NCBI RefSeq assembly: GCF_007747655.1
Contig: NZ_CP036274.1
Span: forward strand, 7,688,001 to 7,752,000
Direction of reading: 5' to 3'
Length of the DNA: 64,000 nucleotides
Source: Anatilimnocola aggregata
GTDB taxonomy: Bacteria > Planctomycetota > Planctomycetia > Pirellulales > Pirellulaceae
A program made the position numbers and the translations under genes. This document shows, piece after piece, positions 1-64,000 of this stretch; position 1 is the first letter of the stretch, and each line of letters starts with the position of its first letter. The notes under the pieces are model-generated. The model was not told the DNA's origin. It did no database searches and saw nothing but the letters and a program-made list of their open reading frames with translations.

Positions 1-774
1 CAGCTCCGAGAACTCGTCATTCGTGCGCAAGAAAATTCGGTGATTGAAATCGTCTGCCTTAGCAATACGCCGCGAACCGGCCAGCAGCACATGCAGTGGG
101 GCAACGACCCAGACATAGAACATAGCCAGCAGCACAACCATCATGCCGATGGCCAGAAAGAACATGATCCACGAGGTGATGATCCAGGTGCGATACTCGT
201 CTTTCACGTCGCCACCGAACTGTCGCATGCGATCGTGCAACTGGGCGGGCAAGATGCCAGCCAGGTCGTACATTTCATCAACAGTGGTCGCCACCGACGA
301 GATGCCAACTGGATCGACGACCCAATCTGGATCGTCTTTGGCTTTGGCGAGGACTTCGAGCTTTCTCTCGAGCGTGGCGAGGATCTCGCGCTCTTTGCTC
401 CGATCGCCGAGGCGGGGATCGGTGTCGAAGTCGTTGGTAAGTTGCTTGCCGTAGCGGCGGAGCGTTTCTTCGACAGCGAGATACTCCGTGCGGAACTCGT
501 GCTGCAACATCACGTTGTCGACTTCCGGACCATTCCGCTCGGTCAGCAGATAATTCACCGAGTTAGCCCGGCTGAGCGTGACTCGCATATCGCCCAAGCT
601 TTGGGCCAATTCGCCGGCCACGGGGAGCTCGCTGGCGCGTAGGCTCATCGTGCGCACGAGGGTGCGATAAGAGTACGCCCCCTGAAAACCGCTGACGGCC
701 AGCACGACGACCATTGCCAAGAGCAAGGCTACGCACAGCAGCAGCTTCGTTTGAATTGACCAGCGCCAGTGCAA
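1..774 (-). CDS. Membrane sensor protein with HAMP domain, N-terminal part (probable histidine kinase)
   Basis: This is the first 258 codons of a gene that continues beyond the left edge of the window. I read it directly from the reverse strand. It starts with TTG at 774, six bases after a clear GGAGG. Residues 11-30 form a first membrane helix. About 165 residues of extracytoplasmic, helix-rich sequence follow, and a second membrane helix lies near residues 200-224. The sequence after it (PLHVLLAGSRRIAKADDF, then RTNDEFSEL) has the look of a HAMP linker entering a signalling domain. This layout is normal for sensor histidine kinases and also for methyl-accepting or GGDEF receptors. The output domain lies outside the window, so the kinase call is an inference; the transmembrane sensor with HAMP is what the sequence shows. 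Confidence 0.75.
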   Translation of the reverse strand, partial: MHWRWSIQTKLLLCVALLLAMVVVLAVSGFQGAYSYRTLVRTMSLRASELPVAGELAQSLGDMRVTLSRANSVNYLLTERNGPEVDNVMLQHEFRTEYLAVEETLRRYGKQLTNDFDTDPRLGDRSKEREILATLERKLEVLAKAKDDPDWVVDPVGISSVATTVDEMYDLAGILPAQLHDRMRQFGGDVKDEYRTWIITSWIMFFLAIGMMVVLLAMFYVWVVAPLHVLLAGSRRIAKADDFNHRIFLRTNDEFSEL

Positions 775-923
775 GACGAACCTCCTTGTTCGCTCTCGTT
801 TGGTACTATAAGGCTCGCGAAGTGTAGCACGAGTGAGCGAAAATCGACAAGTTCGATGTCGCTCGAAGTGCAAGGTTTCACGAGCTTTAGCGGCGATCGC
901 GCTGCCAGCATTCCCCCTCCTCA

Positions 924-1613
924 GTGCCACCGCATTGCCAGCAGCCCCCAAGAGTGACGGTCCCCGTGACGAACAAAGACGACGATTTTGGCGTAGCCAT
1001 TCCCGGACGGATTTTGCCGCAAGAGGCTTGGGCCCAGACGGCAATCAAGAAAATGCCGGACCCGCCGCTCGATTGGCAGGCCATCTTTGGCCGCTCCGCG
1101 CCGGTCGTGCTCGATCTGGGTTGCGGCAACGGTCGCTTCTTAATTTCCAGCAGCCTGGAGCGACCGAAACTCAATCACTTGGGCGTCGATATTCTCCCTA
1201 TGGTGATTCGCTACGCCACACGCCGCTGCAATCAGCGTGGTCTGCACAATGCGAGGCTGGCGGTGATCGGTGCCTTTGAACTGCTAGCGGAGTATGTGCC
1301 AGCAGCGAGCGTCGCCGAGATCCATCTCTATCATCCACAGCCCTATGAGAAGCGCGGGCATATCGACGATCGCCTCATCACGCTGGAGTTTCTTACCTTG
1401 GTGCAAAATGCACTCGTCCCTGGCGGGCTGTTTGTCATTCAGACCGACAACAAGAGCTATTGGAAGGACATCAGCCGTTTTGCGCCCCAGGTGTTCGAGT
1501 TCGAAGAATTAACCGGACCTTGGCCCGACGCACCGCAAGGACGCACACGCCGCGAGATCTATGCCCGGCAACACGGGCTGAAGATTTACCGCGGCCAGGG
1601 AACGCCAAAGTAG
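924..1613 (+). CDS. trmB: tRNA (guanine-N7-)-methyltransferase TrmB
   Basis: SAM-dependent class I methyltransferase that would methylate G46 in the variable loop of tRNAs. The SAM-binding motif I is VLDLGCGNGRFL. The TrmB-specific block appears as IHLYHPQPYEKRGHIDDRL, a divergent form of the usual HLFFPDPWPKKRHHKRRL; the Asp between the two prolines is replaced by Gln. The C-terminal part has the FVIQTDNKSYW strand. At up to 229 residues it has normal family length. The first in-frame start is GTG 924, but GTG 954 or GTG 966 are equally possible because none has a clear ribosome site and the first 15 residues are not conserved-looking. It stands alone between a divergent sensor gene and the repeat-protein gene downstream. 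Confidence 0.85.
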   Translation: MPPHCQQPPRVTVPVTNKDDDFGVAIPGRILPQEAWAQTAIKKMPDPPLDWQAIFGRSAPVVLDLGCGNGRFLISSSLERPKLNHLGVDILPMVIRYATRRCNQRGLHNARLAVIGAFELLAEYVPAASVAEIHLYHPQPYEKRGHIDDRLITLEFLTLVQNALVPGGLFVIQTDNKSYWKDISRFAPQVFEFEELTGPWPDAPQGRTRREIYARQHGLKIYRGQGTPK

Positions 1614-1779
1614 TCATCTCGCTCCGTCGAGATGACAGCAGCGCGATTTGCGTCACGAAGTCGAGCAGCAGCATCTTGCGGAGCAAGATGACTACGGTGG
1701 GGAGGGACCAAGAGGCTGCACGCATGAAATCGCAATAACTGCTCTTGGGGATTTGGGCCATTCGCTGGAAAATTCTCGG

Positions 1780-2658
1780 ATGGATGACTGGCTGCAAACG
1801 GTACTCGATGATCTGGCGAAATCGTCAGCCTGTGGCTATTTGCCGCAGCAGACCGCTGCAACCGAACCGAGCGTCCTCGCGGCGCTCGCGCTGAACGGTC
1901 ACGGGCGAACAGAGGCAGCCCAAGCGGTTCTCGATTACCTCGCGCGAGCACAACAGACGGATGGTTCTGTCGGTGTGCGCGCTACTGAAGCCACGCCAGG
2001 TTGGCCGACGAGCCTGGCAGTGATTGCCTGGCAGTTGTTCGCTGCGGACCAACATCAGGGTCGCATCGCCCGCGGGATGAAGTGGATCTCGGGCATGCAT
2101 GGCGAAACCTTGGAGCGCTCTCCCGAGATGGGACACAACACGCTGCTCGATGGCTGGCCGTGGGCAGCCGGAACTCACAGCTGGTTAGAGCCAACCGCCT
2201 TTCACTTACTCGCTTATCGCGCGGTCAAACAGCGGTCGCATCCGCGCGCGGCCGAAGCAGTTCGCTTGCTCATCGATCGTCAGCTGCCGGATGGTGGCTG
2301 CAACTATGGCAACACGACTGTGCTTGGCCAAACGTTGCGACCCCATGTGCAACCCACGGGCATCGCCCTGCTAGCGCTCGCCGGCGAAAGTGACCCCAGC
2401 GGGCGAATGGAAAAATCTCTCACCTGGCTGAAGTGGTCGCTGGGTTCCCGCACCACGGCCTCGTCCCTTAGTTGGGCCTTGCATGGCTTACATGCTCATG
2501 GTCGCGAAGTTCCGCAGGCAGCTGAACTGTTAAGGGGCGCCTATCAGCGAGTTCAATCGCACGACCAATCGCCGCATAAATTTGCCCTGCTGGCACTGGC
2601 CGCTCTCGGGGAGCAATCTCCGCTCATCGGGATCACCAGAATGGATACGCCAGCATGA
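1780..2658 (+). CDS. Alpha/alpha-toroid protein, prenyltransferase / squalene-oxidase-repeat like
   Basis: A soluble protein of 292 residues built from repeated helical pairs. Recurrent short motifs such as QQTDGSVGV, DRQLPDGGCNYGN and QPTGIALLALAG resemble the QxxDGGW-type repeats of squalene cyclases and prenyltransferase beta subunits. The Asp-rich catalytic motif of true cyclases is not visible, so I call only the fold. ATG 1780 is chosen as start because the upstream reading frame (open from 1648) is low-complexity and lacks a ribosome site. The stop codon overlaps the next ATG by four bases (ATGA at 2655), so it is almost certainly co-translated with the DUF362 protein. The partnership suggests a shared redox or processing role, but no function can be assigned. 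Confidence 0.7.
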   Translation: MDDWLQTVLDDLAKSSACGYLPQQTAATEPSVLAALALNGHGRTEAAQAVLDYLARAQQTDGSVGVRATEATPGWPTSLAVIAWQLFAADQHQGRIARGMKWISGMHGETLERSPEMGHNTLLDGWPWAAGTHSWLEPTAFHLLAYRAVKQRSHPRAAEAVRLLIDRQLPDGGCNYGNTTVLGQTLRPHVQPTGIALLALAGESDPSGRMEKSLTWLKWSLGSRTTASSLSWALHGLHAHGREVPQAAELLRGAYQRVQSHDQSPHKFALLALAALGEQSPLIGITRMDTPA

Positions 2659-3707
2659 GCGAGCAGAGAAAGCCAGAGCCGTTTTCGACTGTACCTCGGC
2701 TGCAATTGCCGAACGTCAATCGCCGCACGCTGATTGTCGGTGGCGGCCTGGCAGCAGCAGGGATCGTGCTTGCCAGCCAAATTCGCGAGCTTACGCGCGG
2801 ACGGGCCAGCGTGTTCGTTGCCAAAAATCAAAAGTACGACGGACCGCTCGTGCAAACCATGCGTGATGGGCTGATCGCCTGCGGACTGGTGCCTGACCAA
2901 ATCAAGGGGAAGCGCATCCTCCTGAAGCCCAATCTGGTGGAGCCCTCGCGCGATGCCCCCCACATGACCACGCATCCCGCAATCATTCTCGCCGCCGCAG
3001 AGGTCTTTCGGACTTGGGGGGGCGACGTGATCGTTGGTGAAGGGCCCGGACACGTACGCGATACTGAGATGGCACTCGTCGAGTCGGGCGTTGCCGACGC
3101 GCTCGACTCGATGCATCTCCCCTTCAGCGATCTCAATTACGAAGAAGTCGTATGGACCCCTAACCGCGGCCGCGCGAGCAAGTTGCCCGGCTTCTTCTTT
3201 CCCCGTAGCGTGGCCGAAGCAGACCTGGTCGTGTCGCTCCCAAAGATGAAGACGCATCACTGGGTTGGCGTGACCGCGGCGATGAAGAACCTGTACGGCG
3301 TCATCCCCGGCATCAAGTACGGCTGGCCGAAGAACGTGCTCCACCACAACGGCATTCCCGAAACCGTCTTCGATATCAACGCTTCGCTCCCCCAGACCAT
3401 TGCCATTGTCGACGGCATCGATTGCATGGAAGGGGACGGGCCGATCATGGGAACCAAGAAACCGATGGGACTGCTGGTGATGGGAACTTCGCCCACCGCG
3501 GTCGATGCCACAATCTGCCGCTTGATGGACGTGAACCCGCAACAAGTGCCTTACCTTGCCCTGGCCGCCAATCGACTTGGCCCGCTCGATAAACGACTCA
3601 TCGATCAGCGGGGCGAAGCCTGGGAACCGCTGCAATCGACCTTCCAGATGCTCGATAAGCCACACCTTCGCGCGCTCGTTCGCCATCGTGGTGTGCTGGT
3701 GAGTTAG
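2655..3707 (+). CDS. DUF362 domain-containing protein
   Basis: A protein of 350 residues with an N-terminal RRTLIVGGGLAAAGIVLAS segment at about residues 23-41. This is a hydrophobic anchor or Tat-like signal with twin arginines, so the protein probably acts outside the cytoplasm. The rest matches the DUF362 fold: ILLKPNLVEP, then a glycine-rich GEGPGHVRDTE, the central SLPKMKTHHWVGVTAAMKNLYG block and the late DAT/C region. DUF362 proteins are often linked to iron-sulfur proteins; no ferredoxin-type cysteine cluster is present here. It overlaps the upstream repeat-protein gene by four bases. A 16-bp perfect inverted repeat follows 16 bases after the stop and probably ends the transcript. Confidence 0.8.
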   Translation: MSEQRKPEPFSTVPRLQLPNVNRRTLIVGGGLAAAGIVLASQIRELTRGRASVFVAKNQKYDGPLVQTMRDGLIACGLVPDQIKGKRILLKPNLVEPSRDAPHMTTHPAIILAAAEVFRTWGGDVIVGEGPGHVRDTEMALVESGVADALDSMHLPFSDLNYEEVVWTPNRGRASKLPGFFFPRSVAEADLVVSLPKMKTHHWVGVTAAMKNLYGVIPGIKYGWPKNVLHHNGIPETVFDINASLPQTIAIVDGIDCMEGDGPIMGTKKPMGLLVMGTSPTAVDATICRLMDVNPQQVPYLALAANRLGPLDKRLIDQRGEAWEPLQSTFQMLDKPHLRALVRHRGVLVS

Positions 3708-3723
3708 TCTCACCCGAGCAGAA

Positions 3724-3782
3724 AGCGTCAGCGCCCGGAAAGTTGTTTGGGAATGAGCAAGTACTCTCCGGGCGCTGACGCT
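3724..3782. repeat. Inverted repeat / likely terminator after the DUF362 gene
   Basis: Perfect 16-bp arms (AGCGTCAGCGCCCGGA at 3724-3739 and its complement at 3767-3782) enclose a 27-base loop. There is no T-run. The core CGTCAGCG is shared with the inverted repeats at 23418-23569 and 57367-57498, so this is one member of a dispersed gene-end repeat family. Confidence 0.7.
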
Positions 3783-3865
3783 TCCGGCTCAGGGGCGAAC
3801 ATGTTGCCTCATGGCATCCCCACCATTACAGTGCGGGTTCCCATCCTTTCCCTGTGAGAAGAACC

Positions 3866-5638
3866 ATGCTCTCTCCCCGTCTTGTCGCGTTACTAACGCT
3901 GTTGATCGTCCCCGCGGCGTCCTTAACTTGGGCAGCTGATTCGCCCCGCAAGCCCAACGTCCTGATCGTTATGACCGACGATCAAGGTCTCGGCGATTTT
4001 TCGTTCATGGGGAATCCGGTCCTCAAGACTCCGCACCTCGATTCCTTTGCCAAGGAGTCTGTCCGGCTGACCGATTTTCATGTTTCGCCCATGTGCAGCC
4101 CCACGCGCGGGCAATTGCTGACCGGCTTGGCAGCACTGCGCAACGGGGCGACTTCGGTAACTGCGGGGCGGACCTTCTTGCGCCCCGGTTTGCCGACGCT
4201 GCCGGAACTGTTTGCCAAGAGCGGCTACCGCACGGGCCTTTTCGGCAAATGGCATTTGGGCGATTCGTATCCACATCGGCCGCAGGACAAGGGGTTTCAA
4301 GAGAGTATCTATCATTTGGGCTGGGGACAGTTGAACTCGACTCCCGAGTTCGATCATCCGCTCATTGATGGCCGTTATTTTCACAACGGCGAAGAGAAGC
4401 GATACACGGGGCACTGCACCGACTTCTGGTTCGATTCGGCCATGGCCTGGATGAAACAATGTGCGGCCAAGGATGAGCCGTTTCTCTGCTATCTGCCGAC
4501 GAATGCGCCGCATGCGCCGCACATCGACCTGGCGAAGTACATCGAGCCCTATCAAGGAAAAGGGCCCGCTCCCTTCTTCGGCATGATCGCCCACATCGAC
4601 CAGCGGTTCGGCGATCTCGACAAGTTTCTGACCGAGCAGAAACTGCGCGACAACACGATCGTCATTTTCATGACCGACAACGGTGGAACAGCCGGCGTGA
4701 GCACATTCAACGCCGGCCTGCGGGCTGGCAAGACGACGTACTACGACGGCGGCCATCGCGTCCCGTGTTGGATTCGCTGGCCCGCGGGCAAAATCGGCGA
4801 ACCGCGAGACATCGCAACTCCCACACAGAATATCGATCTGCTCCCCACACTCTGCGACTTTTGTGGCGTGCCCCAGCCGGAACGTGCTGCTGCCGATTTG
4901 CCTTATCAAGGACAAAGTCTCGCGGCGCTCCTGCGGGGCGAACAGGAACCGGCCGAGCGCAAGTTTGTGGTGCAGTATGGCCAGACGCCCAAGAAGTTCG
5001 AGGCGTGCGTTGTCGGCGGCAAATGGCGATTGGTGAAGGGGGAGGAACTTTACGATGTTGTGGCGGATCGAGCGCAAGCGGAAAACGTCGCCCCCCAACA
5101 TCCCGACGTGGTCAAGTCGCTGCGCGACTACTACGAAGGCTGGTGGAGTGGCCTCGAGCCGATCTTGAGCGACTTCGTGCCGCAGAGTATCGGCGCGAGG
5201 GAGCAGCCCGTCGTCGAACTAACGAGCGGCGACTGGGAAGGCATCTATGCCGACAATACGGGGTTTGTCCGCGAAGCGGTCGGCGGTCCGACAGGTGGAC
5301 ATTGGCATTTGCAGATTGAGCAACCAGGCGATTACGAGTTCACGCTGCGACGCTGGCCCGCTCAAACGAAGGCTGCGCTGGGCGCGAAGTACGAACCCTC
5401 GGCGAAATCTCCGGCGAACAAGAAGCAGATCAAGACGGTTGGCTTTCCGACGATTGCCGGCGCGAATGTCAGCATCGCGGGTAAAGAACAATCGGGGGAT
5501 GCGAAAGCCAGCGACACGGCTGCGACGATCGTTGTCCGCGACCTTAAGCCCGGTAAAGCCATCCTCAAAGCCTGGTTTCAGGACGCGGCTGGCAAAAACC
5601 TCTGCGGGGCGTTCTTCGTGACGGTAGTCAAGAAGTAG
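3866..5638 (+). CDS. Secreted sulfatase (alkaline-phosphatase superfamily)
   Basis: Type I sulfatase that would hydrolyse sulfate esters, probably on algal polysaccharides. Residues 1-24 (MLSPRLVALLTLLIVPAASL plus TWAA) form a signal peptide. The metal-binding pair DD lies at 38-39 in NVLIVMTDDQG. The formylglycine motif C-S-P-T-R is at C77-R81, followed by the usual GQLLTG. KWHLG and the second metal site FMTDNGG are present. About 130 C-terminal residues past the sulfatase core are extra and beta-rich. ATG 3866 is preferred over GTG 3854: it has AGAAG just upstream and begins the signal peptide. Maturation needs a formylglycine-generating enzyme, which is not in the window. Its terminator region is shared with the convergent DUF4175-like gene. 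Confidence 0.92.
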   Translation: MLSPRLVALLTLLIVPAASLTWAADSPRKPNVLIVMTDDQGLGDFSFMGNPVLKTPHLDSFAKESVRLTDFHVSPMCSPTRGQLLTGLAALRNGATSVTAGRTFLRPGLPTLPELFAKSGYRTGLFGKWHLGDSYPHRPQDKGFQESIYHLGWGQLNSTPEFDHPLIDGRYFHNGEEKRYTGHCTDFWFDSAMAWMKQCAAKDEPFLCYLPTNAPHAPHIDLAKYIEPYQGKGPAPFFGMIAHIDQRFGDLDKFLTEQKLRDNTIVIFMTDNGGTAGVSTFNAGLRAGKTTYYDGGHRVPCWIRWPAGKIGEPRDIATPTQNIDLLPTLCDFCGVPQPERAAADLPYQGQSLAALLRGEQEPAERKFVVQYGQTPKKFEACVVGGKWRLVKGEELYDVVADRAQAENVAPQHPDVVKSLRDYYEGWWSGLEPILSDFVPQSIGAREQPVVELTSGDWEGIYADNTGFVREAVGGPTGGHWHLQIEQPGDYEFTLRRWPAQTKAALGAKYEPSAKSPANKKQIKTVGFPTIAGANVSIAGKEQSGDAKASDTAATIVVRDLKPGKAILKAWFQDAAGKNLCGAFFVTVVKK

Positions 5639-5655
5639 AAGCACTTGCCGCTACC

Positions 5656-5694
5656 GTTGGAACAAGACTACGAAACGAAGCATCCTGTTCCAAC
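5656..5694. terminator. Hairpin between convergent genes
   Basis: GTTGGAACA (5656-5664) and its complement TGTTCCAAC (5686-5694) form 9-bp arms around a 21-base loop, in the 62-base gap between two convergent stops. It lacks a strong T-run, so bidirectional termination is only inferred from position. Confidence 0.4.
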
Positions 5695-5700
5695 CTGCGT

Positions 5701-8091
5701 TTACTTATTGCCGGGCGGAGTCGATTCCGCCGGCTTGGCACCTTCGAGCAGCTTTTTGATACGCTCTTGCTGTTCCTTGATCGTCCGGTCGAGCACGTCC
5801 TGCTGCGACTTCTGAATCTCGTACAGCAGATTCACGGCTTCCTGATAGCCTTCTGACTTAACCATCAGCGCCAGGACTTGTTTCATTTTGGCGATGGTCG
5901 CTTCCTGCTGTTTGAGTAGCGTGGTAATCGCTTCGTTGCGGGGCTGTTGGGCGGCGGCCTGGCGACGAACCTGGTCAAGCGTTTGCACGAGGCCGGGCAT
6001 ATCCTGATCGGCCAGTTCCCGCAGCGGTTTGATGATTTCCTGCAAACGCCCCTGCAACTTGCCATTCGCTTCTTCCAGCCGGTTGTTTTCGACTTCAATC
6101 AGAATGTTTGCCATTCGCTCGCCGATCGCGCCGGTATTCGTGCCGTACACCTTCTGCCGCTTCTGCATCTGCATCAGCTGGTCTTTTTGTTCTTGCGTGA
6201 GGGCGGCGACATCGCGCGTGGCCGCTTCCAATGCCTGGCCATCGGTCAGCAGTTCTTCTTCGCTCTTTACCAGCCGTTCGAACTCCTGACGTTGTTCCTT
6301 CTCGCGGCGCAGCAGATCGGTGCGCAGTTCTTCTTCAGTTACCACACGCACGAGAAAGTCGGACGAGGCACCCACGTTGGGAACGGGGGCGCCCACTTCA
6401 TCGGGCACGTTGTCGTTGTCCTGGGCAACGAATGAGAACGTCAGCCCGGAGCCTGTGGGAATTTGATGTGGGCCCAGTTCGATCGCCTCGTCGAGCGCCA
6501 GTTCACCCGGAGGCTTGCCTTGAAAGGCATCCTTCAGCGATTCGAAGGGGATCTCGCCCGCGCCGCTCGATTTGCCGGCATCCTCACCACCTTGGGCCAG
6601 CAGATCCCAGCGGAACTTCGCCCGCAGATCGGTCAGACCGAAGTCATCGGTCACGCGACACGAAAATGGAATGCGTGCCTTGGGGACCACCATCCCGCTG
6701 ATACCGATCAGCCGCGCTCGCACGCGCGGCTCACGATCCGCGCGGATGCGCAGGCCGAAGGTCGTGGGCCGGCGCGAAGTCAGCCCCAGCGTATCGGTGA
6801 GCAGAATGGTGTACTGCGTGCCCGCGACTTCGTCGGGCGGCAGTTCCCCCTTCAGCTTCATTCCCTCGGTGATGCTGAGGGGCGTATGCCGTTCAACTTC
6901 GTAAGTGCGTGTCTTTTTCGGCTCGGGTTTGGTTGGCGCAGGCGAAGATTCGGCAGTTGCTTCGGTGGAGTCCCCTTCCGCCAGTTTCTCGGCTGGCTTT
7001 GCCGGTGGCGGTTCGATCACTTCGACTTTTTGCAATCGATAAGAAAGTTCCGCTTTTGTCAGCTCTTTATTGGCGGTCCCTTGCAGACGCAGAGTGCTCC
7101 CCTTCAAGACAAAGTAGGGGCCGCGACCGGCAGCCAATGGCTGGGGCGAAAGCCCGGTATAGGCGGGTGGCACCACTTCGAGTTGCAGATCGTCCAGTGC
7201 TGGTTGTTCGACAAGCTGCACTTGAACCCACGGCGTATAGGCATCGCCCCCCTGCGCGCGGAATTCGAACGGCTCGATCACGCTGGCGAAAATGGCTTCG
7301 AATTGCCGCTCGCCCGTCTTCTTCATGGTCTGTGTGGCCCGGCCGCGAGCGCGACGGAACTCAATAGAGACATTCTCGGGAACGACTTCGCTCTCCTTGG
7401 TCACCGTGACGAGTTGTGTCCAATCTTCGCCGCGGGGGAACACAACTTTGCCGTTCTCAGCCCTTTCAACGAGCAAATACGTTTTTTGTGGCCACTCCTT
7501 ATCGCCCAAGAGCAGATTGCGATTGGCCCAGATGTTCAAGAGTGGGTTCGTGAAGGTGCCGACAACCAGCGCGCCAAGCAGTACCAGGGCGAAGAGCAAC
7601 AACATGCTGTTGACCCGAAACTCGCGGTCGTCGAGCACGTTGCCGAAGTTCAGATCGGCCGAGGCAGTGGCTCCGCGCTGCACTGTCTGCCGAATCATGA
7701 CGGGCGAATAACCGCGCTCGCTCAGATCCTCCATGCGTGAGAACTGGAGCGCGCTAATGACGCTCTCGTGCAGGTGCGGATTCAGCCGTTCGACTTCAAG
7801 GGCCAGCGCATCGTCCGAAATCGTGGCCGACAGCGGTTTGACCAGCCGACGAAAGACGATGTACAGCAGCACCGCGCCAATGATCGCCAGCATCACCGCC
7901 CGCTGCGGCTTGTCCATGCGAAACAGCCAATCGAGCGCCAGATCGGCGGCGAGCAGCGCAATGGCGGCCCAGGCGAGACGACTGAGCCCATCGACCCAGA
8001 ACCAGGTGGTTACTTGTCGCCGGAGCTTGCTCAGGCGAGTAAGGACGCCCGCCGTCATTTGCGAAAGCTGTGGCAGAGGAATATCTGACAT
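5701..8091 (-). CDS. DUF4175-like membrane protein with C-terminal coiled coil
   Basis: 796 residues. Two adjacent membrane helices lie at about residues 36-56 and 65-82 and a third at about 160-180. A long extracytoplasmic beta-rich region follows (blocks such as PPAYTGLSPQPL and SCRVTDDFGLTDLRAKFRW), then a charged coiled coil from about residue 600 (LLRREKEQRQEFERLVKSEE onward) to the end. This layout matches large DUF4175-type proteins often found beside MoxR/vWA clusters in planctomycetes; their function is unknown. It is the last gene of the seven-gene run, 27 bases after its neighbour. The early block SVISALQFSRMEDLSERGYS is probably cytoplasmic or interfacial. Exact family membership should be treated as likely, not certain. 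Confidence 0.7.
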   Translation of the reverse strand: MSDIPLPQLSQMTAGVLTRLSKLRRQVTTWFWVDGLSRLAWAAIALLAADLALDWLFRMDKPQRAVMLAIIGAVLLYIVFRRLVKPLSATISDDALALEVERLNPHLHESVISALQFSRMEDLSERGYSPVMIRQTVQRGATASADLNFGNVLDDREFRVNSMLLLFALVLLGALVVGTFTNPLLNIWANRNLLLGDKEWPQKTYLLVERAENGKVVFPRGEDWTQLVTVTKESEVVPENVSIEFRRARGRATQTMKKTGERQFEAIFASVIEPFEFRAQGGDAYTPWVQVQLVEQPALDDLQLEVVPPAYTGLSPQPLAAGRGPYFVLKGSTLRLQGTANKELTKAELSYRLQKVEVIEPPPAKPAEKLAEGDSTEATAESSPAPTKPEPKKTRTYEVERHTPLSITEGMKLKGELPPDEVAGTQYTILLTDTLGLTSRRPTTFGLRIRADREPRVRARLIGISGMVVPKARIPFSCRVTDDFGLTDLRAKFRWDLLAQGGEDAGKSSGAGEIPFESLKDAFQGKPPGELALDEAIELGPHQIPTGSGLTFSFVAQDNDNVPDEVGAPVPNVGASSDFLVRVVTEEELRTDLLRREKEQRQEFERLVKSEEELLTDGQALEAATRDVAALTQEQKDQLMQMQKRQKVYGTNTGAIGERMANILIEVENNRLEEANGKLQGRLQEIIKPLRELADQDMPGLVQTLDQVRRQAAAQQPRNEAITTLLKQQEATIAKMKQVLALMVKSEGYQEAVNLLYEIQKSQQDVLDRTIKEQQERIKKLLEGAKPAESTPPGNK

Positions 8092-8118
8092 GGTGTATCA
8101 ATCTTGCGCACGCGGCGC

Positions 8119-10698
8119 TTACATGAGTTTGTATTGCTTACGGACGAACCATTCGACACCGAGCAGCGCAACGAGGCCAATGAGCATGCCGCGCACGTCC
8201 CACAGCGGATCGGGCTTGTCGCGAACTTCGATAGTTTCCGACTTATCGGGAATGGCCGCGGCCAGTTCTTTCAATTGGCTGACGTCGAAGTATTTGCCCC
8301 CCGACAACTCGGCTAAATCCTTGAGCAACGGCTTATCGAGCCAAACCTGGCTCGTCTCGACGCTGGGAAGTTCAATCGTGAACGGCGTTTCGATCAACGA
8401 GCCTTCGGCTTCACCGCTGGGCAAGTTGATGCGGACAGTGTTGATACCAGTCTTGCGCGCGGTGAGCGTCGCCTGATAGGCACCCTTTTGGTTCGCAATT
8501 GGCAGCAACGGCACAGTCTCGGGCGTGTCGCTGCCGATTTGCAGGGTGGCGTCGATGCGGGGCAAATCGAGCGGGTTGTAGGTCGAGTCCTGCAGCCGCG
8601 CGGTGATCTGAATTTTCTCCCCCACTTCGTACCGGTCGCGATCGGTCTGCACATAGCCGCGACGCCGCCCTTCGAGCGAACGACCTTCAACCAGGTATCG
8701 CACGCTTTGAATCCAGAACTTATCGAAGAACTCGGCTTGCCGGCCCGCGCGGCGCCACCGCCACGTGCCGTTCATGCCCAGATAGAGCGTGTGTCCGGAA
8801 CCATAGCGACCAGCCACAATCAGCGGACGCGAACCTTCGACGCTACGGAGCGTGGGATCGCTATGTTCGAGCAGAACTTGCGCGGTCGGTTTGGGCCCCT
8901 GCGAGGGAAAGCTCCAGAAGATGCCGGGCAAGGTTTCCCACCGCTGCAACGTTTCCTGACGATCGGGATAGAACCGCATCGTCGGGTGATCGGCATTCGC
9001 TTGGACCACTTTCAGCGGCCAAGCACGTTGATTGGTGGTAAGGAGTGAAGCGACTTCCATCGCCCCGACATCGCCAAAGCTGACAGGCAGCACCTTCTGA
9101 AACTCGCTCGTCCGCGCACTGGTCAGGAAGCGGCCCGAATACTTCGGCCCTGCCATGAACAAGAGTCCGCCCGAATGTTCGCCGACGAATTGCTTGAGCA
9201 GTTCGATCCAGGGTTGATCGAATTCTTGCGGATTGGGATCGAACATCATGATGACGTCGTACCAGAACAGATCCTCGCGCGTGACCGGCAACCGGCTGAT
9301 CGGGCGAGTACCTTCCTGGGCACGTTCTTCGTCGAGGGTTTGCAGCCAGCAGCTAACGACAATCGTCTTATCGCGCGCGAGCAACTTTTGAACGAGGCGG
9401 AACTCCCAAGTGGGAGCACCGGCGATCAACAGCACGCGAACGCGTTCGCGGCTGAGAATCTTGACGACCGACGAAGACTGTTGATTATCGGCCTCATCAA
9501 GTTCGTCATCCAGCGGCTCGACTTTAACCTTGTATGTGGCCCGGCCCGCTTCTTTCGCCGTGTGCGAAAACTGAGCCCGCAGCCGACCGCCACCATCGGG
9601 CACCGGTAATTGCAGCGATTGGACGACCGTTCCGTCCCCCACCGCCTGGTCGCTGTCGGAAACGCGCTGTTCGATTAGTTCGACGCGCACTTCGCTGGCA
9701 TCGAGTCCCTGGGCAACGATCATCGCATCGATTTCAAATGGTTCGTCCTGCCAGACCTGCGGGCGAACGTAAACGTTGGTCACGCGCAAGTTGCGGGGCT
9801 TGCTCGGATCGCCCACACCGACGATGAACAGCGGCATACCCCGTTCTTTGGCCTCAGCGGCCGCCACGTGCGGATCGTCCTTCGCCGTGTGCTGCCCATC
9901 GCTGAAAATGACAGCAGCTGCCGGATTGTCGCTGGCCGCAGCTTCGCGAATGACAGTCCACAGGTCAGTGCCGCGCCCTTCGGCCTTGAGTGGCGGTAGC
10001 GCAGGAACTGCGGCGATCTCGCTTTCTTTTCCCGTAGCGCCGGTAGCGGGCTTCTCGTCCGGCTTCTTCGACTTCTCGGCAACTGTCGCTGTCGAACCAC
10101 GAATGTCGAGCTTCTCGACGCGGTCGGCGAAGTCCATCGTCTGCACGCGGCCGCGCTTGGCCAACTCAGCCAGCAATTGCGATTCACTTTGGGGATCGAG
10201 CAGGCGATCGACAATTTGCGCACGCGTCAGGCGCTGCGCACGCAGTTCTTCGACCGTAAGTCCAACCCCAGCTGCGGTGGTCTTGGCCGAGTCCTCATCG
10301 GCGTAACGATCGGCGGTGATCATCGATTGCGAAGCATCGCGAGCGACTACGAGCGCCGGTTTGATCGTTCGCTGCTTCACTACAACCAATGAGGGACCGA
10401 GGAAGATAATCGTCAGCAACAGGACCACGCCCGTGCGGAGGACGGCGAGAATCGTCTTGACCCACCGCGGACACGTGTCGAGTTCGCGGCGATAGAGAAA
10501 AAAGACTGCGTAGACCAAAGCGCAGATCACCGCGATGAGCAGAAACACGCCCGCGCTGGTGGGCATGTTGGTCCACTGAAATTCGATCTTCTCGCCGGGT
10601 GCCACGTCTTTGAAGTCGTGCCCCAGCAATTTCAGCAGGCTCTGCCACCACGACTCTGCGGCGGGCGGGCTGTCGGCGGCTAGTAAAAATGGGTTCAA
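8119..10698 (-). CDS. vWA / glutamine-amidotransferase-like membrane protein
   Basis: 859 residues. Membrane helices lie at about 48-70 and 85-105, and a last one at about 835-852 just before the C terminus (VRKQYKLM). After the second helix comes a vWA-like domain with a MIDAS-type DASQS (in ALVVARDASQSMI) and the strand AAVIFSDGQHT. The middle part (RVLLIAGAPTWEFRLVQKLL, then GGLLFMAGPKYSGRF and IVAGRYGSGHTLYLG) resembles the class I amidotransferase-like domain found in BatA-type proteins. No Cys-His-Glu triad is evident, so it probably binds rather than catalyses. An extracytoplasmic Ig-like domain precedes the last helix. Its position in the operon suggests a structural partner of the DUF58 and BatA proteins. 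Confidence 0.75.
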   Translation of the reverse strand: MNPFLLAADSPPAAESWWQSLLKLLGHDFKDVAPGEKIEFQWTNMPTSAGVFLLIAVICALVYAVFFLYRRELDTCPRWVKTILAVLRTGVVLLLTIIFLGPSLVVVKQRTIKPALVVARDASQSMITADRYADEDSAKTTAAGVGLTVEELRAQRLTRAQIVDRLLDPQSESQLLAELAKRGRVQTMDFADRVEKLDIRGSTATVAEKSKKPDEKPATGATGKESEIAAVPALPPLKAEGRGTDLWTVIREAAASDNPAAAVIFSDGQHTAKDDPHVAAAEAKERGMPLFIVGVGDPSKPRNLRVTNVYVRPQVWQDEPFEIDAMIVAQGLDASEVRVELIEQRVSDSDQAVGDGTVVQSLQLPVPDGGGRLRAQFSHTAKEAGRATYKVKVEPLDDELDEADNQQSSSVVKILSRERVRVLLIAGAPTWEFRLVQKLLARDKTIVVSCWLQTLDEERAQEGTRPISRLPVTREDLFWYDVIMMFDPNPQEFDQPWIELLKQFVGEHSGGLLFMAGPKYSGRFLTSARTSEFQKVLPVSFGDVGAMEVASLLTTNQRAWPLKVVQANADHPTMRFYPDRQETLQRWETLPGIFWSFPSQGPKPTAQVLLEHSDPTLRSVEGSRPLIVAGRYGSGHTLYLGMNGTWRWRRAGRQAEFFDKFWIQSVRYLVEGRSLEGRRRGYVQTDRDRYEVGEKIQITARLQDSTYNPLDLPRIDATLQIGSDTPETVPLLPIANQKGAYQATLTARKTGINTVRINLPSGEAEGSLIETPFTIELPSVETSQVWLDKPLLKDLAELSGGKYFDVSQLKELAAAIPDKSETIEVRDKPDPLWDVRGMLIGLVALLGVEWFVRKQYKLM

Positions 10699-10736
10699 GG
10701 CTGGCTCGTAATTTCTGGTTGTTCTGCTCGAGAGAA

Positions 10737-12395
10737 TTAGTATTTGTGTGCGCGGCTGATGCGCGGAGTGACGATGTGGTTGACCACTTCGCCCACAGGA
10801 TTTATTTCGTGCACGCCCTTGCGATCGACGACCATTGTGTTGCCGTTGCTCAAGCGCTGGGCGGTGTAGGGCGTGAGAAATTTCCCTTGCGACCAGACCA
10901 CCTTACCGCCGCGGTCGAACTCGCGGACCTGCGAGTGTCCGACCGTGCAAACCAGCGTGTTGCCACTTTCCAGTCGCTGGGCGGAAAAGACATTACCGAC
11001 GCCGCTTAGTTCCCAGACGTTTTTGCCACTGATGTCGAGTTCGACGACCTTCTGCAAATTCTGCAGCGAAACCAGCGTACGACCATCTTCCAAACGTCGG
11101 GCATCGACGGGACGACCGTCGATTTTCGCGCGCCAGGTAATCTTCCCCGCCCGATCGACTTCCACCACTTCCGAGGCTTCGGTACAGGCCAGAAGTGTGT
11201 TCCCATTTTCCAAGCGTTGCACGCTGGTGGGGCCACCGGGGAGTCCCGTGGCGCGCCAGATCTCGGCACCTTGGGCGTCGTACTCGACAACGATTCGCTC
11301 GGCGAAGCAACAGACGAGCCGATGGCCGTTTTCGAGTCCCTGACAACCCCACGGTTGCGCTGGAGTCGATTTCTTCCAGATCTCTTTCCCTTGCTCGTCG
11401 TACTCAATCAGTTGGTTCTGCTGTTGATCGCAAACGAGGAGGCGTCCAAGTTCGACCGTTGACTCACGCAGCGGAAACTTAAGCTCGGCGGTTTGGCCAG
11501 CTATATCCACCCAGGCCTGCCAGGCCATCCGTTGCTCGGTTCGTTTCTCGGGGGTGTCGTAAACGACGAACGGCAGCGACTGGCCCGTCACCGCCTTTAA
11601 CGTGCGAAAGGCTTCGACCCGAATCGGCAATTCGTTCGAGTTCAGCAAGTCGACCAGCACCGGCAATGTTTCGCGCCTGCCACGATTGGCCAGCGAGCGG
11701 GCAGCCGCTAATTGCACGGCCGCCACATCGTCGCGCAGTAGCGCCGGCAGATGTTCGTCGGCCGCCGCCGGTGAAGCTAAGGGCAAAGTCGCTGCAGCTA
11801 ACGATCGCTGCTCGGCTGACGACGACTTCAAGGCTGCCAGCAGATGCGGCACATCTGCGGGCGATAAGGTGGCGGCAACCGCGCGGCGCAGTGCCGTGCG
11901 AAGTGGTTCGGCCGTGCACAGACCGGTGACCTTGAGCAGCGGAGCCGTTAGTTCGGGAAACTTCTGCCGCTGCACGGTCGAGAGAACTGCGTGTAACAGG
12001 GCCTGACTCTCGCGCGAGGTCTGGTCAGAAATCAGCTGGGCTCGCCAGCGAATCTCCGGATCGGGGCCGGCGACAGCTGCCGCCAGCAGTTCGGTCAAAC
12101 CGGCCGGCTGTTGCATCAATTGGCGAGTGGCAGATTCGCGCTGAGCATACGATTCATCCCCCAGTTGATGAATCAATTTCTGCATGGCCCGCTGATGATC
12201 GGCTGTCGGCAACAGCGATTGCAGATAGTCGGCGATCGATTCTGCTGTGGGTTGGATGTCATACTTGGCAAGCTGCAGGGTATAAACATCGGGCTCATCG
12301 GCGGCACTCGCTAACTTACTACCCACTGCCAGGCCCAGTGCGCAGCAGCAGGCTGCGACAAAGAGTTGGCGGAGATAGTCAGGTTTCGCGAGCAT
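10737..12395 (-). CDS. HEAT-repeat plus beta-propeller secreted protein
   Basis: 552 residues with an N-terminal signal (LFVAACCCALGLAVGSKLASA, ending near residue 31). Residues 60-290 are HEAT/armadillo-like helical repeats (HLLAALKSSSAEQRSLAAAT, ALLRDDVAAVQLAAARSLAN). From about residue 310 a beta-propeller begins, with blades marked by the recurring motif QRLENGNTLL and the W-rich strands EIWKKS, EIWRATG, KITWRAK, NVWELSG, KVVWSQG. Blades of this kind occur in PQQ-like and arylsulfotransferase-like propellers. Its whole architecture is repeated in the last 450 residues of the next gene upstream, so the two are tandem paralogues. It lies 30 bases after that gene. Probably a periplasmic or surface scaffold; no catalytic residues are visible. 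Confidence 0.8.
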   Translation of the reverse strand: MLAKPDYLRQLFVAACCCALGLAVGSKLASAADEPDVYTLQLAKYDIQPTAESIADYLQSLLPTADHQRAMQKLIHQLGDESYAQRESATRQLMQQPAGLTELLAAAVAGPDPEIRWRAQLISDQTSRESQALLHAVLSTVQRQKFPELTAPLLKVTGLCTAEPLRTALRRAVAATLSPADVPHLLAALKSSSAEQRSLAAATLPLASPAAADEHLPALLRDDVAAVQLAAARSLANRGRRETLPVLVDLLNSNELPIRVEAFRTLKAVTGQSLPFVVYDTPEKRTEQRMAWQAWVDIAGQTAELKFPLRESTVELGRLLVCDQQQNQLIEYDEQGKEIWKKSTPAQPWGCQGLENGHRLVCCFAERIVVEYDAQGAEIWRATGLPGGPTSVQRLENGNTLLACTEASEVVEVDRAGKITWRAKIDGRPVDARRLEDGRTLVSLQNLQKVVELDISGKNVWELSGVGNVFSAQRLESGNTLVCTVGHSQVREFDRGGKVVWSQGKFLTPYTAQRLSNGNTMVVDRKGVHEINPVGEVVNHIVTPRISRAHKY

Positions 12396-12425
12396 GAGCG
12401 AGGCCGGGAACTCTTTCGTGAATGG

Positions 12426-15400
12426 TTAGAACTGAGAGACGCCGGTGACGTTATTCTGAGCGTGACGCCAAATGACTTTTTGTCCGGTCGGGTCGACTTC
12501 GATCACACCGTTGTTATCGGCAATCAGCGTGTTTCCGTTGGTTAGGCGCTGGGCGCATATCGGGTTCACCAGCGGAACTTTGCTGTTCCACACTGTCTTT
12601 TGTCCCGAGGCATCGACCTCGACAACTTGCCCGGTGTGCATCTGCACGATCAGGGTATTGCCGGTATCGAGCCGTTGGCAGAAACAGGGGCCGTTCATCC
12701 CGCGAGCTTCCCACACGGTCTGATTCTTGGCATCCATTTCGACCACGCGGCCCCCCTGCTGCAAAGCGATGAGCGTGTTGCCGTTGTCGAGTCGTTGGGC
12801 GTACATGGGGCGGCCTGCGACCTGCGTCGACTTGGTGGACAAGTCGGGAGCGATCTCGAGCACTTGTTGCACGTCGGCACAGCAGACCAGCGTGCTGCCG
12901 TTTTCGAGCCGCTGCACGCTATACGGAATGCTCGGCAGTTTTTCTTTCTTCCAAATCTCTTTTCCGTCTTCGCTGTACTCAACGATGATGTTCTGGTTCT
13001 GCGCGAAGGCAGCAATCAGCCGATTGCCGTTCGGCAGCCCTTGGCAGGCCCATGGATTTGACAAGCGATGACGCCAGCGCTCTTTGCGGTCGGCATCGAG
13101 TTCGACAATCGTCGATTGGCCAAACGAAACAAACAGCGTGCGACCAAGGGGAACGTCCGTCTCGGGAAGGGGAATCGTCAACTTGGCCGTTTTTCCCTCG
13201 GTATCGACCCACTTCTTCCAGGCTTCGACACTTTTCGCGCGATCTTCTGGCTTTCCCTCTGCCGAGAAGGCGATGGCCTGACCCGTCATGGCCCGCAGTG
13301 CTTGATGGCTGCGGAGCCGAGTGCGACTGTTATCGGCCGAAAGGAGCGCGAGGAAAGTATTCAGGCTGTCGCGCTCGCCGAGATTCGCCAGCGCGCGAGC
13401 GGCGGCCAGTTTTACCCGCTCATCGCCGGAGGTGACCGCTTTGGTCAGCGAGTCCTTGGCATCGGCCCCGGCAATCTTGGCGAACCCACTAACGGCGATG
13501 GCCTGAGCATTGGGGACCGCGCTATCGACTGCAGCGACCAGCGAATCGCGATCGGCAGGAGTAGCGCTCGCTTGAATCGCAGCTGCGGCCGAATGAACCA
13601 GGTGGTCGCTATCGAGGAGCGACGCCAGTTGCAAAATGGCGGGGGTGAGGCCGGGCGATTTTTTCTGCCGGGCAATTCGCAAGGAACTAAGGAGCACGTC
13701 GGCTCGTTTGGCCTTCAGTTCACCGGTCAGAGGCGGAGGCGAACCACTGACGAAAAATTCGTGCAGCAGTCCCAAGGCGATCAGTGGTTCTTCTTGCGGC
13801 AGCTTCAATTCGTGAATCGCCAGGAACAAGCGATTGACGGACTCCTCGGGATCCGTCTTCTGCCGAAACAGTTGATACGCGCCACGCAGATCCGTAAGGG
13901 CCGACTCAAGCTTCTTGTCCTTGAACATCAGCCGCATCCGCGTGAGTTGAGCCTCGGGATCGCCGGCGGCAATCTGCTCGCTCAACGTCTTCAAGCGATG
14001 TTCGAGCGTGGTCATCGCATAAATGCGCCCCGCGCCGGCCACCCACAACTTTTGTCCATCGGAATAAACATTCCCCACCGGATCGTCGGTGGGCAGAGCC
14101 ACACCAACCTGCCCCAACTCAGCGCCCGTTTTCAAATCGAGTTTGAGAATGGAATCCTTCACGGGAATGTAGAGGGCATCGGCAGTCAAAGCGCCGTGGC
14201 CGTAGGAGTGCTCGATTTCGCGATCCCAGCCAATTCTGCCACCGGGGAGCTTGATCGTGCGAATAATCTTCTGACCAGCCAGGTAGAGCAGGTTGTCTTT
14301 GATCCCCAAACAATAGGTGACACCACGGTCGTCCTTGGTCGGCATATCGGTGCGCGGTGAGGTCCAGAGGATTTCACCCGTGCGACGATCGAGCGAGGTG
14401 ATGGTGTTGGAATCGGAAGCCATCACGATCAGACTGCGGCCGTGAGGAATGACCACATCGTCTTCAAAGCCTTCGGGCTGAATGCGGTTCTGTTGATTGC
14501 CGTAGTTACGCATCCGCAGGTCGGGCTTGCCATCGCGCTGATAGCGAACCGCCCAGCGCACATTGCCGGAGACAGCATCGACGGCGAACACGACGCCCGT
14601 GCCGCAAGTCACGTACAAATCGCGGCCATCGAGCGCGGGCACGATGGTGGACCAGGCATCACTCCCCGCCGAGGGTTCATCGCACAAATAGCTCTTCCAG
14701 ACGGTGGGCATGTACTTGCCCTCTTTACTCAGGCGAGCATCTTCCATTGCATAGAGCCAGATCGCGCCGCCATCGGTGACAGGGGCAATGATCAGGTTGC
14801 CAAAACCAATCGGAGCGCCGAGAAAGCCGACATCTTGCGAGCCTTCTTTATCTTCGTCGCTGGCAGCACGGTGGCCCGCAAACTTGCCGGTGCGCACGTG
14901 ATAAGCGGCCAGGAAGTTGCTGCGCGTGCGGCGGGGCGTGACATTCCACTGCCAAGGCTTGCTGAGAAGCGATTGGCCGGGAAGTGTGGGGCTATCGGCA
15001 TGGAACTGCCGCCCCTCAATCGTGTAGACAATGCCATTGTGCAGCGACATGGCTTGATGCACCCGGTCGCCAAACAGGAAGACTTCGGGCGCGGAGCGCG
15101 GTTGGTTGTTCGTTTGCCCTTGCATGCCACCCTGCATTTGCATGCGCGACATATCGGCCGTTTGGCCGTCGAGCACATATTCGTTCTTCATGAACGTTTG
15201 CCAGACCGGCTTCGATTCGACCGCGGCAACATTGAACGCGGCCAGTTCATCCGCCGTTTTGACAATCACCAGCCCCTTGTCGAAGAGGAGCCCGGCCGTA
15301 GGCATCCAAGCATGTTGCCGCCATTGACTCACGAGTGGTTCGCGGGCAATCGCCGCCACGTTGCGACCGTTGGCATTGAAGGGACGCCCATGCAGTCCCA

Positions 15401-16445
15401 TCGCCCCCATCATGCCGCCCCACGGGTTCTGCTGCATGCCGTCGCTGGCTGCGATCGGAAATTGATGAACCCAGGCTTCGGTCAGGGTGCGAGCGGTGGC
15501 TTCACTGGGGAGCGATCGTTGGTGACCGGTGCGCGATGGTCCACCGAGCGTCATCGGCCAGTTCTCGGCCGTGGCGCCGGCGGCAACCGCTTGTTGCATG
15601 GCCTGCTGCACGTCGGCGAGCACCATATCGAACACTTCGCTACTGGGGCGCTCGCCACCAGCGGAGGCATAACGCGTGAGCCATTTGCCCGCAGCTTCGC
15701 GATCGCCCATGCGGGCACTGGCCACACTCAACCGTAGCAGCACTTCACTCGGCGGCATCGACGGATCGGGGTGCTGCTCCATGATCTTGGCAAGTAGGCG
15801 ACTAGCACCCACAAAATCGTGCCGGTCGAGTGCCAGGCAGGCAAGTTTGTAGGCGGCATCGTCACCGGCCGCACTCATGAAATATCGACGCACGACTTGA
15901 GCGAGGGCATCTTCTTCATCACCGGCGGTTGCCTGCGACAAAATCAATTCAGCCTGGCCATCAGCAGTCAGACGATACGTGCGGAGCGCTTCGGGTGGCA
16001 GCTTGATGATGGTGCGCTCGACTTCTTCGGCCAGCGAAGTATAGAAGCGGCCATCGCGGGTCATCAGCGTGTCACCCGCTTCGTCGAGCACTTTCTGCCA
16101 CAAGACGGTGGCCAAATCAAAGCGACCATCTTCGACGCAGATTTCAGCCCGCTTCAACAGACGTTGTTGCTCTGGATCGGTCTTGAGGGGGGCGCCGCCG
16201 GGAAACTTTGTTTCCGCCAGATCTTTCATCGCTTCGTCGGCATCATCGCCTGCTTTGACTTTAACCGCGGGATCACCGGCTGGGATTGGTCGCTTGACGA
16301 GCGGAGCCTGGGCGACGGCCAAGTGAATGGCCAGCGGCGCGAAAATCAGGCCGGCAATGAGCAACGTCAGCCCCAATGTGTTTGGGTAGGGCATCGCTGG
16401 AGACTCCGGCGAGCGACGGGACCGACCTTGGGAATTCTTGGACAT
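12426..16445 (-). CDS. Large PQQ-like beta-propeller protein with HEAT repeats and second propeller
   Basis: 1339 residues. A single N-terminal hydrophobic segment (about residues 25-45, TLGLTLLIAGLIFAPLAIHL) acts as signal or anchor. A TPR-like helical part follows (residues 80-270). The first PQQ-type propeller spans about 300-820 with blades such as DLYVTCGTGVVFAVDAVSG and TSLDRRTGEILWTSPRTD. HEAT-like repeats come next (DERVKLAAARALANLGERDS), then a second QRLxNGNTL propeller from about residue 1090. ATG 16445 is chosen because AAGGA lies seven bases upstream; ATG 16454 has no room for a ribosome site. It is the central and largest gene of the MoxR operon. Two propellers in one chain suggest a large binding platform; enzymatic use of PQQ is not supported by visible cofactor residues. 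Confidence 0.82.
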   Translation of the reverse strand: MSKNSQGRSRRSPESPAMPYPNTLGLTLLIAGLIFAPLAIHLAVAQAPLVKRPIPAGDPAVKVKAGDDADEAMKDLAETKFPGGAPLKTDPEQQRLLKRAEICVEDGRFDLATVLWQKVLDEAGDTLMTRDGRFYTSLAEEVERTIIKLPPEALRTYRLTADGQAELILSQATAGDEEDALAQVVRRYFMSAAGDDAAYKLACLALDRHDFVGASRLLAKIMEQHPDPSMPPSEVLLRLSVASARMGDREAAGKWLTRYASAGGERPSSEVFDMVLADVQQAMQQAVAAGATAENWPMTLGGPSRTGHQRSLPSEATARTLTEAWVHQFPIAASDGMQQNPWGGMMGAMGLHGRPFNANGRNVAAIAREPLVSQWRQHAWMPTAGLLFDKGLVIVKTADELAAFNVAAVESKPVWQTFMKNEYVLDGQTADMSRMQMQGGMQGQTNNQPRSAPEVFLFGDRVHQAMSLHNGIVYTIEGRQFHADSPTLPGQSLLSKPWQWNVTPRRTRSNFLAAYHVRTGKFAGHRAASDEDKEGSQDVGFLGAPIGFGNLIIAPVTDGGAIWLYAMEDARLSKEGKYMPTVWKSYLCDEPSAGSDAWSTIVPALDGRDLYVTCGTGVVFAVDAVSGNVRWAVRYQRDGKPDLRMRNYGNQQNRIQPEGFEDDVVIPHGRSLIVMASDSNTITSLDRRTGEILWTSPRTDMPTKDDRGVTYCLGIKDNLLYLAGQKIIRTIKLPGGRIGWDREIEHSYGHGALTADALYIPVKDSILKLDLKTGAELGQVGVALPTDDPVGNVYSDGQKLWVAGAGRIYAMTTLEHRLKTLSEQIAAGDPEAQLTRMRLMFKDKKLESALTDLRGAYQLFRQKTDPEESVNRLFLAIHELKLPQEEPLIALGLLHEFFVSGSPPPLTGELKAKRADVLLSSLRIARQKKSPGLTPAILQLASLLDSDHLVHSAAAAIQASATPADRDSLVAAVDSAVPNAQAIAVSGFAKIAGADAKDSLTKAVTSGDERVKLAAARALANLGERDSLNTFLALLSADNSRTRLRSHQALRAMTGQAIAFSAEGKPEDRAKSVEAWKKWVDTEGKTAKLTIPLPETDVPLGRTLFVSFGQSTIVELDADRKERWRHRLSNPWACQGLPNGNRLIAAFAQNQNIIVEYSEDGKEIWKKEKLPSIPYSVQRLENGSTLVCCADVQQVLEIAPDLSTKSTQVAGRPMYAQRLDNGNTLIALQQGGRVVEMDAKNQTVWEARGMNGPCFCQRLDTGNTLIVQMHTGQVVEVDASGQKTVWNSKVPLVNPICAQRLTNGNTLIADNNGVIEVDPTGQKVIWRHAQNNVTGVSQF

Positions 16446-16502
16446 GCACCACATCCTTACACAAATCCGGCCGGCCGATTCCTCGACCTCAGCCCCTGGT
16501 CG

Positions 16503-18854
16503 TTACCGACCCCAACCAAACCACCAGGCCAGCAATTGCTCGGAGCAGAGAACCACGACCACGCCCCACAGCAAATACCACCACACTTCGGTATCCGATC
16601 CGATACTGCTGAGCGTGCCAACCTGCTCGGCTGAGACGATCTCGATTTTTGCCTCGCCGAAGTTTTTCTTCAGCGTGGGGATATCGACCCGCTTCAGGTC
16701 ACCTTCGAGGGGATCGACATTCGCCGCAAACAGCACGCTTTCGGGCGGAGCATCGCGACGAGCTAGTTTCAATTCGTAAAAGCCCTGTAGATCGGTGGCG
16801 GGATACTCAAGTTGCCAGACGGTCTGCTCGCCCGCTTTTTCGGCAGCGACGGCCTGCATGTTGGCCTTTCGTTCGCGCGGGCCCAGCAGGGCGGCATCGA
16901 TTTCGAACCTGGTCAGGTCGAGAGGCTGACGAATGGGCTGCGAAACTCGCAGCAGCCCGCGATCGCCGCGGTCGCCCGATAGATACCGCACCATTTCCTG
17001 CATGACGATCAGATAGCTTGGGTCGCTGGTCCAGTTCGTCCAATCGGCATCGGCGGGAATGGCGAGTGTGACGACGCGTCCCTTGCCAAAGGATTTCTCG
17101 GCGATGGCTGGCGATTCGTCGGGGTCGTTGAGGCGAGCAGGAATGGAAACTACGTTGCCCAACTGTTCAGGCTTAACCGAGGTGCCCCAGTAGCGGAACA
17201 GCTTGACGTTATCGAGAAACGGATTGTTCTGCCCGGCGAAGACCTTTAGCACTTCGTGATTAGTCTGGTCCACTCGCAGTAGTGCCCAACTTGCTTCGGT
17301 CTCGTCTCCTTTGATGTTCTCCAGCTTGAGCGCCGACAAACCTTCGCCATTCTTGAAGTAGAAGTCGTTAAAAAACTGCTCGTCGATCTGATCGCCAGGA
17401 CAAAGCACCAAGCCACCGCCGGCAGCTACCCATTTCTCCAGTTTGGCGATCGTTTCCTGCGGCTTATCGCCCAAACGATAGACGTTGCACAAAAAGATGA
17501 CCTGATACTTCTCGAGCGACAGCGACTCGAACTCATTTTCGGTCACCACATCGGCTGCCACGCCACTGGGGACGGGCCCCTGCGGAGCCAGCGAGCGACG
17601 CAGGTAGAACGACTCGGCTTTGCCAAAGGCCGACGACGGATCGCCATCGACAATCAGCGTGGGAATGCCACGGACGAGTCGGGCGGGAAAATAAGAGACG
17701 CTGTCCGCGGGGAGGCGGTCGTCTTCACCTTGACCGGCCGAGGCGACTTCAATCCGCACTTTGCGCGGCGAGAGCTGCCCGGGAGCAGCGTTGGCATCGA
17801 GCTCTTCATCGCCAGTGAACGCGAAGGAAAAACTGGTGCTGACGGTTTCGCCCGGCGCAATTCGTTCGATTTCGTTTTGCAAAGGCAAGGCTTCGCCGGC
17901 GATGAACTTGACGCGCACATCCTTGGCTTCGCCGGTGCCGAAGTTCGTGACCGACACATCGAAGCGTGACGAAACACCCTCGACAAGCGTCCCTTCGGGC
18001 TTTACTTCGGAGACGGCCAGATTGCGGTCTTCGTTATCGCCGACATCGACGATGTACGTGGCCGAAACCAGCTTGCTGATTCGCTGCATCATCTTCGCGG
18101 GAGACTCGGAGGCGTCGTCGGTTGACTTCCAATCTTGTTGACGAAGGTCCGAAACGATGTACACGACGCGATTGATGTTAGCCGCTTGCGAAGAGAGGTT
18201 CTGCTCCAATTCCTTAAGCGAAGCGGCAAGTCCCGCCGGGCGATCGCTGGGCTCGAGCTTGCCAATCGAATCGTTGATCTCGGCCACGGTATCGCGCGCC
18301 AGGTGTGCACCGTTGTAGATGGGCTTGTCGGGCCGCGAAGTAAGAATCAGCGTCAAGCTATTATCGGCTTCTTCGTCGGCCAGCGCATTGGTTAGATCGG
18401 TCAGGCGTTTGCGAGTGACTTCCCAGATCGAATCGTTCCCCAGCCGCGCCTGCATGCTGAGCGAATCATCGAGCAGGACGATCCGCTCGAACTGAGCAGC
18501 ATCGATCAGGCCGCCCGTCATGCTCGTGGGCAGAAAGGGGCGCGCAAGGAGCATGCCGATGAGAAAAATAGCCAGGCAGCGCAGCAACAGGAGAATCAGA
18601 TTCTCCAAGCGCACACGGCGGCGGTTCTTCTTCTCCGCATCGAGTAGAAATTCCATCGCCGCCCAATCGACGATCTTGAACTTCCGCTTGTTCAGCAGGT
18701 GAATGATGATCGGCACGCTGACAGCTGCCGCCCCCGCCAGGAACATCGCGGGATTGGTCAACCAGCCACCGAGGCCAGTCAGCATTTCTGCTTGACCGAG
18801 CAGCGTGGTGAATCCGCCGGTGAGAGCGTTCGAAGTTTGCAGGAGGGGAAGCAT
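16503..18854 (-). CDS. BatA-domain protein with vWA domain
   Basis: 783 residues. The N terminus has the two-helix BatA signature: helix 1 at about 34-52 (AMFLAGAAAVSVPIIIHLLN), then NKRKFKIVDWAAMEFLLDAE, then helix 2 within LENLILLLLRCLAIFLIGML. A vWA domain follows with MIDAS motif DDSLS (IVLLDDSLSMQA). An Ig-like domain, an amidotransferase-like domain (TLIVDGDPSSAFG, CNVYRLGD, GGGLVLCPGD) and a C-terminal membrane helix (YLLWGVVVVLCSEQLLAWWF) complete it. The start ATG shares its A with the TGA stop of the DUF58 gene, so the two are translationally coupled. BatA-type proteins usually work with MoxR ATPases and DUF58 proteins in the cell envelope. Confidence 0.88.
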   Translation of the reverse strand: MLPLLQTSNALTGGFTTLLGQAEMLTGLGGWLTNPAMFLAGAAAVSVPIIIHLLNKRKFKIVDWAAMEFLLDAEKKNRRRVRLENLILLLLRCLAIFLIGMLLARPFLPTSMTGGLIDAAQFERIVLLDDSLSMQARLGNDSIWEVTRKRLTDLTNALADEEADNSLTLILTSRPDKPIYNGAHLARDTVAEINDSIGKLEPSDRPAGLAASLKELEQNLSSQAANINRVVYIVSDLRQQDWKSTDDASESPAKMMQRISKLVSATYIVDVGDNEDRNLAVSEVKPEGTLVEGVSSRFDVSVTNFGTGEAKDVRVKFIAGEALPLQNEIERIAPGETVSTSFSFAFTGDEELDANAAPGQLSPRKVRIEVASAGQGEDDRLPADSVSYFPARLVRGIPTLIVDGDPSSAFGKAESFYLRRSLAPQGPVPSGVAADVVTENEFESLSLEKYQVIFLCNVYRLGDKPQETIAKLEKWVAAGGGLVLCPGDQIDEQFFNDFYFKNGEGLSALKLENIKGDETEASWALLRVDQTNHEVLKVFAGQNNPFLDNVKLFRYWGTSVKPEQLGNVVSIPARLNDPDESPAIAEKSFGKGRVVTLAIPADADWTNWTSDPSYLIVMQEMVRYLSGDRGDRGLLRVSQPIRQPLDLTRFEIDAALLGPRERKANMQAVAAEKAGEQTVWQLEYPATDLQGFYELKLARRDAPPESVLFAANVDPLEGDLKRVDIPTLKKNFGEAKIEIVSAEQVGTLSSIGSDTEVWWYLLWGVVVVLCSEQLLAWWFGWGR

Positions 18855-19768
18855 CAGTGGCGTAGCGCCGAACGGCGAACCTTTTGGCGAAAGGTGAGGT
18901 AGGTGCCCAGCACCGCATCGAGCGGTTCGTTGGTGTTCATCAAGACGTAGTCGATGCCTGCGGAAGCGCAGGTCTTGCGGACTTGCTCGAGAAACTTCTC
19001 GACATTCTCCAGGTAACTTTGTCGCAGGGCCCGCGGCTCGGTGTGCAACTGCACATCCATTTCCAGCCCGCGGAAGAGCGTGTTGTCTTCGAACGGAAAG
19101 GTGAGTTCGTCGTTGTGCATCACCTGAAACACAATGACTTCATGCTTGCGCAGCCGGAACTGACGCAGCGCTTCCGAGAGCGTGGGGATATCGGTGAACA
19201 AGTCGGAGAAGAGCACCACGAGGCCGCGGCGACGAATCTGCTGAGCCAATTCGGGAAACACGCGCGAGACGTCGGTCTGATCGTCGGGCTGCAAGTTCTC
19301 CAGTTCGTGCATCAACAGTTTGAGATGATTCGGGTGCGAGCTCGACGGAATGTGCTTTTGCACTTTCGTGTTGAACGCCACCAGGCCGACGGCATCTTGC
19401 TGCTGCTGCAAGAGATAAGCGAGGCTGGCCGCGGCAGTTGCGGCATAGTCGAACTTCGACCACGGGACGGTATAGCGCATGCTCTTGCTGCAATCGAGCA
19501 AGATCGTGCAGCGCATGTTGGTTTCTTCTTCGTACTCCTTAATGTAGTGCCGATCGGTCTTCGACCACACCTTCCAGTCGATGTGGCGAATGTCGTCGCC
19601 CGGAGCATATTCGCGGTGCGTGGCGAATTCGACCGCATAGCCGTGATACGGGCTGCGGTGCTGACCAGAGATGAATCCCTCGACCACCAGCCGAGCCCGC
19701 ACGTCGAGCCGCTTGATACGATCCAAAGTCTTGGGATCGAGAAACTTGGGGAGTTGCGGCGCGGTCAT
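18854..19768 (-). CDS. DUF58 domain-containing protein
   Basis: 304 residues, the usual length for short DUF58 proteins lacking N-terminal helices. The family signature appears as GQHRSPYHGYAVEFATHREYAPGDDIRHIDWKV (given here only as G-x-H-x-S-x-x-x-G-x-x-x-E-F and R-x-Y-x-x-G-D-D-x-R-x-I-D-W), at about residues 35-67. A vWA-like half follows with MIDAS-type DCSKSM near residue 93 and VVLFSDLF. It is cytosolic. DUF58 proteins are regular partners of MoxR ATPases, which precede it here by 96 bases. The TGA stop overlaps the BatA start. The gap before it carries a 9-bp inverted repeat (GGCCGGAAC at 19807, complement at 19831). Confidence 0.92.
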   Translation of the reverse strand: MTAPQLPKFLDPKTLDRIKRLDVRARLVVEGFISGQHRSPYHGYAVEFATHREYAPGDDIRHIDWKVWSKTDRHYIKEYEEETNMRCTILLDCSKSMRYTVPWSKFDYAATAAASLAYLLQQQQDAVGLVAFNTKVQKHIPSSSHPNHLKLLMHELENLQPDDQTDVSRVFPELAQQIRRRGLVVLFSDLFTDIPTLSEALRQFRLRKHEVIVFQVMHNDELTFPFEDNTLFRGLEMDVQLHTEPRALRQSYLENVEKFLEQVRKTCASAGIDYVLMNTNEPLDAVLGTYLTFRQKVRRSALRH

Positions 19769-19864
19769 GAACGGTCCTGACTACGTTGAAGCGGGCGAGC
19801 GTGAGAGGCCGGAACAAGCGCTCGCGCACAGTTCCGGCCAATTAGACTTGGAAACTTCAACTCC

Positions 19865-20929
<1,065 letters not shown>

Positions 20930-20935
20930 GAGCAC

Positions 20936-21614
20936 TGTTCCTTCAGGAAGAAAATCAAGGATGAGGACGTTTGTTCTTTGACGGACTGTTCACAGACGAA
21001 GTTCGAACCGACCAATCCACAGACGAAGTGCTGCAGCCAATCGTTTGGTTGCCTCCCGAGAACGCCGACGGCTGCCGGTTTCTCTGGCGCGCAACATCTG
21101 CCTATGCACTTTGTGCGCTCAGCTGGCACAAAAGTTCACATAGCGGCTGCAGCTTTGAGGGCGGGAGAATCTGGCGACCGTCTGCCGCTCTAACCCGAGA
21201 AGTCACTGCGACCGCAAACTTCATTCTAAATGCCCGCCCGCGCATTGCCAGCTAGAGAGGGGGGAGGGGACGGATTTAGTTCAGAATGCAGATCGTGAGA
21301 AGATTGGAGGTAATCAACATAAACAGATGCTGCGACGAATCGCCAGGCAAAATGCTCCAGCCCTAGTCCGGAGCGCGGTCTGCTTGCGAGCGCTGAAGCG
21401 CGACCGAAAGGACGTCCCCTTTCTCAAACTGATTCAAGCGTAACGACTTCCGTTACGGCTTTCGTTTTTCACTCGCTCGCGCTGACACGTTTTCCACGTC
21501 TCACTGGTCACTCACAATCTTCACTCGCGATACACGCGGCGGCTATTTTTCGCTCTTTCCTGCGACGCATGAAGACGGAGTGAAGTTTTCTCTGGCCCGG
21601 GCTCGTGAGCCTGT
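20936..21614. other. Gene-free region between moxR and dnaA
   Basis: About 680 bases between divergent moxR and the dnaA promoter, with no convincing coding frame. I searched it for DnaA boxes because it lies next to dnaA. Only weak matches were seen (for example TTTTCCACG near 21489, two mismatches to TTATCCACA), so an origin is not supported. A 7-bp hairpin with a T-rich tail lies at 21439-21467. The region must also contain the moxR promoter, which I could not place. Confidence 0.5.
21439..21467 (+). terminator. Short hairpin with T-rich tail upstream of dnaA
   Basis: CGTAACG (21439-21445), loop ACTTC, CGTTACG (21451-21457), then GCTTTCGTTTTT. On the plus strand this is a weak intrinsic-terminator shape, although no gene is visible upstream of it. 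It might end an unrecognised small RNA or insulate dnaA. Confidence 0.35.
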
Positions 21615-21642
21615 TTGACACCTCCGCTAGCACGGCTACAAT
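21615..21642 (+). promoter_or_regulatory. dnaA promoter, sigma70 type
   Basis: Perfect -35 TTGACA at 21615-21620, 16-base spacer, -10 TACAAT at 21637-21642. Transcription would start near 21649, giving a leader of about 170 bases before the dnaA start. Confidence 0.7.
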
Positions 21643-21734
21643 CGCCGACGTCGTAACGGGCAATCAATCACGCGAGCCAGCAATTGAAGCGAGCTCGCTT
21701 TCCTTTCAGGACTCGCGCTGCAGTCGCCGGCAGC

Positions 21735-21764
21735 CACCAATCAGCGTCTTCTCACTGATTGGTG
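21735..21764 (+). promoter_or_regulatory. Leader hairpin in the dnaA 5' UTR
   Basis: CACCAATCAG (21735-21744), ten-base loop, CTGATTGGTG (21755-21764): a perfect 10-bp dyad inside the predicted dnaA leader, 55 bases before the start codon. It could be a protein-binding site or an RNA hairpin affecting expression. It lacks a T-run, so it is not a simple terminator. Confidence 0.5.
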
Positions 21765-21819
21765 TAAATCCCCCCTCGGATTTTCGGCGCTAGCGGTGCG
21801 CGCGTAGGATGCGTTAAGC

Positions 21820-23406
21820 GTGACCAAGGACGATATGGAGATCGTGTCGGCTGTGCAATCTGCACTGCTTGGCAAGGTCGGTGAAAATCGATTTCGAATG
21901 TGGGCGACCGAAGGCGTCACCTGGCGGGCGAACGGCCCCCAGTTGTCGTTACTGGCTCACAATACTTTCCGCCTGGAACGGCTACGCCGATTGCGCGCGG
22001 ACGTTTTGGCCGCTGCTCAGCAAGTGCTGGGTGCGCAAGCCACCGTTGATATGAAGGTCTGTGAAGCGAATGTAGCGACGGCGGATTCGACCGCAGTTTC
22101 TCGGTCCACGCAGCCGATGAATGTTTCGCCCACTATGCCAGCCGCCACTCTCTCATCTCCGCTCTTATCTGCCGCTGCAACTTCCAGCGCAGGGCTGTCT
22201 CAACCGGGACCGCAGGTCGCGCCGGTTCTTGCGCCACAGGCCAATGAGTCGGCCAATCCACTGCCGGTCATATTCCGTTTGCCGAGTGTGGCCCCCTCAG
22301 GTAACAATGGTTCTTCGTCGAACCCCGCCGCCGCTCCCTCTGATCCGCCCCCTGCCAATCGAATGACCCGTCGAACCTTTGCTGCCCTGGATTCGTTTGT
22401 TGTGGGAGAGGGGAATCGCCTCGCGCATGCGGCAATCAACAACCTGCTCTCGCAGCTGGGCCGCTATTCGCCGCTGTTCATTTCCGGTCCGCCCGGGTGC
22501 GGCAAGACGCACCTGCTCGAAGGTGCCTGGCGAGCCGCACGGCAAACCGCCCCCAACCGCCGGACGATTTATCTGTCGGCCGAACAATTCACGACACAAT
22601 TCGTCGAAGCGCTCCGCGGCTCCGGTCTCCCCAGCTTTCGCCGCAAGTATCGAGACGTCGAACTCCTCCTGATCGACGATCTGCAGTTCTTCATGGGCAA
22701 GCAGTCGACCCTGGTCGAACTCCAGCACACGGTCGATACACTCCTCCGTTCCGGTCGGCAGATTGTGTTTGCCGCTGACCGCACTCTGGGTGAACTAAAG
22801 AATCTGGGGAGTGAACTCGTCCATCGCATTTCGGGCGGTCTGGTGTGCGCCATCGATGCCGCCGATATGCAGACTCGCTTGGGCGTGCTCGAACAAATGG
22901 CTTCCAGGCACTCGACCCCGACGCCGCGCACCGTGCTCGAATGGCTTTCGACTCAGCTCGATGGCGATGCCCGCCAATTGGCCGGCGCGCTTAACCGCCT
23001 GCATGCCACGAGCGAAGCGCTGCACTGCCGCATCGACTTGCCCTTTGCTCAGCGGGCGCTGGCCGACCTGGTTCGCGTTAATCGCCGTGCCGTTCGCCTG
23101 ACCGATATCACCAGCACCATTTGCGATATGTTCGGCATCGACGAGCAGTCGTTGCAGTCCGAAAGCAAGTCGCCCGCTGTCAGCCATCCCCGCATGCTCG
23201 CGATGTGGCTGGCCCGCAAATACACCCGCGCTGCTCTGTCCGAAATCGGCAAGCACTTCAACCGCAAGAGTCACACCACGGTGATCTCGGCCGAAGACAA
23301 AGTCAGCCAATGGCTCATCAGCGGCAAGAGTCTCCTCCTTCCCGAAGGAGACTGCCGCCTGGAAGATGTCGTCAAGCGCGTCGAAAACCAACTGCGCTTG
23401 GCTTAG
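21820..23406 (+). CDS. dnaA: Chromosomal replication initiator DnaA
   Basis: 528 residues in the standard DnaA layout. Domain I (residues 1-85) is followed by an unusually long, Ser/Ala/Pro-rich linker of about 100 residues. The AAA+ core has Walker A GPPGCGKT near residue 223 and Walker B LLLIDDLQFF. The C-terminal helix-turn-helix carries the DnaA signature as NRKSHTTVISAEDKV. The AAA+ core opens with FVVGEGNRLAHAA, as in other DnaA proteins. The start may be GTG 21820 or ATG 21835; AAGGA lies just before the ATG, but the GTG is kept because domain I usually begins that far upstream. No dnaN or gyrB follows, which fits the scattered dnaA loci of planctomycetes. The gene has its own promoter and leader hairpin. 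Confidence 0.93.
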   Translation: MTKDDMEIVSAVQSALLGKVGENRFRMWATEGVTWRANGPQLSLLAHNTFRLERLRRLRADVLAAAQQVLGAQATVDMKVCEANVATADSTAVSRSTQPMNVSPTMPAATLSSPLLSAAATSSAGLSQPGPQVAPVLAPQANESANPLPVIFRLPSVAPSGNNGSSSNPAAAPSDPPPANRMTRRTFAALDSFVVGEGNRLAHAAINNLLSQLGRYSPLFISGPPGCGKTHLLEGAWRAARQTAPNRRTIYLSAEQFTTQFVEALRGSGLPSFRRKYRDVELLLIDDLQFFMGKQSTLVELQHTVDTLLRSGRQIVFAADRTLGELKNLGSELVHRISGGLVCAIDAADMQTRLGVLEQMASRHSTPTPRTVLEWLSTQLDGDARQLAGALNRLHATSEALHCRIDLPFAQRALADLVRVNRRAVRLTDITSTICDMFGIDEQSLQSESKSPAVSHPRMLAMWLARKYTRAALSEIGKHFNRKSHTTVISAEDKVSQWLISGKSLLLPEGDCRLEDVVKRVENQLRLA

Positions 23407-23417
23407 TTTTCAGGTGG

Positions 23418-23569
23418 CCCGAAGCGTCAGCGAGGTGAGCGCCGACGCCGTCAAAGATCCGAATTTGCCGGCTGGAGCGTAGAATCGATCCAGCCGGACA
23501 ATCTGCGAACGAGTCACGAGAGCAACTTAGCGCCAGCTGTCGTGGCGCGCTCCTCGCTCACGCTGCGGG
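23418..23569. repeat. Degenerate inverted repeat between dnaA and cimA
   Basis: CCCGAAGCGTCAGCGAGGTGAG (from 23418) and CTCCTCGCTCACGCTGCGGG (to 23569) are imperfect complements about 105 bases apart, in the gap between two convergent genes. The core CGTCAGCGAGG is the same as in the perfect repeat at 57367-57498. Probably a bidirectional gene-end element. Confidence 0.55.
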
Positions 23570-23584
23570 TTTTCTGGATAATTT

Positions 23585-25156
23585 CTACATCTCGTCCTTG
23601 AACAGCTTGTACTCGATCGCGTCGACAAGCGCGAGCCAACTGGCCTCGATGATGTTCTCGCTCACACCGATGGTTCCCCACACGTCGTGGCCATCGGTCG
23701 ACTCGATGATGACGCGAATCTTGGCAGCGGTACCCGCTTCACCATTGACCACGCGCACCTTGTAGTCGATGAGCCGCATTTCTTGCAGCCCCGCGAAAGT
23801 ACCATTGAGCGCCTTACGGAGCGCCGCATCGAGCGCATTGACCGGACCGTCACCTTCGGCCACCTCGTGCAGGTTTGTCTCACCCACCCGAACTTTCACC
23901 GTGGCTTCGGTCACCGGTTCGCCGCTCATTCCTTCGGCACTGACGGCAACGTGATACTTCAATCGTTCGAAATGCGGCTGGAACGTCCCCGCGACTTTTC
24001 GCACGAGCAAGTCGAAGCTCGCTTCGGCCGCTTCGAACTGGTAGCCCACCGCTTCCAAGTCGCAAACCCGCTGCAAGATCGCGTCCATCAGCCCGCGGTT
24101 GTCGTCCAGCTTATGCTTGGCCGTCAGCGCGGCAATGTTCGACCGCCCCGATAGTTCGCTGACCAGAATCCGTCGCTCGTTGCCGACCAGCGCTGGATCG
24201 ATGTGCTCGTAAGAACTCGTCGCCCGGGCAATTGCGTGGACGTGCATGCCACCCTTGTGGGCAAATGCGCTCTGCCCCACGAAGGGCTGGTTGTTCCGAT
24301 GATGCTGATTGGCCACTTCGTAGACAAACCGCGAGAGCTCGGTCAGATGTTCGAGCGAATCCTGGCGGAGGGCAGCGTACTTTTTCTTCAGGCACAAGTT
24401 GGCGATAACCGTGATTAAGTCGGCGTTGCCGCAGCGCTCGCCAAAGCCGTTCATCGTTCCTTGCACTTGCGAAGCGCCCGCATCGACGGCTGCCAGCGAG
24501 TTAGCCACAGCTAGTTCGCAATCGTTGTGGCAGTGGATGCCCACTTTTGCGCCCAGCGGTGCCAGCACTTCGAGTGCCTGGCGCGCGCGCTCGGCAATCG
24601 CGTCCGGCATGGTGCCGCCGTTGGTATCGCAGAGGATGATCACACTCGCGCCAGCTTCGGCGGCGGTGCGAATGGTCGAGAGGGCATATTGCGGATTCGC
24701 GGCGAAGCCGTCGAAGAAGTGTTCGGCGTCATAAAAAACTTCGCGACCCTGCGACTTCAGAAACGACAGCGAATCGCGAATCATGTCGAGATTTTCTTGC
24801 AAGCTGACTCGCAAGATCTCGGTCACGTGAAAATCGGAGGTCTTGCCGACGACGGTACAAACCGGCGCCTGCGAATTCACAAGCGCCTGCATGCCGGGAT
24901 CGTCTTTCGCGGCAATGCCCTTGCGCCGCGTCATGCCGAAGGCACAGACCTTGGCATGGTTAAGCTTCAAGTCGCGGACGCGGTGAAAGTACTCTGCGTC
25001 CTTCGGGTTCGACAGGGGGTAGCCCCCTTCGATGAAGTCGATGCCGAATTCATCCAGCCGGCGAGTAATCAGCAGCTTGTCCTCCAGAGACAGGCTAACC
25101 CCTTCTCCCTGCGTGCCGTCGCGCAAGGTCGTATCGTAGATCTGGATGGTTCGCAT
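23585..25156 (-). CDS. cimA: (R)-citramalate synthase CimA
   Basis: 523 residues. It condenses pyruvate with acetyl-CoA to (R)-citramalate, the first step of the pyruvate route to isoleucine. The N terminus IQIYDTTLRDGTQGEGVSLS is the metal-binding HMGL-like signature in its CimA form. HCHNDCELAVANSLAAVDAG carries the conserved histidines. GFGERCGNADL is the second family motif. The C-terminal 150 residues form the LeuA-type allosteric domain that senses the end product. Length and motifs separate it from isopropylmalate synthase, although LeuA-like activity cannot be fully excluded. ATG 25156 is used; TTG 25183 would add nine unconserved residues. A 12-bp terminator and an Ile-rich leader peptide lie directly upstream and indicate attenuation control. 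Confidence 0.88.
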   Translation of the reverse strand: MRTIQIYDTTLRDGTQGEGVSLSLEDKLLITRRLDEFGIDFIEGGYPLSNPKDAEYFHRVRDLKLNHAKVCAFGMTRRKGIAAKDDPGMQALVNSQAPVCTVVGKTSDFHVTEILRVSLQENLDMIRDSLSFLKSQGREVFYDAEHFFDGFAANPQYALSTIRTAAEAGASVIILCDTNGGTMPDAIAERARQALEVLAPLGAKVGIHCHNDCELAVANSLAAVDAGASQVQGTMNGFGERCGNADLITVIANLCLKKKYAALRQDSLEHLTELSRFVYEVANQHHRNNQPFVGQSAFAHKGGMHVHAIARATSSYEHIDPALVGNERRILVSELSGRSNIAALTAKHKLDDNRGLMDAILQRVCDLEAVGYQFEAAEASFDLLVRKVAGTFQPHFERLKYHVAVSAEGMSGEPVTEATVKVRVGETNLHEVAEGDGPVNALDAALRKALNGTFAGLQEMRLIDYKVRVVNGEAGTAAKIRVIIESTDGHDVWGTIGVSENIIEASWLALVDAIEYKLFKDEM

Positions 25157-25204
25157 AACTGGTGCTCGCAGTCGAATTGACAATCACGTTCTCAGAAAAT
25201 CAAC

Positions 25205-25239
25205 AAAAAAAGCCCTGACACCTTGGGGGCGTCAGGGCT
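25205..25239 (-). terminator. Intrinsic terminator (attenuator) in the cimA leader
   Basis: On the minus strand: AGCCCTGACGCC, loop CCCAA, GGTGTCAGGGCT, then a run of T. The stem is 12 bp with one G-U pair. It ends 48 bases before the cimA start codon, so as a simple terminator it would block cimA transcription; position argues for an attenuator. Bases 25231-25222 (CGCCCCCAAG) can instead pair with CTTAGGGGCG at 25275-25266 (nine of ten pairs), giving an antiterminator. Confidence 0.8.
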
Positions 25240-25270
25240 GACAACTTCACGTTATTTGCCGAGTGCGCCC

Positions 25271-25384
25271 CTAAGCCCGTCCCCCAATAATTCGACCGGT
25301 AATGATCTGCAGCACAATCGCAATCTCCCCGCGGTGGCCAGCGGCCAGCGGCAAAGTTCGCAAATTGTGGAATTGGGTAAACAT
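25271..25384 (-). CDS. Putative Ile-rich leader peptide of cimA
   Basis: A reading frame of 37 codons on the reverse strand, too short for routine gene finding. The second half reads EIAIVLQIITGRIIGGRA: six Ile plus one Val and one Leu within 14 residues, with two ATT-ATT or ATC-ATT pairs. It ends at TAG 25273-25271, inside the segment CTTAGGGGCG that can pair with the downstream terminator. A ribosome stalling at the Ile codons would leave this segment free to form the antiterminator; one reaching the stop would cover it and let the terminator form. This is the arrangement of enteric ilv leader peptides. The ribosome site is weak (GAGG about 13 bases upstream). No homologue is known to me. 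Confidence 0.55.
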   Translation of the reverse strand: MFTQFHNLRTLPLAAGHRGEIAIVLQIITGRIIGGRA

Positions 25385-25418
25385 GGTTCGGCACTCGCCT
25401 CACGGATTCAATCACTTA

Positions 25419-25447
25419 ACAGTACGTCCCGGGACGAAAACTGTCAA
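25419..25447 (-). promoter_or_regulatory. Promoter of the cimA leader transcript
   Basis: On the minus strand: perfect -35 TTGACA (25447-25442), 17-base spacer, -10 TACTGT (25424-25419; three of six, keeping the key T-A...T). The start would lie near 25412, about 28 bases before the leader-peptide ATG. Confidence 0.5.
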
Positions 25448-25496
25448 CTCAGGCCTTAAAATCGGTAATGTGTCGGTTTGAGATTCGGAATTCTGG

Positions 25497-25727
25497 CTAC
25501 CCCCAAGCTCCCGGCCTCACCGTCCGGTCGATCTGCTCTAAAGGCCAGAAGAAAAGAACGGCATAAGGTCCGCACCCACGATAACCCGACACGAACACCG
25601 TCACCTCGTGCCCTTGGTACATGGCGCGAATAGGAACGTGCTCAACTAGTGCGAAATAGCTCCCCACGTACAGCACCGGCAGGAGCAGCAAGACGATGGC
25701 AACGATGAGGGGTGCGCGGTTGGTCAT
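25497..25727 (-). CDS. Small membrane protein, copy 1
   Basis: 76 residues of unknown function. Residues 5-28 (APLIVAIVLLLLPVLYVGSYFALV) form one membrane helix or uncleaved signal; the remainder ends FWPLEQIDRTVRPGAWG. It is a close paralogue of the gene at 26147: the first 27 codons are nearly identical in DNA, and both share the WPLEQIDRxVRPGAW tail. The ATG overlaps the TGA of the 58-residue gene upstream (ATGA). Four such small genes lie in a row on this strand. No domain is recognised. Proteins of this WPLE-tailed type seem to be planctomycete-specific, which is an inference from their character, not a search. Confidence 0.65.
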   Translation of the reverse strand: MTNRAPLIVAIVLLLLPVLYVGSYFALVEHVPIRAMYQGHEVTVFVSGYRGCGPYAVLFFWPLEQIDRTVRPGAWG

Positions 25728-25900
25728 GGCTCTGGGTCAATCGGTACAACCATCCGCTCGGGGACAAATCCATGGTTGCTGACGACAGGCTCCAATGAGC
25801 CTGTCTGAATATTCCACTTCTCCCAAGCACGGTAGGCGATAGCGCACGTCGGCCCGGCCAGTAGCATAAAGAGAAGCAGCGTTTGGAGTGAGAATCGCAT
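25724..25900 (-). CDS. Short secreted or membrane protein (58 residues)
   Basis: Read directly from the reverse strand; below common size cut-offs. The start MRFSLQTLLLFMLLAGPTCA is a hydrophobic signal or anchor, and the MRFSLQTLLL opening is very common among small planctomycete proteins. The rest (YRAWEKWNIQTG to PIDPEP) has no known domain. Its TGA overlaps the ATG of copy 1 by four bases, which supports translation of both. A 40-base block just upstream (25905-25948, with GCCCCGCTAGAGTT) is repeated at 26685-26727, upstream of the third gene of this group, so the locus arose by duplication. Confidence 0.55.
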   Translation of the reverse strand: MRFSLQTLLLFMLLAGPTCAIAYRAWEKWNIQTGSLEPVVSNHGFVPERMVVPIDPEP

Positions 25901-26146
25901 CAACCCATTCTACCCGCGCACGAAAATGCCCCGCTAGAGTTGCGGGGCAAGGTAGTGGGTTAGTTTGAAATCAGAAATTCTTAGCGAGTGAGAACTATTG
26001 ACCTACTAGCTGAACTATCGATGGATGTCAGGTTGCCAAACTTGGTTAACCGAGCCGCTTGCGGCCGTTGAACTGGTGGTTCGCTTGTTTGTATTTCGCC
26101 CGCGCAAGCGCGTGAGTTAACCAGATGACATTGAGCGCTAGTTGGC

Positions 26147-26374
26147 CTACTTCCATACTCTTTCCCACGGCAGTTCCCAGGCTCCCGGCCTCACCTTCCG
26201 GTCGATCTGTTCCAGCGGCCAGTAGACGAACTTCGCCCAATCACCATCAACTCGATAGTGATAGACTTTGCCAAATGCTATTCCATGAATTGAATCGTCT
26301 ACGACCGGTATTCGGCCCGCCGGCACCACCAGCGCCAGATAACTCCCCACGTACAGCATTGGCAGGAGGAGCAA
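26147..26374 (-). pseudogene. Small membrane protein, copy 2, with lost ATG start
   Basis: Paralogue of the gene at 25497. Homology continues upstream of any normal start: the codon matching the ATG of copy 1 is AAG at 26410-26408, followed by the same ACC AAC CGC GCA CCC series. A TAG lies eight codons upstream in frame. Translation could only begin at TTG 26374 (coordinates given) or ATG 26359 inside the membrane helix. The body and tail (YWPLEQIDRKVRPGAWELP) are intact, so either the gene is newly inactive, uses a rare start, or is translated by coupling to the preceding gene, whose TGA ends at 26412. I call it a probable pseudogene, with moderate certainty. Confidence 0.5.
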
Positions 26375-26411
26375 GACGATGGCGACGATGAGGGGTGCGC
26401 GGTTGGTCTTT

Positions 26412-26681
26412 TCAATTGGTCGCAGAATCTATCTCCTCTGCGGTGAATATCTCCGTTTTGGCCCCTGTTATCCATTCCTCAATACCAGCCGCAGGGCGAT
26501 AAATAAGGACCATCCACGAGCTTGGGTAATCGCGCACGATTCTTCGACGACCATCCACCGCATCCCAGGTCACAAATTTTCCTAGCAATAGATACCCCGC
26601 CCCATACGCACATATCAGCAGTAGGAGCATAACTGTTAAGGCTGCGATGATCGACCCGGCGGATGATCGTGTTTTGTCCAT
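26412..26681 (-). CDS. Small membrane protein of unknown function
   Basis: 89 residues. One membrane helix at about residues 10-35 (IIAALTVMLLLLICAYGAGYLLL) follows a short charged N terminus (MDKTRSS). The soluble tail holds WDAVDGRRRIVRDYPSSWMV and ends EEIDSATN. It resembles the two neighbouring small proteins in size and layout but shares little sequence. Its stop lies two bases before the codon where copy 2 should start, so it may once have been coupled to it. No domain is recognised. Confidence 0.55.
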   Translation of the reverse strand: MDKTRSSAGSIIAALTVMLLLLICAYGAGYLLLGKFVTWDAVDGRRRIVRDYPSSWMVLIYRPAAGIEEWITGAKTEIFTAEEIDSATN

Positions 26682-26756
26682 CTCCCAATTCTACCCGCGC
26701 ACGAAAATGCCCCGCTAGAGTTACGGGGTGGTGAGGAGAAGGCTGGGCGGGCAAAC

Positions 26757-26863
26757 GGCAAAAGGGGGGTGTCCAACAATGTGTGTCATTGTTGGACAGT
26801 ACCGAGCGCAACTCTCGGGTTTCCGAGCATTTGGTGTCCAACAATCGGGGGCATTGTTGGACA
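26757..26863. repeat. Double-palindrome intergenic element, copy A
   Basis: GGCAAAAGGGGGG leads into palindrome 1: TGTCCAACAATG (26770-26781), loop TGTGT, CATTGTTGGACA (26787-26798). A spacer with AACTCTCGGGTTTC follows, then palindrome 2: TGTCCAACAAT (26835-26845), seven bases, ATTGTTGGACA (26853-26863). Both palindromes have the same arms. Copy B at 40003-40108 has the same plan with different but self-complementary arms. Confidence 0.8.
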
Positions 26864-26931
26864 ACTTGGTGCAAATCGGCGGTCGGGATCTCGCCGTTTG
26901 GTGACGAGCCACGGGGAATCGCGGCAGAGAA

Positions 26932-26959
26932 TTCCTGGTGCCTGGCCACGCGATATAAT
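26932..26959 (+). promoter_or_regulatory. Possible promoter of the SRAP gene
   Basis: Perfect -10 TATAAT at 26954-26959, with only a weak -35 (TTCCTG at 26932, 16-base spacing). The transcript would start about 36 bases before the SRAP ATG. Confidence 0.4.
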
Positions 26960-27001
26960 CGCAGCATCCCCCGTTTCGAGCCTGAGCCGGCGCGCCCCAT
27001 C

Positions 27002-27646
27002 ATGTGCGGACGAATCAACCAAAAAACGAACCTGCGCTTGGAAGTGCCCGACTTCCTGCAAGGCTTGGAATTCCCTGCTGAATATGTTCCGCGCTATAAC
27101 CTGGCACCTAGCCAACCGCTGCTGGCGCTGCGCGGCACCGACCAGCGAGAACTAGTCCTGTTGCGCTGGGGGCTGATTCCCGCCTGGGCCAAGGACGAGA
27201 AGATTGCGTATAGCACGATCAACGCGCGGGCCGATACGGTCGCCACGAAGCCCGCGTTTCGCGCGGCGTATAAGAGTCGCCGCTGTTTGGTCGTCGCCGA
27301 TGGCTACTACGAATGGTTGCGGCAAGGGAAGTCGAAGCTGCCGTACCTTTACAATGTCGATGATCGGCCCTTTTGTCTGGCCGGCCTGTGGGAACGTTGG
27401 CACGAGCTCGAAACATGTACCGTGATTACGACCGAAGCGAACGACCTGGCTGCTGCCGTACACGACCGGATGCCGGTGATTGTCGATCCGGCGGATTACT
27501 CCGCCTGGCTAGCCGGCGAGCCGATTCCGCTCGTACCTTTTCCTTCCGATCGCATGAAAGTCCGCCCGGTGAGCCTGGTGGTCAATAATGCCCGGAACGA
27601 AGGCCCTCAGTGCGAAGCACCACCCGCCACAACTTTATTTGAATAG
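27002..27646 (+). CDS. SOS response-associated peptidase (SRAP; YedK/HMCES family)
   Basis: 214 residues, full length. SRAP proteins shield abasic sites in single-stranded DNA by forming a thiazolidine crosslink through Cys2. All key residues are visible: M-C2-G-R at the start (Met1 must be removed), Asn74 in STINARAD, Glu104 in DGYYEW and His154 in AVHDRMPVI. The start must be the ATG at 27002, because Cys2 is catalytic; the frame stays open upstream only because it runs through the double-palindrome repeat. It probably shares a transcript with the aldehyde dehydrogenase gene, which begins five bases after its stop. No LexA box was identified, so SOS control is not shown. Confidence 0.92.
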   Translation: MCGRINQKTNLRLEVPDFLQGLEFPAEYVPRYNLAPSQPLLALRGTDQRELVLLRWGLIPAWAKDEKIAYSTINARADTVATKPAFRAAYKSRRCLVVADGYYEWLRQGKSKLPYLYNVDDRPFCLAGLWERWHELETCTVITTEANDLAAAVHDRMPVIVDPADYSAWLAGEPIPLVPFPSDRMKVRPVSLVVNNARNEGPQCEAPPATTLFE

Positions 27647-27651
27647 CCACC

Positions 27652-29073
27652 ATGAAAATGTATCTTGCCGGTGAATGGGTCGATCGCGAGCAGAAGATCG
27701 AAGTGAGGCATCCGTTCGACGGTCTGCTGGTCGACACGGTACCGCAAGCGACGCGCGACGATGTCGAGCGAGCCCTAGCTGCCGCTGTGGAAGGCGCGCG
27801 GGTGATGGCCAAGGTCACCGCCTACGACCGCTTTCTCATGCTCCGCCGCGCTGCCGATGTAGTGCTTTCGCAGAAGAGCGAACTGGGCCGGCTGATTAGC
27901 TTGGAAGAAGGGAAGACGCTGGCAGAGGGAGAGTTTGAAGTCACGCGCGCGGCGACGACGTTGGAAGTATCGGCCGAAGAGGCCAAGCGACTGACGGGCG
28001 AGATGCTCCCCCTCGATGCCGCGCCGGGTGCTGCGGGCAAGATGGGTTTCACATTGCGAGTTCCCTGTGGCGTGGTCGTGGCGATTGCCCCGTTCAACTT
28101 TCCGCTCAATCTGGTCTGCCACAAAGTGGGCCCGGCGCTGGCCGCTGGCAATGCGGTCGTACTGAAGCCGGCGAGCAATACGCCACTCTCCGCACTTAAA
28201 CTGATTGAGATTCTGCTGGCGGCTGGTGTTCCTCCGTTGGCCGTGCAATGCCTCACCGGTGCCGGGGGCGAGATAGGCACGGCGCTCTGCCAAGACGAGC
28301 GCGTGCGAAAGATCACCTTTACCGGCAGCGTGGAAGTGGGAAAGAAGATCTGTGCGGTCGCTGGTCTCAAGCGGGTGACCATGGAACTAGGCAGCAACAG
28401 CCCGCTGATTGTGCTCGACGATGCCGATCTCAACAAAGCCACCGATTCCATTCTGGCCAGCGGTTTTGGCAATGCTGGCCAGGTTTGCATTTCGGCCCAG
28501 CGCATCATCGCGCTGCCGAAGGTTTACGACGAACTTCTCGACCGCTTGCAGCCCAAGGTCGAAGGGCTGACGGCCGGTGACCCCATGCACGCCTCCACGC
28601 GCATGGGGCCAATGATTCGCGAAAGCGATGCGGTGCGAGTCGAACAATGGGTGCACGAAGCAGTTGCCCAAGGCGCTCGACTGCTGACGGGCGGCTCGCG
28701 GCGGGGCACATTGCACGAGCCGACCTTGCTGGCCGATGTGCAGCCAAATATGCGCATCAGCCGCGATGAACTGTTCGGTCCCGCGGTGGGTGTGACGCGG
28801 GCCGCCAGTGTCGACGACGCGATTCGCCTGGCGAACGACAGTCGGTATGGACTAAGTGCCGGGTTGTTTACGCAAGACCTCGATGCGGCGATGAAGTTTG
28901 CTCGCCATGTCGAGTGCGGCAATGTGCACGTGAATTGGGGCCCTGCCTGGCGGGCCGACTTGATGCCCTATGGTGGCCTGAAAGAGAGCGGGCTGGGCAA
29001 AGAGGGACCGAAGTACGCCATTCAAGAAATGACCGAGACGAAGACGGTCGTCCTCCATTTGCCCCCGGATTAA
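27652..29073 (+). CDS. NAD(P)-dependent aldehyde dehydrogenase
   Basis: 473 residues, normal length. The catalytic residues are Glu245 in MELGSNSP and Cys279 in GNAGQVCISAQR; the cofactor loop FTGSVEVGKKI and NFPLNL are present. The sequence is close to lactaldehyde, succinate-semialdehyde and non-phosphorylating glyceraldehyde-3-phosphate dehydrogenases; the substrate cannot be decided from sequence alone. Tail motif LMPYGGLKESGLGKEGPKYA is typical. It starts five bases after the SRAP stop, which suggests co-transcription, but a shared function is not obvious. Confidence 0.9.
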   Translation: MKMYLAGEWVDREQKIEVRHPFDGLLVDTVPQATRDDVERALAAAVEGARVMAKVTAYDRFLMLRRAADVVLSQKSELGRLISLEEGKTLAEGEFEVTRAATTLEVSAEEAKRLTGEMLPLDAAPGAAGKMGFTLRVPCGVVVAIAPFNFPLNLVCHKVGPALAAGNAVVLKPASNTPLSALKLIEILLAAGVPPLAVQCLTGAGGEIGTALCQDERVRKITFTGSVEVGKKICAVAGLKRVTMELGSNSPLIVLDDADLNKATDSILASGFGNAGQVCISAQRIIALPKVYDELLDRLQPKVEGLTAGDPMHASTRMGPMIRESDAVRVEQWVHEAVAQGARLLTGGSRRGTLHEPTLLADVQPNMRISRDELFGPAVGVTRAASVDDAIRLANDSRYGLSAGLFTQDLDAAMKFARHVECGNVHVNWGPAWRADLMPYGGLKESGLGKEGPKYAIQEMTETKTVVLHLPPD

Positions 29074-29163
29074 GCAGCACGTGAAAAGTTTTGCATGTTC
29101 GTCTGGATGTGGCATCATGCTTGCATCCATGCCGGGAGATCGATCATTTCTTTGAGCTACCTC

Positions 29164-30045
29164 ATGCGCTTGCTGCGACATATCGTGTCGGTCCTGACTG
29201 AAGCCGCCACCGAATGGCAAAAGGATGGCGGCTCGCGCATGGGCGCTGCTCTGGCTTTCTACAGTGTCCTATCGCTGGCTCCGCTGTTGATGATTGCCTT
29301 AGCCCTGGCTGGACTTTTCTTCGATCAGGCGCTAGCCCGCGATCACTTGATGACTCAAATGGGCGATCTCGTCGGCCCCGAAGGCGCCCAAGCCATCAAG
29401 GTAATGCTCGATAGCGGCACGAAATCAGGAGGGCGACTGGCGACCATCCTGGGCATTGCCACGCTCTTATTCGGTGCGTCGGGTGTGTTTGGCGAGTTGC
29501 AGGCAGCTATGGACGCGGTGTGGGATGTCAAACCGAAGCGGATGGCGTGGCTCAGCATGCTTCGCGCGCGGTTTCTCTCCTTCACCATGGTGATTGGAAC
29601 AGGCTTCTTGCTGTTGGTTTCGCTCGTCATCAGTACTGTTATTGCCAGCTTGCATAAGTCGATCGAAGGGCGATTGCCGCAACTCGAACCGATTTGGCAT
29701 TCACTTTCGACACTGGTTACCTTCTTCATTGTGATGTTGTTGTTCGCGCTGATTTTTAAAGTCCTGCCCGATGCCAAGGTTGCCTGGCGCGACGTCTGGG
29801 GCGGTGCATTCCTGACTGCCGCACTCTTTTCAGTCGGCAAATTGGCCATCAGTTTGTATCTGGGCCGTAGCGGGCTGGCTTCGGGCTATGGTGCCGCGGG
29901 CTCGCTCGTCGTGCTGATCGTTTGGGTCTACTACTCCTCGCAGATTCTCTTCTTCGGTGCCGAGATCACCCACGTGATCGCCCGCCGACGCAATAAAAAG
30001 ATCGAACCGACGGAAAACGCCGTGCTTGTGGCCGAGAAAGATTGA
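29164..30045 (+). CDS. YihY/BrkB family membrane protein
   Basis: 293 residues with six predicted membrane helices. The family block GGSRMGAALAFYSVLSLAPLLMI opens the membrane part, and FLTAALFSVGKLAISLYLGRSGLASGYGAAGSLVVLIVWVYYSSQILFFGAEIT (quoted in short as GxxxTAxxFxxGK and YGAAGSLVVLIVWVYYSSQI) is the diagnostic C-terminal half. The family was once called RNase BN, wrongly; its transport role is still unclear. ATG 29164 is chosen because family members begin shortly before the first amphipathic helix; the upstream extension to 29095 (His/Cys-rich) has no support. The next gene's ATG lies two bases after this stop, so it probably heads an operon with serine dehydratase. Confidence 0.88.
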   Translation: MRLLRHIVSVLTEAATEWQKDGGSRMGAALAFYSVLSLAPLLMIALALAGLFFDQALARDHLMTQMGDLVGPEGAQAIKVMLDSGTKSGGRLATILGIATLLFGASGVFGELQAAMDAVWDVKPKRMAWLSMLRARFLSFTMVIGTGFLLLVSLVISTVIASLHKSIEGRLPQLEPIWHSLSTLVTFFIVMLLFALIFKVLPDAKVAWRDVWGGAFLTAALFSVGKLAISLYLGRSGLASGYGAAGSLVVLIVWVYYSSQILFFGAEITHVIARRRNKKIEPTENAVLVAEKD

Positions 30046-30047
30046 AC

Positions 30048-31694
30048 ATGAATAAGACTTCGCTACCTGTCAGCATTTTCAACGATGTGATCGGCCCGGT
30101 GATGCGCGGGCCTTCCAGTTCGCATTGTGCCGCGGCCCTGCGGATTGGCCGCTTGGCGCGCGATCTAATGGGGCAACAGTATGAGGAGGTCCTTGTCGAG
30201 TTCGATCGGACTGGTTCTTTGCCAACCACGCACGAAAGCCAAGGCTCGGACATGGGACTTTTTGGCGGACTGATGGGCTGGGAAGCGGACGATGAGCGAC
30301 TTCCTGATTCGGGCCAGCATCTAAGTGCCGCCGGTGTGCAGGTGCGAATCGAAACGGTCGATGTGGGCGACGAACATCCGAATACCTACCGCCTGACTTT
30401 GCGAAACGGCGAGAAAACTCACTTCCTCCGCGCTATCTCGACCGGCGGCGGCATGATTGAAGTGCTGGATATCGACGAGTTCGCGGTATCCATGTTCGGC
30501 GATTATCACGTCACGCTGTTGTGGTTGAAGCAAGACGGAGCGCGGTGCCGGGAGCAAATTGTTGCCGCAAAATGTGCAGCTGTTGATGTAGTTCACCTGC
30601 ATGAGAGTTCTGGCGGGCAACTGTTGGAAGTGCGTGGGACACGTTTCTTGCCTGCTGCATTGCTCGGCGAATTACAGCAGGCTTTTGCCATTCAAGAAGT
30701 GCAGCAGCTTGCGCCGGTCTTGCCAATTCCTTCTTTCGCCGGGATGCGCGTGCCGTTTAACTCCTGTGCCGAGTTGCTCCGTGTCGATGCCGGCCGGGGA
30801 CTGTCGCTCACGCAGCATGCAATCGATTTTGAAATGCAACGGAGCGGGCTTAGCGAGGAGGCTGTCGTCGAGAAGATGATTGGCATCGTTCGCATTTTGC
30901 GCAAATCTATTCAGCAAGGCATTGCCGGAACCACCTACGATGATCGAGTCCTGCCGCCACAGTCGCCCGAATTCCAGAAGCAGTTGCAGGCAGGCAATTT
31001 GCTTGATGGCGGCGCGCTCAACAAGATCGTGCTCTATGTTTCGGCACTCATGGAAGTAAAAAGTTCCATGGGCGTGATTGTGGCCGCTCCCACTGCCGGC
31101 GCGTGCGCTGCGCTCCCAGCAGCGATCATCGCCATTGCCGAATCACAGGGAAAAACTGAACGCGAAATGGCCGAAGCGCTCCTCGCCAGCGGGCTGATTG
31201 GCGTGTTCATTGCCGCGCACTGGACGTTCGCTGCCGAAGTGGGTGGTTGTCAGGCCGAAGGGGGCTCCGCAGCCGCGATGGCGGCAGCGGCTCTTGTCAC
31301 CTTAGGTGGCGGAACACTGCCACAAGCAGTTGCAGCCGCTTCGATGGCCATGCAGAGCATGATCGGGCTGATCTGTGATCCTGTTGCGAACCGCGTCGAG
31401 GTTCCTTGCCTCGGTAAAAACGTTATGGCCGCTACCAACGCCCTGGCCTGCGCGAATATGGCGATTGCAAACTTCGATCCGGTAATTCCGTTCGACGAAG
31501 TGGTAGCCACTGCCAAGCGCGTTGCTCTGCAGATGCCGCGCGAGCTGCGGTGCACCAATCTTGGCGGCTTGTCGATTACGCCGACATCGATCGCGCTCGA
31601 AGCTCAACTGGCAACCCGCAAATCTGCAGGGTGCGGCTCCGGGTGTGGTTGCGGGATCGCTCCGATGGCTTCGCTCGTATCACTGAATAAGTAA
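30048..31694 (+). CDS. sdaA: L-serine dehydratase (L-serine ammonia-lyase), iron-sulfur type, single chain
   Basis: 548 residues with beta and alpha domains in one chain. It converts L-serine to pyruvate and ammonia. The beta domain starts SIFNDVIGPVMRGPSSSHCAAALRIG, and DRTGSLPTTHESQGSDMG is diagnostic. The alpha domain contains MGVIVAAPTAGACAALPA, GGCQAEGGSAAAMAAA and CDPVANRVEVPCLGKN, with the cysteines that hold the 4Fe-4S cluster. The chain is longer than E. coli SdaA and ends with an unusual Cys/Gly tail, AGCGSGCGCGIAP. ATG 30048 is used rather than TTG 30042, which would overlap the preceding gene. Two bases separate it from the YihY gene. Confidence 0.92.
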   Translation: MNKTSLPVSIFNDVIGPVMRGPSSSHCAAALRIGRLARDLMGQQYEEVLVEFDRTGSLPTTHESQGSDMGLFGGLMGWEADDERLPDSGQHLSAAGVQVRIETVDVGDEHPNTYRLTLRNGEKTHFLRAISTGGGMIEVLDIDEFAVSMFGDYHVTLLWLKQDGARCREQIVAAKCAAVDVVHLHESSGGQLLEVRGTRFLPAALLGELQQAFAIQEVQQLAPVLPIPSFAGMRVPFNSCAELLRVDAGRGLSLTQHAIDFEMQRSGLSEEAVVEKMIGIVRILRKSIQQGIAGTTYDDRVLPPQSPEFQKQLQAGNLLDGGALNKIVLYVSALMEVKSSMGVIVAAPTAGACAALPAAIIAIAESQGKTEREMAEALLASGLIGVFIAAHWTFAAEVGGCQAEGGSAAAMAAAALVTLGGGTLPQAVAAASMAMQSMIGLICDPVANRVEVPCLGKNVMAATNALACANMAIANFDPVIPFDEVVATAKRVALQMPRELRCTNLGGLSITPTSIALEAQLATRKSAGCGSGCGCGIAPMASLVSLNK

Positions 31695-32197
31695 TGCCCT
31701 CGGCAATCAATTGAGTAGAAGTTCTGGGCAGCGACTTTGCCGCTTGTAGGGGTCGCACCACTTGCGCGTTGGCAAGCTGAGTCGATTCTCGCGGGTCGTA
31801 CGGTTCACGCGGTTGGTGTGACAAGGTTGCGGCCTTCTGACTGCTATCAAAACCTCCGAATGCTTAAAGCGCAGCAGGGTTCACGTCGAATGAATCCCCT
31901 AGTAGGGCCTTTTGTAGACGCGTTGGAACGGGCAGCAAGGACGCAATCACTCGAAGGACTCGGGGCTCAACCGTAACAACCGTCAGGGTTCAACGCCGCA
32001 CGCGGAAAAGTTTCACTTTTTGGTGTGCTGCGATTTGCGACCTAGGGTTCTTTGACTCACGGTTCGTTAATTCGATGGTGATGACGGTTGACTTGAACAG
32101 CCAACGTGCCAACCGCGCAGCCAATGCCGATTTCCGGAACCTTGTTCTTCCGGCTAAGGCTTCACAAGGTTCACACAGTACATAAGGGTGCAATGGC
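31695..32197. other. Gene-free region upstream of the flagellin gene
   Basis: No convincing coding frame or RNA gene in 503 bases. It should hold the flagellin promoter, but I found no good sigma28 or sigma54 site; GCCGATTT at 32126 is a partial sigma28 -10 without a matching -35. A hairpin (CCGGAA at 32134, TTCCGG at 32148) lies near the end. GAACCTT (32137-32143) and AAGGTTC (32166-32172) form a spaced dyad that recurs before the ArsR gene. Confidence 0.5.
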
Positions 32198-34972
32198 ATG
32201 AGCCGTATTAACACGAATGTCAGTTCTTTGATCGCTCAAAAGACCCTGTCGCGGTCGAATGGGCAGTTGCAGGAAGCTCTGAGCCGGTTGAGCACGGGTG
32301 TGCGAATCAACTCGGGCAAAGATGACCCGGCCGGTTTGATCGCGAGCGAAAACCTCCGCCGCGACATCACCTCTTCGCAACGCGCTATCAGCAACACCGA
32401 GCGGGCCACGCAGCTCATCTCGACCGCTGACTCGGCTCTTGGCCAGATCAGCAACCTGCTGAACGACATTCGCGGTCTGGTAACTGAAGCAGCCAACACC
32501 GGTGTGCTCAGCGACGAACAGATCGCTGCTAACCAGCTGCAAGTCGACAGCTCGCTCGAAGCCATCGACCGCATTGCTCAAGTCACGACCTTCCAAGGTC
32601 GCAAGCTGCTCGACGGCAGTCTCGACTTCATCAAGACGACGACTTCGGGTGCCAACTCGGTGGTCGACCTCAACATTCAAAAGGCCAACCTGGGTGCCAC
32701 GGGTTCTTTGAACGTCTCGATCGACGTCACGGCCGCCGCGACACAAGCCTCGGTTACGGCCAATGCCACTGCGATCAACTACGGCGCCGGAGCTGCTGCC
32801 AGCGGTTCGATTACGTTGCCGACCGTCACGACCCCGCAATCACAAGCTTCGGGCAATTTGAATCTGACCGGCGCTGCTGGACAGATCAGCATTCAGGCCG
32901 TGAACGGCGGTGCTGCTCAAGGTGCCCTTGGCAATGCAACCGACGTGACCATTCAAGCCGCGGCTGATGTGGCTCAAGCGACGGGCAATGTCTCGCTCGC
33001 CAGTTCGGGTGCGGTGATTAGCGTTACCGCGACTGCTGGTGGTGCTGCAGACGGTACGGTTGGCAATGCGACCGACGTGACCATCCAAGCGGCTGCTGGC
33101 ATCGCCCACGCATCGGGCACGCTGGCCCTCACGAATGGTTCGATCAACATCTCGGCCGCTTCTGGTGGTCCTGCTCAAGGCGCCACGGGCAACGGTGTGA
33201 ACATCGTCATCACGAATGTCGGCGGCACGACCACTGCTGCTTACGATTCGGGCACCAACACGTTGACCATCGATGTCGCGACTGGCGACGACGTCGACGC
33301 CATTAGTGCAGCGATTGACGGCACTGCAGCTTTCGTTTCTTCGGTGGCCTCAGGTAGCGGCGGCCTCTTTGACGCCGGCGATGTTGACCCCGGTATCACG
33401 GGCCTGCTCACCGGTGGTAACAACGGTACGACGAGCGCTTCGTACGACGCCGGCACGAATGTCATCACCGTGAATGCGGCTCTTGGAGCCACGGTTACAA
33501 GTTTGGCGAATGCCATCGATGGCCTGGCCGACTTTAGTGCGATCTCGACGTTCGGCGGCGGCAACACCTATCAACAAGCGGACAACGGCACTGACCCGAA
33601 CGCGCTGTCCGGTGGCAACAACGGCACGACTTCGGTCAGCTACAACGCAACCAGCAACCTCATCACTGTGAATGCTGCAGTGGGTGCGACGGTTGGTGCA
33701 ATCGCCTCGGCCATTGATGGCTTGGCCGACTTCAATGCTTCGGCCGTGCTGGGCAGCGGCAACTCGCTGACCGGTGCCGACTACACGACGACCAACAACC
33801 TGTTGTCGGGTGGTGCTAATACTGTCAATGCGAACGACGTGATCACCATCACATCGAACACTGATGGCGCTGCCTTCAACGGCACGCTGACCTTCGCCTC
33901 CAATGGCTCGGTGGCTGCCAACGGCGTGAGCGTGACCCAGACTGGCCCGAACATCACTGTCAACCTCAACAACACCTCGACTTACGATGTCGATGACCTG
34001 GTCACTGCGATTCAAGGTCAGCTGAGCGGTTACACGGTCACCCGCACGGGCTCGGCTGGCGACGGCAGCTTTGTTGCAGGTTCCGAAACCTCGTCGACCA
34101 CGGCCCTGACCGGTGGTACGAACGACACTGGTACCGGCCTGGCTGCCGACCTGGTCTTCAAACTGTCCGGTGCGACCGGTTCGCAAGTGTTCAGCTTCAC
34201 GGCTGGCAACACGCTGACGAACATCATCGACAGCATCAACCTGGTCTCGGATGCGACTGGAGTCTCGGCTTCGAACAACGCCGGCACGCTGCAACTCAAC
34301 TCGACGGCCTATGGCAGCGACGCCTTTGTCGATATCGACGTCCGCAGCGAAGGCTCCGGTGGCTTGTTTGCCGCCGGGCTGAGTGCGACCCGCGTTTCGG
34401 GTTCGGATGCGGTGGCCACGATCAACGGTACTCAAGCCAATGCTTCGGGTAATCGCTTGTCGATCAACACCTCGTCGCTCGAACTGAACCTGACCCTTTC
34501 GAACGGCAGCAGCACCGATGTGAACTTCACCATCAGTGGTGGTGGTGCGGTGTTCCAACTCGGTCCAGACGTCGTCAGCACGCAGCAAGCCCGCATCGGC
34601 ATCAGCAGCGTGAACACCGCCGACCTGGGTGGTACGAATGGTCGCTTGTTCGAACTTCGCTCGGGCAGTGCCAAGGATCTGCAATCGGATACGACCGGTG
34701 CCGCTCGCGTCGTCGACGAAGCGATCAACAAAGTCACTTCGCTCCGCGGTCGCTTGGGTGCGTTCCAACGTACGACTCTCGAAACGAATATCGCTTCGCT
34801 GTCGGACACGCTCACCAACCTGACCCAAGCCGAAAGCTCGATTCGCGACGCTGACTTCGCCGCTGAATCGGCCAAGCTGACACGGGCTCAAATTCTGGTG
34901 CAATCGGGTACTTCGGTGCTGCAGATCGCCAACCAGAATCCTCAGCAAGTGTTGTCGCTCCTCCGTGGTTAA
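32198..34972 (+). CDS. fliC: Flagellin, very large
   Basis: 924 residues, about two to three times the usual length. Residues 1-165 are a standard flagellin N terminus (MSRINTNVSSLIAQKTLSRS, then LSTGVRINSGKDDPAGLIAS). The last 100 residues are a standard C terminus (LRGRLGAFQRTTLETNIASL and the final VLQIANQNPQQVLSLLRG). Between them about 650 residues of Thr/Asn/Gly/Ala-rich beta sequence would form the surface-exposed domains. This insert contains internal repeats: GNATDVTIQAAA occurs twice (near 32931 and 33063) and GGNNGTTSxSY twice (near 33412 and 33612). Cysteine is absent. A strong terminator follows, so it is a separate transcript from fliD. FliS, two genes on, is its export chaperone. 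Confidence 0.95.
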   Translation: MSRINTNVSSLIAQKTLSRSNGQLQEALSRLSTGVRINSGKDDPAGLIASENLRRDITSSQRAISNTERATQLISTADSALGQISNLLNDIRGLVTEAANTGVLSDEQIAANQLQVDSSLEAIDRIAQVTTFQGRKLLDGSLDFIKTTTSGANSVVDLNIQKANLGATGSLNVSIDVTAAATQASVTANATAINYGAGAAASGSITLPTVTTPQSQASGNLNLTGAAGQISIQAVNGGAAQGALGNATDVTIQAAADVAQATGNVSLASSGAVISVTATAGGAADGTVGNATDVTIQAAAGIAHASGTLALTNGSINISAASGGPAQGATGNGVNIVITNVGGTTTAAYDSGTNTLTIDVATGDDVDAISAAIDGTAAFVSSVASGSGGLFDAGDVDPGITGLLTGGNNGTTSASYDAGTNVITVNAALGATVTSLANAIDGLADFSAISTFGGGNTYQQADNGTDPNALSGGNNGTTSVSYNATSNLITVNAAVGATVGAIASAIDGLADFNASAVLGSGNSLTGADYTTTNNLLSGGANTVNANDVITITSNTDGAAFNGTLTFASNGSVAANGVSVTQTGPNITVNLNNTSTYDVDDLVTAIQGQLSGYTVTRTGSAGDGSFVAGSETSSTTALTGGTNDTGTGLAADLVFKLSGATGSQVFSFTAGNTLTNIIDSINLVSDATGVSASNNAGTLQLNSTAYGSDAFVDIDVRSEGSGGLFAAGLSATRVSGSDAVATINGTQANASGNRLSINTSSLELNLTLSNGSSTDVNFTISGGGAVFQLGPDVVSTQQARIGISSVNTADLGGTNGRLFELRSGSAKDLQSDTTGAARVVDEAINKVTSLRGRLGAFQRTTLETNIASLSDTLTNLTQAESSIRDADFAAESAKLTRAQILVQSGTSVLQIANQNPQQVLSLLRG

Positions 34973-35006
34973 GCCTCGGTAGGTCGATCGACTGAGTCAA
35001 AATCAT

Positions 35007-35047
35007 AACCGCCGGCTTGAGACGATTTCTCTAGCCGGCGGTTTTTT
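35007..35047 (+). terminator. Flagellin terminator
   Basis: AACCGCCGGCT (35007-35017) and AGCCGGCGGTT (35033-35043) form a perfect 11-bp stem, followed by TTTT. A classic intrinsic terminator 35 bases after the flagellin stop. Confidence 0.92.
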
Positions 35048-35194
35048 CATGCGCTCATTCCGACCTGTTTTTCTTTCCCTCCCAGCGCGGAACTGCCGAT
35101 CTTAAACGATGAGGCAAAGTCTCCGGCCGTGCGCACGCTAGCAACAGGCTAGCCGCGACGGCAGACTTCGCTCCCCGCAACTCACGAGCTTCGC

Positions 35195-38100
35195 ATGGGT
35201 CGGATTACTTCCAGCGTCGGTCTAGCGACCGGCATCAACATCGAAGACACGGTCAATAAACTGATCGAGTTGTCGGCGAAGCCGCGCGAACTGGCGTCCG
35301 CTCGCAAGGTCGCGATCGGTACTCAACAAGCGGCCATTACAGACCTGACGGCGGTGACGCTTGGTGTGCAGTTAGCCGTGCGCCGTTTGAAGAACGCCAG
35401 CATCTTCACCAAAAGCACAATCACCAGTAGTTCGACGGCGCTGACCGCGGTTACGACCGGTGCCGTGGCCGCCGGCAATTACCAATTCACCGCAGTTCGT
35501 AAGGCTCAAAACGCGCAGTTGCTCAGCGCGGGCGTGGTTGCCAAAGATCAGCCTCTGGGTGCTGGTTCGTTCACCTTCCGTTTCGGTGGGGCAATTACGG
35601 AGCCCGTCTCACTCGATGCGCTGAATGGCGGCCAAGGTGTGACGCGCGGCAAAATCCGCATTACCGATCGCAACGGCGACTCGTCCGTCATTGACCTGCG
35701 ATTCGCTCAAACCATCGACGATGTCCTGACTGCAATCAACTCGGCTGATGGCATCGAAGTGAATGCCAGTGTCAGCGGCGATCGCCTAATCCTCACCGAC
35801 CAGTCGGGCGGCACCAGCAATCTGCGCGTGCAGGAAGTCTCGGGTGGGAGCACGGCTGCTGACCTGGGCCTTGCCAACATCAACGTGGCCGCAAACTCGG
35901 CGACCGGCAACGATGTCTTGAGACTCTCGAATAGCACCGCTCTTGCGCAGTTGAACGACGGCACGGGACTCAGCACCCGCACCGGTGTCAGCGATTTGAA
36001 CGTCACGCTGCGCGATGGCACCTCACTCGAGATCGACTTCAACCTGGTCGGCAAAGCGGCCACGGCTTCTAGCGCAACCACTTCCGCCGCCAACGGGGTG
36101 AATGCCCAGTTGAAGTTAACTGCCAAGACAGTAGGCGGCGATTACGACGGCGTGCAGATTCAGTTTGTTGATTCTGGCAATGTCACAGCCGGCAATGAAG
36201 TGGCCAGTTACGACGCGCAGAGCAAGATTCTGACCGTCGATATCGCTGCCGGCAGTACCACCGCCGACAACGTCATCAGCGCTATCAATAGCACGACCGC
36301 TACCTCCACCCTGTTCACCGCAACCACGGGGACTGGCGGCAATGGCGATGATCTTGTCTCGCTGGCAGATACAGCGACCACCACCGGCGGCGCGGCAGTT
36401 GCCGCTCGTAGTGAAAAGACGCTGGGCGAACTGATCGCCACGATTAACGGAGTGAATCCAGCCAAACTGAAGGCCGAGATCAGCCCGGATGGCGATCGCA
36501 TCGTTCTCACCGACTTGAGCACCGATACCGGTGGCACCTTCGCTGTGAGCAATACGGCTGGCGGTACTCTCGCTGAAGACCTGGGGCTCACCGGAACGGC
36601 CAGTGGTGCCACGCTCACCAGCGATCGTCTGCAAGGCGGATTGAATTCGCCCCTGCTGCGCTCGCTCAACGGTGGTCGCGGTTTCGGCGCATTAGGTGAG
36701 ATCGATCTGACCGATCGGAGCGGAGCCACCGCGACGATCAGCTTGTCGGGCGCAGAAACGCTCGATGATGTGATCGCCGCCATTGCCGGCTCGGGGCTAG
36801 GCTTGAAGGCCGAAATCAATGCGGCCAAAAATGGCTTGCAGATTGTCGATACCACCGGTGGCACTGCCAGCAACCTCATTGTTGCCGATGGAGATGGCAC
36901 CAATAGTGCCACCAAGCTCGGCATTGTCGGCAATGTGGCCGATAGCAGTGTGCGCGGGACTTCGCTCAATCGCCAGACCGTCAGCGAACATACCTTGCTC
37001 AGCGATTTCAACGCTGGCAAGGGTGTAGCGAAGGGCTCGTTCCTGATCACCGACTCGGCCGGAGCGGTCGGCGCTGTGAATTTGACGCAGCTCAATGCCA
37101 CCACACTGGGCGACGTGATCGACGCCATCAACGCGCAGTCGATCGGTGTCGAAGCGCGCATCAACGATACGGGCGACGGTATCGCGCTCATTGATACGGC
37201 CGGTGGCAGTTCACGACTCAAGGTCGAAACGGTCAACAACAGCAAGGTCGTCGCCGATTTGCACCTGGGAACTGAGGCAGTCGATACCACTGAGGATGGC
37301 AATCCAGCGCAGGTCATCAGCGGCACTACGGCCTTCACGGTCACGCTCGATGCCGACGACACACTGACCGACTTAGTCACGAAAATCAACGCTCTCGGCG
37401 CCAATGTTACCGCCAGCGTCATCAGCGACTCGGCCGGCACGTTGCGGCATCACTTATCGCTGGTGAGTGGCATTAGCGGCAAGGCAGGCGACTTGAACGT
37501 CGACGGCAGCTCGCTCGGGCTGAAGTTTCAATCGCTATCGACTGCCCAGGATGCCCTGCTGCTGGTCGGTTCCGATGCCTCGTCGGGACGCCTGATAACG
37601 TCGACGTCGAACACGTTCGAAAATGTCGTCGATGGGCTGAACATCACGGTTTCGGCGACTTCGACCGAGTCGATTTCTGTCGGCGTCACGCCCACATCGT
37701 CCGACATCGAAGGGGCAATCCAAACTTTCGTCGATCAGTACAACAAGCTGCGCGACAAGATCGCAGCGTACACCTTCTACAACCAGGATGACGACACGAA
37801 GGGGACGCTGTTCGGCTCGTCCGACGTGCTGCGACTCGACTCGGACTTGAGCCGTGCGCTCACCAGCCGCTTCTTCGGTTCCACTGTCAGGTCGTTCAAC
37901 GAACTGGGGATCAGTGCCGATGAAGAAGGAAAGTTGACGTTCGACAAGACACGACTCCAAGCACGCTACGCCAGCGATCCCCAAGGCCTGGAAAAGTTTT
38001 TCTCCGACGAAGAGCAGGGCTTTGCGACCAAGGTCGATGCCGTGCTCGAAAAGCTCGTCGGCCGCACCAACTCGACGTTTGTGAATCGGGCCGCCACACT

Positions 38101-38281
38101 TCAGCGGCAGTTGGAAGATACGACTAAGCGCATCGATTCGCTCACACTCTCGCTCAACAAGGAACGAGAACGACTAACCTTGCAGTTCTACAACATGGAA
38201 CTGGCCATCAGCAAAATCAAGAACAGCCTCACCGCGATCGAGTCCATCAAGTACATCAACCCTGATGGAACCACATCGTAA
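35195..38281 (+). CDS. fliD: Flagellar filament-capping protein FliD (HAP2), very large
   Basis: 1028 residues against 450-700 for typical FliD. The N terminus (MGRITSSVGLATGINIEDTV, NKLIELSAKPRELASAR) and the C-terminal region (DKTRLQARYASDPQGLEKFF, then a coiled coil ending KIKNSLTAIESI) identify the family. The enlarged middle holds at least four related flagellin-hook (IN) repeats of the form G-x-I-x-I-T-D-x-x-G...T-x-x-D-V-I-x-A-I-N...I-x-D-x-x-G-G, near 35638, 36415, 36695 and 37030. The cap assembles flagellin at the filament tip. The parallel growth of flagellin and cap suggests a thick or sheathed-looking filament. It is followed 27 bases later by fliS, so the two form an operon. Confidence 0.93.
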   Translation: MGRITSSVGLATGINIEDTVNKLIELSAKPRELASARKVAIGTQQAAITDLTAVTLGVQLAVRRLKNASIFTKSTITSSSTALTAVTTGAVAAGNYQFTAVRKAQNAQLLSAGVVAKDQPLGAGSFTFRFGGAITEPVSLDALNGGQGVTRGKIRITDRNGDSSVIDLRFAQTIDDVLTAINSADGIEVNASVSGDRLILTDQSGGTSNLRVQEVSGGSTAADLGLANINVAANSATGNDVLRLSNSTALAQLNDGTGLSTRTGVSDLNVTLRDGTSLEIDFNLVGKAATASSATTSAANGVNAQLKLTAKTVGGDYDGVQIQFVDSGNVTAGNEVASYDAQSKILTVDIAAGSTTADNVISAINSTTATSTLFTATTGTGGNGDDLVSLADTATTTGGAAVAARSEKTLGELIATINGVNPAKLKAEISPDGDRIVLTDLSTDTGGTFAVSNTAGGTLAEDLGLTGTASGATLTSDRLQGGLNSPLLRSLNGGRGFGALGEIDLTDRSGATATISLSGAETLDDVIAAIAGSGLGLKAEINAAKNGLQIVDTTGGTASNLIVADGDGTNSATKLGIVGNVADSSVRGTSLNRQTVSEHTLLSDFNAGKGVAKGSFLITDSAGAVGAVNLTQLNATTLGDVIDAINAQSIGVEARINDTGDGIALIDTAGGSSRLKVETVNNSKVVADLHLGTEAVDTTEDGNPAQVISGTTAFTVTLDADDTLTDLVTKINALGANVTASVISDSAGTLRHHLSLVSGISGKAGDLNVDGSSLGLKFQSLSTAQDALLLVGSDASSGRLITSTSNTFENVVDGLNITVSATSTESISVGVTPTSSDIEGAIQTFVDQYNKLRDKIAAYTFYNQDDDTKGTLFGSSDVLRLDSDLSRALTSRFFGSTVRSFNELGISADEEGKLTFDKTRLQARYASDPQGLEKFFSDEEQGFATKVDAVLEKLVGRTNSTFVNRAATLQRQLEDTTKRIDSLTLSLNKERERLTLQFYNMELAISKIKNSLTAIESIKYINPDGTTS

Positions 38282-38308
38282 GTAGTCCCCTACTCCTGGC
38301 AGGAAGCC

Positions 38309-38833
38309 ATGACCGACCCCCGCAACGCCTATCTCGAAACCCAAATCTCGACCGCGACTCCGCAAAAGCTCCGGCTAATGCTGATCGAGGGGGGGATTCG
38401 TAAGGCTCAAGCGGTCTGCGATCATTGGGAACATGGGCGGCAAGAGGATGGTCTCCAATCGCTCCACCATTGCCAGGCGATTGCCCAGGAACTGTACGCT
38501 GGGATTCGCGACGACGGGAGCCCGCTCGTCCAGCAAGTGTTCGCGATCTATGGCTTTGTGATCAAGGAACTGATCGAAGCCGAACTCGACTTGGATGCTG
38601 CTCGCGTGACTGGGGTTCTGAACGTGCTGCAAGAAGAGCGTCAAACCTGGCAGGAACTTTGCCAGACGATGCCCGAAGCACCCGTGGCGCGGGACTCTTA
38701 TTCCGCCACTTCGCAGGAAGTAGTCGCACCCCAGCGGGTTGACGCCGGCAACTACTCCACCGGTTATTTCGCACCCCACATGTCGAGCTCATTTGCCCCG
38801 ACAGCCAGCAGCGGCTTCTCGCTCGAAGGCTAG
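38309..38833 (+). CDS. fliS: Flagellar export chaperone FliS
   Basis: 174 residues. FliS binds the flagellin C terminus and prevents premature polymerisation. Family features: the N-terminal NAYLETQISTATPQKLRLMLIEGGIRKA helix-start block, then helical segments through LDAARVTGVLNVLQEERQTW. The last 40 residues are a Ser/Ala/Tyr-rich tail not needed for the fold. AGGA lies five bases before the ATG. It follows fliD directly, an order conserved in many flagellated bacteria. Confidence 0.9.
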   Translation: MTDPRNAYLETQISTATPQKLRLMLIEGGIRKAQAVCDHWEHGRQEDGLQSLHHCQAIAQELYAGIRDDGSPLVQQVFAIYGFVIKELIEAELDLDAARVTGVLNVLQEERQTWQELCQTMPEAPVARDSYSATSQEVVAPQRVDAGNYSTGYFAPHMSSSFAPTASSGFSLEG

Positions 38834-39034
38834 GGGAGGGGCTAGGGACTGGGAGCTGGGAACTAGGGCGGGGAAGTGTGGCCAGGTCGGCGACTTTCAA
38901 GGTGCTGCCGCGCATTTCATTCTGCATTCTGCCTTCTCACTTCTGCCTTCCGTTATCCCGCACCCGCCCTTGCGGTTCAGACAGCAGATGCCATTATTAA
39001 TGGCTTACCTTTTGCTGTTTGAGGATCCGCTGGC
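38834..39034. other. Repetitive gap between fliS and mqnD
   Basis: It begins with a purine-rich run of GGGA/CTAGGGA-type words (38834-38880) and contains tandem CATTCTGC/CTTCTGCC words (38918-38952). No gene. The wording looks like degenerate simple repeats. Confidence 0.5.
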
Positions 39035-39907
39035 ATGTCTGCAACCACTTCATCCGCCGAAAAGCTCATCCGCGTTGGCCACAGCCCCGACCCCGATGAT
39101 GCGTTCATGTTCTACGCGCTCGCCAAGGATTGCCTCGATACCGGCAAGTTCCGCTTCACACACGAGCTGGTCGATATCGAAACGCTCAATCGCCGGGCTT
39201 TCAGCGGCGAGCTCGAATTGACCGCCCTCAGCCTGCATGCGTACGCGTACCTGGCCGACAAATACATGATCTGCACCTGCGGCGCAAGCATGGGGGACAA
39301 CTACGGCCCCATGGTCATCGCCCGCGAAGCCCGCGATATCGCCTCCCTCAAGGGGCAAACAATCGCCGTCCCCGGCACACTTACCACGGCCTTCCTCGCG
39401 CTCAAGCTCTGCATCGGCAACGACTTCAAGCATGTCGTCGTGCCGTTCGACGAGATTTTGAACGTCACCGAGAAGGGTGAATTCGAAGGGCAAAAAATCG
39501 ACGCCGGCCTCTGCATTCACGAAGGGCAGCTGACCTACGGCGAGCAGAACCTGCACCTGATCGTCGACCTGGGCAAATGGTGGATGAAAGAAACCGGGCT
39601 GCCGCTGCCGCTCGGTGCCAACGGCATTCGCAAGGATCTGGGTACCGACGACATTCGCGAAGTGAATCGCATTCTGAAAGAGAGCATTGCCTACGGCCTC
39701 GAACATCGCGGCAAGGCGCTCGACTATGCCCAAGGCTACGGCCGCGGACTCGACCGCGCCAAGGCCGATGAGTTCGTCGGCATGTACGTCAACGATTGGA
39801 CGCTCGACTTCGGCCCCCGCGGTCGCGCTGCCGTCAAAGAACTTCTCAAACGCGGTTACGAAGCGGGTGTAATTCCCAAACTCGTCGAACCCGAATTCGT
39901 CGATTAG
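39035..39907 (+). CDS. mqnD: 1,4-dihydroxy-6-naphthoate synthase MqnD
   Basis: 290 residues. MqnD converts cyclic de-hypoxanthine futalosine to 1,4-dihydroxy-6-naphthoate in the futalosine route to menaquinone. The family signature is the N-terminal RVGHSPDPDDAFMFYAL. ELTALSLHAYAYLADKYMIC, the GPMVIA strand, VPGTLTTAFLALKL and the conserved GLCIHEGQLTYGE complete the periplasmic-binding-protein-like fold. It lacks a signal peptide, as expected for a cytosolic enzyme. GAGGAT lies nine bases before the ATG. No other mqn gene is in the window. A single hairpin with the CCTGC loop follows the stop and may act as its terminator. Confidence 0.93.
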   Translation: MSATTSSAEKLIRVGHSPDPDDAFMFYALAKDCLDTGKFRFTHELVDIETLNRRAFSGELELTALSLHAYAYLADKYMICTCGASMGDNYGPMVIAREARDIASLKGQTIAVPGTLTTAFLALKLCIGNDFKHVVVPFDEILNVTEKGEFEGQKIDAGLCIHEGQLTYGEQNLHLIVDLGKWWMKETGLPLPLGANGIRKDLGTDDIREVNRILKESIAYGLEHRGKALDYAQGYGRGLDRAKADEFVGMYVNDWTLDFGPRGRAAVKELLKRGYEAGVIPKLVEPEFVD

Positions 39908-39927
39908 CCAACTCACCGCCTTAAACG

Positions 39928-39967
39928 CCACCGCCCCTGCGGCGGTGGCTCGTTGGCTTGTGCACTA
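39928..39967 (+). repeat. CCTGC-loop hairpin with tail, single copy
   Basis: CCACCGCC (39928-39935), loop CCTGC, GGCGGTGG (39941-39948), then TCGTTGGCTTGTGCACTA. Half-unit of the family seen complete at 41955-42052, 44861-44965 and 50008-50104. It starts 20 bases after the mqnD stop. Confidence 0.7.
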
Positions 39968-40002
39968 CCCGGCCGCTCGACCGTCCCTTTCATAGCCAAG
40001 CC

Positions 40003-40108
40003 GCAAAAGGGGGGTGTTCAATTAAGAGTCGCTTAATTGAACAGCAGATGGCTTAACTCTCGTGTTTCACGGCGATGAGTGTTCAACAATGCAGGGTCAT
40101 GTTGAACA
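40003..40108. repeat. Double-palindrome intergenic element, copy B
   Basis: GCAAAAGGGGGG leads into TGTTCAATTAAG (40015-40026), loop AGTCG, CTTAATTGAACA (40032-40043). The spacer carries AACTCTCGTGTTTC. The second palindrome is TGTTCAACA (40080-40088) and TGTTGAACA (40100-40108). Lead, stem length, loop length and spacer match copy A at 26757; the stem sequence differs at four positions, all compensated. The rest of the gap before the CotH gene (40109-40255) shows nothing else recognisable. Confidence 0.8.
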
Positions 40109-40255
40109 TTTACGTTCAAACTGAGCGGCTGCCTGAAGGGGTGGTCCCAGCTTGCAATTCGCGCGGGCATGTAACAGACTCGCTAAAGAGGGCCACTGAT
40201 TGGTGGTTGGCGACTGGCCCAGTTTGAATCTCTTCGCCCGCGGAGTTTGTGCGTT

Positions 40256-41905
40256 ATGCCTGAATCAGGAAGCTTGCAGCGCCGGACGTTTCTCGCGTTA
40301 ACCGTGGGTGGCACTCTGGCCGGTTGGCAAGGACTATCGCTTTCGGCCAGCGGGCAGCAGAACAGCCCCTTGCCGCGCAAGCAAAGCAAAACGCCGGACG
40401 CCAGCGACGCATTCTTCATCAATGGCGAAATTCCCTCGATGAAGATTTTCATCGAAGATGGCGAACTCAATAAACTGCGTGGGAACCTGCGGGCATACGT
40501 TAAATGCCGCGTGCTCGAAAACGACAAGACCGAGTACAAAGACGTCGGCGTGAAGTGCAAAGGGGCTGCGGGGAGCTTTCGAAATATCGACGACCGCCCG
40601 GCCCTGACGCTGAATTTCGACAAGTACATTCGCGAGCAGAATTTTCATGCGATGGACAAGATCCATCTCAACAACAGCGTGCAGGATCCGACCTACATGC
40701 ACGAGATTCTGTGCAGCGACATCAACCTGGCCGCCGGTGTTCCCTGCGCCCGCGCGTCCCATGCTCGCGTCTGGATCAACAATCGCGACCTTGGTTTTTA
40801 CGGCTTGAAAGAGGGCTTCGATAAGAAGTTTCTCAAGCGGCATTGGACCAACGGCACTGGCAACTATTACGACGGCGGCTTCTGCCAGGACATTGATGCA
40901 GCCCTGGAGAAAGACGAGGGCAAGGGGGTAGACGACCGGAGCGACCTGAAGGCGCTCGTCGATGCCTGCCGCAATGGCGACCCAGCCAAGCGCTGGCCGC
41001 TTGTCAATGAACTGCTCGATGTCGATGCCTTTCTGCGGTTCATGGCGCTCGAACTGATGTGCTGCCACTGGGACGGTTACTGTAACAACCGCAACAACTA
41101 CCGCGTCTATTTCGATCCGACGACGAAGAAGGCCTACTTCATGCCGCACGGCATGGACCAGATGTTCGGCGACACAAACGCCAACATCATGCATCATCCC
41201 GGTGCGCTCGTCGCCAACACGGTGATGCACAATCCCGAATGGCGCGCCCGCTATCGCGACATCGTCAACGAAGTAATGCCCCTCTTCAATCCGCCGGATA
41301 AGCTCCATCAACGACTCGACCAGATTCATGCCCGCACGCGACCGGTGTTGGCGGCAATCAACGAGAACGTGGCCAAGGATCACGACAATCATGTGAAGGG
41401 ACTGAAGGATCGGTTGACGAACCGCGCCAAGAATCTGCTGCAACAAAACTCCACTGTCGAGCCCCGCCCGCTGAAGTTCGATGGCAACGGAATCGCCAAA
41501 CTGCCCACCTGGGGACCCAAGCCCGCCAGCGATGCGTTGCTGGGCGAAGAGACTCCAGACGGCGTGAAATGTTTTGTGATTGGCGTTGGCCCCAGCGGAC
41601 GAAGCGCCGATTCGTTCCGTACGAAGGTCTTGCTCTCAGCGGGTACTTATAAACTGCAAGGCCGCGCGCGGGTCGCCGAAGTTGCCGCAGTCGCTGAATC
41701 GCCGGGCACAGGTGCAGGGCTGCGGATCTCTGGTGGCCAGCGAACGAATAAACTGGAAGGGACGACCGACTGGACGAACCTTGAGCACGAGATTGTTGTC
41801 AGTAATCCAACACAGGAGTTGGAACTGGTCGCCGAACTGCGAGCCACCAAGGGCAAAGTGTGGTTCGATGCCGGTTCGCTGCAAATTGCCAAGGTGAATA
41901 AGTAA
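40256..41905 (+). CDS. CotH kinase family protein, Tat-exported
   Basis: 549 residues. A twin-arginine signal (LQRRTFLALTVGGTLAGW) starts at about residue 8. The CotH core follows: VKCKGAAGSFRNIDDRPALT near the front, then the catalytic-type blocks DVDAFLRFMALELMCCHWDGY and CNNRNNYRVYFDPTTKKAYF, ending with MPHGMDQMFGD. CotH proteins have an atypical kinase fold; Bacillus CotH phosphorylates spore-coat proteins, and the secreted planctomycete versions have no known substrate. About 120 C-terminal residues form an extra beta-rich domain. ATG 40256 is used instead of TTG 40247. It is monocistronic, bounded by repeat-rich gaps. Confidence 0.88.
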   Translation: MPESGSLQRRTFLALTVGGTLAGWQGLSLSASGQQNSPLPRKQSKTPDASDAFFINGEIPSMKIFIEDGELNKLRGNLRAYVKCRVLENDKTEYKDVGVKCKGAAGSFRNIDDRPALTLNFDKYIREQNFHAMDKIHLNNSVQDPTYMHEILCSDINLAAGVPCARASHARVWINNRDLGFYGLKEGFDKKFLKRHWTNGTGNYYDGGFCQDIDAALEKDEGKGVDDRSDLKALVDACRNGDPAKRWPLVNELLDVDAFLRFMALELMCCHWDGYCNNRNNYRVYFDPTTKKAYFMPHGMDQMFGDTNANIMHHPGALVANTVMHNPEWRARYRDIVNEVMPLFNPPDKLHQRLDQIHARTRPVLAAINENVAKDHDNHVKGLKDRLTNRAKNLLQQNSTVEPRPLKFDGNGIAKLPTWGPKPASDALLGEETPDGVKCFVIGVGPSGRSADSFRTKVLLSAGTYKLQGRARVAEVAAVAESPGTGAGLRISGGQRTNKLEGTTDWTNLEHEIVVSNPTQELELVAELRATKGKVWFDAGSLQIAKVNK

Positions 41906-41954
41906 AAAGTCGCTTTTGTCCTTCGCTTACTTGCGCCCCCGCTGCTTACTTCCG

Positions 41955-42052
41955 CCCCCGCCCCTGCGGCGGGGGTTGATTGGCTTTTGCACTGGACTGT
42001 AATTACCGATCCTAGCGCAAAACCCAATGAACCACCGGGGCAGGCCCGGTGG
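41955..42052. repeat. Paired CCTGC-loop hairpin element 1
   Basis: Forward hairpin CCCCCGCC-CCTGC-GGCGGGGG (41955-41975), tail TTGATTGGCTTTTGCACT, about 20 unique bases, then the inverted tail GCGCAAAACCCAATGAA and reversed hairpin CCACCGGG-GCAGG-CCCGGTGG (42032-42052). The two halves face each other. Lies between the CotH and ABC genes. Confidence 0.8.
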
Positions 42053-42118
42053 CGTTTGAAGGAGATGGGTTGTTGGTAGAATGGCGACTTTCACCGCGCC
42101 ACCACGACATTCCCTCCC

Positions 42119-43978
42119 TTGACTGCATCGCCCACAGATTCTGATATCGCCGAGCCCATCAGCATCCCCACGGGGCCGTCGAACTGGGCGCTCATTCTTC
42201 GCATGCTCGCGCTGGGGTGGCGTTATCGCTGGGGTTGCATTCGCCTGCTGGTGCTACAAGGTCTACTGCTCCTGACCGCGCTGTCGTGCCTCGGCTTGAC
42301 CGGCTTGGGCATCGATTTGATCCGGCATTTTGCCGATCCCGATAACGTGCCGATGACGCCGTTTCCGTTCGGCCTGGCACCGCCGACCGGTTGGTCCCCC
42401 ATGGCGCAGGTGGCCTTGATTGCCGGGTTGATCTTGGCCTTAGAACTGACGCGCGGCGCGCTGAACTATACGTACGCGTTGTCGGCCGGTTACCTCGTAC
42501 ACACGCGGATCGTTGTCGATCTGCGGGCGCAGGTTTACGACAAGTTGCAACGACTGTCGTTCAATTTCTTCGATGCCAACGCCACGGGCTCGATCATTAA
42601 CCGCGTAACCGGCGACGTACAATCGGTGCGTGCGTTCGTCGATGGCGTGCTGATTCAGCTGGTCATTCTCACGTTGTCGCTCATTGGCTACATGAGCTAC
42701 ATGCTGACGATCCATCCGCTGCTGACATTCGCCTGCCTCGCGACCACACCCATCATGTGGCTGGTGACGGCCATCTTCTCGCGGATGGTCCGCCCGCTGT
42801 ACGACCGCAATCGCGAACTGGTCGACAACGTCGTCCTGCGACTGGCCGAGAGCATTCAAGGCGTGCAGGTGATTAAGGGCTTTGGCCGGGAGCAAGAAGA
42901 GATCGCGCAGTTCGCCAAGGACAATCGCGAAGTGAAAGACCAACAGCAGGGCATCTTCTGGCGAGTCTCGATCTTCGGCCCGATCATCGGCTATATGACG
43001 CAACTGAACCTCGTCATTCTGCTGGCCTATGGCGGCTATCTTGTTTCGCGCGGCGAGCTGCCTCTGGGTTCTGGGTTGATCGTCTTCGCCGGTTTGCTGC
43101 AGCAGTTCTCTAGCCAGGTGGCGAACCTGACGAACATCGCCAACAGCGTGCAGCAGAGCCTCAGTGGTGCGCGGCGGGTGTTCGAGATTCTCGATGCTCC
43201 GATTCACGTGCAGAACCCCGTGAATCCCACACCGATTGGCCGCGCGCGAGGGGACGTCGCGTTGGAGAATGTGTGGTTCGAATATGTTCCCGGTGCGCCC
43301 GTGCTGAGCGACATCAGCGTAAAGATTGCCGCAGGCACTCGCATTGCCATATTGGGTGCGACCGGAGCTGGCAAGAGTACGCTGCTGAGTCTGCTCTGTC
43401 GCTTTTACGATCCGACCCGCGGCCGCATCACGCTCGATGGTCACGACCTGCGCGATCTCGATCTGGATGAGCTGCGGCAGAATATCGGGCTCGTGTTTCA
43501 AGAGACGTTTCTTTTTAGCAATACGGTTGCCGCCAATATTGCGTTCGGTCATCCTGGGGCCTCGCAGGAGCAAGTCGAAACAGCTGCTAAGATCGCCGCG
43601 GCCCACGAGTTCATTGTCGATTTGCCCGATGGTTATCAAACTGTGCTGGGCGAAAGCGGACTCGATCTTTCCGGCGGCCAGCGACAACGGCTGGCCATCG
43701 CCCGGGCCGTGCTGCTCAATCCCGCGCTTTTGCTACTCGACGACCCTGCGGCTGCCATCGACCCACACACCGAGCACGAAATTCTCGGCGCGATCGAACA
43801 AGCCATGAGTGGCCGCACCACGTTCATTGTCGCGCACCGCCTCAGCACTTTGAGAGCGTGCGATCTGGTGATGGTGCTCGAAGAAGGACGCATCGTGCAG
43901 TTCGGCACGCATGACGAACTTCTCAAGCAGACCGGGCACTATCGACTGGCAGCGGAATCGCAGTTTGCAGAAGTGTAG
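42119..43978 (+). CDS. ABC transporter, fused permease and ATPase (exporter type)
   Basis: 619 residues: an N-terminal six-helix membrane domain (about residues 45-335) and a C-terminal ATPase. Walker A is GATGAGKST, the Q-loop FQETFLF, the signature LDLSGGQRQRL, the Walker B LLLLDDPAAAID and the H-loop IVAHR. The usual catalytic Glu after Walker B is Asp (DD), which is found in some exporters and in degenerate sites of heterodimers; no partner is next door. Substrate unknown; lipids, peptides or drugs are all possible. It starts with TTG 42119, which lacks a ribosome site, so the true start may be a little downstream, before the first helix. A small hairpin separates it from the convergent cupin gene. 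Confidence 0.85.
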   Translation: MTASPTDSDIAEPISIPTGPSNWALILRMLALGWRYRWGCIRLLVLQGLLLLTALSCLGLTGLGIDLIRHFADPDNVPMTPFPFGLAPPTGWSPMAQVALIAGLILALELTRGALNYTYALSAGYLVHTRIVVDLRAQVYDKLQRLSFNFFDANATGSIINRVTGDVQSVRAFVDGVLIQLVILTLSLIGYMSYMLTIHPLLTFACLATTPIMWLVTAIFSRMVRPLYDRNRELVDNVVLRLAESIQGVQVIKGFGREQEEIAQFAKDNREVKDQQQGIFWRVSIFGPIIGYMTQLNLVILLAYGGYLVSRGELPLGSGLIVFAGLLQQFSSQVANLTNIANSVQQSLSGARRVFEILDAPIHVQNPVNPTPIGRARGDVALENVWFEYVPGAPVLSDISVKIAAGTRIAILGATGAGKSTLLSLLCRFYDPTRGRITLDGHDLRDLDLDELRQNIGLVFQETFLFSNTVAANIAFGHPGASQEQVETAAKIAAAHEFIVDLPDGYQTVLGESGLDLSGGQRQRLAIARAVLLNPALLLLDDPAAAIDPHTEHEILGAIEQAMSGRTTFIVAHRLSTLRACDLVMVLEEGRIVQFGTHDELLKQTGHYRLAAESQFAEV

Positions 43979-43995
43979 CTCTGTCTAACACCCGT

Positions 43996-44013
43996 GCCTC
44001 GGTACTCCGAGGC
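43996..44013. terminator. Hairpin between convergent genes
   Basis: GCCTCGG (43996-44002), loop TACT, CCGAGGC (44007-44013), in the 51-base gap between convergent stops. No T-run; termination is inferred from position. Confidence 0.4.
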
Positions 44014-44029
44014 GAGGGAGTGAAGATGA

Positions 44030-44782
44030 CTACCCGTACAACTTATACGCTTCGCTGGTGCTTAAGCGTTTGGCGCGGATGCGATTGTCGCTGAGCTTTT
44101 CGCCCTTGGGATCGATGTAGAGCCGGCCGCTGCGGTTCTTGGCGTTGGGGTCGACGTTCATCACGTGGATGTTGAAGATGAAGGCTTTGTCGCTGGTGGC
44201 TTGGAACCAGTGGACGTTGTCTTTGTGATCGCTGACAGTCGAGTGACCACCGGGACCAAACTGGGCGTCGACGGTGGGGCGGATAATGATGTGGTCGGCT
44301 TCGTCTTCGAGCCGGTCATAGTGCTTGCCCTGGAAAGTTCCCTGCAAGATGAGGAAGGCGGTCGCCATGTTGTTATGCCCGTGCGGCACCACGCTCCGAC
44401 CCTTGCTGAGGGCGAAAATCTGGTGGCCGAAGACGAGGCTTGTCGGCAGCCCTTCGACTTTGGGGAACTTGGCCCGCAAGCTGACTTCGCCTTGATCCTT
44501 GTATTTAATGTTCTCGGTCAGTTTTTCGATATCGAGAAACTTCATCGCATCGGCCAGATCGACCTGGGCAAACAGTTCGTCAACCTTTGTCTGCCAATCG
44601 GTTTGCTTCAGCTTCTGCCCCTTCACATCCTGGCTCAGGTCGTGCAGATCTTTCATCCACTTGTTAGCGAGCAGCTTCATGTCGGCCGCAAACAGTTCGC
44701 GCGTGCAGAGCGTCTCGAGCAGCGAATAAGTGAGGAGCGCACCGAGAGTGTGCTGACCGAACGACCGACGGGAGAGAGACAT
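44030..44782 (-). CDS. Exported cupin-like protein of unknown function
   Basis: 250 residues. The N terminus MSLSRRSFGQHTLGALLTYS is a twin-arginine-type signal. The central region VPHGHNNMATAFLILQGTFQ with GKHYDR reads as a cupin first motif (His-x-His, then a conserved Glu-equivalent and Gly), and DKAFIFNIHVMNVDP as the second. A metal-binding cupin fold is therefore likely but not proven. The helical N-terminal part (residues 30-90) is of unknown type. ATG 44782 is certain enough: GGAGG lies seven bases upstream, whereas the longer frame to 44809 has nothing. It lies alone between the ABC gene and a hairpin repeat. Confidence 0.7.
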   Translation of the reverse strand: MSLSRRSFGQHTLGALLTYSLLETLCTRELFAADMKLLANKWMKDLHDLSQDVKGQKLKQTDWQTKVDELFAQVDLADAMKFLDIEKLTENIKYKDQGEVSLRAKFPKVEGLPTSLVFGHQIFALSKGRSVVPHGHNNMATAFLILQGTFQGKHYDRLEDEADHIIIRPTVDAQFGPGGHSTVSDHKDNVHWFQATSDKAFIFNIHVMNVDPNAKNRSGRLYIDPKGEKLSDNRIRAKRLSTSEAYKLYG

Positions 44783-44860
44783 CGAACCGCCTCCGAGGAA
44801 AGTAGCCAAGGGAATGGCAATATCTTAGGCGTATGACGAAGGCACCCGCAAACAAAAACG

Positions 44861-44965
44861 CCCCCGGGCCTGCCCCGGGGGTTTAACGGCTATTGCGATA
44901 CTTAGAACGAAGCTCGCAATAGTCGCATTGCGCAAAAGCTAATGAAACACCGCCGCGGAGTCGCG
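44861..44965. repeat. Paired CCTGC-loop hairpin element 2, partly degenerate
   Basis: Forward hairpin CCCCCGGG-CCTGC-CCCGGGGG (44861-44881), then TTTAACGGCTATTGCGA. The second half is degenerate: GCGCAAAAGCTAATGAAACACCG and a hairpin CCGCG-GAGT-CGCGG. Between them a perfect 9-bp dyad CTATTGCGA (44890-44898) and TCGCAATAG (44914-44922) is unique to this copy. Confidence 0.7.
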
Positions 44966-44981
44966 GGGGCGACGGCGATGG

Positions 44982-46451
44982 TTAGGGTGTCGCCGTTTCT
45001 GCCGTGCCACCCTCGCTCGGTGGATCGCGGTGCCGCTTGGGCTTGTAGATTTCGGTGGCGGTACCGAAGAAGGTTTCGCTGGCGTTCATCAAGGTTTCGC
45101 TCAGCGTGGGGTGCGGGTGGACGGTCTCGGCCAGGTCGCGAGCTTCGCAGCCCATCTCGATGGCGAGTGCTGCCTCGGATATGAGATCGCCAGCGCCGGG
45201 GCCGACGATCCCGCAGCCCAACACGCGCTCGGTCTCGGGATCGATGACGAGCTTCGTAAGCCCTTCGGTTCGCCCCAGGGCGATGGCTTTGCCACTGGCG
45301 GCCCAAGGATAAACGGCGATGTCGACGACTCGGCCAGCCTTCTCGGCCTCTTGCTGGGTGAGACCGCACCAGGCGAGTTCGGGATCGGTGAAGACGACAG
45401 CTGGGATGCAGAGCTTATCGAACGACGCGGGCTTGCCGAGCACAGCTTCGACCGCCACGCGGGCTTCGTGCGAAGCTTTGTGCGCAAGCATCGGATCGCC
45501 GGCAACGTCGCCAATGGCGAGGATGTGCGGGTCGGCCGTGCGCATCGACTTTTCGACTTGGATGAAGCCGCGCGGCGTGACAACGACGCTGGTGTTTTCC
45601 AAACCGATGCCACGAGTGTTCGGCTTGCGACCGACAGCCACCAGCACGCGGTCGTAGCGCTCGACACCAAACTTGCCGGGCCCTTCGAAGGCGACTTCGA
45701 CTTTATTATCGCGCAGGCCGAGCGAGCCGACCTTGGTGTTCAGGAAGATGCGATCTTCGAACAGCTTCATCAGATGCTTTTGCAGCGGCTTCACGAGGTC
45801 GCGATCGGCAGCGAGGAGGATGCCATCGAGAGCTTCGACCACGCTCACCTTGGAACCCAGGCGGGCATAGACGGTACCCATTTCGAGGCCGATATAACCG
45901 CCGCCGATGACGAGCATCGATTCCGGCACGTCGGCCAAGCGCAGTGCGCCGGTGCTGTCCATCACGCGGTCGGAACCAATATCGAAGCTGGCGGGCATCG
46001 CAGGGAGCGAACCGGTCGCGACAATGCATTGGTCAAACGTGAGCGTACGATCTTCGGGAATCGAGGGATCGTCACCTTCCAGCTTGAGGGTGGTCGAATT
46101 TTCGAACACGCCTTTGGCGGTGATGACTTTCACCTTCCGCTGCTTGGCGAGATTCTTTAGCCCGCCCGAGAGGGACGAAATGACTTTGTCTTTGCGGCCG
46201 CGCAACTTTTCGATATCGAGCTGAGGCTGGCCAAACGTGATGCCCCAATCCTTGTTCAGTTCTTCCACTTCGGAAAGAACGCGGGCCACGTGGAGCAGAG
46301 CCTTTGAGGGTATGCAGCCGCGCAGCAAGCAGGTGCCGCCGAGTTTGCCTTCTTGCTCGACGATGGTGACCTCCAGCCCCTCGTCAGCTGCGAAAAAGGC
46401 TGCGGCATAGCCGCCGGGACCACCACCGAGAACAACCACAGGAGTATGCAT
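44982..46451 (-). CDS. lpdA: Dihydrolipoyl dehydrogenase (E3)
   Basis: 489 residues. FAD- and NAD-dependent reoxidation of lipoyl groups of 2-oxoacid dehydrogenases. FAD site VVLGGGPGGYAAAFFA; redox-active disulfide C41 and C46 in GGTCLLRGCIPSK; NAD site LVIGGGYIGLEMG; C-terminal active-site His-Glu in VHPHPTLSETLMNAS. All expected parts are intact. The last 25 residues, rich in charged and Pro residues, are extra. No E1 or E2 gene is beside it, so it probably serves several complexes. A 10-bp dyad (46527-46556) lies between it and rpsD. Confidence 0.95.
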   Translation of the reverse strand: MHTPVVVLGGGPGGYAAAFFAADEGLEVTIVEQEGKLGGTCLLRGCIPSKALLHVARVLSEVEELNKDWGITFGQPQLDIEKLRGRKDKVISSLSGGLKNLAKQRKVKVITAKGVFENSTTLKLEGDDPSIPEDRTLTFDQCIVATGSLPAMPASFDIGSDRVMDSTGALRLADVPESMLVIGGGYIGLEMGTVYARLGSKVSVVEALDGILLAADRDLVKPLQKHLMKLFEDRIFLNTKVGSLGLRDNKVEVAFEGPGKFGVERYDRVLVAVGRKPNTRGIGLENTSVVVTPRGFIQVEKSMRTADPHILAIGDVAGDPMLAHKASHEARVAVEAVLGKPASFDKLCIPAVVFTDPELAWCGLTQQEAEKAGRVVDIAVYPWAASGKAIALGRTEGLTKLVIDPETERVLGCGIVGPGAGDLISEAALAIEMGCEARDLAETVHPHPTLSETLMNASETFFGTATEIYKPKRHRDPPSEGGTAETATP

Positions 46452-46526
46452 TGTGTCGACTTGGCGAAAGATGACAGCGCGGATGTAAGAGGTGCGAGGA
46501 ATCGCACGTTGAGAGGCAGGGCGAAT

Positions 46527-46595
46527 CCCGCTTACACGCTAAATCATGTAAGCGGGTCTCGTTGCATTCTATCCTGCAGCCGGAACAATTTCCGG
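46527..46595. terminator. Two hairpins between rpsD and lpdA
   Basis: Directly after the rpsD stop: GCCGGAA / TTCCGGC with a four-base loop (46579-46596 region), and further on CCCGCTTACA (46527-46536) / TGTAAGCGGG (46547-46556), a perfect 10-bp dyad. Neither has a strong T-run; the first is the likelier rpsD terminator. Confidence 0.45.
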
Positions 46596-46603
46596 CCAGC
46601 GCT

Positions 46604-47215
46604 TTAGCGGGAGAGGAATTCGACGACGATATTCACGTCGACCGGCAAGCTGAAGTCGTTCGGGCCGGGGACGGCCAGCAGGGTTGCCCGCAGGGTTTCA
46701 CCGTCGAACGAGACGAAATCGGGAGTGTTGGCCCCGCCTTCGCTCAGCACACCCTTGTACAGGTTGTAGATCGGTTCCTTCGCGCGAACCGTGATCACGT
46801 CACCCTGACGGAGTTGATAGCTGGGGCTGGTCACTTTGACGCCGTTCACAAAGAAGTGACCGTGCACAATTCCCTGGCGGGCTTGTGGACGGGTCTTGGT
46901 GAAGCCAGCGCGGCGGATGACGTTATCCAACCGGCGTTCGCACAGTGTCAGGAGCTGCTCGCCCGTGTTGCCCTTCTTCGAGGCCACCATGTGGTAGTAC
47001 TTACGAAGTTGGCGTTCGCCGAGGCCGTAATAGTGCTTGATTTTCTGCTTCTCGGCCGAGGCTTTACCCCAGTTCGACAAGCGGCGGCCACCCTTCACGT
47101 GCATACCAGGAGGGTTGTCGCGGCGCTCCAGGGCCTTGGCGGCACCTGCCGATTCATAAATCAGCGCACCCAAACGACGATTGATACGGGCCTTCGGACC
47201 ATGATAACGAGCCAT
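46604..47215 (-). CDS. rpsD: 30S ribosomal protein S4
   Basis: 203 residues. Primary 16S rRNA-binding protein of the small subunit. N terminus MARYHGPKARINRRLG; the S4 RNA-binding domain has CERRLDNVIRRAGFTKTRPQARQGIVHGHFFVNGVKV and RQGDVITVRAKE (shown here as C-E-R-R-L-D-N through G-H-F-x-V-N-G). The N-terminal region lacks the four zinc-binding cysteines of some S4 proteins, so it is the zinc-free form. It stands alone, not in an alpha operon with rpsM, rpsK and rpoA, as is common in planctomycetes. Upstream (47216-47483) I see no other gene; TTGAAC near 47340 might be part of a promoter. Confidence 0.97.
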   Translation of the reverse strand: MARYHGPKARINRRLGALIYESAGAAKALERRDNPPGMHVKGGRRLSNWGKASAEKQKIKHYYGLGERQLRKYYHMVASKKGNTGEQLLTLCERRLDNVIRRAGFTKTRPQARQGIVHGHFFVNGVKVTSPSYQLRQGDVITVRAKEPIYNLYKGVLSEGGANTPDFVSFDGETLRATLLAVPGPNDFSLPVDVNIVVEFLSR

Positions 47216-47483
47216 CGAGCAGTCTCTTTCAAAACGTGTGCGAAATACCTCAGTGGTGACGTTGGCAAGGCTGCTTTTGTGCGACAGCCGATCCTCGCCA
47301 AAACAAACGCCCTAGACTCACAAATTTGAACTCGGAAGTTCAACCGGGACCGGGTGCGGCCATCGCGGGAAGCCCGACATTTTGGCAAATCAGGCGGCTT
47401 TCGACAAGGGGCAAACTGCGGTCGTTGCAAGGTTTAAGGCTTAATGCTCAAGGATGCCAAGCGCACGAATTCGTCGTATTTCG

Positions 47484-49019
47484 TCAAACTTGAACCCTAA
47501 ACTTTGCACTGGCTGCCCCGGCAAACCCAGCGACCAGCAGAATGAGCAGGCAGGCAGCAGCCACCTGATTATCGACCCCAGAATGGATCATGCCAAAGAG
47601 TCGGCGCTGGATCAGGTCTTTGCCGGCGGGAATGACAAGGAGCGAGCAGGAGACATCGCCAATGGCAATCGTCAGCCCCAGGAGCCAGGCGACAAGCAGT
47701 GCCAAAAGACGCTGGGGAAGGACGATTCGCCAGAGAATTTCCCAGGGGCCGCAGCCGTCGAGTTGGGCGGCCTCCAGTTGGGAACGGTCAAATTGGGCCA
47801 CGGCATGCCAGACCACCAGCAGGACGAGGGGCAGGGCGCGAATGGCCTGCGCGAGGGCTGGGGCGAACACGGTCCGGTCATACAGGAAGGCCAAAGCAGG
47901 GAGCGCCGGCTGATTGAGCAGTTTGATGATCGCCAAACCAATGAAAGGGCCGGGAATCGCCAGCAAAAAAAACGCGACGAGGAACACGAGAGCGTATCTC
48001 CAGTTCTCCCCGCGCGCCCACCAGGCAACTGGGACTGCGAGCATCAGTGAGAGCGTGGCGGCGCTGGCCCCCGCCACAAACGTCCACCAGAAGTCCATGC
48101 GCGTCACCAGCAGCGTTCGCCAGAGCGTCGACCCGAGCGATTGCAGACTCCACTCGCGCAGCGCTTCGCTCCCCACAATGCGAGTCGACAGGCCAGCCTG
48201 GCGAACGAGAACCAGCAACGGAACTCCGGCGAGTAGCACCAGCATCAACCAGACGATTGCCGATGAAATAATCTGCGTTCGATTCACCGACCAGCGGATA
48301 GGCGATTGTTCCAGCTGGCGATAGTCGCCGAGCAGCAGCACGCGAGTGGAATAGGCAGCCATGACGATCAAGCCGGCGCATACCGCATAGGCAGGAAACG
48401 GATAGATGCTTTCGTTGACGAAGTTCCCAGCGATGCGATTGTAAACGCCTTCGGTCACCGTCGGCACCAAATAGACGTTCGTGACTGTCATCTCGTACCA
48501 CGAACTGACCGCAGCAAAGAAGCCCGCGGTAACAATCCAGGGCATGGCCCGAGGCACGATGATTTGCCACAGCACCGCAGTCAGCGGCAACTCGAGCAGC
48601 GCTTGCTCTTCTTCACTGCGCGGGACTTGCGTCAGGCCAACGGTAATCAACACCACAGCCCACGGAACTGCAGCCACTCCATGCACCCAGATCGCGATGG
48701 GCAAACCACTGAGCACTGCTTGTGGTGCATTACGACCAAACAGCCCCAGCCAGGCCCCGACGGCATCCCAACCGGCAAGATGAACATAGAGCGGAGCGAA
48801 CAGCAGCGCGGCGATGATGGCCCAGGCGATGCGCCCCCCGGCAATGTGCAGTCGCGAGAGCATCACCGCCAGCGGCAGGCCGAAGGAAACGGCGATCAGT
48901 CCCGATCCGATTGCCAGCGAGAGAGAAGTCAGCAGTTGCTGAATAGCAGCGGGATCAGCGAGCTCGCTCACATCAATCTCGCTAGGAGAACGCGGAGTTC
49001 TTGTTGAATTCTCAGTCAA
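47484..49019 (-). CDS. ABC transporter permease, iron(III)-type two-domain
   Basis: 511 residues with about twelve membrane helices in two homologous halves, the layout of FbpB/SfuB-type permeases that import ferric iron, and of related thiamine or phosphonate systems. The loops that contact the ATPase appear as EEEQALLELPLTAVLWQIIVPRAMPWI and, in the second half, EAAQLDGCGPWEILWRIVLPQ (EAA-like). No binding protein or ATPase is adjacent, so the partner genes lie elsewhere and the substrate is uncertain. The N-terminal 30 residues are hydrophilic. ATG 49019 is the first start. It is 20 bases downstream of the neighbouring secreted-protein gene, so the two may be co-transcribed. Confidence 0.85.
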   Translation of the reverse strand: MTENSTRTPRSPSEIDVSELADPAAIQQLLTSLSLAIGSGLIAVSFGLPLAVMLSRLHIAGGRIAWAIIAALLFAPLYVHLAGWDAVGAWLGLFGRNAPQAVLSGLPIAIWVHGVAAVPWAVVLITVGLTQVPRSEEEQALLELPLTAVLWQIIVPRAMPWIVTAGFFAAVSSWYEMTVTNVYLVPTVTEGVYNRIAGNFVNESIYPFPAYAVCAGLIVMAAYSTRVLLLGDYRQLEQSPIRWSVNRTQIISSAIVWLMLVLLAGVPLLVLVRQAGLSTRIVGSEALREWSLQSLGSTLWRTLLVTRMDFWWTFVAGASAATLSLMLAVPVAWWARGENWRYALVFLVAFFLLAIPGPFIGLAIIKLLNQPALPALAFLYDRTVFAPALAQAIRALPLVLLVVWHAVAQFDRSQLEAAQLDGCGPWEILWRIVLPQRLLALLVAWLLGLTIAIGDVSCSLLVIPAGKDLIQRRLFGMIHSGVDNQVAAACLLILLVAGFAGAASAKFRVQV

Positions 49020-49039
49020 AACGAGCGAAGCCGCTGTTT

Positions 49040-49966
49040 CTATCGCGACTTGGCGGGCTCTTTGCCTGGCAACTCCGCGGTGGCATGGCCAGCGGTCGGT
49101 TCTTCGGTAAAGCGGGCCAGGTATTCCATCTGACTATCGGCACCGTTGAAGCCCAGGACCGTTTCGCTCATATCCATCTGCTTGTGAAGCAAGCGGCCGG
49201 CATCCAGGTCGAACTTGATCGTACCACGCTGCAGCCGCTGCACCAGTTCCGACTTCAACTTGGGATCGTCGACTGGCGTGATGACCTGCGTTTCCATCGA
49301 GATGGTCGCTACACCTGTTTCGACCTTCAGCAGGCGATAGACCTGCGAGACCTGAATCTTCTTGACCTGACCATTGTCTTGCTTCAGCCGCACTTCGTCG
49401 GGCATGCTCCACTTGGTGCCGACCTTCACCTTTTGCTGCGGCAGGGGAATTGTCAGTTCGCCAATGCCAGGATTGAACTGCGAGTGCGTGTTTTTGCGTT
49501 CGAGCACGCGGCCGTGACGATCCATCGTGACTGTGGCAAGGGGGACGCCGACCGAGGTCGCAACGAGTTCGTAGCCGGGCGGCGGAGTCTTGTCGGTTTC
49601 GCTGTTGTATTTCACTTCTTGCCGGCCAGTCACACTTTGCCACATGTCGACGTGGTCGACCGAATGAACAAACGTGGTTTTGCCATCTTCGGCCACGCTC
49701 AGAATCTTCCAAGTTTTGGTCGATACGCTACGAGTCTTCGCCACTTGAGTCGCGCCACGAATCGTCGTTTCGACCGTTACCAGATGGACGACCTTGGTGT
49801 GAAACGTCTGCTCGGGGCGAAATTTATAGGCCAGATCGTAAAGTTCGGTGTCGGTGATGGTCTTGGCCGGCGCACTCTGGGAAGACACGGCTTCTTGCGC
49901 GAGGCCCGTGCCAATGAGAGACAAGCCGGAGAGCACGGCAGTGAGAGTCAACAGGTAGGTTCGCAT
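49040..49966 (-). CDS. Secreted protein of unknown function
   Basis: 308 residues. The start MRTYLLTLTAVLSGLSLIGT is a clear signal peptide with cleavage near GLAQE. The mature part is beta-rich: YDLAYKFRPEQTFHTKVVHL, then pairs of strands to a C-terminal Pro/Glu tail (ELPGKEPAKSR). Motifs such as KVKVGTKWSMPDEV and FDLDAGRLLHKQMDMSETV are typical of DUF6263-like secreted planctomycete proteins, but I am not certain of the family. ATG 49966 is used; the frame is open to 50008 without a signal sequence. No catalytic residues are visible. A paired hairpin element lies just upstream. Confidence 0.65.
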   Translation of the reverse strand: MRTYLLTLTAVLSGLSLIGTGLAQEAVSSQSAPAKTITDTELYDLAYKFRPEQTFHTKVVHLVTVETTIRGATQVAKTRSVSTKTWKILSVAEDGKTTFVHSVDHVDMWQSVTGRQEVKYNSETDKTPPPGYELVATSVGVPLATVTMDRHGRVLERKNTHSQFNPGIGELTIPLPQQKVKVGTKWSMPDEVRLKQDNGQVKKIQVSQVYRLLKVETGVATISMETQVITPVDDPKLKSELVQRLQRGTIKFDLDAGRLLHKQMDMSETVLGFNGADSQMEYLARFTEEPTAGHATAELPGKEPAKSR

Positions 49967-50007
49967 CAGCGCATCCTTGCTGAAGGTGATCTTGCTTTGT
50001 CTTACCA

Positions 50008-50104
50008 CCCCCGGGCCTGCCCCGGGGGTTCATTGGCTTTTGAACTAGGGCCACTCGATCAAGGTAGTGCAAAAGCCGCTAAACCCCTGCCGCAGGGGCA
50101 GGGG
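50008..50104. repeat. Paired CCTGC-loop hairpin element 3
   Basis: Forward hairpin CCCCCGGG-CCTGC-CCCGGGGG (50008-50028), tail TTCATTGGCTTTTGAACTA, about 20 bases, inverted tail TAGTGCAAAAGCCGCTAAA, reversed hairpin CCCCTGCC-GCAGG-GGCAGGGG (50084-50104). It fills the gap between nadK and the secreted-protein gene and may end nadK transcription. Confidence 0.8.
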
Positions 50105-50128
50105 CGGAAAAGGCGATTAGTGAGCATC

Positions 50129-51022
50129 TTACTTGCGATAGATATTTCCCGCCCAGCCCAGTTTGTCCTGCAACGTGTGATAGTAGCTATGCTCCTGCGA
50201 AGCAATCAATTTGAAGGTGCTATCAGCCCGCTCGACTCGAACGCGGTCGCCAGGTAGCAGCGGGCCGATGACGCGACCATCGACCACCAGCGAGGTTCCT
50301 TCGTTGGGCTGCAGCACTTCCATTTCGTAAATCCGCTCCGCAGTATCGACGACTGGGCGCACGGTCAGCGTATGCGGGCTGATGGGGCAGATGACGAAGC
50401 CTGCTAGCGTACTGCGGAGGATCGGCCCACCCGCCGACAAGCTGTGGGCTGTCGAGCCGACCGGCGTGCTGATAATGAGACCATCGCAGCTATAGGTGGT
50501 GGCGAGTTCGCCATCGACATACAGGTGGACGTTCAGCAGGGTGAAGGGAAAGCCTGAGGCGATGACCGCCTCGTTAAGGCCGAGATGCCGTTCGAGCACC
50601 GCGCCCTTGCGTACCAGCGAGCAGTGGAACATCAGGTGTTCGACGACGCGGCAGTTTCCTTGGGCCACATTGGGCAAGCGCTCGGCCACGTCTTGCGGGC
50701 TGTGCCAGGCGAGAAAGCCAAGCTTGCCCATGTTGATGCCCATGATCGGCAGCTGATTGCTCCCCATCAACTTCGCGGCCCGCAAGATGGAGCCATCGCC
50801 GCCCAAGACGACCGCAAAATCGGCGGGCGGAAGAGCCAGTTCGGGCCGATAGTGAAAATCTTCGTGCACCAACTCGCAGTTGGCGCTGACCAGCGGACGA
50901 ATTTCAGCGGCCCCTGCCAGCACATTGGGCCGGTCGCCAGAGCCCAGCAGCATCACGCGCGGACGGCGGCCCGCGGTATTTTTCCACGCGGGAGTTTCGT
51001 CGGCAGAAAACGCGGCTTGCAT
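50129..51022 (-). CDS. nadK: NAD kinase
   Basis: 297 residues. ATP-dependent phosphorylation of NAD to NADP. The family signature GGDGS is at residues 74-78 (VVLGGDGSILRAA). The NAD site is at LNEAVIASGF, and TYSCDGLIISTPVGSTAHSLSAGGPIL is the second conserved block (Asp-Gly, Thr-Pro-x-Gly-Ser-Thr-Ala). Full length. The N-terminal 20 residues are extra. It stands between the paired hairpin element and fliM with about 140 bases on the fliM side, so it probably has its own promoter, which I could not place. Confidence 0.95.
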   Translation of the reverse strand: MQAAFSADETPAWKNTAGRRPRVMLLGSGDRPNVLAGAAEIRPLVSANCELVHEDFHYRPELALPPADFAVVLGGDGSILRAAKLMGSNQLPIMGINMGKLGFLAWHSPQDVAERLPNVAQGNCRVVEHLMFHCSLVRKGAVLERHLGLNEAVIASGFPFTLLNVHLYVDGELATTYSCDGLIISTPVGSTAHSLSAGGPILRSTLAGFVICPISPHTLTVRPVVDTAERIYEMEVLQPNEGTSLVVDGRVIGPLLPGDRVRVERADSTFKLIASQEHSYYHTLQDKLGWAGNIYRK

Positions 51023-51164
51023 GAAAGGGCCAGTGTGAACGAACCGTGGGCAGACTGAACCGGTTCCATTCTAATCACACGGGCGAGTGCGCGGGCATTG
51101 AGGGAACTTGAATGTCAGCGAACTGCGCACTCTTCGCTGGCGCTTCATGTTTTTTACAAAACGA

Positions 51165-52205
51165 TCAACCGAGCTTCTTTTCCGGCGGCAGGGTAGCGTC
51201 GATGCGGATGGCTTTTTGCCCCTTGAAGGCGCCGGGGCTGGCGTGAAACTTGGTCACGTCTTGCACGGCCACTTGCAGCGGCGAGCGGATGTCGTGATCG
51301 GTGGTGATGATATCGCCTACGCGCAGACCAATGAGATCTTCGGTCGTGATTCGCGTTTCGGCCATGGTCACCACGACGTCGACCAGCGAACGGTCGATCT
51401 GCCTGCTGATTTGCGCGATCGACGCGGCGGAGACCGTCTGTTTGCCGTAGCTGGCCCAACTATTCGAGGTGAGCTTGCTGCCGATGCGCTCGATCGAATT
51501 GTAAGGAATGCACAGGTTGATCATGCCCCGAATATCGCCGAGCATCAGTTCGAAACTGATCAGCACGACGACTTCGTTCGGCGGCACAATCTGCACGAGC
51601 TGCGGATTGCTCTCGACGCGCTCGACAGACAGTTTAAGGGCGAGGACGTTCTCCCAGGCTCGTTTCAGCTCGTTCAAAAACAGTTGTGTGATCCGCGAGA
51701 CCAGCCGCAATTCGATTTCCGTGAGCGGGCGACGAGCAACCGGCCCCGCCTCTTTGCCACCACCCAGCAGGCGGTCGATGATTGGATAGAGAATCGATGG
51801 GTTGATATCGAGAATCAGGTTGCCTTCGAGCGGCTCGGCGCGAAGAACATTGAAGTACGTGGGGTTTTCGAGACTGAAGACAAACTCGCTGTATGTAAGC
51901 TGATCGACGCTGGTGAGCTTCACATCGACAATGCTGCGCAAGAGGGCCGACATCGCGGCGCCGAAGTTCCGGCCAAACCCTTCGTGCAGCGACTGGAGCG
52001 CTCGCATCTGCTCTTTGCCGACGCGTTCGGGACGCTTGAAGTCGTAGGGGGTGACCTTTTCGCGCGTACGGGGAGCTTTGTTGATGGCGGCAGCGCCGGC
52101 AGCAGGAGCAGCCATTGCGGGCGCAGCAACCGCGCGGCCACCGCCAGCTTCCATCTGACTGAGCAGGCTTTCGACTTCGGCCTGGCTGAGGACTTCGTCT
52201 GCCAC
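51165..52205 (-). CDS. fliM: Flagellar motor switch protein FliM
   Basis: 346 residues. FliM forms part of the C-ring that sets the direction of rotation. The N terminus DEVLSQAEVESLLSQMEAGG is the CheY-P-binding and FliN-adjacent LSQxEIDxLL motif. The middle domain (CheC-like) runs from PYDFKRPERVGKEQMRALQS through GGGKEAGPVARRPLTEIEL. The C-terminal SpoA domain ends VTKFHASPGAFKGQKAIRID. An Ala/Pro linker of about 20 residues follows the first motif. No other switch genes (fliG, fliN) are nearby, so the flagellar genes are scattered. Confidence 0.94.
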   Translation of the reverse strand: MADEVLSQAEVESLLSQMEAGGGRAVAAPAMAAPAAGAAAINKAPRTREKVTPYDFKRPERVGKEQMRALQSLHEGFGRNFGAAMSALLRSIVDVKLTSVDQLTYSEFVFSLENPTYFNVLRAEPLEGNLILDINPSILYPIIDRLLGGGKEAGPVARRPLTEIELRLVSRITQLFLNELKRAWENVLALKLSVERVESNPQLVQIVPPNEVVVLISFELMLGDIRGMINLCIPYNSIERIGSKLTSNSWASYGKQTVSAASIAQISRQIDRSLVDVVVTMAETRITTEDLIGLRVGDIITTDHDIRSPLQVAVQDVTKFHASPGAFKGQKAIRIDATLPPEKKLG

Positions 52206-52295
52206 TGCTAATCACTCCGTTGAATTTCGCCTTAACCGTAGTCCAGTCACTCCGTGACGGGGTTATATACGAGCCATGGAATGACTCGCCCACGG

Positions 52296-53570
52296 TTACT
52301 CCCTCACTTGTCCGTCGCCATAGCACACATATTTGTACGTTGTCAGCTCTTTCAGGCCACAAGGGCCACGGGCGTGGAACTTGTCGGTGCTGATGCCGAT
52401 CTCGGCCCCGAGCCCAAACTGAAAACCGTCATTGAACCGCGTGCTGGCGTTGACCATCACGGCACTACTATCGACGCGGGCCGTAAAGCTGCGGGCCGCG
52501 GCGAGGTTACCAGTAATGATCGCGTCGGTATGTTTGCTGCCATAGCGATTGATATGCTCAATCGCTTCGTCAAGCGAATCAACCACTTTGCACGAAATAA
52601 TCGGCCCCAAGTATTCCTTGCCGTAGTCTTCTTCCGTCGCCGGCTTGGCCTTCGTTAAGCGTTGCGTGGCTTCATCGCCGCGAATTTCAATTCCCTGTGC
52701 CATCAAAGCATTGGCGATGCGCGGCAACATCTTCGCCGCAACGGCGGAATGCACCAGTAGCGACTCCGCAGCGTTGCACACACCCAGGCGATGACACTTG
52801 GAATTGACGACGACCCGCTCGGCAATTTCAACATCGGCGAATTGATCGATATAGACGTGACAGTTGCCATCGAAATGCTTGATGACGGGCATTTTGGCTT
52901 CAGCTGTCACGCGGCGAATCAGACTCTCGCCACCGCGGGGAATCGCGACATCGATGTATTGCGGCAGTCCGAGAAAATGTCCGACAGCCGTTCGGTCGGC
53001 GGTCTCGACCAGGTGCAAGGCATCGGCGGGCAGACCAAAGTCGTTCGCGCAGCTCTTGAGCACATCGACGATGGCCCGGCTGGAATGGGCAGCCTCTTTG
53101 CCGCCACGCAGAATCACGCCATTGCCACTCTTCAAGCAAATGGCTGCTGCGTCGGCCGTAACGTTGGGCCGCGATTCATAAATAAAGAACACGACGCCCA
53201 GCGGAACGCGTGTCTTTAAAATCTGCAGACCGTTCGGGCGAATGGTCGATTCGATCACTTCGCCAATCGGATCGGGGAGCGCAGCGACTTCTTCCAAGCC
53301 GACGGCAATTTCTTCAACCCGCTTGGGATTGAGTCGCAGTCGATCGATGGCCGCTTCGGTCAAACCAAAACCCGGAGCCGCTGCCAGATCGAGTTCGTTG
53401 GCTGCGATGATTTCCTTCGTCGCCTTGCGCAAGGCGACCGCGCTAGCCCGAAGCCAACCGTTTTTTTGCGCGCCGGTGCAAACGGCCAGGTCAGCTGCCG
53501 CGTGTTTCACACGCTGGGCAGTTTCGAGGCAGTAAGCAGCTAAGTCGGGAGTTGCCAAAACGGCGGACAT
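52296..53570 (-). CDS. proA: Gamma-glutamyl phosphate reductase
   Basis: 424 residues, normal length. It reduces gamma-glutamyl phosphate to glutamate semialdehyde in proline synthesis. Cofactor and active-site regions of this aldehyde-dehydrogenase-like family are intact: [42 protein letters not shown] and the catalytic Cys in [14 protein letters not shown]. The C-terminal region holds [23 protein letters not shown] (ends with Y-G-x-G). proB is not in the window. It lies 91 bases upstream of fliM on the same strand. Confidence 0.96.
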
Positions 53571-53679
53571 GACGGAGCTTCCGGAGAATGAGTCGAGCGG
53601 AGTATCGGCAGTTAGCGAAAAATGGTCAATGCGAGCTTATTGACCGCCGGCAGTGCTAGCTTCCTGCTTTTGCACGACA

Positions 53680-54057
53680 TTACGTCTTTACCGGCGGCGG
53701 GGCCTTGGGGGTCACACGCACTTGGACTTCGTCGCCGACGACGCGAGTCTCGAAGGCGTCGATCTTGATGCGGGGGTTATCCATCCATTTGCCATCCTGA
53801 ATGCAGAATCGCCAGGCATGCCAAGGACACGAGACGAGTCCCTTTTCGACATACCCGCCAGCGAGCGAGGCCCCCATGTGCGGGCAGAAGTCGTCGATGG
53901 CGAAGTAAGTTCCCTGTTCGCAAAAGACCGCTACCATCCGGCCGTTGACCGGATATGCAGTTCCTTGTCCCTCGGGAATCTCGCCGACCTTGGCTACGGT
54001 CGTGAAATCGGTTGCCGCGGGTTCGCCTGTAGTCATGTCGCCGGTTACGTCACTCAT
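53680..54057 (-). CDS. Rieske [2Fe-2S] ferredoxin-like protein
   Basis: 125 residues, a stand-alone Rieske domain. Cluster ligands are C58 and H60 in FCPHMGASLAGG and C77 and H80 in SCPWHAWRF, spaced as in NirD- and BphF-type ferredoxins. There is no signal or membrane helix, so it is cytosolic. Such proteins feed electrons to oxygenases or act in nitrite reductase small subunits; no partner enzyme is next to it, so the role is open. A PPPVKT tail ends the protein. It is divergent from the TPR/peptidase gene across a 68-base gap. Confidence 0.9.
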   Translation of the reverse strand: MSDVTGDMTTGEPAATDFTTVAKVGEIPEGQGTAYPVNGRMVAVFCEQGTYFAIDDFCPHMGASLAGGYVEKGLVSCPWHAWRFCIQDGKWMDNPRIKIDAFETRVVGDEVQVRVTPKAPPPVKT

Positions 54058-54125
54058 GTTCGCTTGCTGCAGAATGGTTTAGGCTGAAATGCGGCTGCCC
54101 GCTTCGCTCAGTCATTGAGAATTCT

Positions 54126-57029
54126 ATGCATCGACTCCGTTCAGCACTCAATTTTACGTTCGGCCGCATTTCGCCGACAGGTGGCGAAGCTGGCCCCTTG
54201 GCGATTGCCCAACTGGGCCTGCTGCTGACTGTTTCGCTCGCCACGACCATGCCCACGCGCGCAGCGGGCCTCAACGATGCTCAAAACCTGCTGCTGAAAG
54301 GTCGTTACGAAGAGGCTCGTGAGCTGTTTGCTGCCGAGCAGGCGAACGACGCAGTTGCGGCGATTGGCCTGGCGCGGGTGGCAGAAGAAACTGGGGATCG
54401 CAAGGCCGCGGCAGACCAGCTTGCCGCCGCGGCGAAGCAGTTTCCTCAAGATGCCAAAGTCCACGGCGAGCGCGCTCGCCTGGCGCTCGATCAGGGTGAT
54501 CTGAAGTTGGCCGAAGAGGCGGCCCGGCAAGCGCGCGAAATCGACGATGCGTCCGCCGTAGCCCGCTGGGTGCAGGCCGAGATCTTGCGGCTCAACGGCA
54601 AGTTGGATGAGGCACTGCAAGGCTATTTGAAGATCGTTGCCGTGATGAATCGGTTGCAGACGGTAAAGGATCCGTACGAGTTGCGGATCATCGGACTCGC
54701 CGCAGCGCGTTACGCCCGGCTGAGCAAGAGCAGCGCGATCTACGAGCGATTGGTGAACGATCTCTATCCCGCTGCGCTCAAGTTGAATGAGAATTTCTGG
54801 CCTGCTCATTTCGATAGTTGCCAGCTGTTTCTCGAAAAGTACAACGTGGCCGATGCCACCGACCAATTGCAGGCCGGGCTGGCTATCCATCCCCAAGCTG
54901 CCGAGTTGCATGCCGCGCAAGCGGCCATATTGATCGACAAGTTCGATCTCACTCGCGCTCGGGCGGCGGTCGCTCGCGCGCTCCAGGCACGACCTGACCT
55001 GCTCTATGCCCAGCAACTGGCCGCCGATATCTGCATTGCCGATCAACGGTCAGCTGAGGCGATTCCACTGCTGGAAAAAACTCTTCCGCTGCAATCGCAT
55101 TCGCTCGAAACCAAAGGGCGGCTCCTGGCTTGCTACGCCCATGTTGATGGCTGCGATCTTGAGCGGCCTTCGCCGCGGATGATCGACCTGCTCAAGCCGG
55201 TGCAAGAAAAATCCTCCTGCCTAGGCGAAGTTTACTTTGTGGCGGGCGACGCCTGCGACCGCACGCTTCATTTTCCACTGGCGCAACATTTTTATGAGGC
55301 GGCCCTCAAAAAATTGCCGCAGCACATTTATATCCGCGGCAACCTGGGCCTCGCGCACATGCGACTTGGTGATGAAAAGCAAGCAGCGCTAACACTCGAA
55401 GAGTCGTTTCGGCTCGATCCGTATAACGTGCGAGTGAAGAACCAGTTGGAAGTGCTGGACCTGCTGCAGTCGTATGCAGTCATCGAGACGCCGCACTTTC
55501 TGATCAAGTTCGATCGCGGGGCCAGCGAACTGCTGGCGAAGTACGCGGCCGAAGTGCTGGAGGAAGAAATCTATCCGCAGATTACGCGCGCGTTGAACTA
55601 CAAGCCGACTGAGAAAACGTTGATCGAAATCTTCACCCGCGGCAAGAACACTTCCGGCCACGGCTGGTTCAGTGCGCGGATGGTTGGACTGCCGTCGATT
55701 GGCACGGTTGGGGCCTGCGCGGGAAAAATGGTGGCCATCGTTTCGCCCGACGAGTTGAACAACAGATTCAGCTGGGCGCGAGTGCTGCGACATGAGTTCG
55801 TACACGTGGTCAACCTGCAGCAGACCGATTTTCGAATTCCCCATTGGCTTACCGAAGGGCTGGCTGTTCACTTTGAGAATCAACCCCGGCCTGCCGAGTG
55901 GAACAAGCTGCTCGTCGCACGATCTGATGCTGGCAAACTCTTCACGCTCGACGATATTCGCTACGGCTTCATCCGCCCGGCGAATAAAGACGATTGGACA
56001 CTCGCCTATTGCCAATCCGAGATTTACGTCGACTACCTACTCAAACGATTCGGTCCCGCTGCGCCGGGCAAACTGCTGCAGGCCATCGCCGAGCGCCAGT
56101 CGCTGAACGAGTCGATTCAAACAGCTTGCGCTGTCGATCTGCCCGAGTTCGAGAAGGGTTACTCGGCGCATGTGCGTAAAGTGATCGACGAGATTCGTGG
56201 CCCCGTCGCAACTCACTCACTGCCGCTCGCAGTGCTGCTGAAAAAGGCAGCAGAAAACGACAAGGATCCGGCCATCGCAGCAGCTCTGGCGCAGGCCTAT
56301 CTCGAACGCAGCGATCGGTCAGCTGCGCGGCGTTGGGCGAAGCAAGCGATGGAACTCGATCCCAAGCAACTGGCGGCCGCTTATGTCTTGGCCCGCTTGG
56401 CCCAGCTCAGTGGCGATGACGAAGCAGCGCTTGAGTTGCTACGTCCTTCGCTCGAAGAAGTTTCCACGAATGCCGACTCACTCGCCCTGCTGACAGACTT
56501 GCTAGTTGCCGCCGGCGATCACGCAGCGGCCCTCAAGGGGTACGAGCAAGGACGCCAGGCCTTTCCCACTGACGAGCGCTGGCTGAAGGGGCTCGCGAGA
56601 ATTTATTTGCAAAAGCAGGAGAACGATAAGCTGCTGCCGATTCTTGCCGAACTCGCCGCCCGCGATGGAGACAACGTCACGCTGCGGAAGAAGCTCGCGC
56701 AGCTGACACTCGCGGCCAAAGACCCCGAGGCAAGTCGTCGCTGGGCAACGGAGGCCGTGTATCTGAACGTCCGCGATGCGACGGCGCATGCCCTGCGCGC
56801 GGCAGCCGAAGCAGAACTGAAGAACCAGACGATTGCCGAACGAGAATTTCAGACGGCCATCGACCTCGATGGCGCGCAGCCCGAGTATCGCGCCGGTTTG
56901 GCGCGGGCTCAAATGGCTCAGAAGAAACTGACGGCAGCGAAAGCAACGCTTGCCGAACTGACGAAACGACACCCCGATTTTTCGCAACTCCCCGAGTTGG
57001 AACAGATGCTGAAGGAGGCCCTTCCATGA
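54126..57029 (+). CDS. TPR protein with gluzincin metallopeptidase-like domain
   Basis: 967 residues. The N-terminal region has a hydrophobic segment (LAIAQLGLLLTVSLATTMP) that may be a signal. Residues about 55-440 are TPR repeats (DAQNLLLKGRYEEARELFAAE, FEAALKKLPQHIYIRGNLG-like units). A metallopeptidase-like domain follows with HEFVH at about residue 556 and the downstream Glu ligand in LTEGLAVHFEN, the pattern of gluzincins (peptidase MA-like). The C-terminal 250 residues are further TPRs. All zinc ligands appear intact, so proteolysis is plausible. Its TGA overlaps the ATG of the MazG-like gene by four bases. Confidence 0.83.
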   Translation: MHRLRSALNFTFGRISPTGGEAGPLAIAQLGLLLTVSLATTMPTRAAGLNDAQNLLLKGRYEEARELFAAEQANDAVAAIGLARVAEETGDRKAAADQLAAAAKQFPQDAKVHGERARLALDQGDLKLAEEAARQAREIDDASAVARWVQAEILRLNGKLDEALQGYLKIVAVMNRLQTVKDPYELRIIGLAAARYARLSKSSAIYERLVNDLYPAALKLNENFWPAHFDSCQLFLEKYNVADATDQLQAGLAIHPQAAELHAAQAAILIDKFDLTRARAAVARALQARPDLLYAQQLAADICIADQRSAEAIPLLEKTLPLQSHSLETKGRLLACYAHVDGCDLERPSPRMIDLLKPVQEKSSCLGEVYFVAGDACDRTLHFPLAQHFYEAALKKLPQHIYIRGNLGLAHMRLGDEKQAALTLEESFRLDPYNVRVKNQLEVLDLLQSYAVIETPHFLIKFDRGASELLAKYAAEVLEEEIYPQITRALNYKPTEKTLIEIFTRGKNTSGHGWFSARMVGLPSIGTVGACAGKMVAIVSPDELNNRFSWARVLRHEFVHVVNLQQTDFRIPHWLTEGLAVHFENQPRPAEWNKLLVARSDAGKLFTLDDIRYGFIRPANKDDWTLAYCQSEIYVDYLLKRFGPAAPGKLLQAIAERQSLNESIQTACAVDLPEFEKGYSAHVRKVIDEIRGPVATHSLPLAVLLKKAAENDKDPAIAAALAQAYLERSDRSAARRWAKQAMELDPKQLAAAYVLARLAQLSGDDEAALELLRPSLEEVSTNADSLALLTDLLVAAGDHAAALKGYEQGRQAFPTDERWLKGLARIYLQKQENDKLLPILAELAARDGDNVTLRKKLAQLTLAAKDPEASRRWATEAVYLNVRDATAHALRAAAEAELKNQTIAEREFQTAIDLDGAQPEYRAGLARAQMAQKKLTAAKATLAELTKRHPDFSQLPELEQMLKEALP

Positions 57030-57352
57030 CACCCATAGTCCCCCCGCCAAATATCTCTCTTGGTGATTTGCAGGCACTGATTCGCGAAATGTATTTTGAA
57101 AAGGATCAGGCCCGCGGAATTGAAGGAACCTTTCTCTGGTTCGCCGAAGAAGTGGGCGAACTAGCAACGTCGCTTCGCAGCGGCACACACCAAGAACGTC
57201 TGGGCGAGTTCGCCGATGTCCTCGCCTGGCTGGCCACCATGGCCAACGTCGCCGGCATCGACCTGAGCGAAGCCATCTCCAAAAAATATGGCTCCGGATG
57301 CCCCGGCTGCCGCAAGTTCGTCTGCACCTGCCCAGCGAGTGAGAAGCCGTAG
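57026..57352 (+). CDS. MazG-like nucleotide pyrophosphohydrolase
   Basis: 108 residues, the single-domain MazG-like size. The metal-binding residues are visible: EEVGE in WFAEEVGELATSLR and the second site EFADVLAW. Members hydrolyse nucleoside triphosphates or modified nucleotides. The C-terminal tail KKYGSGCPGCRKFVCTCPAS is unusual: four cysteines in CPGCxxxxCTC spacing suggest an added metal site. It overlaps the TPR/peptidase stop by four bases (ATGA) and is therefore translated with it. The transcript probably ends at the 23-bp inverted repeat that follows. Confidence 0.88.
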   Translation: MTPIVPPPNISLGDLQALIREMYFEKDQARGIEGTFLWFAEEVGELATSLRSGTHQERLGEFADVLAWLATMANVAGIDLSEAISKKYGSGCPGCRKFVCTCPASEKP

Positions 57353-57366
57353 TTGCATTTCATTAA

Positions 57367-57498
57367 GTAGCCCGACGCGTCAGCGAGGGATTTTATCGCG
57401 AAAGTCTCGCCTCAAGTTAAGATTCGCAAGACGGTTTTCCAGCTGCGGCGGAGATCGAACCGTCGTCGGGATGTCCCCTCGCTGACGCGTCGGGCTAC
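57367..57498. repeat. Perfect 23-bp inverted repeat
   Basis: Arms at 57367-57389 and 57476-57498 (GTAGCCCGACGCGTCAGCGA plus GGG and its complement), 86 bases apart, 14 bases after the MazG stop. Same core as the repeats at 3724-3782 and 23418-23569. No target-site duplication or coding sequence inside. Confidence 0.9.
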
Positions 57499-57550
57499 GT
57501 AAGAGAGTGAGGAAGAAACTGTCCCGACTTCGCCCGATTTTTGCGCAACT

Positions 57551-57656
57551 CACAAAAGGGGGTGTTGATAAACCCGCTGAGCTTTTCGACCTCAACGAGC
57601 GCCATTCCCGAGAGTTGCGCGGTTTGACTCGGAAAACGCAGGCCAGTTAATCAACA
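57551..57656. repeat. Possible divergent third copy of the double-palindrome element
   Basis: ACAAAAGGGGGTGTTGAT (from 57552) matches the lead of copies A and B. Its outer arms are TGTTGAT (57563-57569) and ATCAACA (57650-57656). The interior holds CCCGAGAGTTGCGC, the exact complement of a 14-base stretch in copy A. The inner palindromes are lost, so membership is uncertain. From 57657 to 57785 nothing further is recognised. Confidence 0.4.
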
Positions 57657-57785
57657 AACAGGATGATTTCAGCAGTCGTCATTGACGATTAGGCACTCAA
57701 AACTCAAAGTACAACCTGCGTTGCCTTTCAACTCCCATCGCCGGCAATTGTCTCTGAACTCGAAACCTAGAACTTCGCATCTCTC

Positions 57786-59237
57786 ATGTCTGACTACACG
57801 AAGATCGCCCAACTGAAGACCGTCGATGCACTCCGAGCACGACTCGCTGAGTTAGGGCTCGAATTGCCAGTTGACGATCAGATACTGACCGCGGCGGGGG
57901 GATCGCCACTGGCGGAGCGGTTGTCGCTGGGAACTTTGACGGCGGGGAATCGTTGGTGCATTCATCCCATGGAAGGCTGGGACGCCAATCGCGACGGCAG
58001 CCCTAGCCCGCATACACTGCGGCGCTGGCGACACTTTGGCCTGAGTGGTGCCGGGCTGATTTGGGGGGGCGAAGCAGCTGCGGTGCAGGAAGATGGCCGC
58101 GCGAATCCGAATCAAACGCTGGCGGTGGAATCGAATCGCGCGGGGCTGCGGGCGTTGTGGGACGAATTGCAGGCCGGGCATCAAAGCTTGGGTGCCGATT
58201 CGCCGCAAATGGTCGCGGGATTGCAACTGACGCATTCGGGGCGGTTCTGTCGGCCAAACGATAATCGCCTCGAGCCGCGAATTGCCTATCATCACCCGCT
58301 GCTCGATGCCAAGTTCGGCATCGATCCGCAAAATCAAAGTGTAGTTTGGACCGATAGCGATTTGGAACGGTTGATCGATCGCTATGTGGCAGCAGCCAGA
58401 TTAGCGCTGGAAGTTGGCTATCAGTTTGTCGACGTGAAAGCTTGCCACGGCTACCTGCTGCACGAGTTTCTCAGTGCCCGCACGCGGCCGGGCAAGTTCG
58501 GCGGCGATCTGGCGGGCCGCGCGCGGCTGCTGCTTACGATTATCGAACGCATTCAGAACGAAGTGCCGGCGTTGCCAGTCGTTGTGCGATTGAGCGCGTT
58601 CGATACGCTGCCATACCAGACGAGCCGCGAAGTCGGCCGGCCGATGAGCTACCAGAACCTGCTGCCGTACGGATTTGGGTTCGGCGTGAGCGATCAAAAC
58701 CCGCTGGAATACGACCTGCGCGAGCCGATCGAATTGCTGCAGTTGCTGCACCGTGCCGGGGTGATTGCCGTGAACTTGAGCTGCGGCAGTCCTTACTACA
58801 ACCCACACATTCAGCGGCCGGCAATTTTTCCGCCCAGCGACGGCTACCTGCCCCCCGAAGACCCGCTTGTCGGCTGCGTGCGGCAAATTCAAGCTCATCG
58901 TCAACTGAAGGCGGCCGTGCCGGAAATGGTGATGGTGGGCACTGCCTACTCTTACTTACAAGATTACCTGCCGCATGTTGCGCAGGCGGTGGTTCGGGCA
59001 GGCTGGATTGACGCAGTGGGACTTGGCCGCATGGTCCTGTCGTATCCGCAATTACCGCGCGACACGTTGCATCATGGCAAGCTGGAGCGGAAGAAAGTCT
59101 GTCGCACCTTCAGCGACTGCACCACCGCGCCGCGTAACGGCATCGTCAGCGGTTGCTATCCACTCGATCCGTATTACAAGGCGATGCCGGAATACGGAAC
59201 GATGCAGGAACTGAAAAAGGCAATCGCCAACGGCTAA
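57786..59237 (+). CDS. Old-yellow-enzyme-like NADH:flavin oxidoreductase
   Basis: 483 residues with the FMN-binding TIM barrel of the OYE family. IHPMEGWDAN near residue 60 corresponds to the N-terminal substrate/FMN loop (usually PMTR). VAGLQLTHSGRFCRP is the QLxHxGR motif, and YQFVDVKACHGYLLHEFLSARTRPGKFGGD is the diagnostic HxxYLLxxFLSPxxNxRxDxYGG region in altered form. A Cys-Ser-Cys-type iron-sulfur motif is not evident, so it is probably the simple flavin type. The first 45 residues are additional to the barrel. Substrate unknown. Confidence 0.85.
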   Translation: MSDYTKIAQLKTVDALRARLAELGLELPVDDQILTAAGGSPLAERLSLGTLTAGNRWCIHPMEGWDANRDGSPSPHTLRRWRHFGLSGAGLIWGGEAAAVQEDGRANPNQTLAVESNRAGLRALWDELQAGHQSLGADSPQMVAGLQLTHSGRFCRPNDNRLEPRIAYHHPLLDAKFGIDPQNQSVVWTDSDLERLIDRYVAAARLALEVGYQFVDVKACHGYLLHEFLSARTRPGKFGGDLAGRARLLLTIIERIQNEVPALPVVVRLSAFDTLPYQTSREVGRPMSYQNLLPYGFGFGVSDQNPLEYDLREPIELLQLLHRAGVIAVNLSCGSPYYNPHIQRPAIFPPSDGYLPPEDPLVGCVRQIQAHRQLKAAVPEMVMVGTAYSYLQDYLPHVAQAVVRAGWIDAVGLGRMVLSYPQLPRDTLHHGKLERKKVCRTFSDCTTAPRNGIVSGCYPLDPYYKAMPEYGTMQELKKAIANG

Positions 59238-59305
59238 CTTGACTCTGCCGCCTTCGCGCCTACAGTGCTCAGGGGAACCAACCAACCTGCGAAGGACGAA
59301 TCGAA

Positions 59306-59698
59306 ATGAACGACCAGCTGATTACGCGCGGGTTTCTGGCACTTGTGGGAGTGGCTTACATCATCCTCGGAGTGTGGTGTACGGTGAGCCCGCAGCAAAC
59401 GGCCAACTCGATTGGCTATAGCTTTCGTAACGGCTCAGGGATGTCAGAATACATCACCGTCTATGGCGGGCTGGAATTGGGCATGGGGCTGTTCTTCTTG
59501 TGGCCCCTGCTAAGGCATGAACAATCGCTGGCCGTGCTGATGGCCTGCTTGCTCGTGCATGGTTGCATCGTGCTGTTCCGCGTGCCGACGCTCCTCACTG
59601 TGAGCGGGGTCGAGCGGATGACGTACTACTTGTTCACGACCGAGTTCACGATCTTGCTGATATCGGCCTGGCGAATGGCGGTGACGAGGAGTGCGTGA
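59306..59698 (+). CDS. Small four-helix membrane protein
   Basis: 130 residues with four membrane helices at about 8-28, 48-66, 74-92 and 105-125. The layout and residues such as EYITVYGGLELGMGLFFLWP fit DUF4345-like small membrane proteins, but no function is known. AAGGA nine bases before the ATG supports the start. It lies between the oxidoreductase gene and the convergent HD-GYP gene. Confidence 0.75.
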   Translation: MNDQLITRGFLALVGVAYIILGVWCTVSPQQTANSIGYSFRNGSGMSEYITVYGGLELGMGLFFLWPLLRHEQSLAVLMACLLVHGCIVLFRVPTLLTVSGVERMTYYLFTTEFTILLISAWRMAVTRSA

Positions 59699-59764
59699 AT
59701 AGCGACAACGGAAAGACGATTGGCCCAAAGACGATGGCCCGTTGAGTCAAAACGAGTGAGACGA

Positions 59765-61450
59765 TTACGACCACTGCAGAACATCGAGCGTGAGGTTGGC
59801 TCGTTCATTCTGACAGATGAGCATGATGTCGTCGTGGGCAGTGAAATACGCGTTGATGACGTTCGGATCCCACTGCCGGCCAGCACCTTCTTTGAAGATC
59901 TGGTCGACTCGTTCGAAGGGTAAACCTTTGCGGTAGGGTCGATCGCTCGACATGGCATCGAAGGCATCGGCCACTGCTACGATTCGGGCAATGAGTGGAG
60001 TTTGATCGCCACTGAGCCGGAATGGGTAACCGGCACCGTCCCACTGTTCGTGGTGGTGGAGCACCGCAGGGAGAACGTCCGACAACTGCTTGATATCGGC
60101 GAGAATCCGATAGCCCAATTCGGGGTGCTGCTTGATGTGTTCAAACTCGGCGTCGGTGAGTTTGCCGGGCTTACGAAGAACAGCGTCGTCGATGCCAATC
60201 TTGCCAATGTCGTGCAGCAGGCCAGCCATGTAGAGTGTGTGGAGGACTTCGGCATCGCAGCCCAACTCCTTGGCTAAACGGACGGCAATGCGAGCCACGC
60301 GATCGCTGTGACCGCAAGTGTACGGGTCCTTGGCATCGATGGCGGAGGTCAAAGCCCGCACGACACTGGCGAGGAACTCGGCCTGTTCGCGATAGAGGTC
60401 GCGGTTGCCGCTGTGGATGCCGAGCATGGCACCCACGGAATTGAGCAAGCTCGCCTCGACGGTACCGAACTCATCGCCCGTGTTGTGATTGAAGATGGCG
60501 ATCCAGCCGAACAGGCGCTGGCCATCGCTCATTGGCACAATGATCAGCTCTTGCACTTCCGGAAAGGGCCAGTCTGGTCGTGAGGTAATATTGGGATTCA
60601 GCACCTGCGGCGAACAGCCCGCTTCGAGGCGGAGGAATTCAATGAGCCTAGTAAAGCGGTCGTCATCGAGCGGACAGTTGCCGGCTGTGACAAGCTGCGA
60701 GTTGGTGCGGGCCTTGTACGTGACGTTGCCATCTTTGGCGACGGGCAGGAGTTGGATCGCCGCCCCGCGAGTGGGCAGGCAATCGAGCACCCAGTTCACA
60801 ATCAGGTTCGAGAGTTCTTCTTCATCGCGCGAGATGCGGAGGTTTTGAGTCACGCCATGGAGCAGACAGATCTCTTCGTAGGTGCTGGCCAGGCTATCGG
60901 AGAGTTTTTCGACTTCGCGGCAATAGCGAGCAGCTTGACGCTCGGCCATGTACTGGGCTTGGACTGCGGCACCGAGTCGGACCAACGAATCGGGCGTCCA
61001 TTGCATTTGGCGACTGAGCCACTGCCGGGCGCGACGATCGTCGACGCCCAGCATTTCGCACAGGCTTTCTGAAGATTCGTGAGCTTCTAAGGAGCGGGTC
61101 GCAAAGGCAGCCGTAGCGGCGACCATCACTCCGCCGGGCAATTGAAAGGGAATCGCGAGCAGCAGAGCGGCGTCGTCATCGAATACGAATTGAGGTTCGA
61201 GGCCAACGACACCTCGCACCAGCAGACCGCGGTGAGGATCGTTGCTGCCGGGTTGTTGCAGCGAGACGTGCATCAGTTCGCCGGTGTAGCAGTCCCAAAT
61301 CGAAAAGGCCACACCGAAGGCTTTGCGCAGGGCGACGGCGACGGCTTGCAGTTCTGCCGATTGTTCCGCTTGGGCCGCGGCCAGGGCGGCGCTGGCACCT
61401 GCAGGAGCACTGGGTGCTGATCGAATTGAAGGCTCTAAGACGTTGCTCAT
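59765..61450 (-). CDS. GAF/HD-GYP domain protein, putative cyclic-di-GMP phosphodiesterase
   Basis: 561 residues. The C-terminal HD-GYP domain is complete: HSDRVARIAVRLAKELG, the metal-binding HDIGKIGI and the GYP motif in LHHHEQWDGAGYPFRLSG. A GAF-like domain precedes it (about residues 190-340; ISRDEEELSNLIVNWVLDC to GWIAIFNHN). An N-terminal Ala-rich and helical part lacks membrane helices, so the protein is cytosolic. The DNA frame is open up to 61924, but ATG 61450 is chosen because the extra 158 residues are His/Pro/Arg-rich and unlike protein. It should lower cyclic-di-GMP and so favour motility. No cyclase gene is nearby. Confidence 0.88.
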   Translation of the reverse strand: MSNVLEPSIRSAPSAPAGASAALAAAQAEQSAELQAVAVALRKAFGVAFSIWDCYTGELMHVSLQQPGSNDPHRGLLVRGVVGLEPQFVFDDDAALLLAIPFQLPGGVMVAATAAFATRSLEAHESSESLCEMLGVDDRRARQWLSRQMQWTPDSLVRLGAAVQAQYMAERQAARYCREVEKLSDSLASTYEEICLLHGVTQNLRISRDEEELSNLIVNWVLDCLPTRGAAIQLLPVAKDGNVTYKARTNSQLVTAGNCPLDDDRFTRLIEFLRLEAGCSPQVLNPNITSRPDWPFPEVQELIIVPMSDGQRLFGWIAIFNHNTGDEFGTVEASLLNSVGAMLGIHSGNRDLYREQAEFLASVVRALTSAIDAKDPYTCGHSDRVARIAVRLAKELGCDAEVLHTLYMAGLLHDIGKIGIDDAVLRKPGKLTDAEFEHIKQHPELGYRILADIKQLSDVLPAVLHHHEQWDGAGYPFRLSGDQTPLIARIVAVADAFDAMSSDRPYRKGLPFERVDQIFKEGAGRQWDPNVINAYFTAHDDIMLICQNERANLTLDVLQWS

Positions 61451-61852
61451 GCGAGACCTAACCTCTGTGGCAAACTGTATCGCTACCCACGAGACGAGTT
61501 CGTCCAACCAGAACTTAGGTTGCGGATGAAAGGTGGTCAGAAAGCAACGTCCGGTGAGACGGACGATTTGCGGATGCCGGGGTAAGTTTGACCGGTGATA
61601 GCGGCTGTGCCGGGGACCACCCCGTGGTGCCCGGGGGCAAACTATACAAACGGTTTGAGCAGCCGACCTAGGTGCAGGCGGCATGCTTATTACAACCGTC
61701 ACGTGCAGACTGTGATCCGCTACGACTGATGCAGTTCGAGGGGGAAGTGGTTCAAGGTGCCAGCATCTGCCACCGATACTAACTACGCACGGTTTGCGAT
61801 CCGTGATCAACAACAAAACACGCTGCCAGCGTTCGCGACGTTGGTGGCTAAC
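61451..61852. other. Divergent promoter region between HD-GYP and DUF2726 genes
   Basis: No coding sequence accepted. TATACA at 61641-61647 resembles a -10 but has no good -35. The gap ends with the strong hairpin described at 61853-61897. Confidence 0.4.
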
Positions 61853-61897
61853 GGAGCCGTGCGGTTTGCTGCCCCAGCCGCACGGCTCCTCTTTTGT
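61853..61897 (+). terminator. Terminator-like hairpin just before the DUF2726 gene
   Basis: GGAGCCGTGCGG (61853-61864), 13-base loop, CCGCACGGCTCC (61878-61889), then TCTTTTGT. A perfect 12-bp stem with a T-rich tail ends 7 bases before the ATG at 61904. It could be an attenuator in the leader or end an unseen upstream RNA. Confidence 0.6.
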
Positions 61898-61903
61898 ATT
61901 GCC

Positions 61904-62419
61904 ATGAAAGATGTGCTCATCCAAAACTGGCCGTTAATCTTGTTCGCCGGCACCTGCGTGGTGTTGGTGATCCTGGCACTCATTTCTTTGCGCGATGGCC
62001 CACTTCCCTACGAACGCCGGGGCGTCCTTCTTTCGCCGGCGGAAGTCACGTTTCTGCGCAGCTTGAATTTGGCCGTGCGAGAGGACTGGCTTGTTTTTTC
62101 CATGGTCCGCCTGGCCGACATCATTAAGGTCCGGCCAAAGACCCGTAAGACCAGCTTTTGGCAGGGGCGAATCCAGAACAAACATCTCGATTTTGTGATC
62201 TGCGATTATGAGACGCTGGAGGTGAAGTTGGCCATCGAATTAGAGGATGAGACTCCATCGCGAACGGAACGCGCGCAGCGTGATAAGTTCCTCAATACGG
62301 CCCTGCATGCCGCTGGTTTGCCCCTCATGCGGGTGAAGCCCGAGGCCAAGTACGAAACTGCAGCGCTGCGGAAAGATATTGAAGATGCTCTCGGTATTCA
62401 GCGCAAGAAGAAACGCTAG
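61904..62419 (+). CDS. DUF2726 domain-containing membrane-anchored protein
   Basis: 171 residues. An N-terminal membrane helix (LILFAGTCVVLVILALISL, about residues 9-27) is followed by a short linker and a DUF2726 domain: LLSPAEVTFLRSLNLAV, DIIKVRP, then KHLDFVICDYETLEVKLAIELEDETPSRT (shown in part) and FLNTALHAAGLPLMRV. DUF2726 is related to the restriction-endonuclease-like fold; the D/E-x-K-like pattern in ELEDETP suggests such a fold but activity is unproven. ATG 61904 is used. The frame is open to GTG 61757, but the extension runs through a terminator-like hairpin and has no ribosome site. Confidence 0.8.
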   Translation: MKDVLIQNWPLILFAGTCVVLVILALISLRDGPLPYERRGVLLSPAEVTFLRSLNLAVREDWLVFSMVRLADIIKVRPKTRKTSFWQGRIQNKHLDFVICDYETLEVKLAIELEDETPSRTERAQRDKFLNTALHAAGLPLMRVKPEAKYETAALRKDIEDALGIQRKKKR

Positions 62420-62949
62420 GAATTACACCCAGGTGGCTATTGTCCACTCTTCAGGGTCTGTGGCAGGCATTGAGCTGGGCTTAGCGGCCGAGTATTTTCC
62501 CTAGTGTCTGATAGCAGGCACTCTACGAATTCCTGACGAAACCGTGCGGAATTCGGGGCAATTTCGCGATTTTGCCGACTCGGCTATTTCCCCGCACTGG
62601 TGAGCCCGGTTACAATACGGGAGCTAGAGGAGGCATTAACCGGCCGACTTATCAACAACGGCCCCATTCGCGGGCTGCCGGTTAGAAGGTTGCAGTTGAT
62701 TCACTTTTCGTCAGCAACAGCACGATCGCAGGTGAGGCGCAAGGCGGCGTCATCCACCAGCAAAAACCAAGCAGCTTTCATTCTTGGGAATGGACGCGGC
62801 AGGGTAAAGGGCAGCTCATGATCCCTGCGGCTAAGGTTTCGTCGCGCCTGCATCAGGCCGTCGGTACCGCACCGGAATCTGGGAAAACAATACATCGTTG
62901 CCGGGGGTCCGTCTCTCGGCAGGTTCAACTCTTATGGAACGGACTTCCT
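62420..62949. other. Gene-free region before the ArsR gene
   Basis: About 530 bases without a convincing gene. A run GAGGAGG near 62630 looks like a ribosome site but is followed by no normal start. Nothing else recognised. Confidence 0.4.
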
Positions 62950-62969
62950 GAACCTTTCAGCCAAGGTTC
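62950..62969. promoter_or_regulatory. Dyad before the ArsR gene, possible operator
   Basis: GAACCTT (62950-62956), six bases, AAGGTTC (62963-62969): a perfect 7-bp dyad ending five bases before the ribosome site AGAGG. Position and symmetry suit a self-regulatory ArsR operator. Confidence 0.5.
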
Positions 62970-62983
62970 GTTAAGAGGCATTT

Positions 62984-63439
62984 ATGGTAACGACAGTGAT
63001 AAAAGCCGTGTTGCAAGACACCCCCTCCAATACCGATGACCCCCGCGACGCAGCCGACGAAAGTCCGGCTGTCTCGCTCGAGCGGCTCCCCGAGCCCACA
63101 GGCCGCGATCTGGTGCAGCTGTTCAAACTGCTCTCAGACGAAACGCGGCTGCGCATTCTCTACTTCCTAATGCAGCAGGAAGAACTGAACGTGCGAACTC
63201 TGTGCGACCTGCTCGAGCAGAGCCAACCGGCGGTCAGCCATCACCTGGCACTGCTGCGTGTGGCGGGAATCATTGAATGCCGCCGCGACGGCAAACACAA
63301 TTTCTATCACATTGTTCCGAAGCGTTTTCAGCACTTTTTGGACATGCTCTTCGCTGTCGAAGATGGCCAGCCGCGGCGCATCCGCATCGAAAATGCCCTG
63401 CTGACTTACGCTCACGACGGCAAACCGGCCGCCGAATAA
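62984..63439 (+). CDS. ArsR-family transcriptional regulator
   Basis: 151 residues. A winged helix-turn-helix follows about 35 disordered residues: LVQLFKLLSDETRLRILYFLM, then TLCDLLEQSQPAVSHHLALLRVAG, the recognition helix, and wing GIIECRRDGKHNFYHI. The metal-binding motif ELCVCDL of classical ArsR is replaced by ELNVRTLCDL, with a single cysteine, so the inducer is probably not arsenic; SdpR-like non-metal sensors are an alternative. AGAGG lies six bases before the ATG. It is followed by a terminator and probably controls itself through the dyad upstream. Confidence 0.9.
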   Translation: MVTTVIKAVLQDTPSNTDDPRDAADESPAVSLERLPEPTGRDLVQLFKLLSDETRLRILYFLMQQEELNVRTLCDLLEQSQPAVSHHLALLRVAGIIECRRDGKHNFYHIVPKRFQHFLDMLFAVEDGQPRRIRIENALLTYAHDGKPAAE

Positions 63440-63485
63440 AGCAGCGGTTGCTGAAGCCGGCAACCGTCAAAATCAACCTCTCCCC

Positions 63486-63520
63486 AAAGCCCACGGATTG
63501 CAACCCGTGGGCTTTTGTTG
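63486..63520 (+). terminator. Terminator of the ArsR gene
   Basis: AAAGCCCACGG (63486-63496), loop ATTGCAAC, CCGTGGGCTTT (63505-63515), then a T-rich tail. A classic intrinsic terminator 46 bases after the ArsR stop. Confidence 0.92.
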
Positions 63521-63602
63521 TTTCATACCCTGTTTCCCTAATTGAACACTGAACAGGCTGCGGCGGCAGAATCGTCGCCAATCACCAGCGGGAGTCCTCT
63601 CG

Positions 63603-64000
63603 ATGCGCTACGGTATGAACTTGCTCCTTTGGACCGGCGAACTCAGCGACGAGATGCTGCCTGTCCTGCACATGCTCAAGAATCTGGGATACGACGGCGT
63701 CGAAGTTCCGATCTTCAATCTCGGACTCGACTACGCCAAATGGGGCAAACGACTCGATGAACTGGGCCTCGCCCGCACCGCGGTCACCGTTCGCACTGCC
63801 GACGATAACCCAATCAGCAGCGAGGCGAGTGTCCGTGCCAAAGGGGTGGAACTGAACAAGAAGACGCTCGACTGCTGTGCTGCCATCGGTGCGACCACGA
63901 TTGTCGGGCCTTATCACTCGGCTCTCGGCCATTTCAGTGGCAAGGGACGGACGCCAGACGAATGGAAGTGGGGCGTCGACTCGATGCGTCAAACGGCCGA
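63603..64000 (+). CDS. Sugar-phosphate isomerase/epimerase-like TIM-barrel protein, N-terminal part
   Basis: The first 132 codons; the gene continues past the right edge. ATG 63603 follows GGGAG by eight bases. The N terminus MRYGMNLLLWTGELSDEMLP with YDGVEVPIF is the start of the xylose-isomerase-like barrel of D-tagatose 3-epimerase and inosose dehydratase/isomerase relatives. IGATTIVGPYHSALGHFSG corresponds to the third strand and its substrate loop. The catalytic Glu and metal ligands lie beyond the window, so the exact reaction is open. Confidence 0.8.
   Translation, partial: MRYGMNLLLWTGELSDEMLPVLHMLKNLGYDGVEVPIFNLGLDYAKWGKRLDELGLARTAVTVRTADDNPISSEASVRAKGVELNKKTLDCCAAIGATTIVGPYHSALGHFSGKGRTPDEWKWGVDSMRQTA

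Follow-up and report, generated by a model that had tools for sequence, protein, structure and literature searches.

What keeps the arms of a dispersed palindrome matched while their sequence changes, and does the arm sequence carry a specificity that differs from copy to copy? These questions are raised by a double-palindrome element in the genome of the planctomycete Anatilimnocola aggregata (9,007,740 bases, a single contig), two copies of which, A and B, lie in the 64,000-nucleotide stretch analyzed here (hereafter the window; positions 7688001–7752000 of contig NZ_CP036274.1). A preliminary description of the window proposed that selection acts on the symmetry itself, either as RNA structure or as a paired protein-binding site.

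Architecture of the element

Copies A and B, both on the forward strand, share one plan: a lead of six G (G6) and a tail enclose two 29-nt palindromes, which are separated by a 36-nt spacer with AACTCTCGNGTTTC. Copy B spans positions 39997–40129 (contig 7727997–7728129) and scores 120.4 bits (E 1.1e-32) with model R1 and 119.6 bits with model R2, both of which were built in part from copy B. It reads AAAAGGGGGG-TGTTCAATTAAG-AGTCG-CTTAATTGAACA, followed by the 36-nt spacer with AACTCTCGTGTTTC, then TGTTCAACAATGCAGGGTCATGTTGAACA and the tail TTTACGTTCAAA. The G6 lead (40009–40014) is conserved in alignment A1. Hairpin 1 (40015–40043) shows covariation and consists of 12-bp arms, TGTTCAATTAAG at 40015–40026 and CTTAATTGAACA at 40032–40043, around a 5-nt loop; the core word AACTCTCGTGTTTC (40055–40068) was both read directly and counted genome-wide; and hairpin 2 (40080–40108) is followed by the tail (40109–40120), for which the family consensus is approximately TTTAGGTTGAAA.

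Copy A (26752–26884; 130.3 bits with a model built in part from copy A) follows the same plan, with the G6 lead at 26764–26769, hairpin 1 at 26770–26798, the core at 26810–26823 and hairpin 2 at 26835–26863; its first stem is TGTCCAACAATG, loop TGTGT, CATTGTTGGACA, and both of its stems have TGTCCAACAAT arms. Read directly, the first stems of the two copies differ at four of twelve positions, each with a matching change in the opposite arm, as had been claimed. The preliminary description called the arm changes fully compensated, which is accurate for stem 1 but too broad for stem 2 of copy B, where the nine outer positions pair and the next two do not. The G6 lead and the spacer word AACTCTCG(T/G)GTTTC are indeed retained in both copies. 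A third, decayed copy, C, occupies 57545–57677 of the forward strand (contig 7745545–7745677; 44.7 bits, E 2.5e-8 with model R2). It has a G5 lead (57558–57562) and outer arms TGTTGATAAAC (57563–57573) and GTTAATCAACA (57646–57656); its inner arms are eroded and its core is inverted (CCCGAGAGTT).

The window has two other kinds of repeats. A tandem duplication (25502–25947 and 26176–26728, 83–92% alike in blocks) has a second copy that ends about 24 bp before the span of copy A, and a family of short repeats at 39926–39966, 41953–41993, 44861–44895 and 50006–50046, perhaps terminators, combines a G+C-rich hairpin with a following TTGGCTTTTG-like sequence.

Copy number and distribution

Model R1 is a covariance model built from the 65 copies of alignment A1. 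With the best 150 of 1534 candidates scored in the own genome, it gave 150 matches on both strands. These reduce to 106 places, the weakest at E 0.034; the remaining 44 are opposite-strand, overlapping or fragmentary matches at the same places. Model R2, built from alignment A2 of 25 diverse copies chosen by hand, adds at least 13 places, copy C among them, which brings the family to at least 119 places in this genome. Five more elements were recognized by eye beside terminal-motif sites (loci L255, L256, L280, L286 and L290), and three short forms have one hairpin only. Genome-wide, there are 68 occurrences of the core word with at most one mismatch, compared to 3 of its reversed control. A scan for two hairpins of 27–31 nt, 30–43 nt apart, returned 55 cases in 522,710 bp, a sample composed of the window and loci around copies and hence enriched; 54 of these are at known copies, and the loci gave none when recast by a first-order Markov model.

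Outside this genome the family is scarce. Model R1 found matches in two of 60 genomes, the own genome and one of the same genus, with up to 56 candidates scored per genome, and in the same two among 397 genomes of the class, where 8 candidates were scored per genome and weak families could escape. The single match in the same-genus genome (L089; E 5.2e-9 with R1, 4.8e-11 with R2) has two 29-nt hairpins 37 nt apart with different arms. Because it lacks the G6 lead and the core word, it may be either a distant relative of the family or a look-alike; its flanks had no match among the own-genome loci around copies. In a looser double-hairpin scan of L089 and L118–L206 (625,921 bp from other planctomycetes and the same-genus genome), the rows other than L089/L206 look by eye like terminators or coding matches, with 8 in the Markov control. 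Viral contigs, searched with one exact pattern, and plasmid and phage records, searched by distant blastn, gave no family match.

Symmetry and concerted change of the arms

Under shuffles, which take no account of relatedness among copies, the symmetry of the arms is maintained across the family. In alignment A1, 87.7% of 1493 cells are paired compared to 81.1% after shuffling, and double-changed cells number 134 against 73.8. The hand-picked copies of A2 give 90.2% against 75.2% paired and 77 against 27.9 double-changed cells, and at one pair, where no cell is broken, a switch from C-G to G-C is found in 10 of the 25 copies. Of the five measures applied to A2, the pair count and the pair-type count fail to beat the shuffles (182 and 332 of 500, respectively, reach the observed value). 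Long-range pairing of the outer arms also covaries, as expected if one word is common to all four arms.

The preliminary description expected compensated changes to outnumber single ones, and the outcome differs between the hairpins. Relative to the commonest pair in 98 of the 106 copies, those of near-full length, hairpin 1 has 143 compensated changes, 58 one-sided broken, 37 one-sided paired and 19 both-changed broken, that is, 143 compensated against 95 single; in hairpin 2 the relation is reversed, with 82 compensated, 142 one-sided broken, 77 one-sided paired and 27 both-changed broken (82 against 219). The expectation also fails between the 10 closest reciprocal pairs of copies (identity of at least 78%), where one-sided changes number 24 and compensated ones 2: the 27 changed arm pairs include 7 one-sided changes that still pair, 16 one-sided changes that make or break a pair and 2 pairs broken in both copies. 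Because one-sided changes prevail between the closest copies, single steps seem to come first, with compensation accumulating slowly.

In addition to the pairing within each hairpin, we detected concert between the hairpins. Each copy carries the arm word four times, with the orientation alternating, and, as had been suggested, arm words are shared by groups of copies: a handful (TGTTCAACAAT, TGTCCAACAAT, TGTTCAATTAA, TGTTGAAAAAG, TGTTGATAAAT and intermediates) recur, and the two hairpins of a copy tend to match. Within a copy, the left arm of hairpin 1 differs from that of hairpin 2 at 1.64 of 11 positions, compared to 2.88 after shuffling (reached in 0 of 2000 shuffles). When the nearest relative was chosen by non-arm columns, which reduces the effect of ancestry, hairpin 1 was closer to the copy's own hairpin 2 than to that of the relative in 48 cases, farther in 14 and tied in 36 (sign test, p 1.7e-5). 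The likeness of a copy's own two words beyond ancestry is also apparent from a partial Mantel correlation of 0.345, reached in 0 of 1000 permutations. The loops show no concert between the hairpins (their observed values are reached in 154 and 386 of 2000 shuffles), which identifies the arms rather than the entire hairpin as the matched unit. In a small group of copies (e.g. c6077899, c8928820, c8138419 and c2994679), the outer arms match each other and the inner arms have drifted.

Constraint and genomic context

The 98 aligned copies have a mean pairwise identity of 60.5% and a maximum of 92.5%. Between the 10 close pairs, changes affect 12 of 278 positions in the outer arms, 19 of 160 in the inner arms and 30 of 137 in the loops, as well as 12 of 140 in the core, 44 of 224 in the spacer, 6 of 60 in the G6 lead, 21 of 123 in the 5' lead and 21 of 120 in the tail. 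With sites taken as independent, the outer arms differ from the loops at p 1e-7 and the core from the spacer at p 0.004. This sparing of arms and core would reflect selection either on the resident copies or on formerly active lineages.

By the calls of an ORF caller trained on the loci around copies, 101 of the 106 copies lie between two genes, 4 are unplaced and 1 overlaps a call. The neighboring gene is on the strand of the element in 54 of 101 cases on the 5' side and 59 of 101 on the 3' side, with no clear orientation preference. Among intergenic gaps of at least 120 bp, those with a copy (n = 100) comprise 52 tandem, 27 divergent and 21 convergent gaps, and those without (n = 99) comprise 62, 32 and 5, respectively; divergent gaps are not significantly avoided. 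The convergent excess (p 0.0012 against the copy-free background, 0.066 if copy gaps are counted in the background) is confounded by gap length because an insert lifts short convergent gaps over the 120-bp limit, and it therefore leaves our odds for the competing readings unchanged. For gaps of at least 300 bp, 11 of 81 with a copy are convergent compared to 2 of 27 without. With the origin assumed at the DnaA match, since GC skew is too weak in the sampled loci, the copies show no replichore bias (56:50), so that a lagging-strand mechanism is without support. The best Bac_DnaA match of the genome is in the window, at about 22384–22848 (contig 7710384–7710848), and a weaker one is at base 175 of the contig.

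Ends and candidate mobilizers

An outer inverted terminal motif, CGACGTAAGT/ACTTACGTCG, is present at both ends of 19 of the 106 copies with at most 4 mismatches in total. Ten of these are arranged one way and all measure 165–167 bp, eight are arranged the reverse way (151, 163, 164, 183, 184, 185, 186 and 214 bp) and one has both motifs in the same direction. Allowing 2 mismatches, the motif is absent on both sides of 69 of the 106 copies, A and B included. Mismatch counts place the core in the direction of the lead in 90 of the 106 copies and in the opposite direction in 5, 4 of them with ends arranged in the first way; for 11 copies they leave the direction undecided. The inner 9-mer (CTTACGTCG/CGACGTAAG) has 14 exact occurrences in the 522,710 bp of window and surrounding loci, every one of them 7–71 bp from a copy; genome-wide, CTTACGTCG is not enriched (66 sites compared to 108 for the reversed control). 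The element was recognized in 7 of 40 loci around 43 further CTTACGTCG sites, with 9 sites left out. One pair of exact CTTACGTCG sites stands in opposite direction 0.3–6 kb apart, with one end within an ordinary reading frame.

Twenty flank pairs, a few of which may be chance pairs, show no target duplication (mean 0.95 compared to 1.01 shuffled), although duplications may have decayed; their absence fits the Y1 class of enzymes. No empty site was found; at the place of copy B, genome G001 is rearranged, with the two flanking genes about 430 kb apart, and so offers no comparison. About ten copies are alike well past the presumed ends, to about 215 bp beyond the core, and part of the family may therefore have moved as a longer unit. 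The loci L009, L011, L016, L022, L023, L028, L049 and L054 have a further stretch in common downstream of the element, which includes TGGGATGCTTGCCTGGTTCGATC and may form a CCTGGT/ACCAGG pairing.

The genome has seven matches to Y1_Tnp. Five of the loci have a perfect inverted repeat of 21–32 bp around the gene, a sixth has several of 12–13 bp and the seventh none; several of these repeats are self-complementary by eye. Across about 1.5 kb on each side, the seven loci lack the core, the lead and the TGTYCAA hairpin, and matches to the terminal motif with 2 mismatches occur at about chance frequency, with one on each side at L081. A scan with transposase profiles covered six of the seven matches, five of them as the matched stretch only; one protein scores above the cut-off for REP-associated tyrosine transposases, and a second is just above the one for IS200/IS605. 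TTAC, the target of IS608, is contained in ACTTACGTCG, which we take only as a lead. The loci L082, L084, L085, L086 and L087 (and L081) represent different TIRtron-like units within one genome, and the frame at L082 has a stop codon.

An IS21-like element was also considered as a partner and rejected, its ends (TGTAAACGACGG...) being unrelated to those of the family. No autonomous partner bearing the family ends was found at the seven Y1 loci or in this element. The element, named by eye, is about 2.63 kb long (positions 42–2672 of L247), and the three loci compared (L247, L248 and L249) hold copies 99.96–100% identical. It may still be active, given that its helper gene has matches of equal score at 17 places.

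Discussion

These observations are, in our judgment, probably best explained by an old, dispersed, non-autonomous mobile element of about 167 bp, similar in kind to MITEs, REPs or CIRs, in which a single DNA-binding protein, probably the transposase of the element, has the four arms as its half-sites. This transposase would once have spread the element, and the symmetry would be kept if the protein binds as a dimer or if the transposase reads the strand as a hairpin. The likeliest mobilizer would be a tyrosine (HUH, Y1) transposase, given the lack of target duplication and the presence of Y1 genes, each set between inverted repeats of its own that are often self-complementary. The few coexisting words could then be a record of shifts in the specificity of the binding protein. 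Spreading appears to have slowed, because even the closest two of the 98 aligned copies share only 92.5% of their positions. The resident copies may still be constrained and could thus have a use for the host, such as anchoring proteins.

The claim that symmetry itself is under selection survives in part: the excess of double-changed cells stands, and the RNA form of the claim is disfavored. If the element encoded structured RNA, as hairpins that stabilize or terminate mRNAs or as a small RNA with two stem-loops, one could point to the folding of both strands, which is better than that of shuffled sequences (z −3.8 for copy B and −4.9 for copy A on the plus strand, −3.0 and −6.1 on the minus strand), to the predominance of G-T over A-C among non-Watson-Crick arm cells on the plus strand (26:18 in hairpin 1, 58:21 in hairpin 2) and, with the caveat on gap length, to the enrichment of convergent gaps. 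However, the minus strand folds about as well as the plus strand, two columns (25:1 and 15:2) contribute most of the wobble excess in hairpin 2, and Rfam 15 has no match at gathering score in the window and only sub-threshold ones near copy B. Because, in addition, neighboring genes are almost balanced in orientation and divergent gaps show no significant avoidance, we consider an RNA role unlikely. Nor do we give much weight to a domesticated DNA site, on the pattern of chromosome-organizing or nucleoid-protein sites such as the E. coli REP/BIME, in which selection would act on binding whatever the origin of the repeat. The sparing of arms and core between close pairs, the limited identity of even the closest pair and, again subject to gap length, the preference for convergent gaps would all agree with such a role, but constraint inherited from formerly active lineages is expected to leave the same signal, and a single match in the same-genus genome would be odd for a housekeeping function.

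Symmetry could also arise by mutation, with no selection on it, if, within a quasi-palindrome, template switching rewrites one arm to match the other. Such switching is reported in E. coli, in the part of that account available to us (PMC7202029), and would also account for inner arms copied from outer arms. We nevertheless regard it as quite improbable here: the core word is spared too, although it is not a palindrome arm; the loops that adjoin the arms are not homogenized; changes between close pairs are mostly one-sided and make or break a pair; and palindromes 65 nt apart would not be easily homogenized.

Compared to known systems, the element of mobile origin that we favor has several relatives in kind. 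Integron attC sites generally all carry RYYYAAC and GTTRRRY boxes; this candidate was rejected because the words TGTTCAATTAA, TGTTGAAAAAG and TGTTGATAAAT break the boxes, and the copies are scattered across the genome and do not form arrays. The methyltransferase-associated intergenic repeats (CIR) of Caulobacter, as far as the accessible text of their description goes, are intergenic, about 110 bp long, composed of two long stem-loops and a linker, unlike other bacterial repeats, conserved between alphaproteobacteria and marked by GANTC (PMC2229807). Our family likewise has two stem-loops and a linker in about 110 bp of intergenic sequence; it differs in that, among the genomes searched, it was matched only in one planctomycete genome and at a single place in a same-genus genome, in the outer inverted termini of some copies and in the lack of GANTC from its consensus, copy B reading GAGTC at the loop. 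For REPINs, compensated change in dispersed bacterial palindromes has already been reported, judging from the portions of that literature at hand. The lead of our family is G6 in the consensus, not a GTAG-type tetranucleotide 5' of the palindrome, and no RAYT linked to or flanked by the family repeat was found at the seven Y1_Tnp loci (about 1.5 kb on each side). TIRtrons, or TIRYTs, are described in the available excerpts (PMC3733652) as Y1 transposases flanked by inverted repeats, some double-palindromic, that can form dispersed families. The Y1 genes of this genome carry flanking repeats of the kind so described, but their seven loci are without family sequences, and the GGGGWSAS motif given in those excerpts is unmatched by GGGGTGTT.

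Bacterial MITEs (Correia/NEMIS, ERIC, RUP), in the sections of the sources that we could draw on, are intergenic elements of less than 200 bp with terminal inverted repeats (PMC2229807, PMC10969869). In agreement with these traits, the family is short, dispersed and intergenic, and a minority of its copies, though no more, have inverted repeats at their termini with a fixed spacing. By contrast, it shows no target-site duplication in the 20 flank pairs and no autonomous relative was found, and it carries four internal copies of a changing arm word. Furthermore, its termini read CGACG, where most MITEs listed in those sections have 5'-TA-3', and its G+C content is about 50%, where MITEs are called A+T-rich.

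We propose tentatively, as a somewhat unlikely extension of the mobile-element reading, that a transposition or binding system has a recognition word written four times per copy and rewritten in concert at all four places, such that one genome would keep a radiation of coexisting specificities on a common scaffold, each with its own protein variant. Our literature searches found no description of this repeat family, and the search for the terminal motif gave unrelated subjects among the matches listed; we have not seen the concerted arm words, the sequence family or the terminal motif described in the literature searched, although the kind of element is known. Concert of arm words between two separate palindromes, with drifting loops, is apparently a new pattern. 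It makes a change of partners between repeat and binding protein testable within one genome, as each word predicts a binding protein of its own. A second kind of double palindrome, with AGGTCACATCG / AGGTTACATCC arms, is present at L220 (contig 3147128–3147213), 175 bp from a copy of the family.
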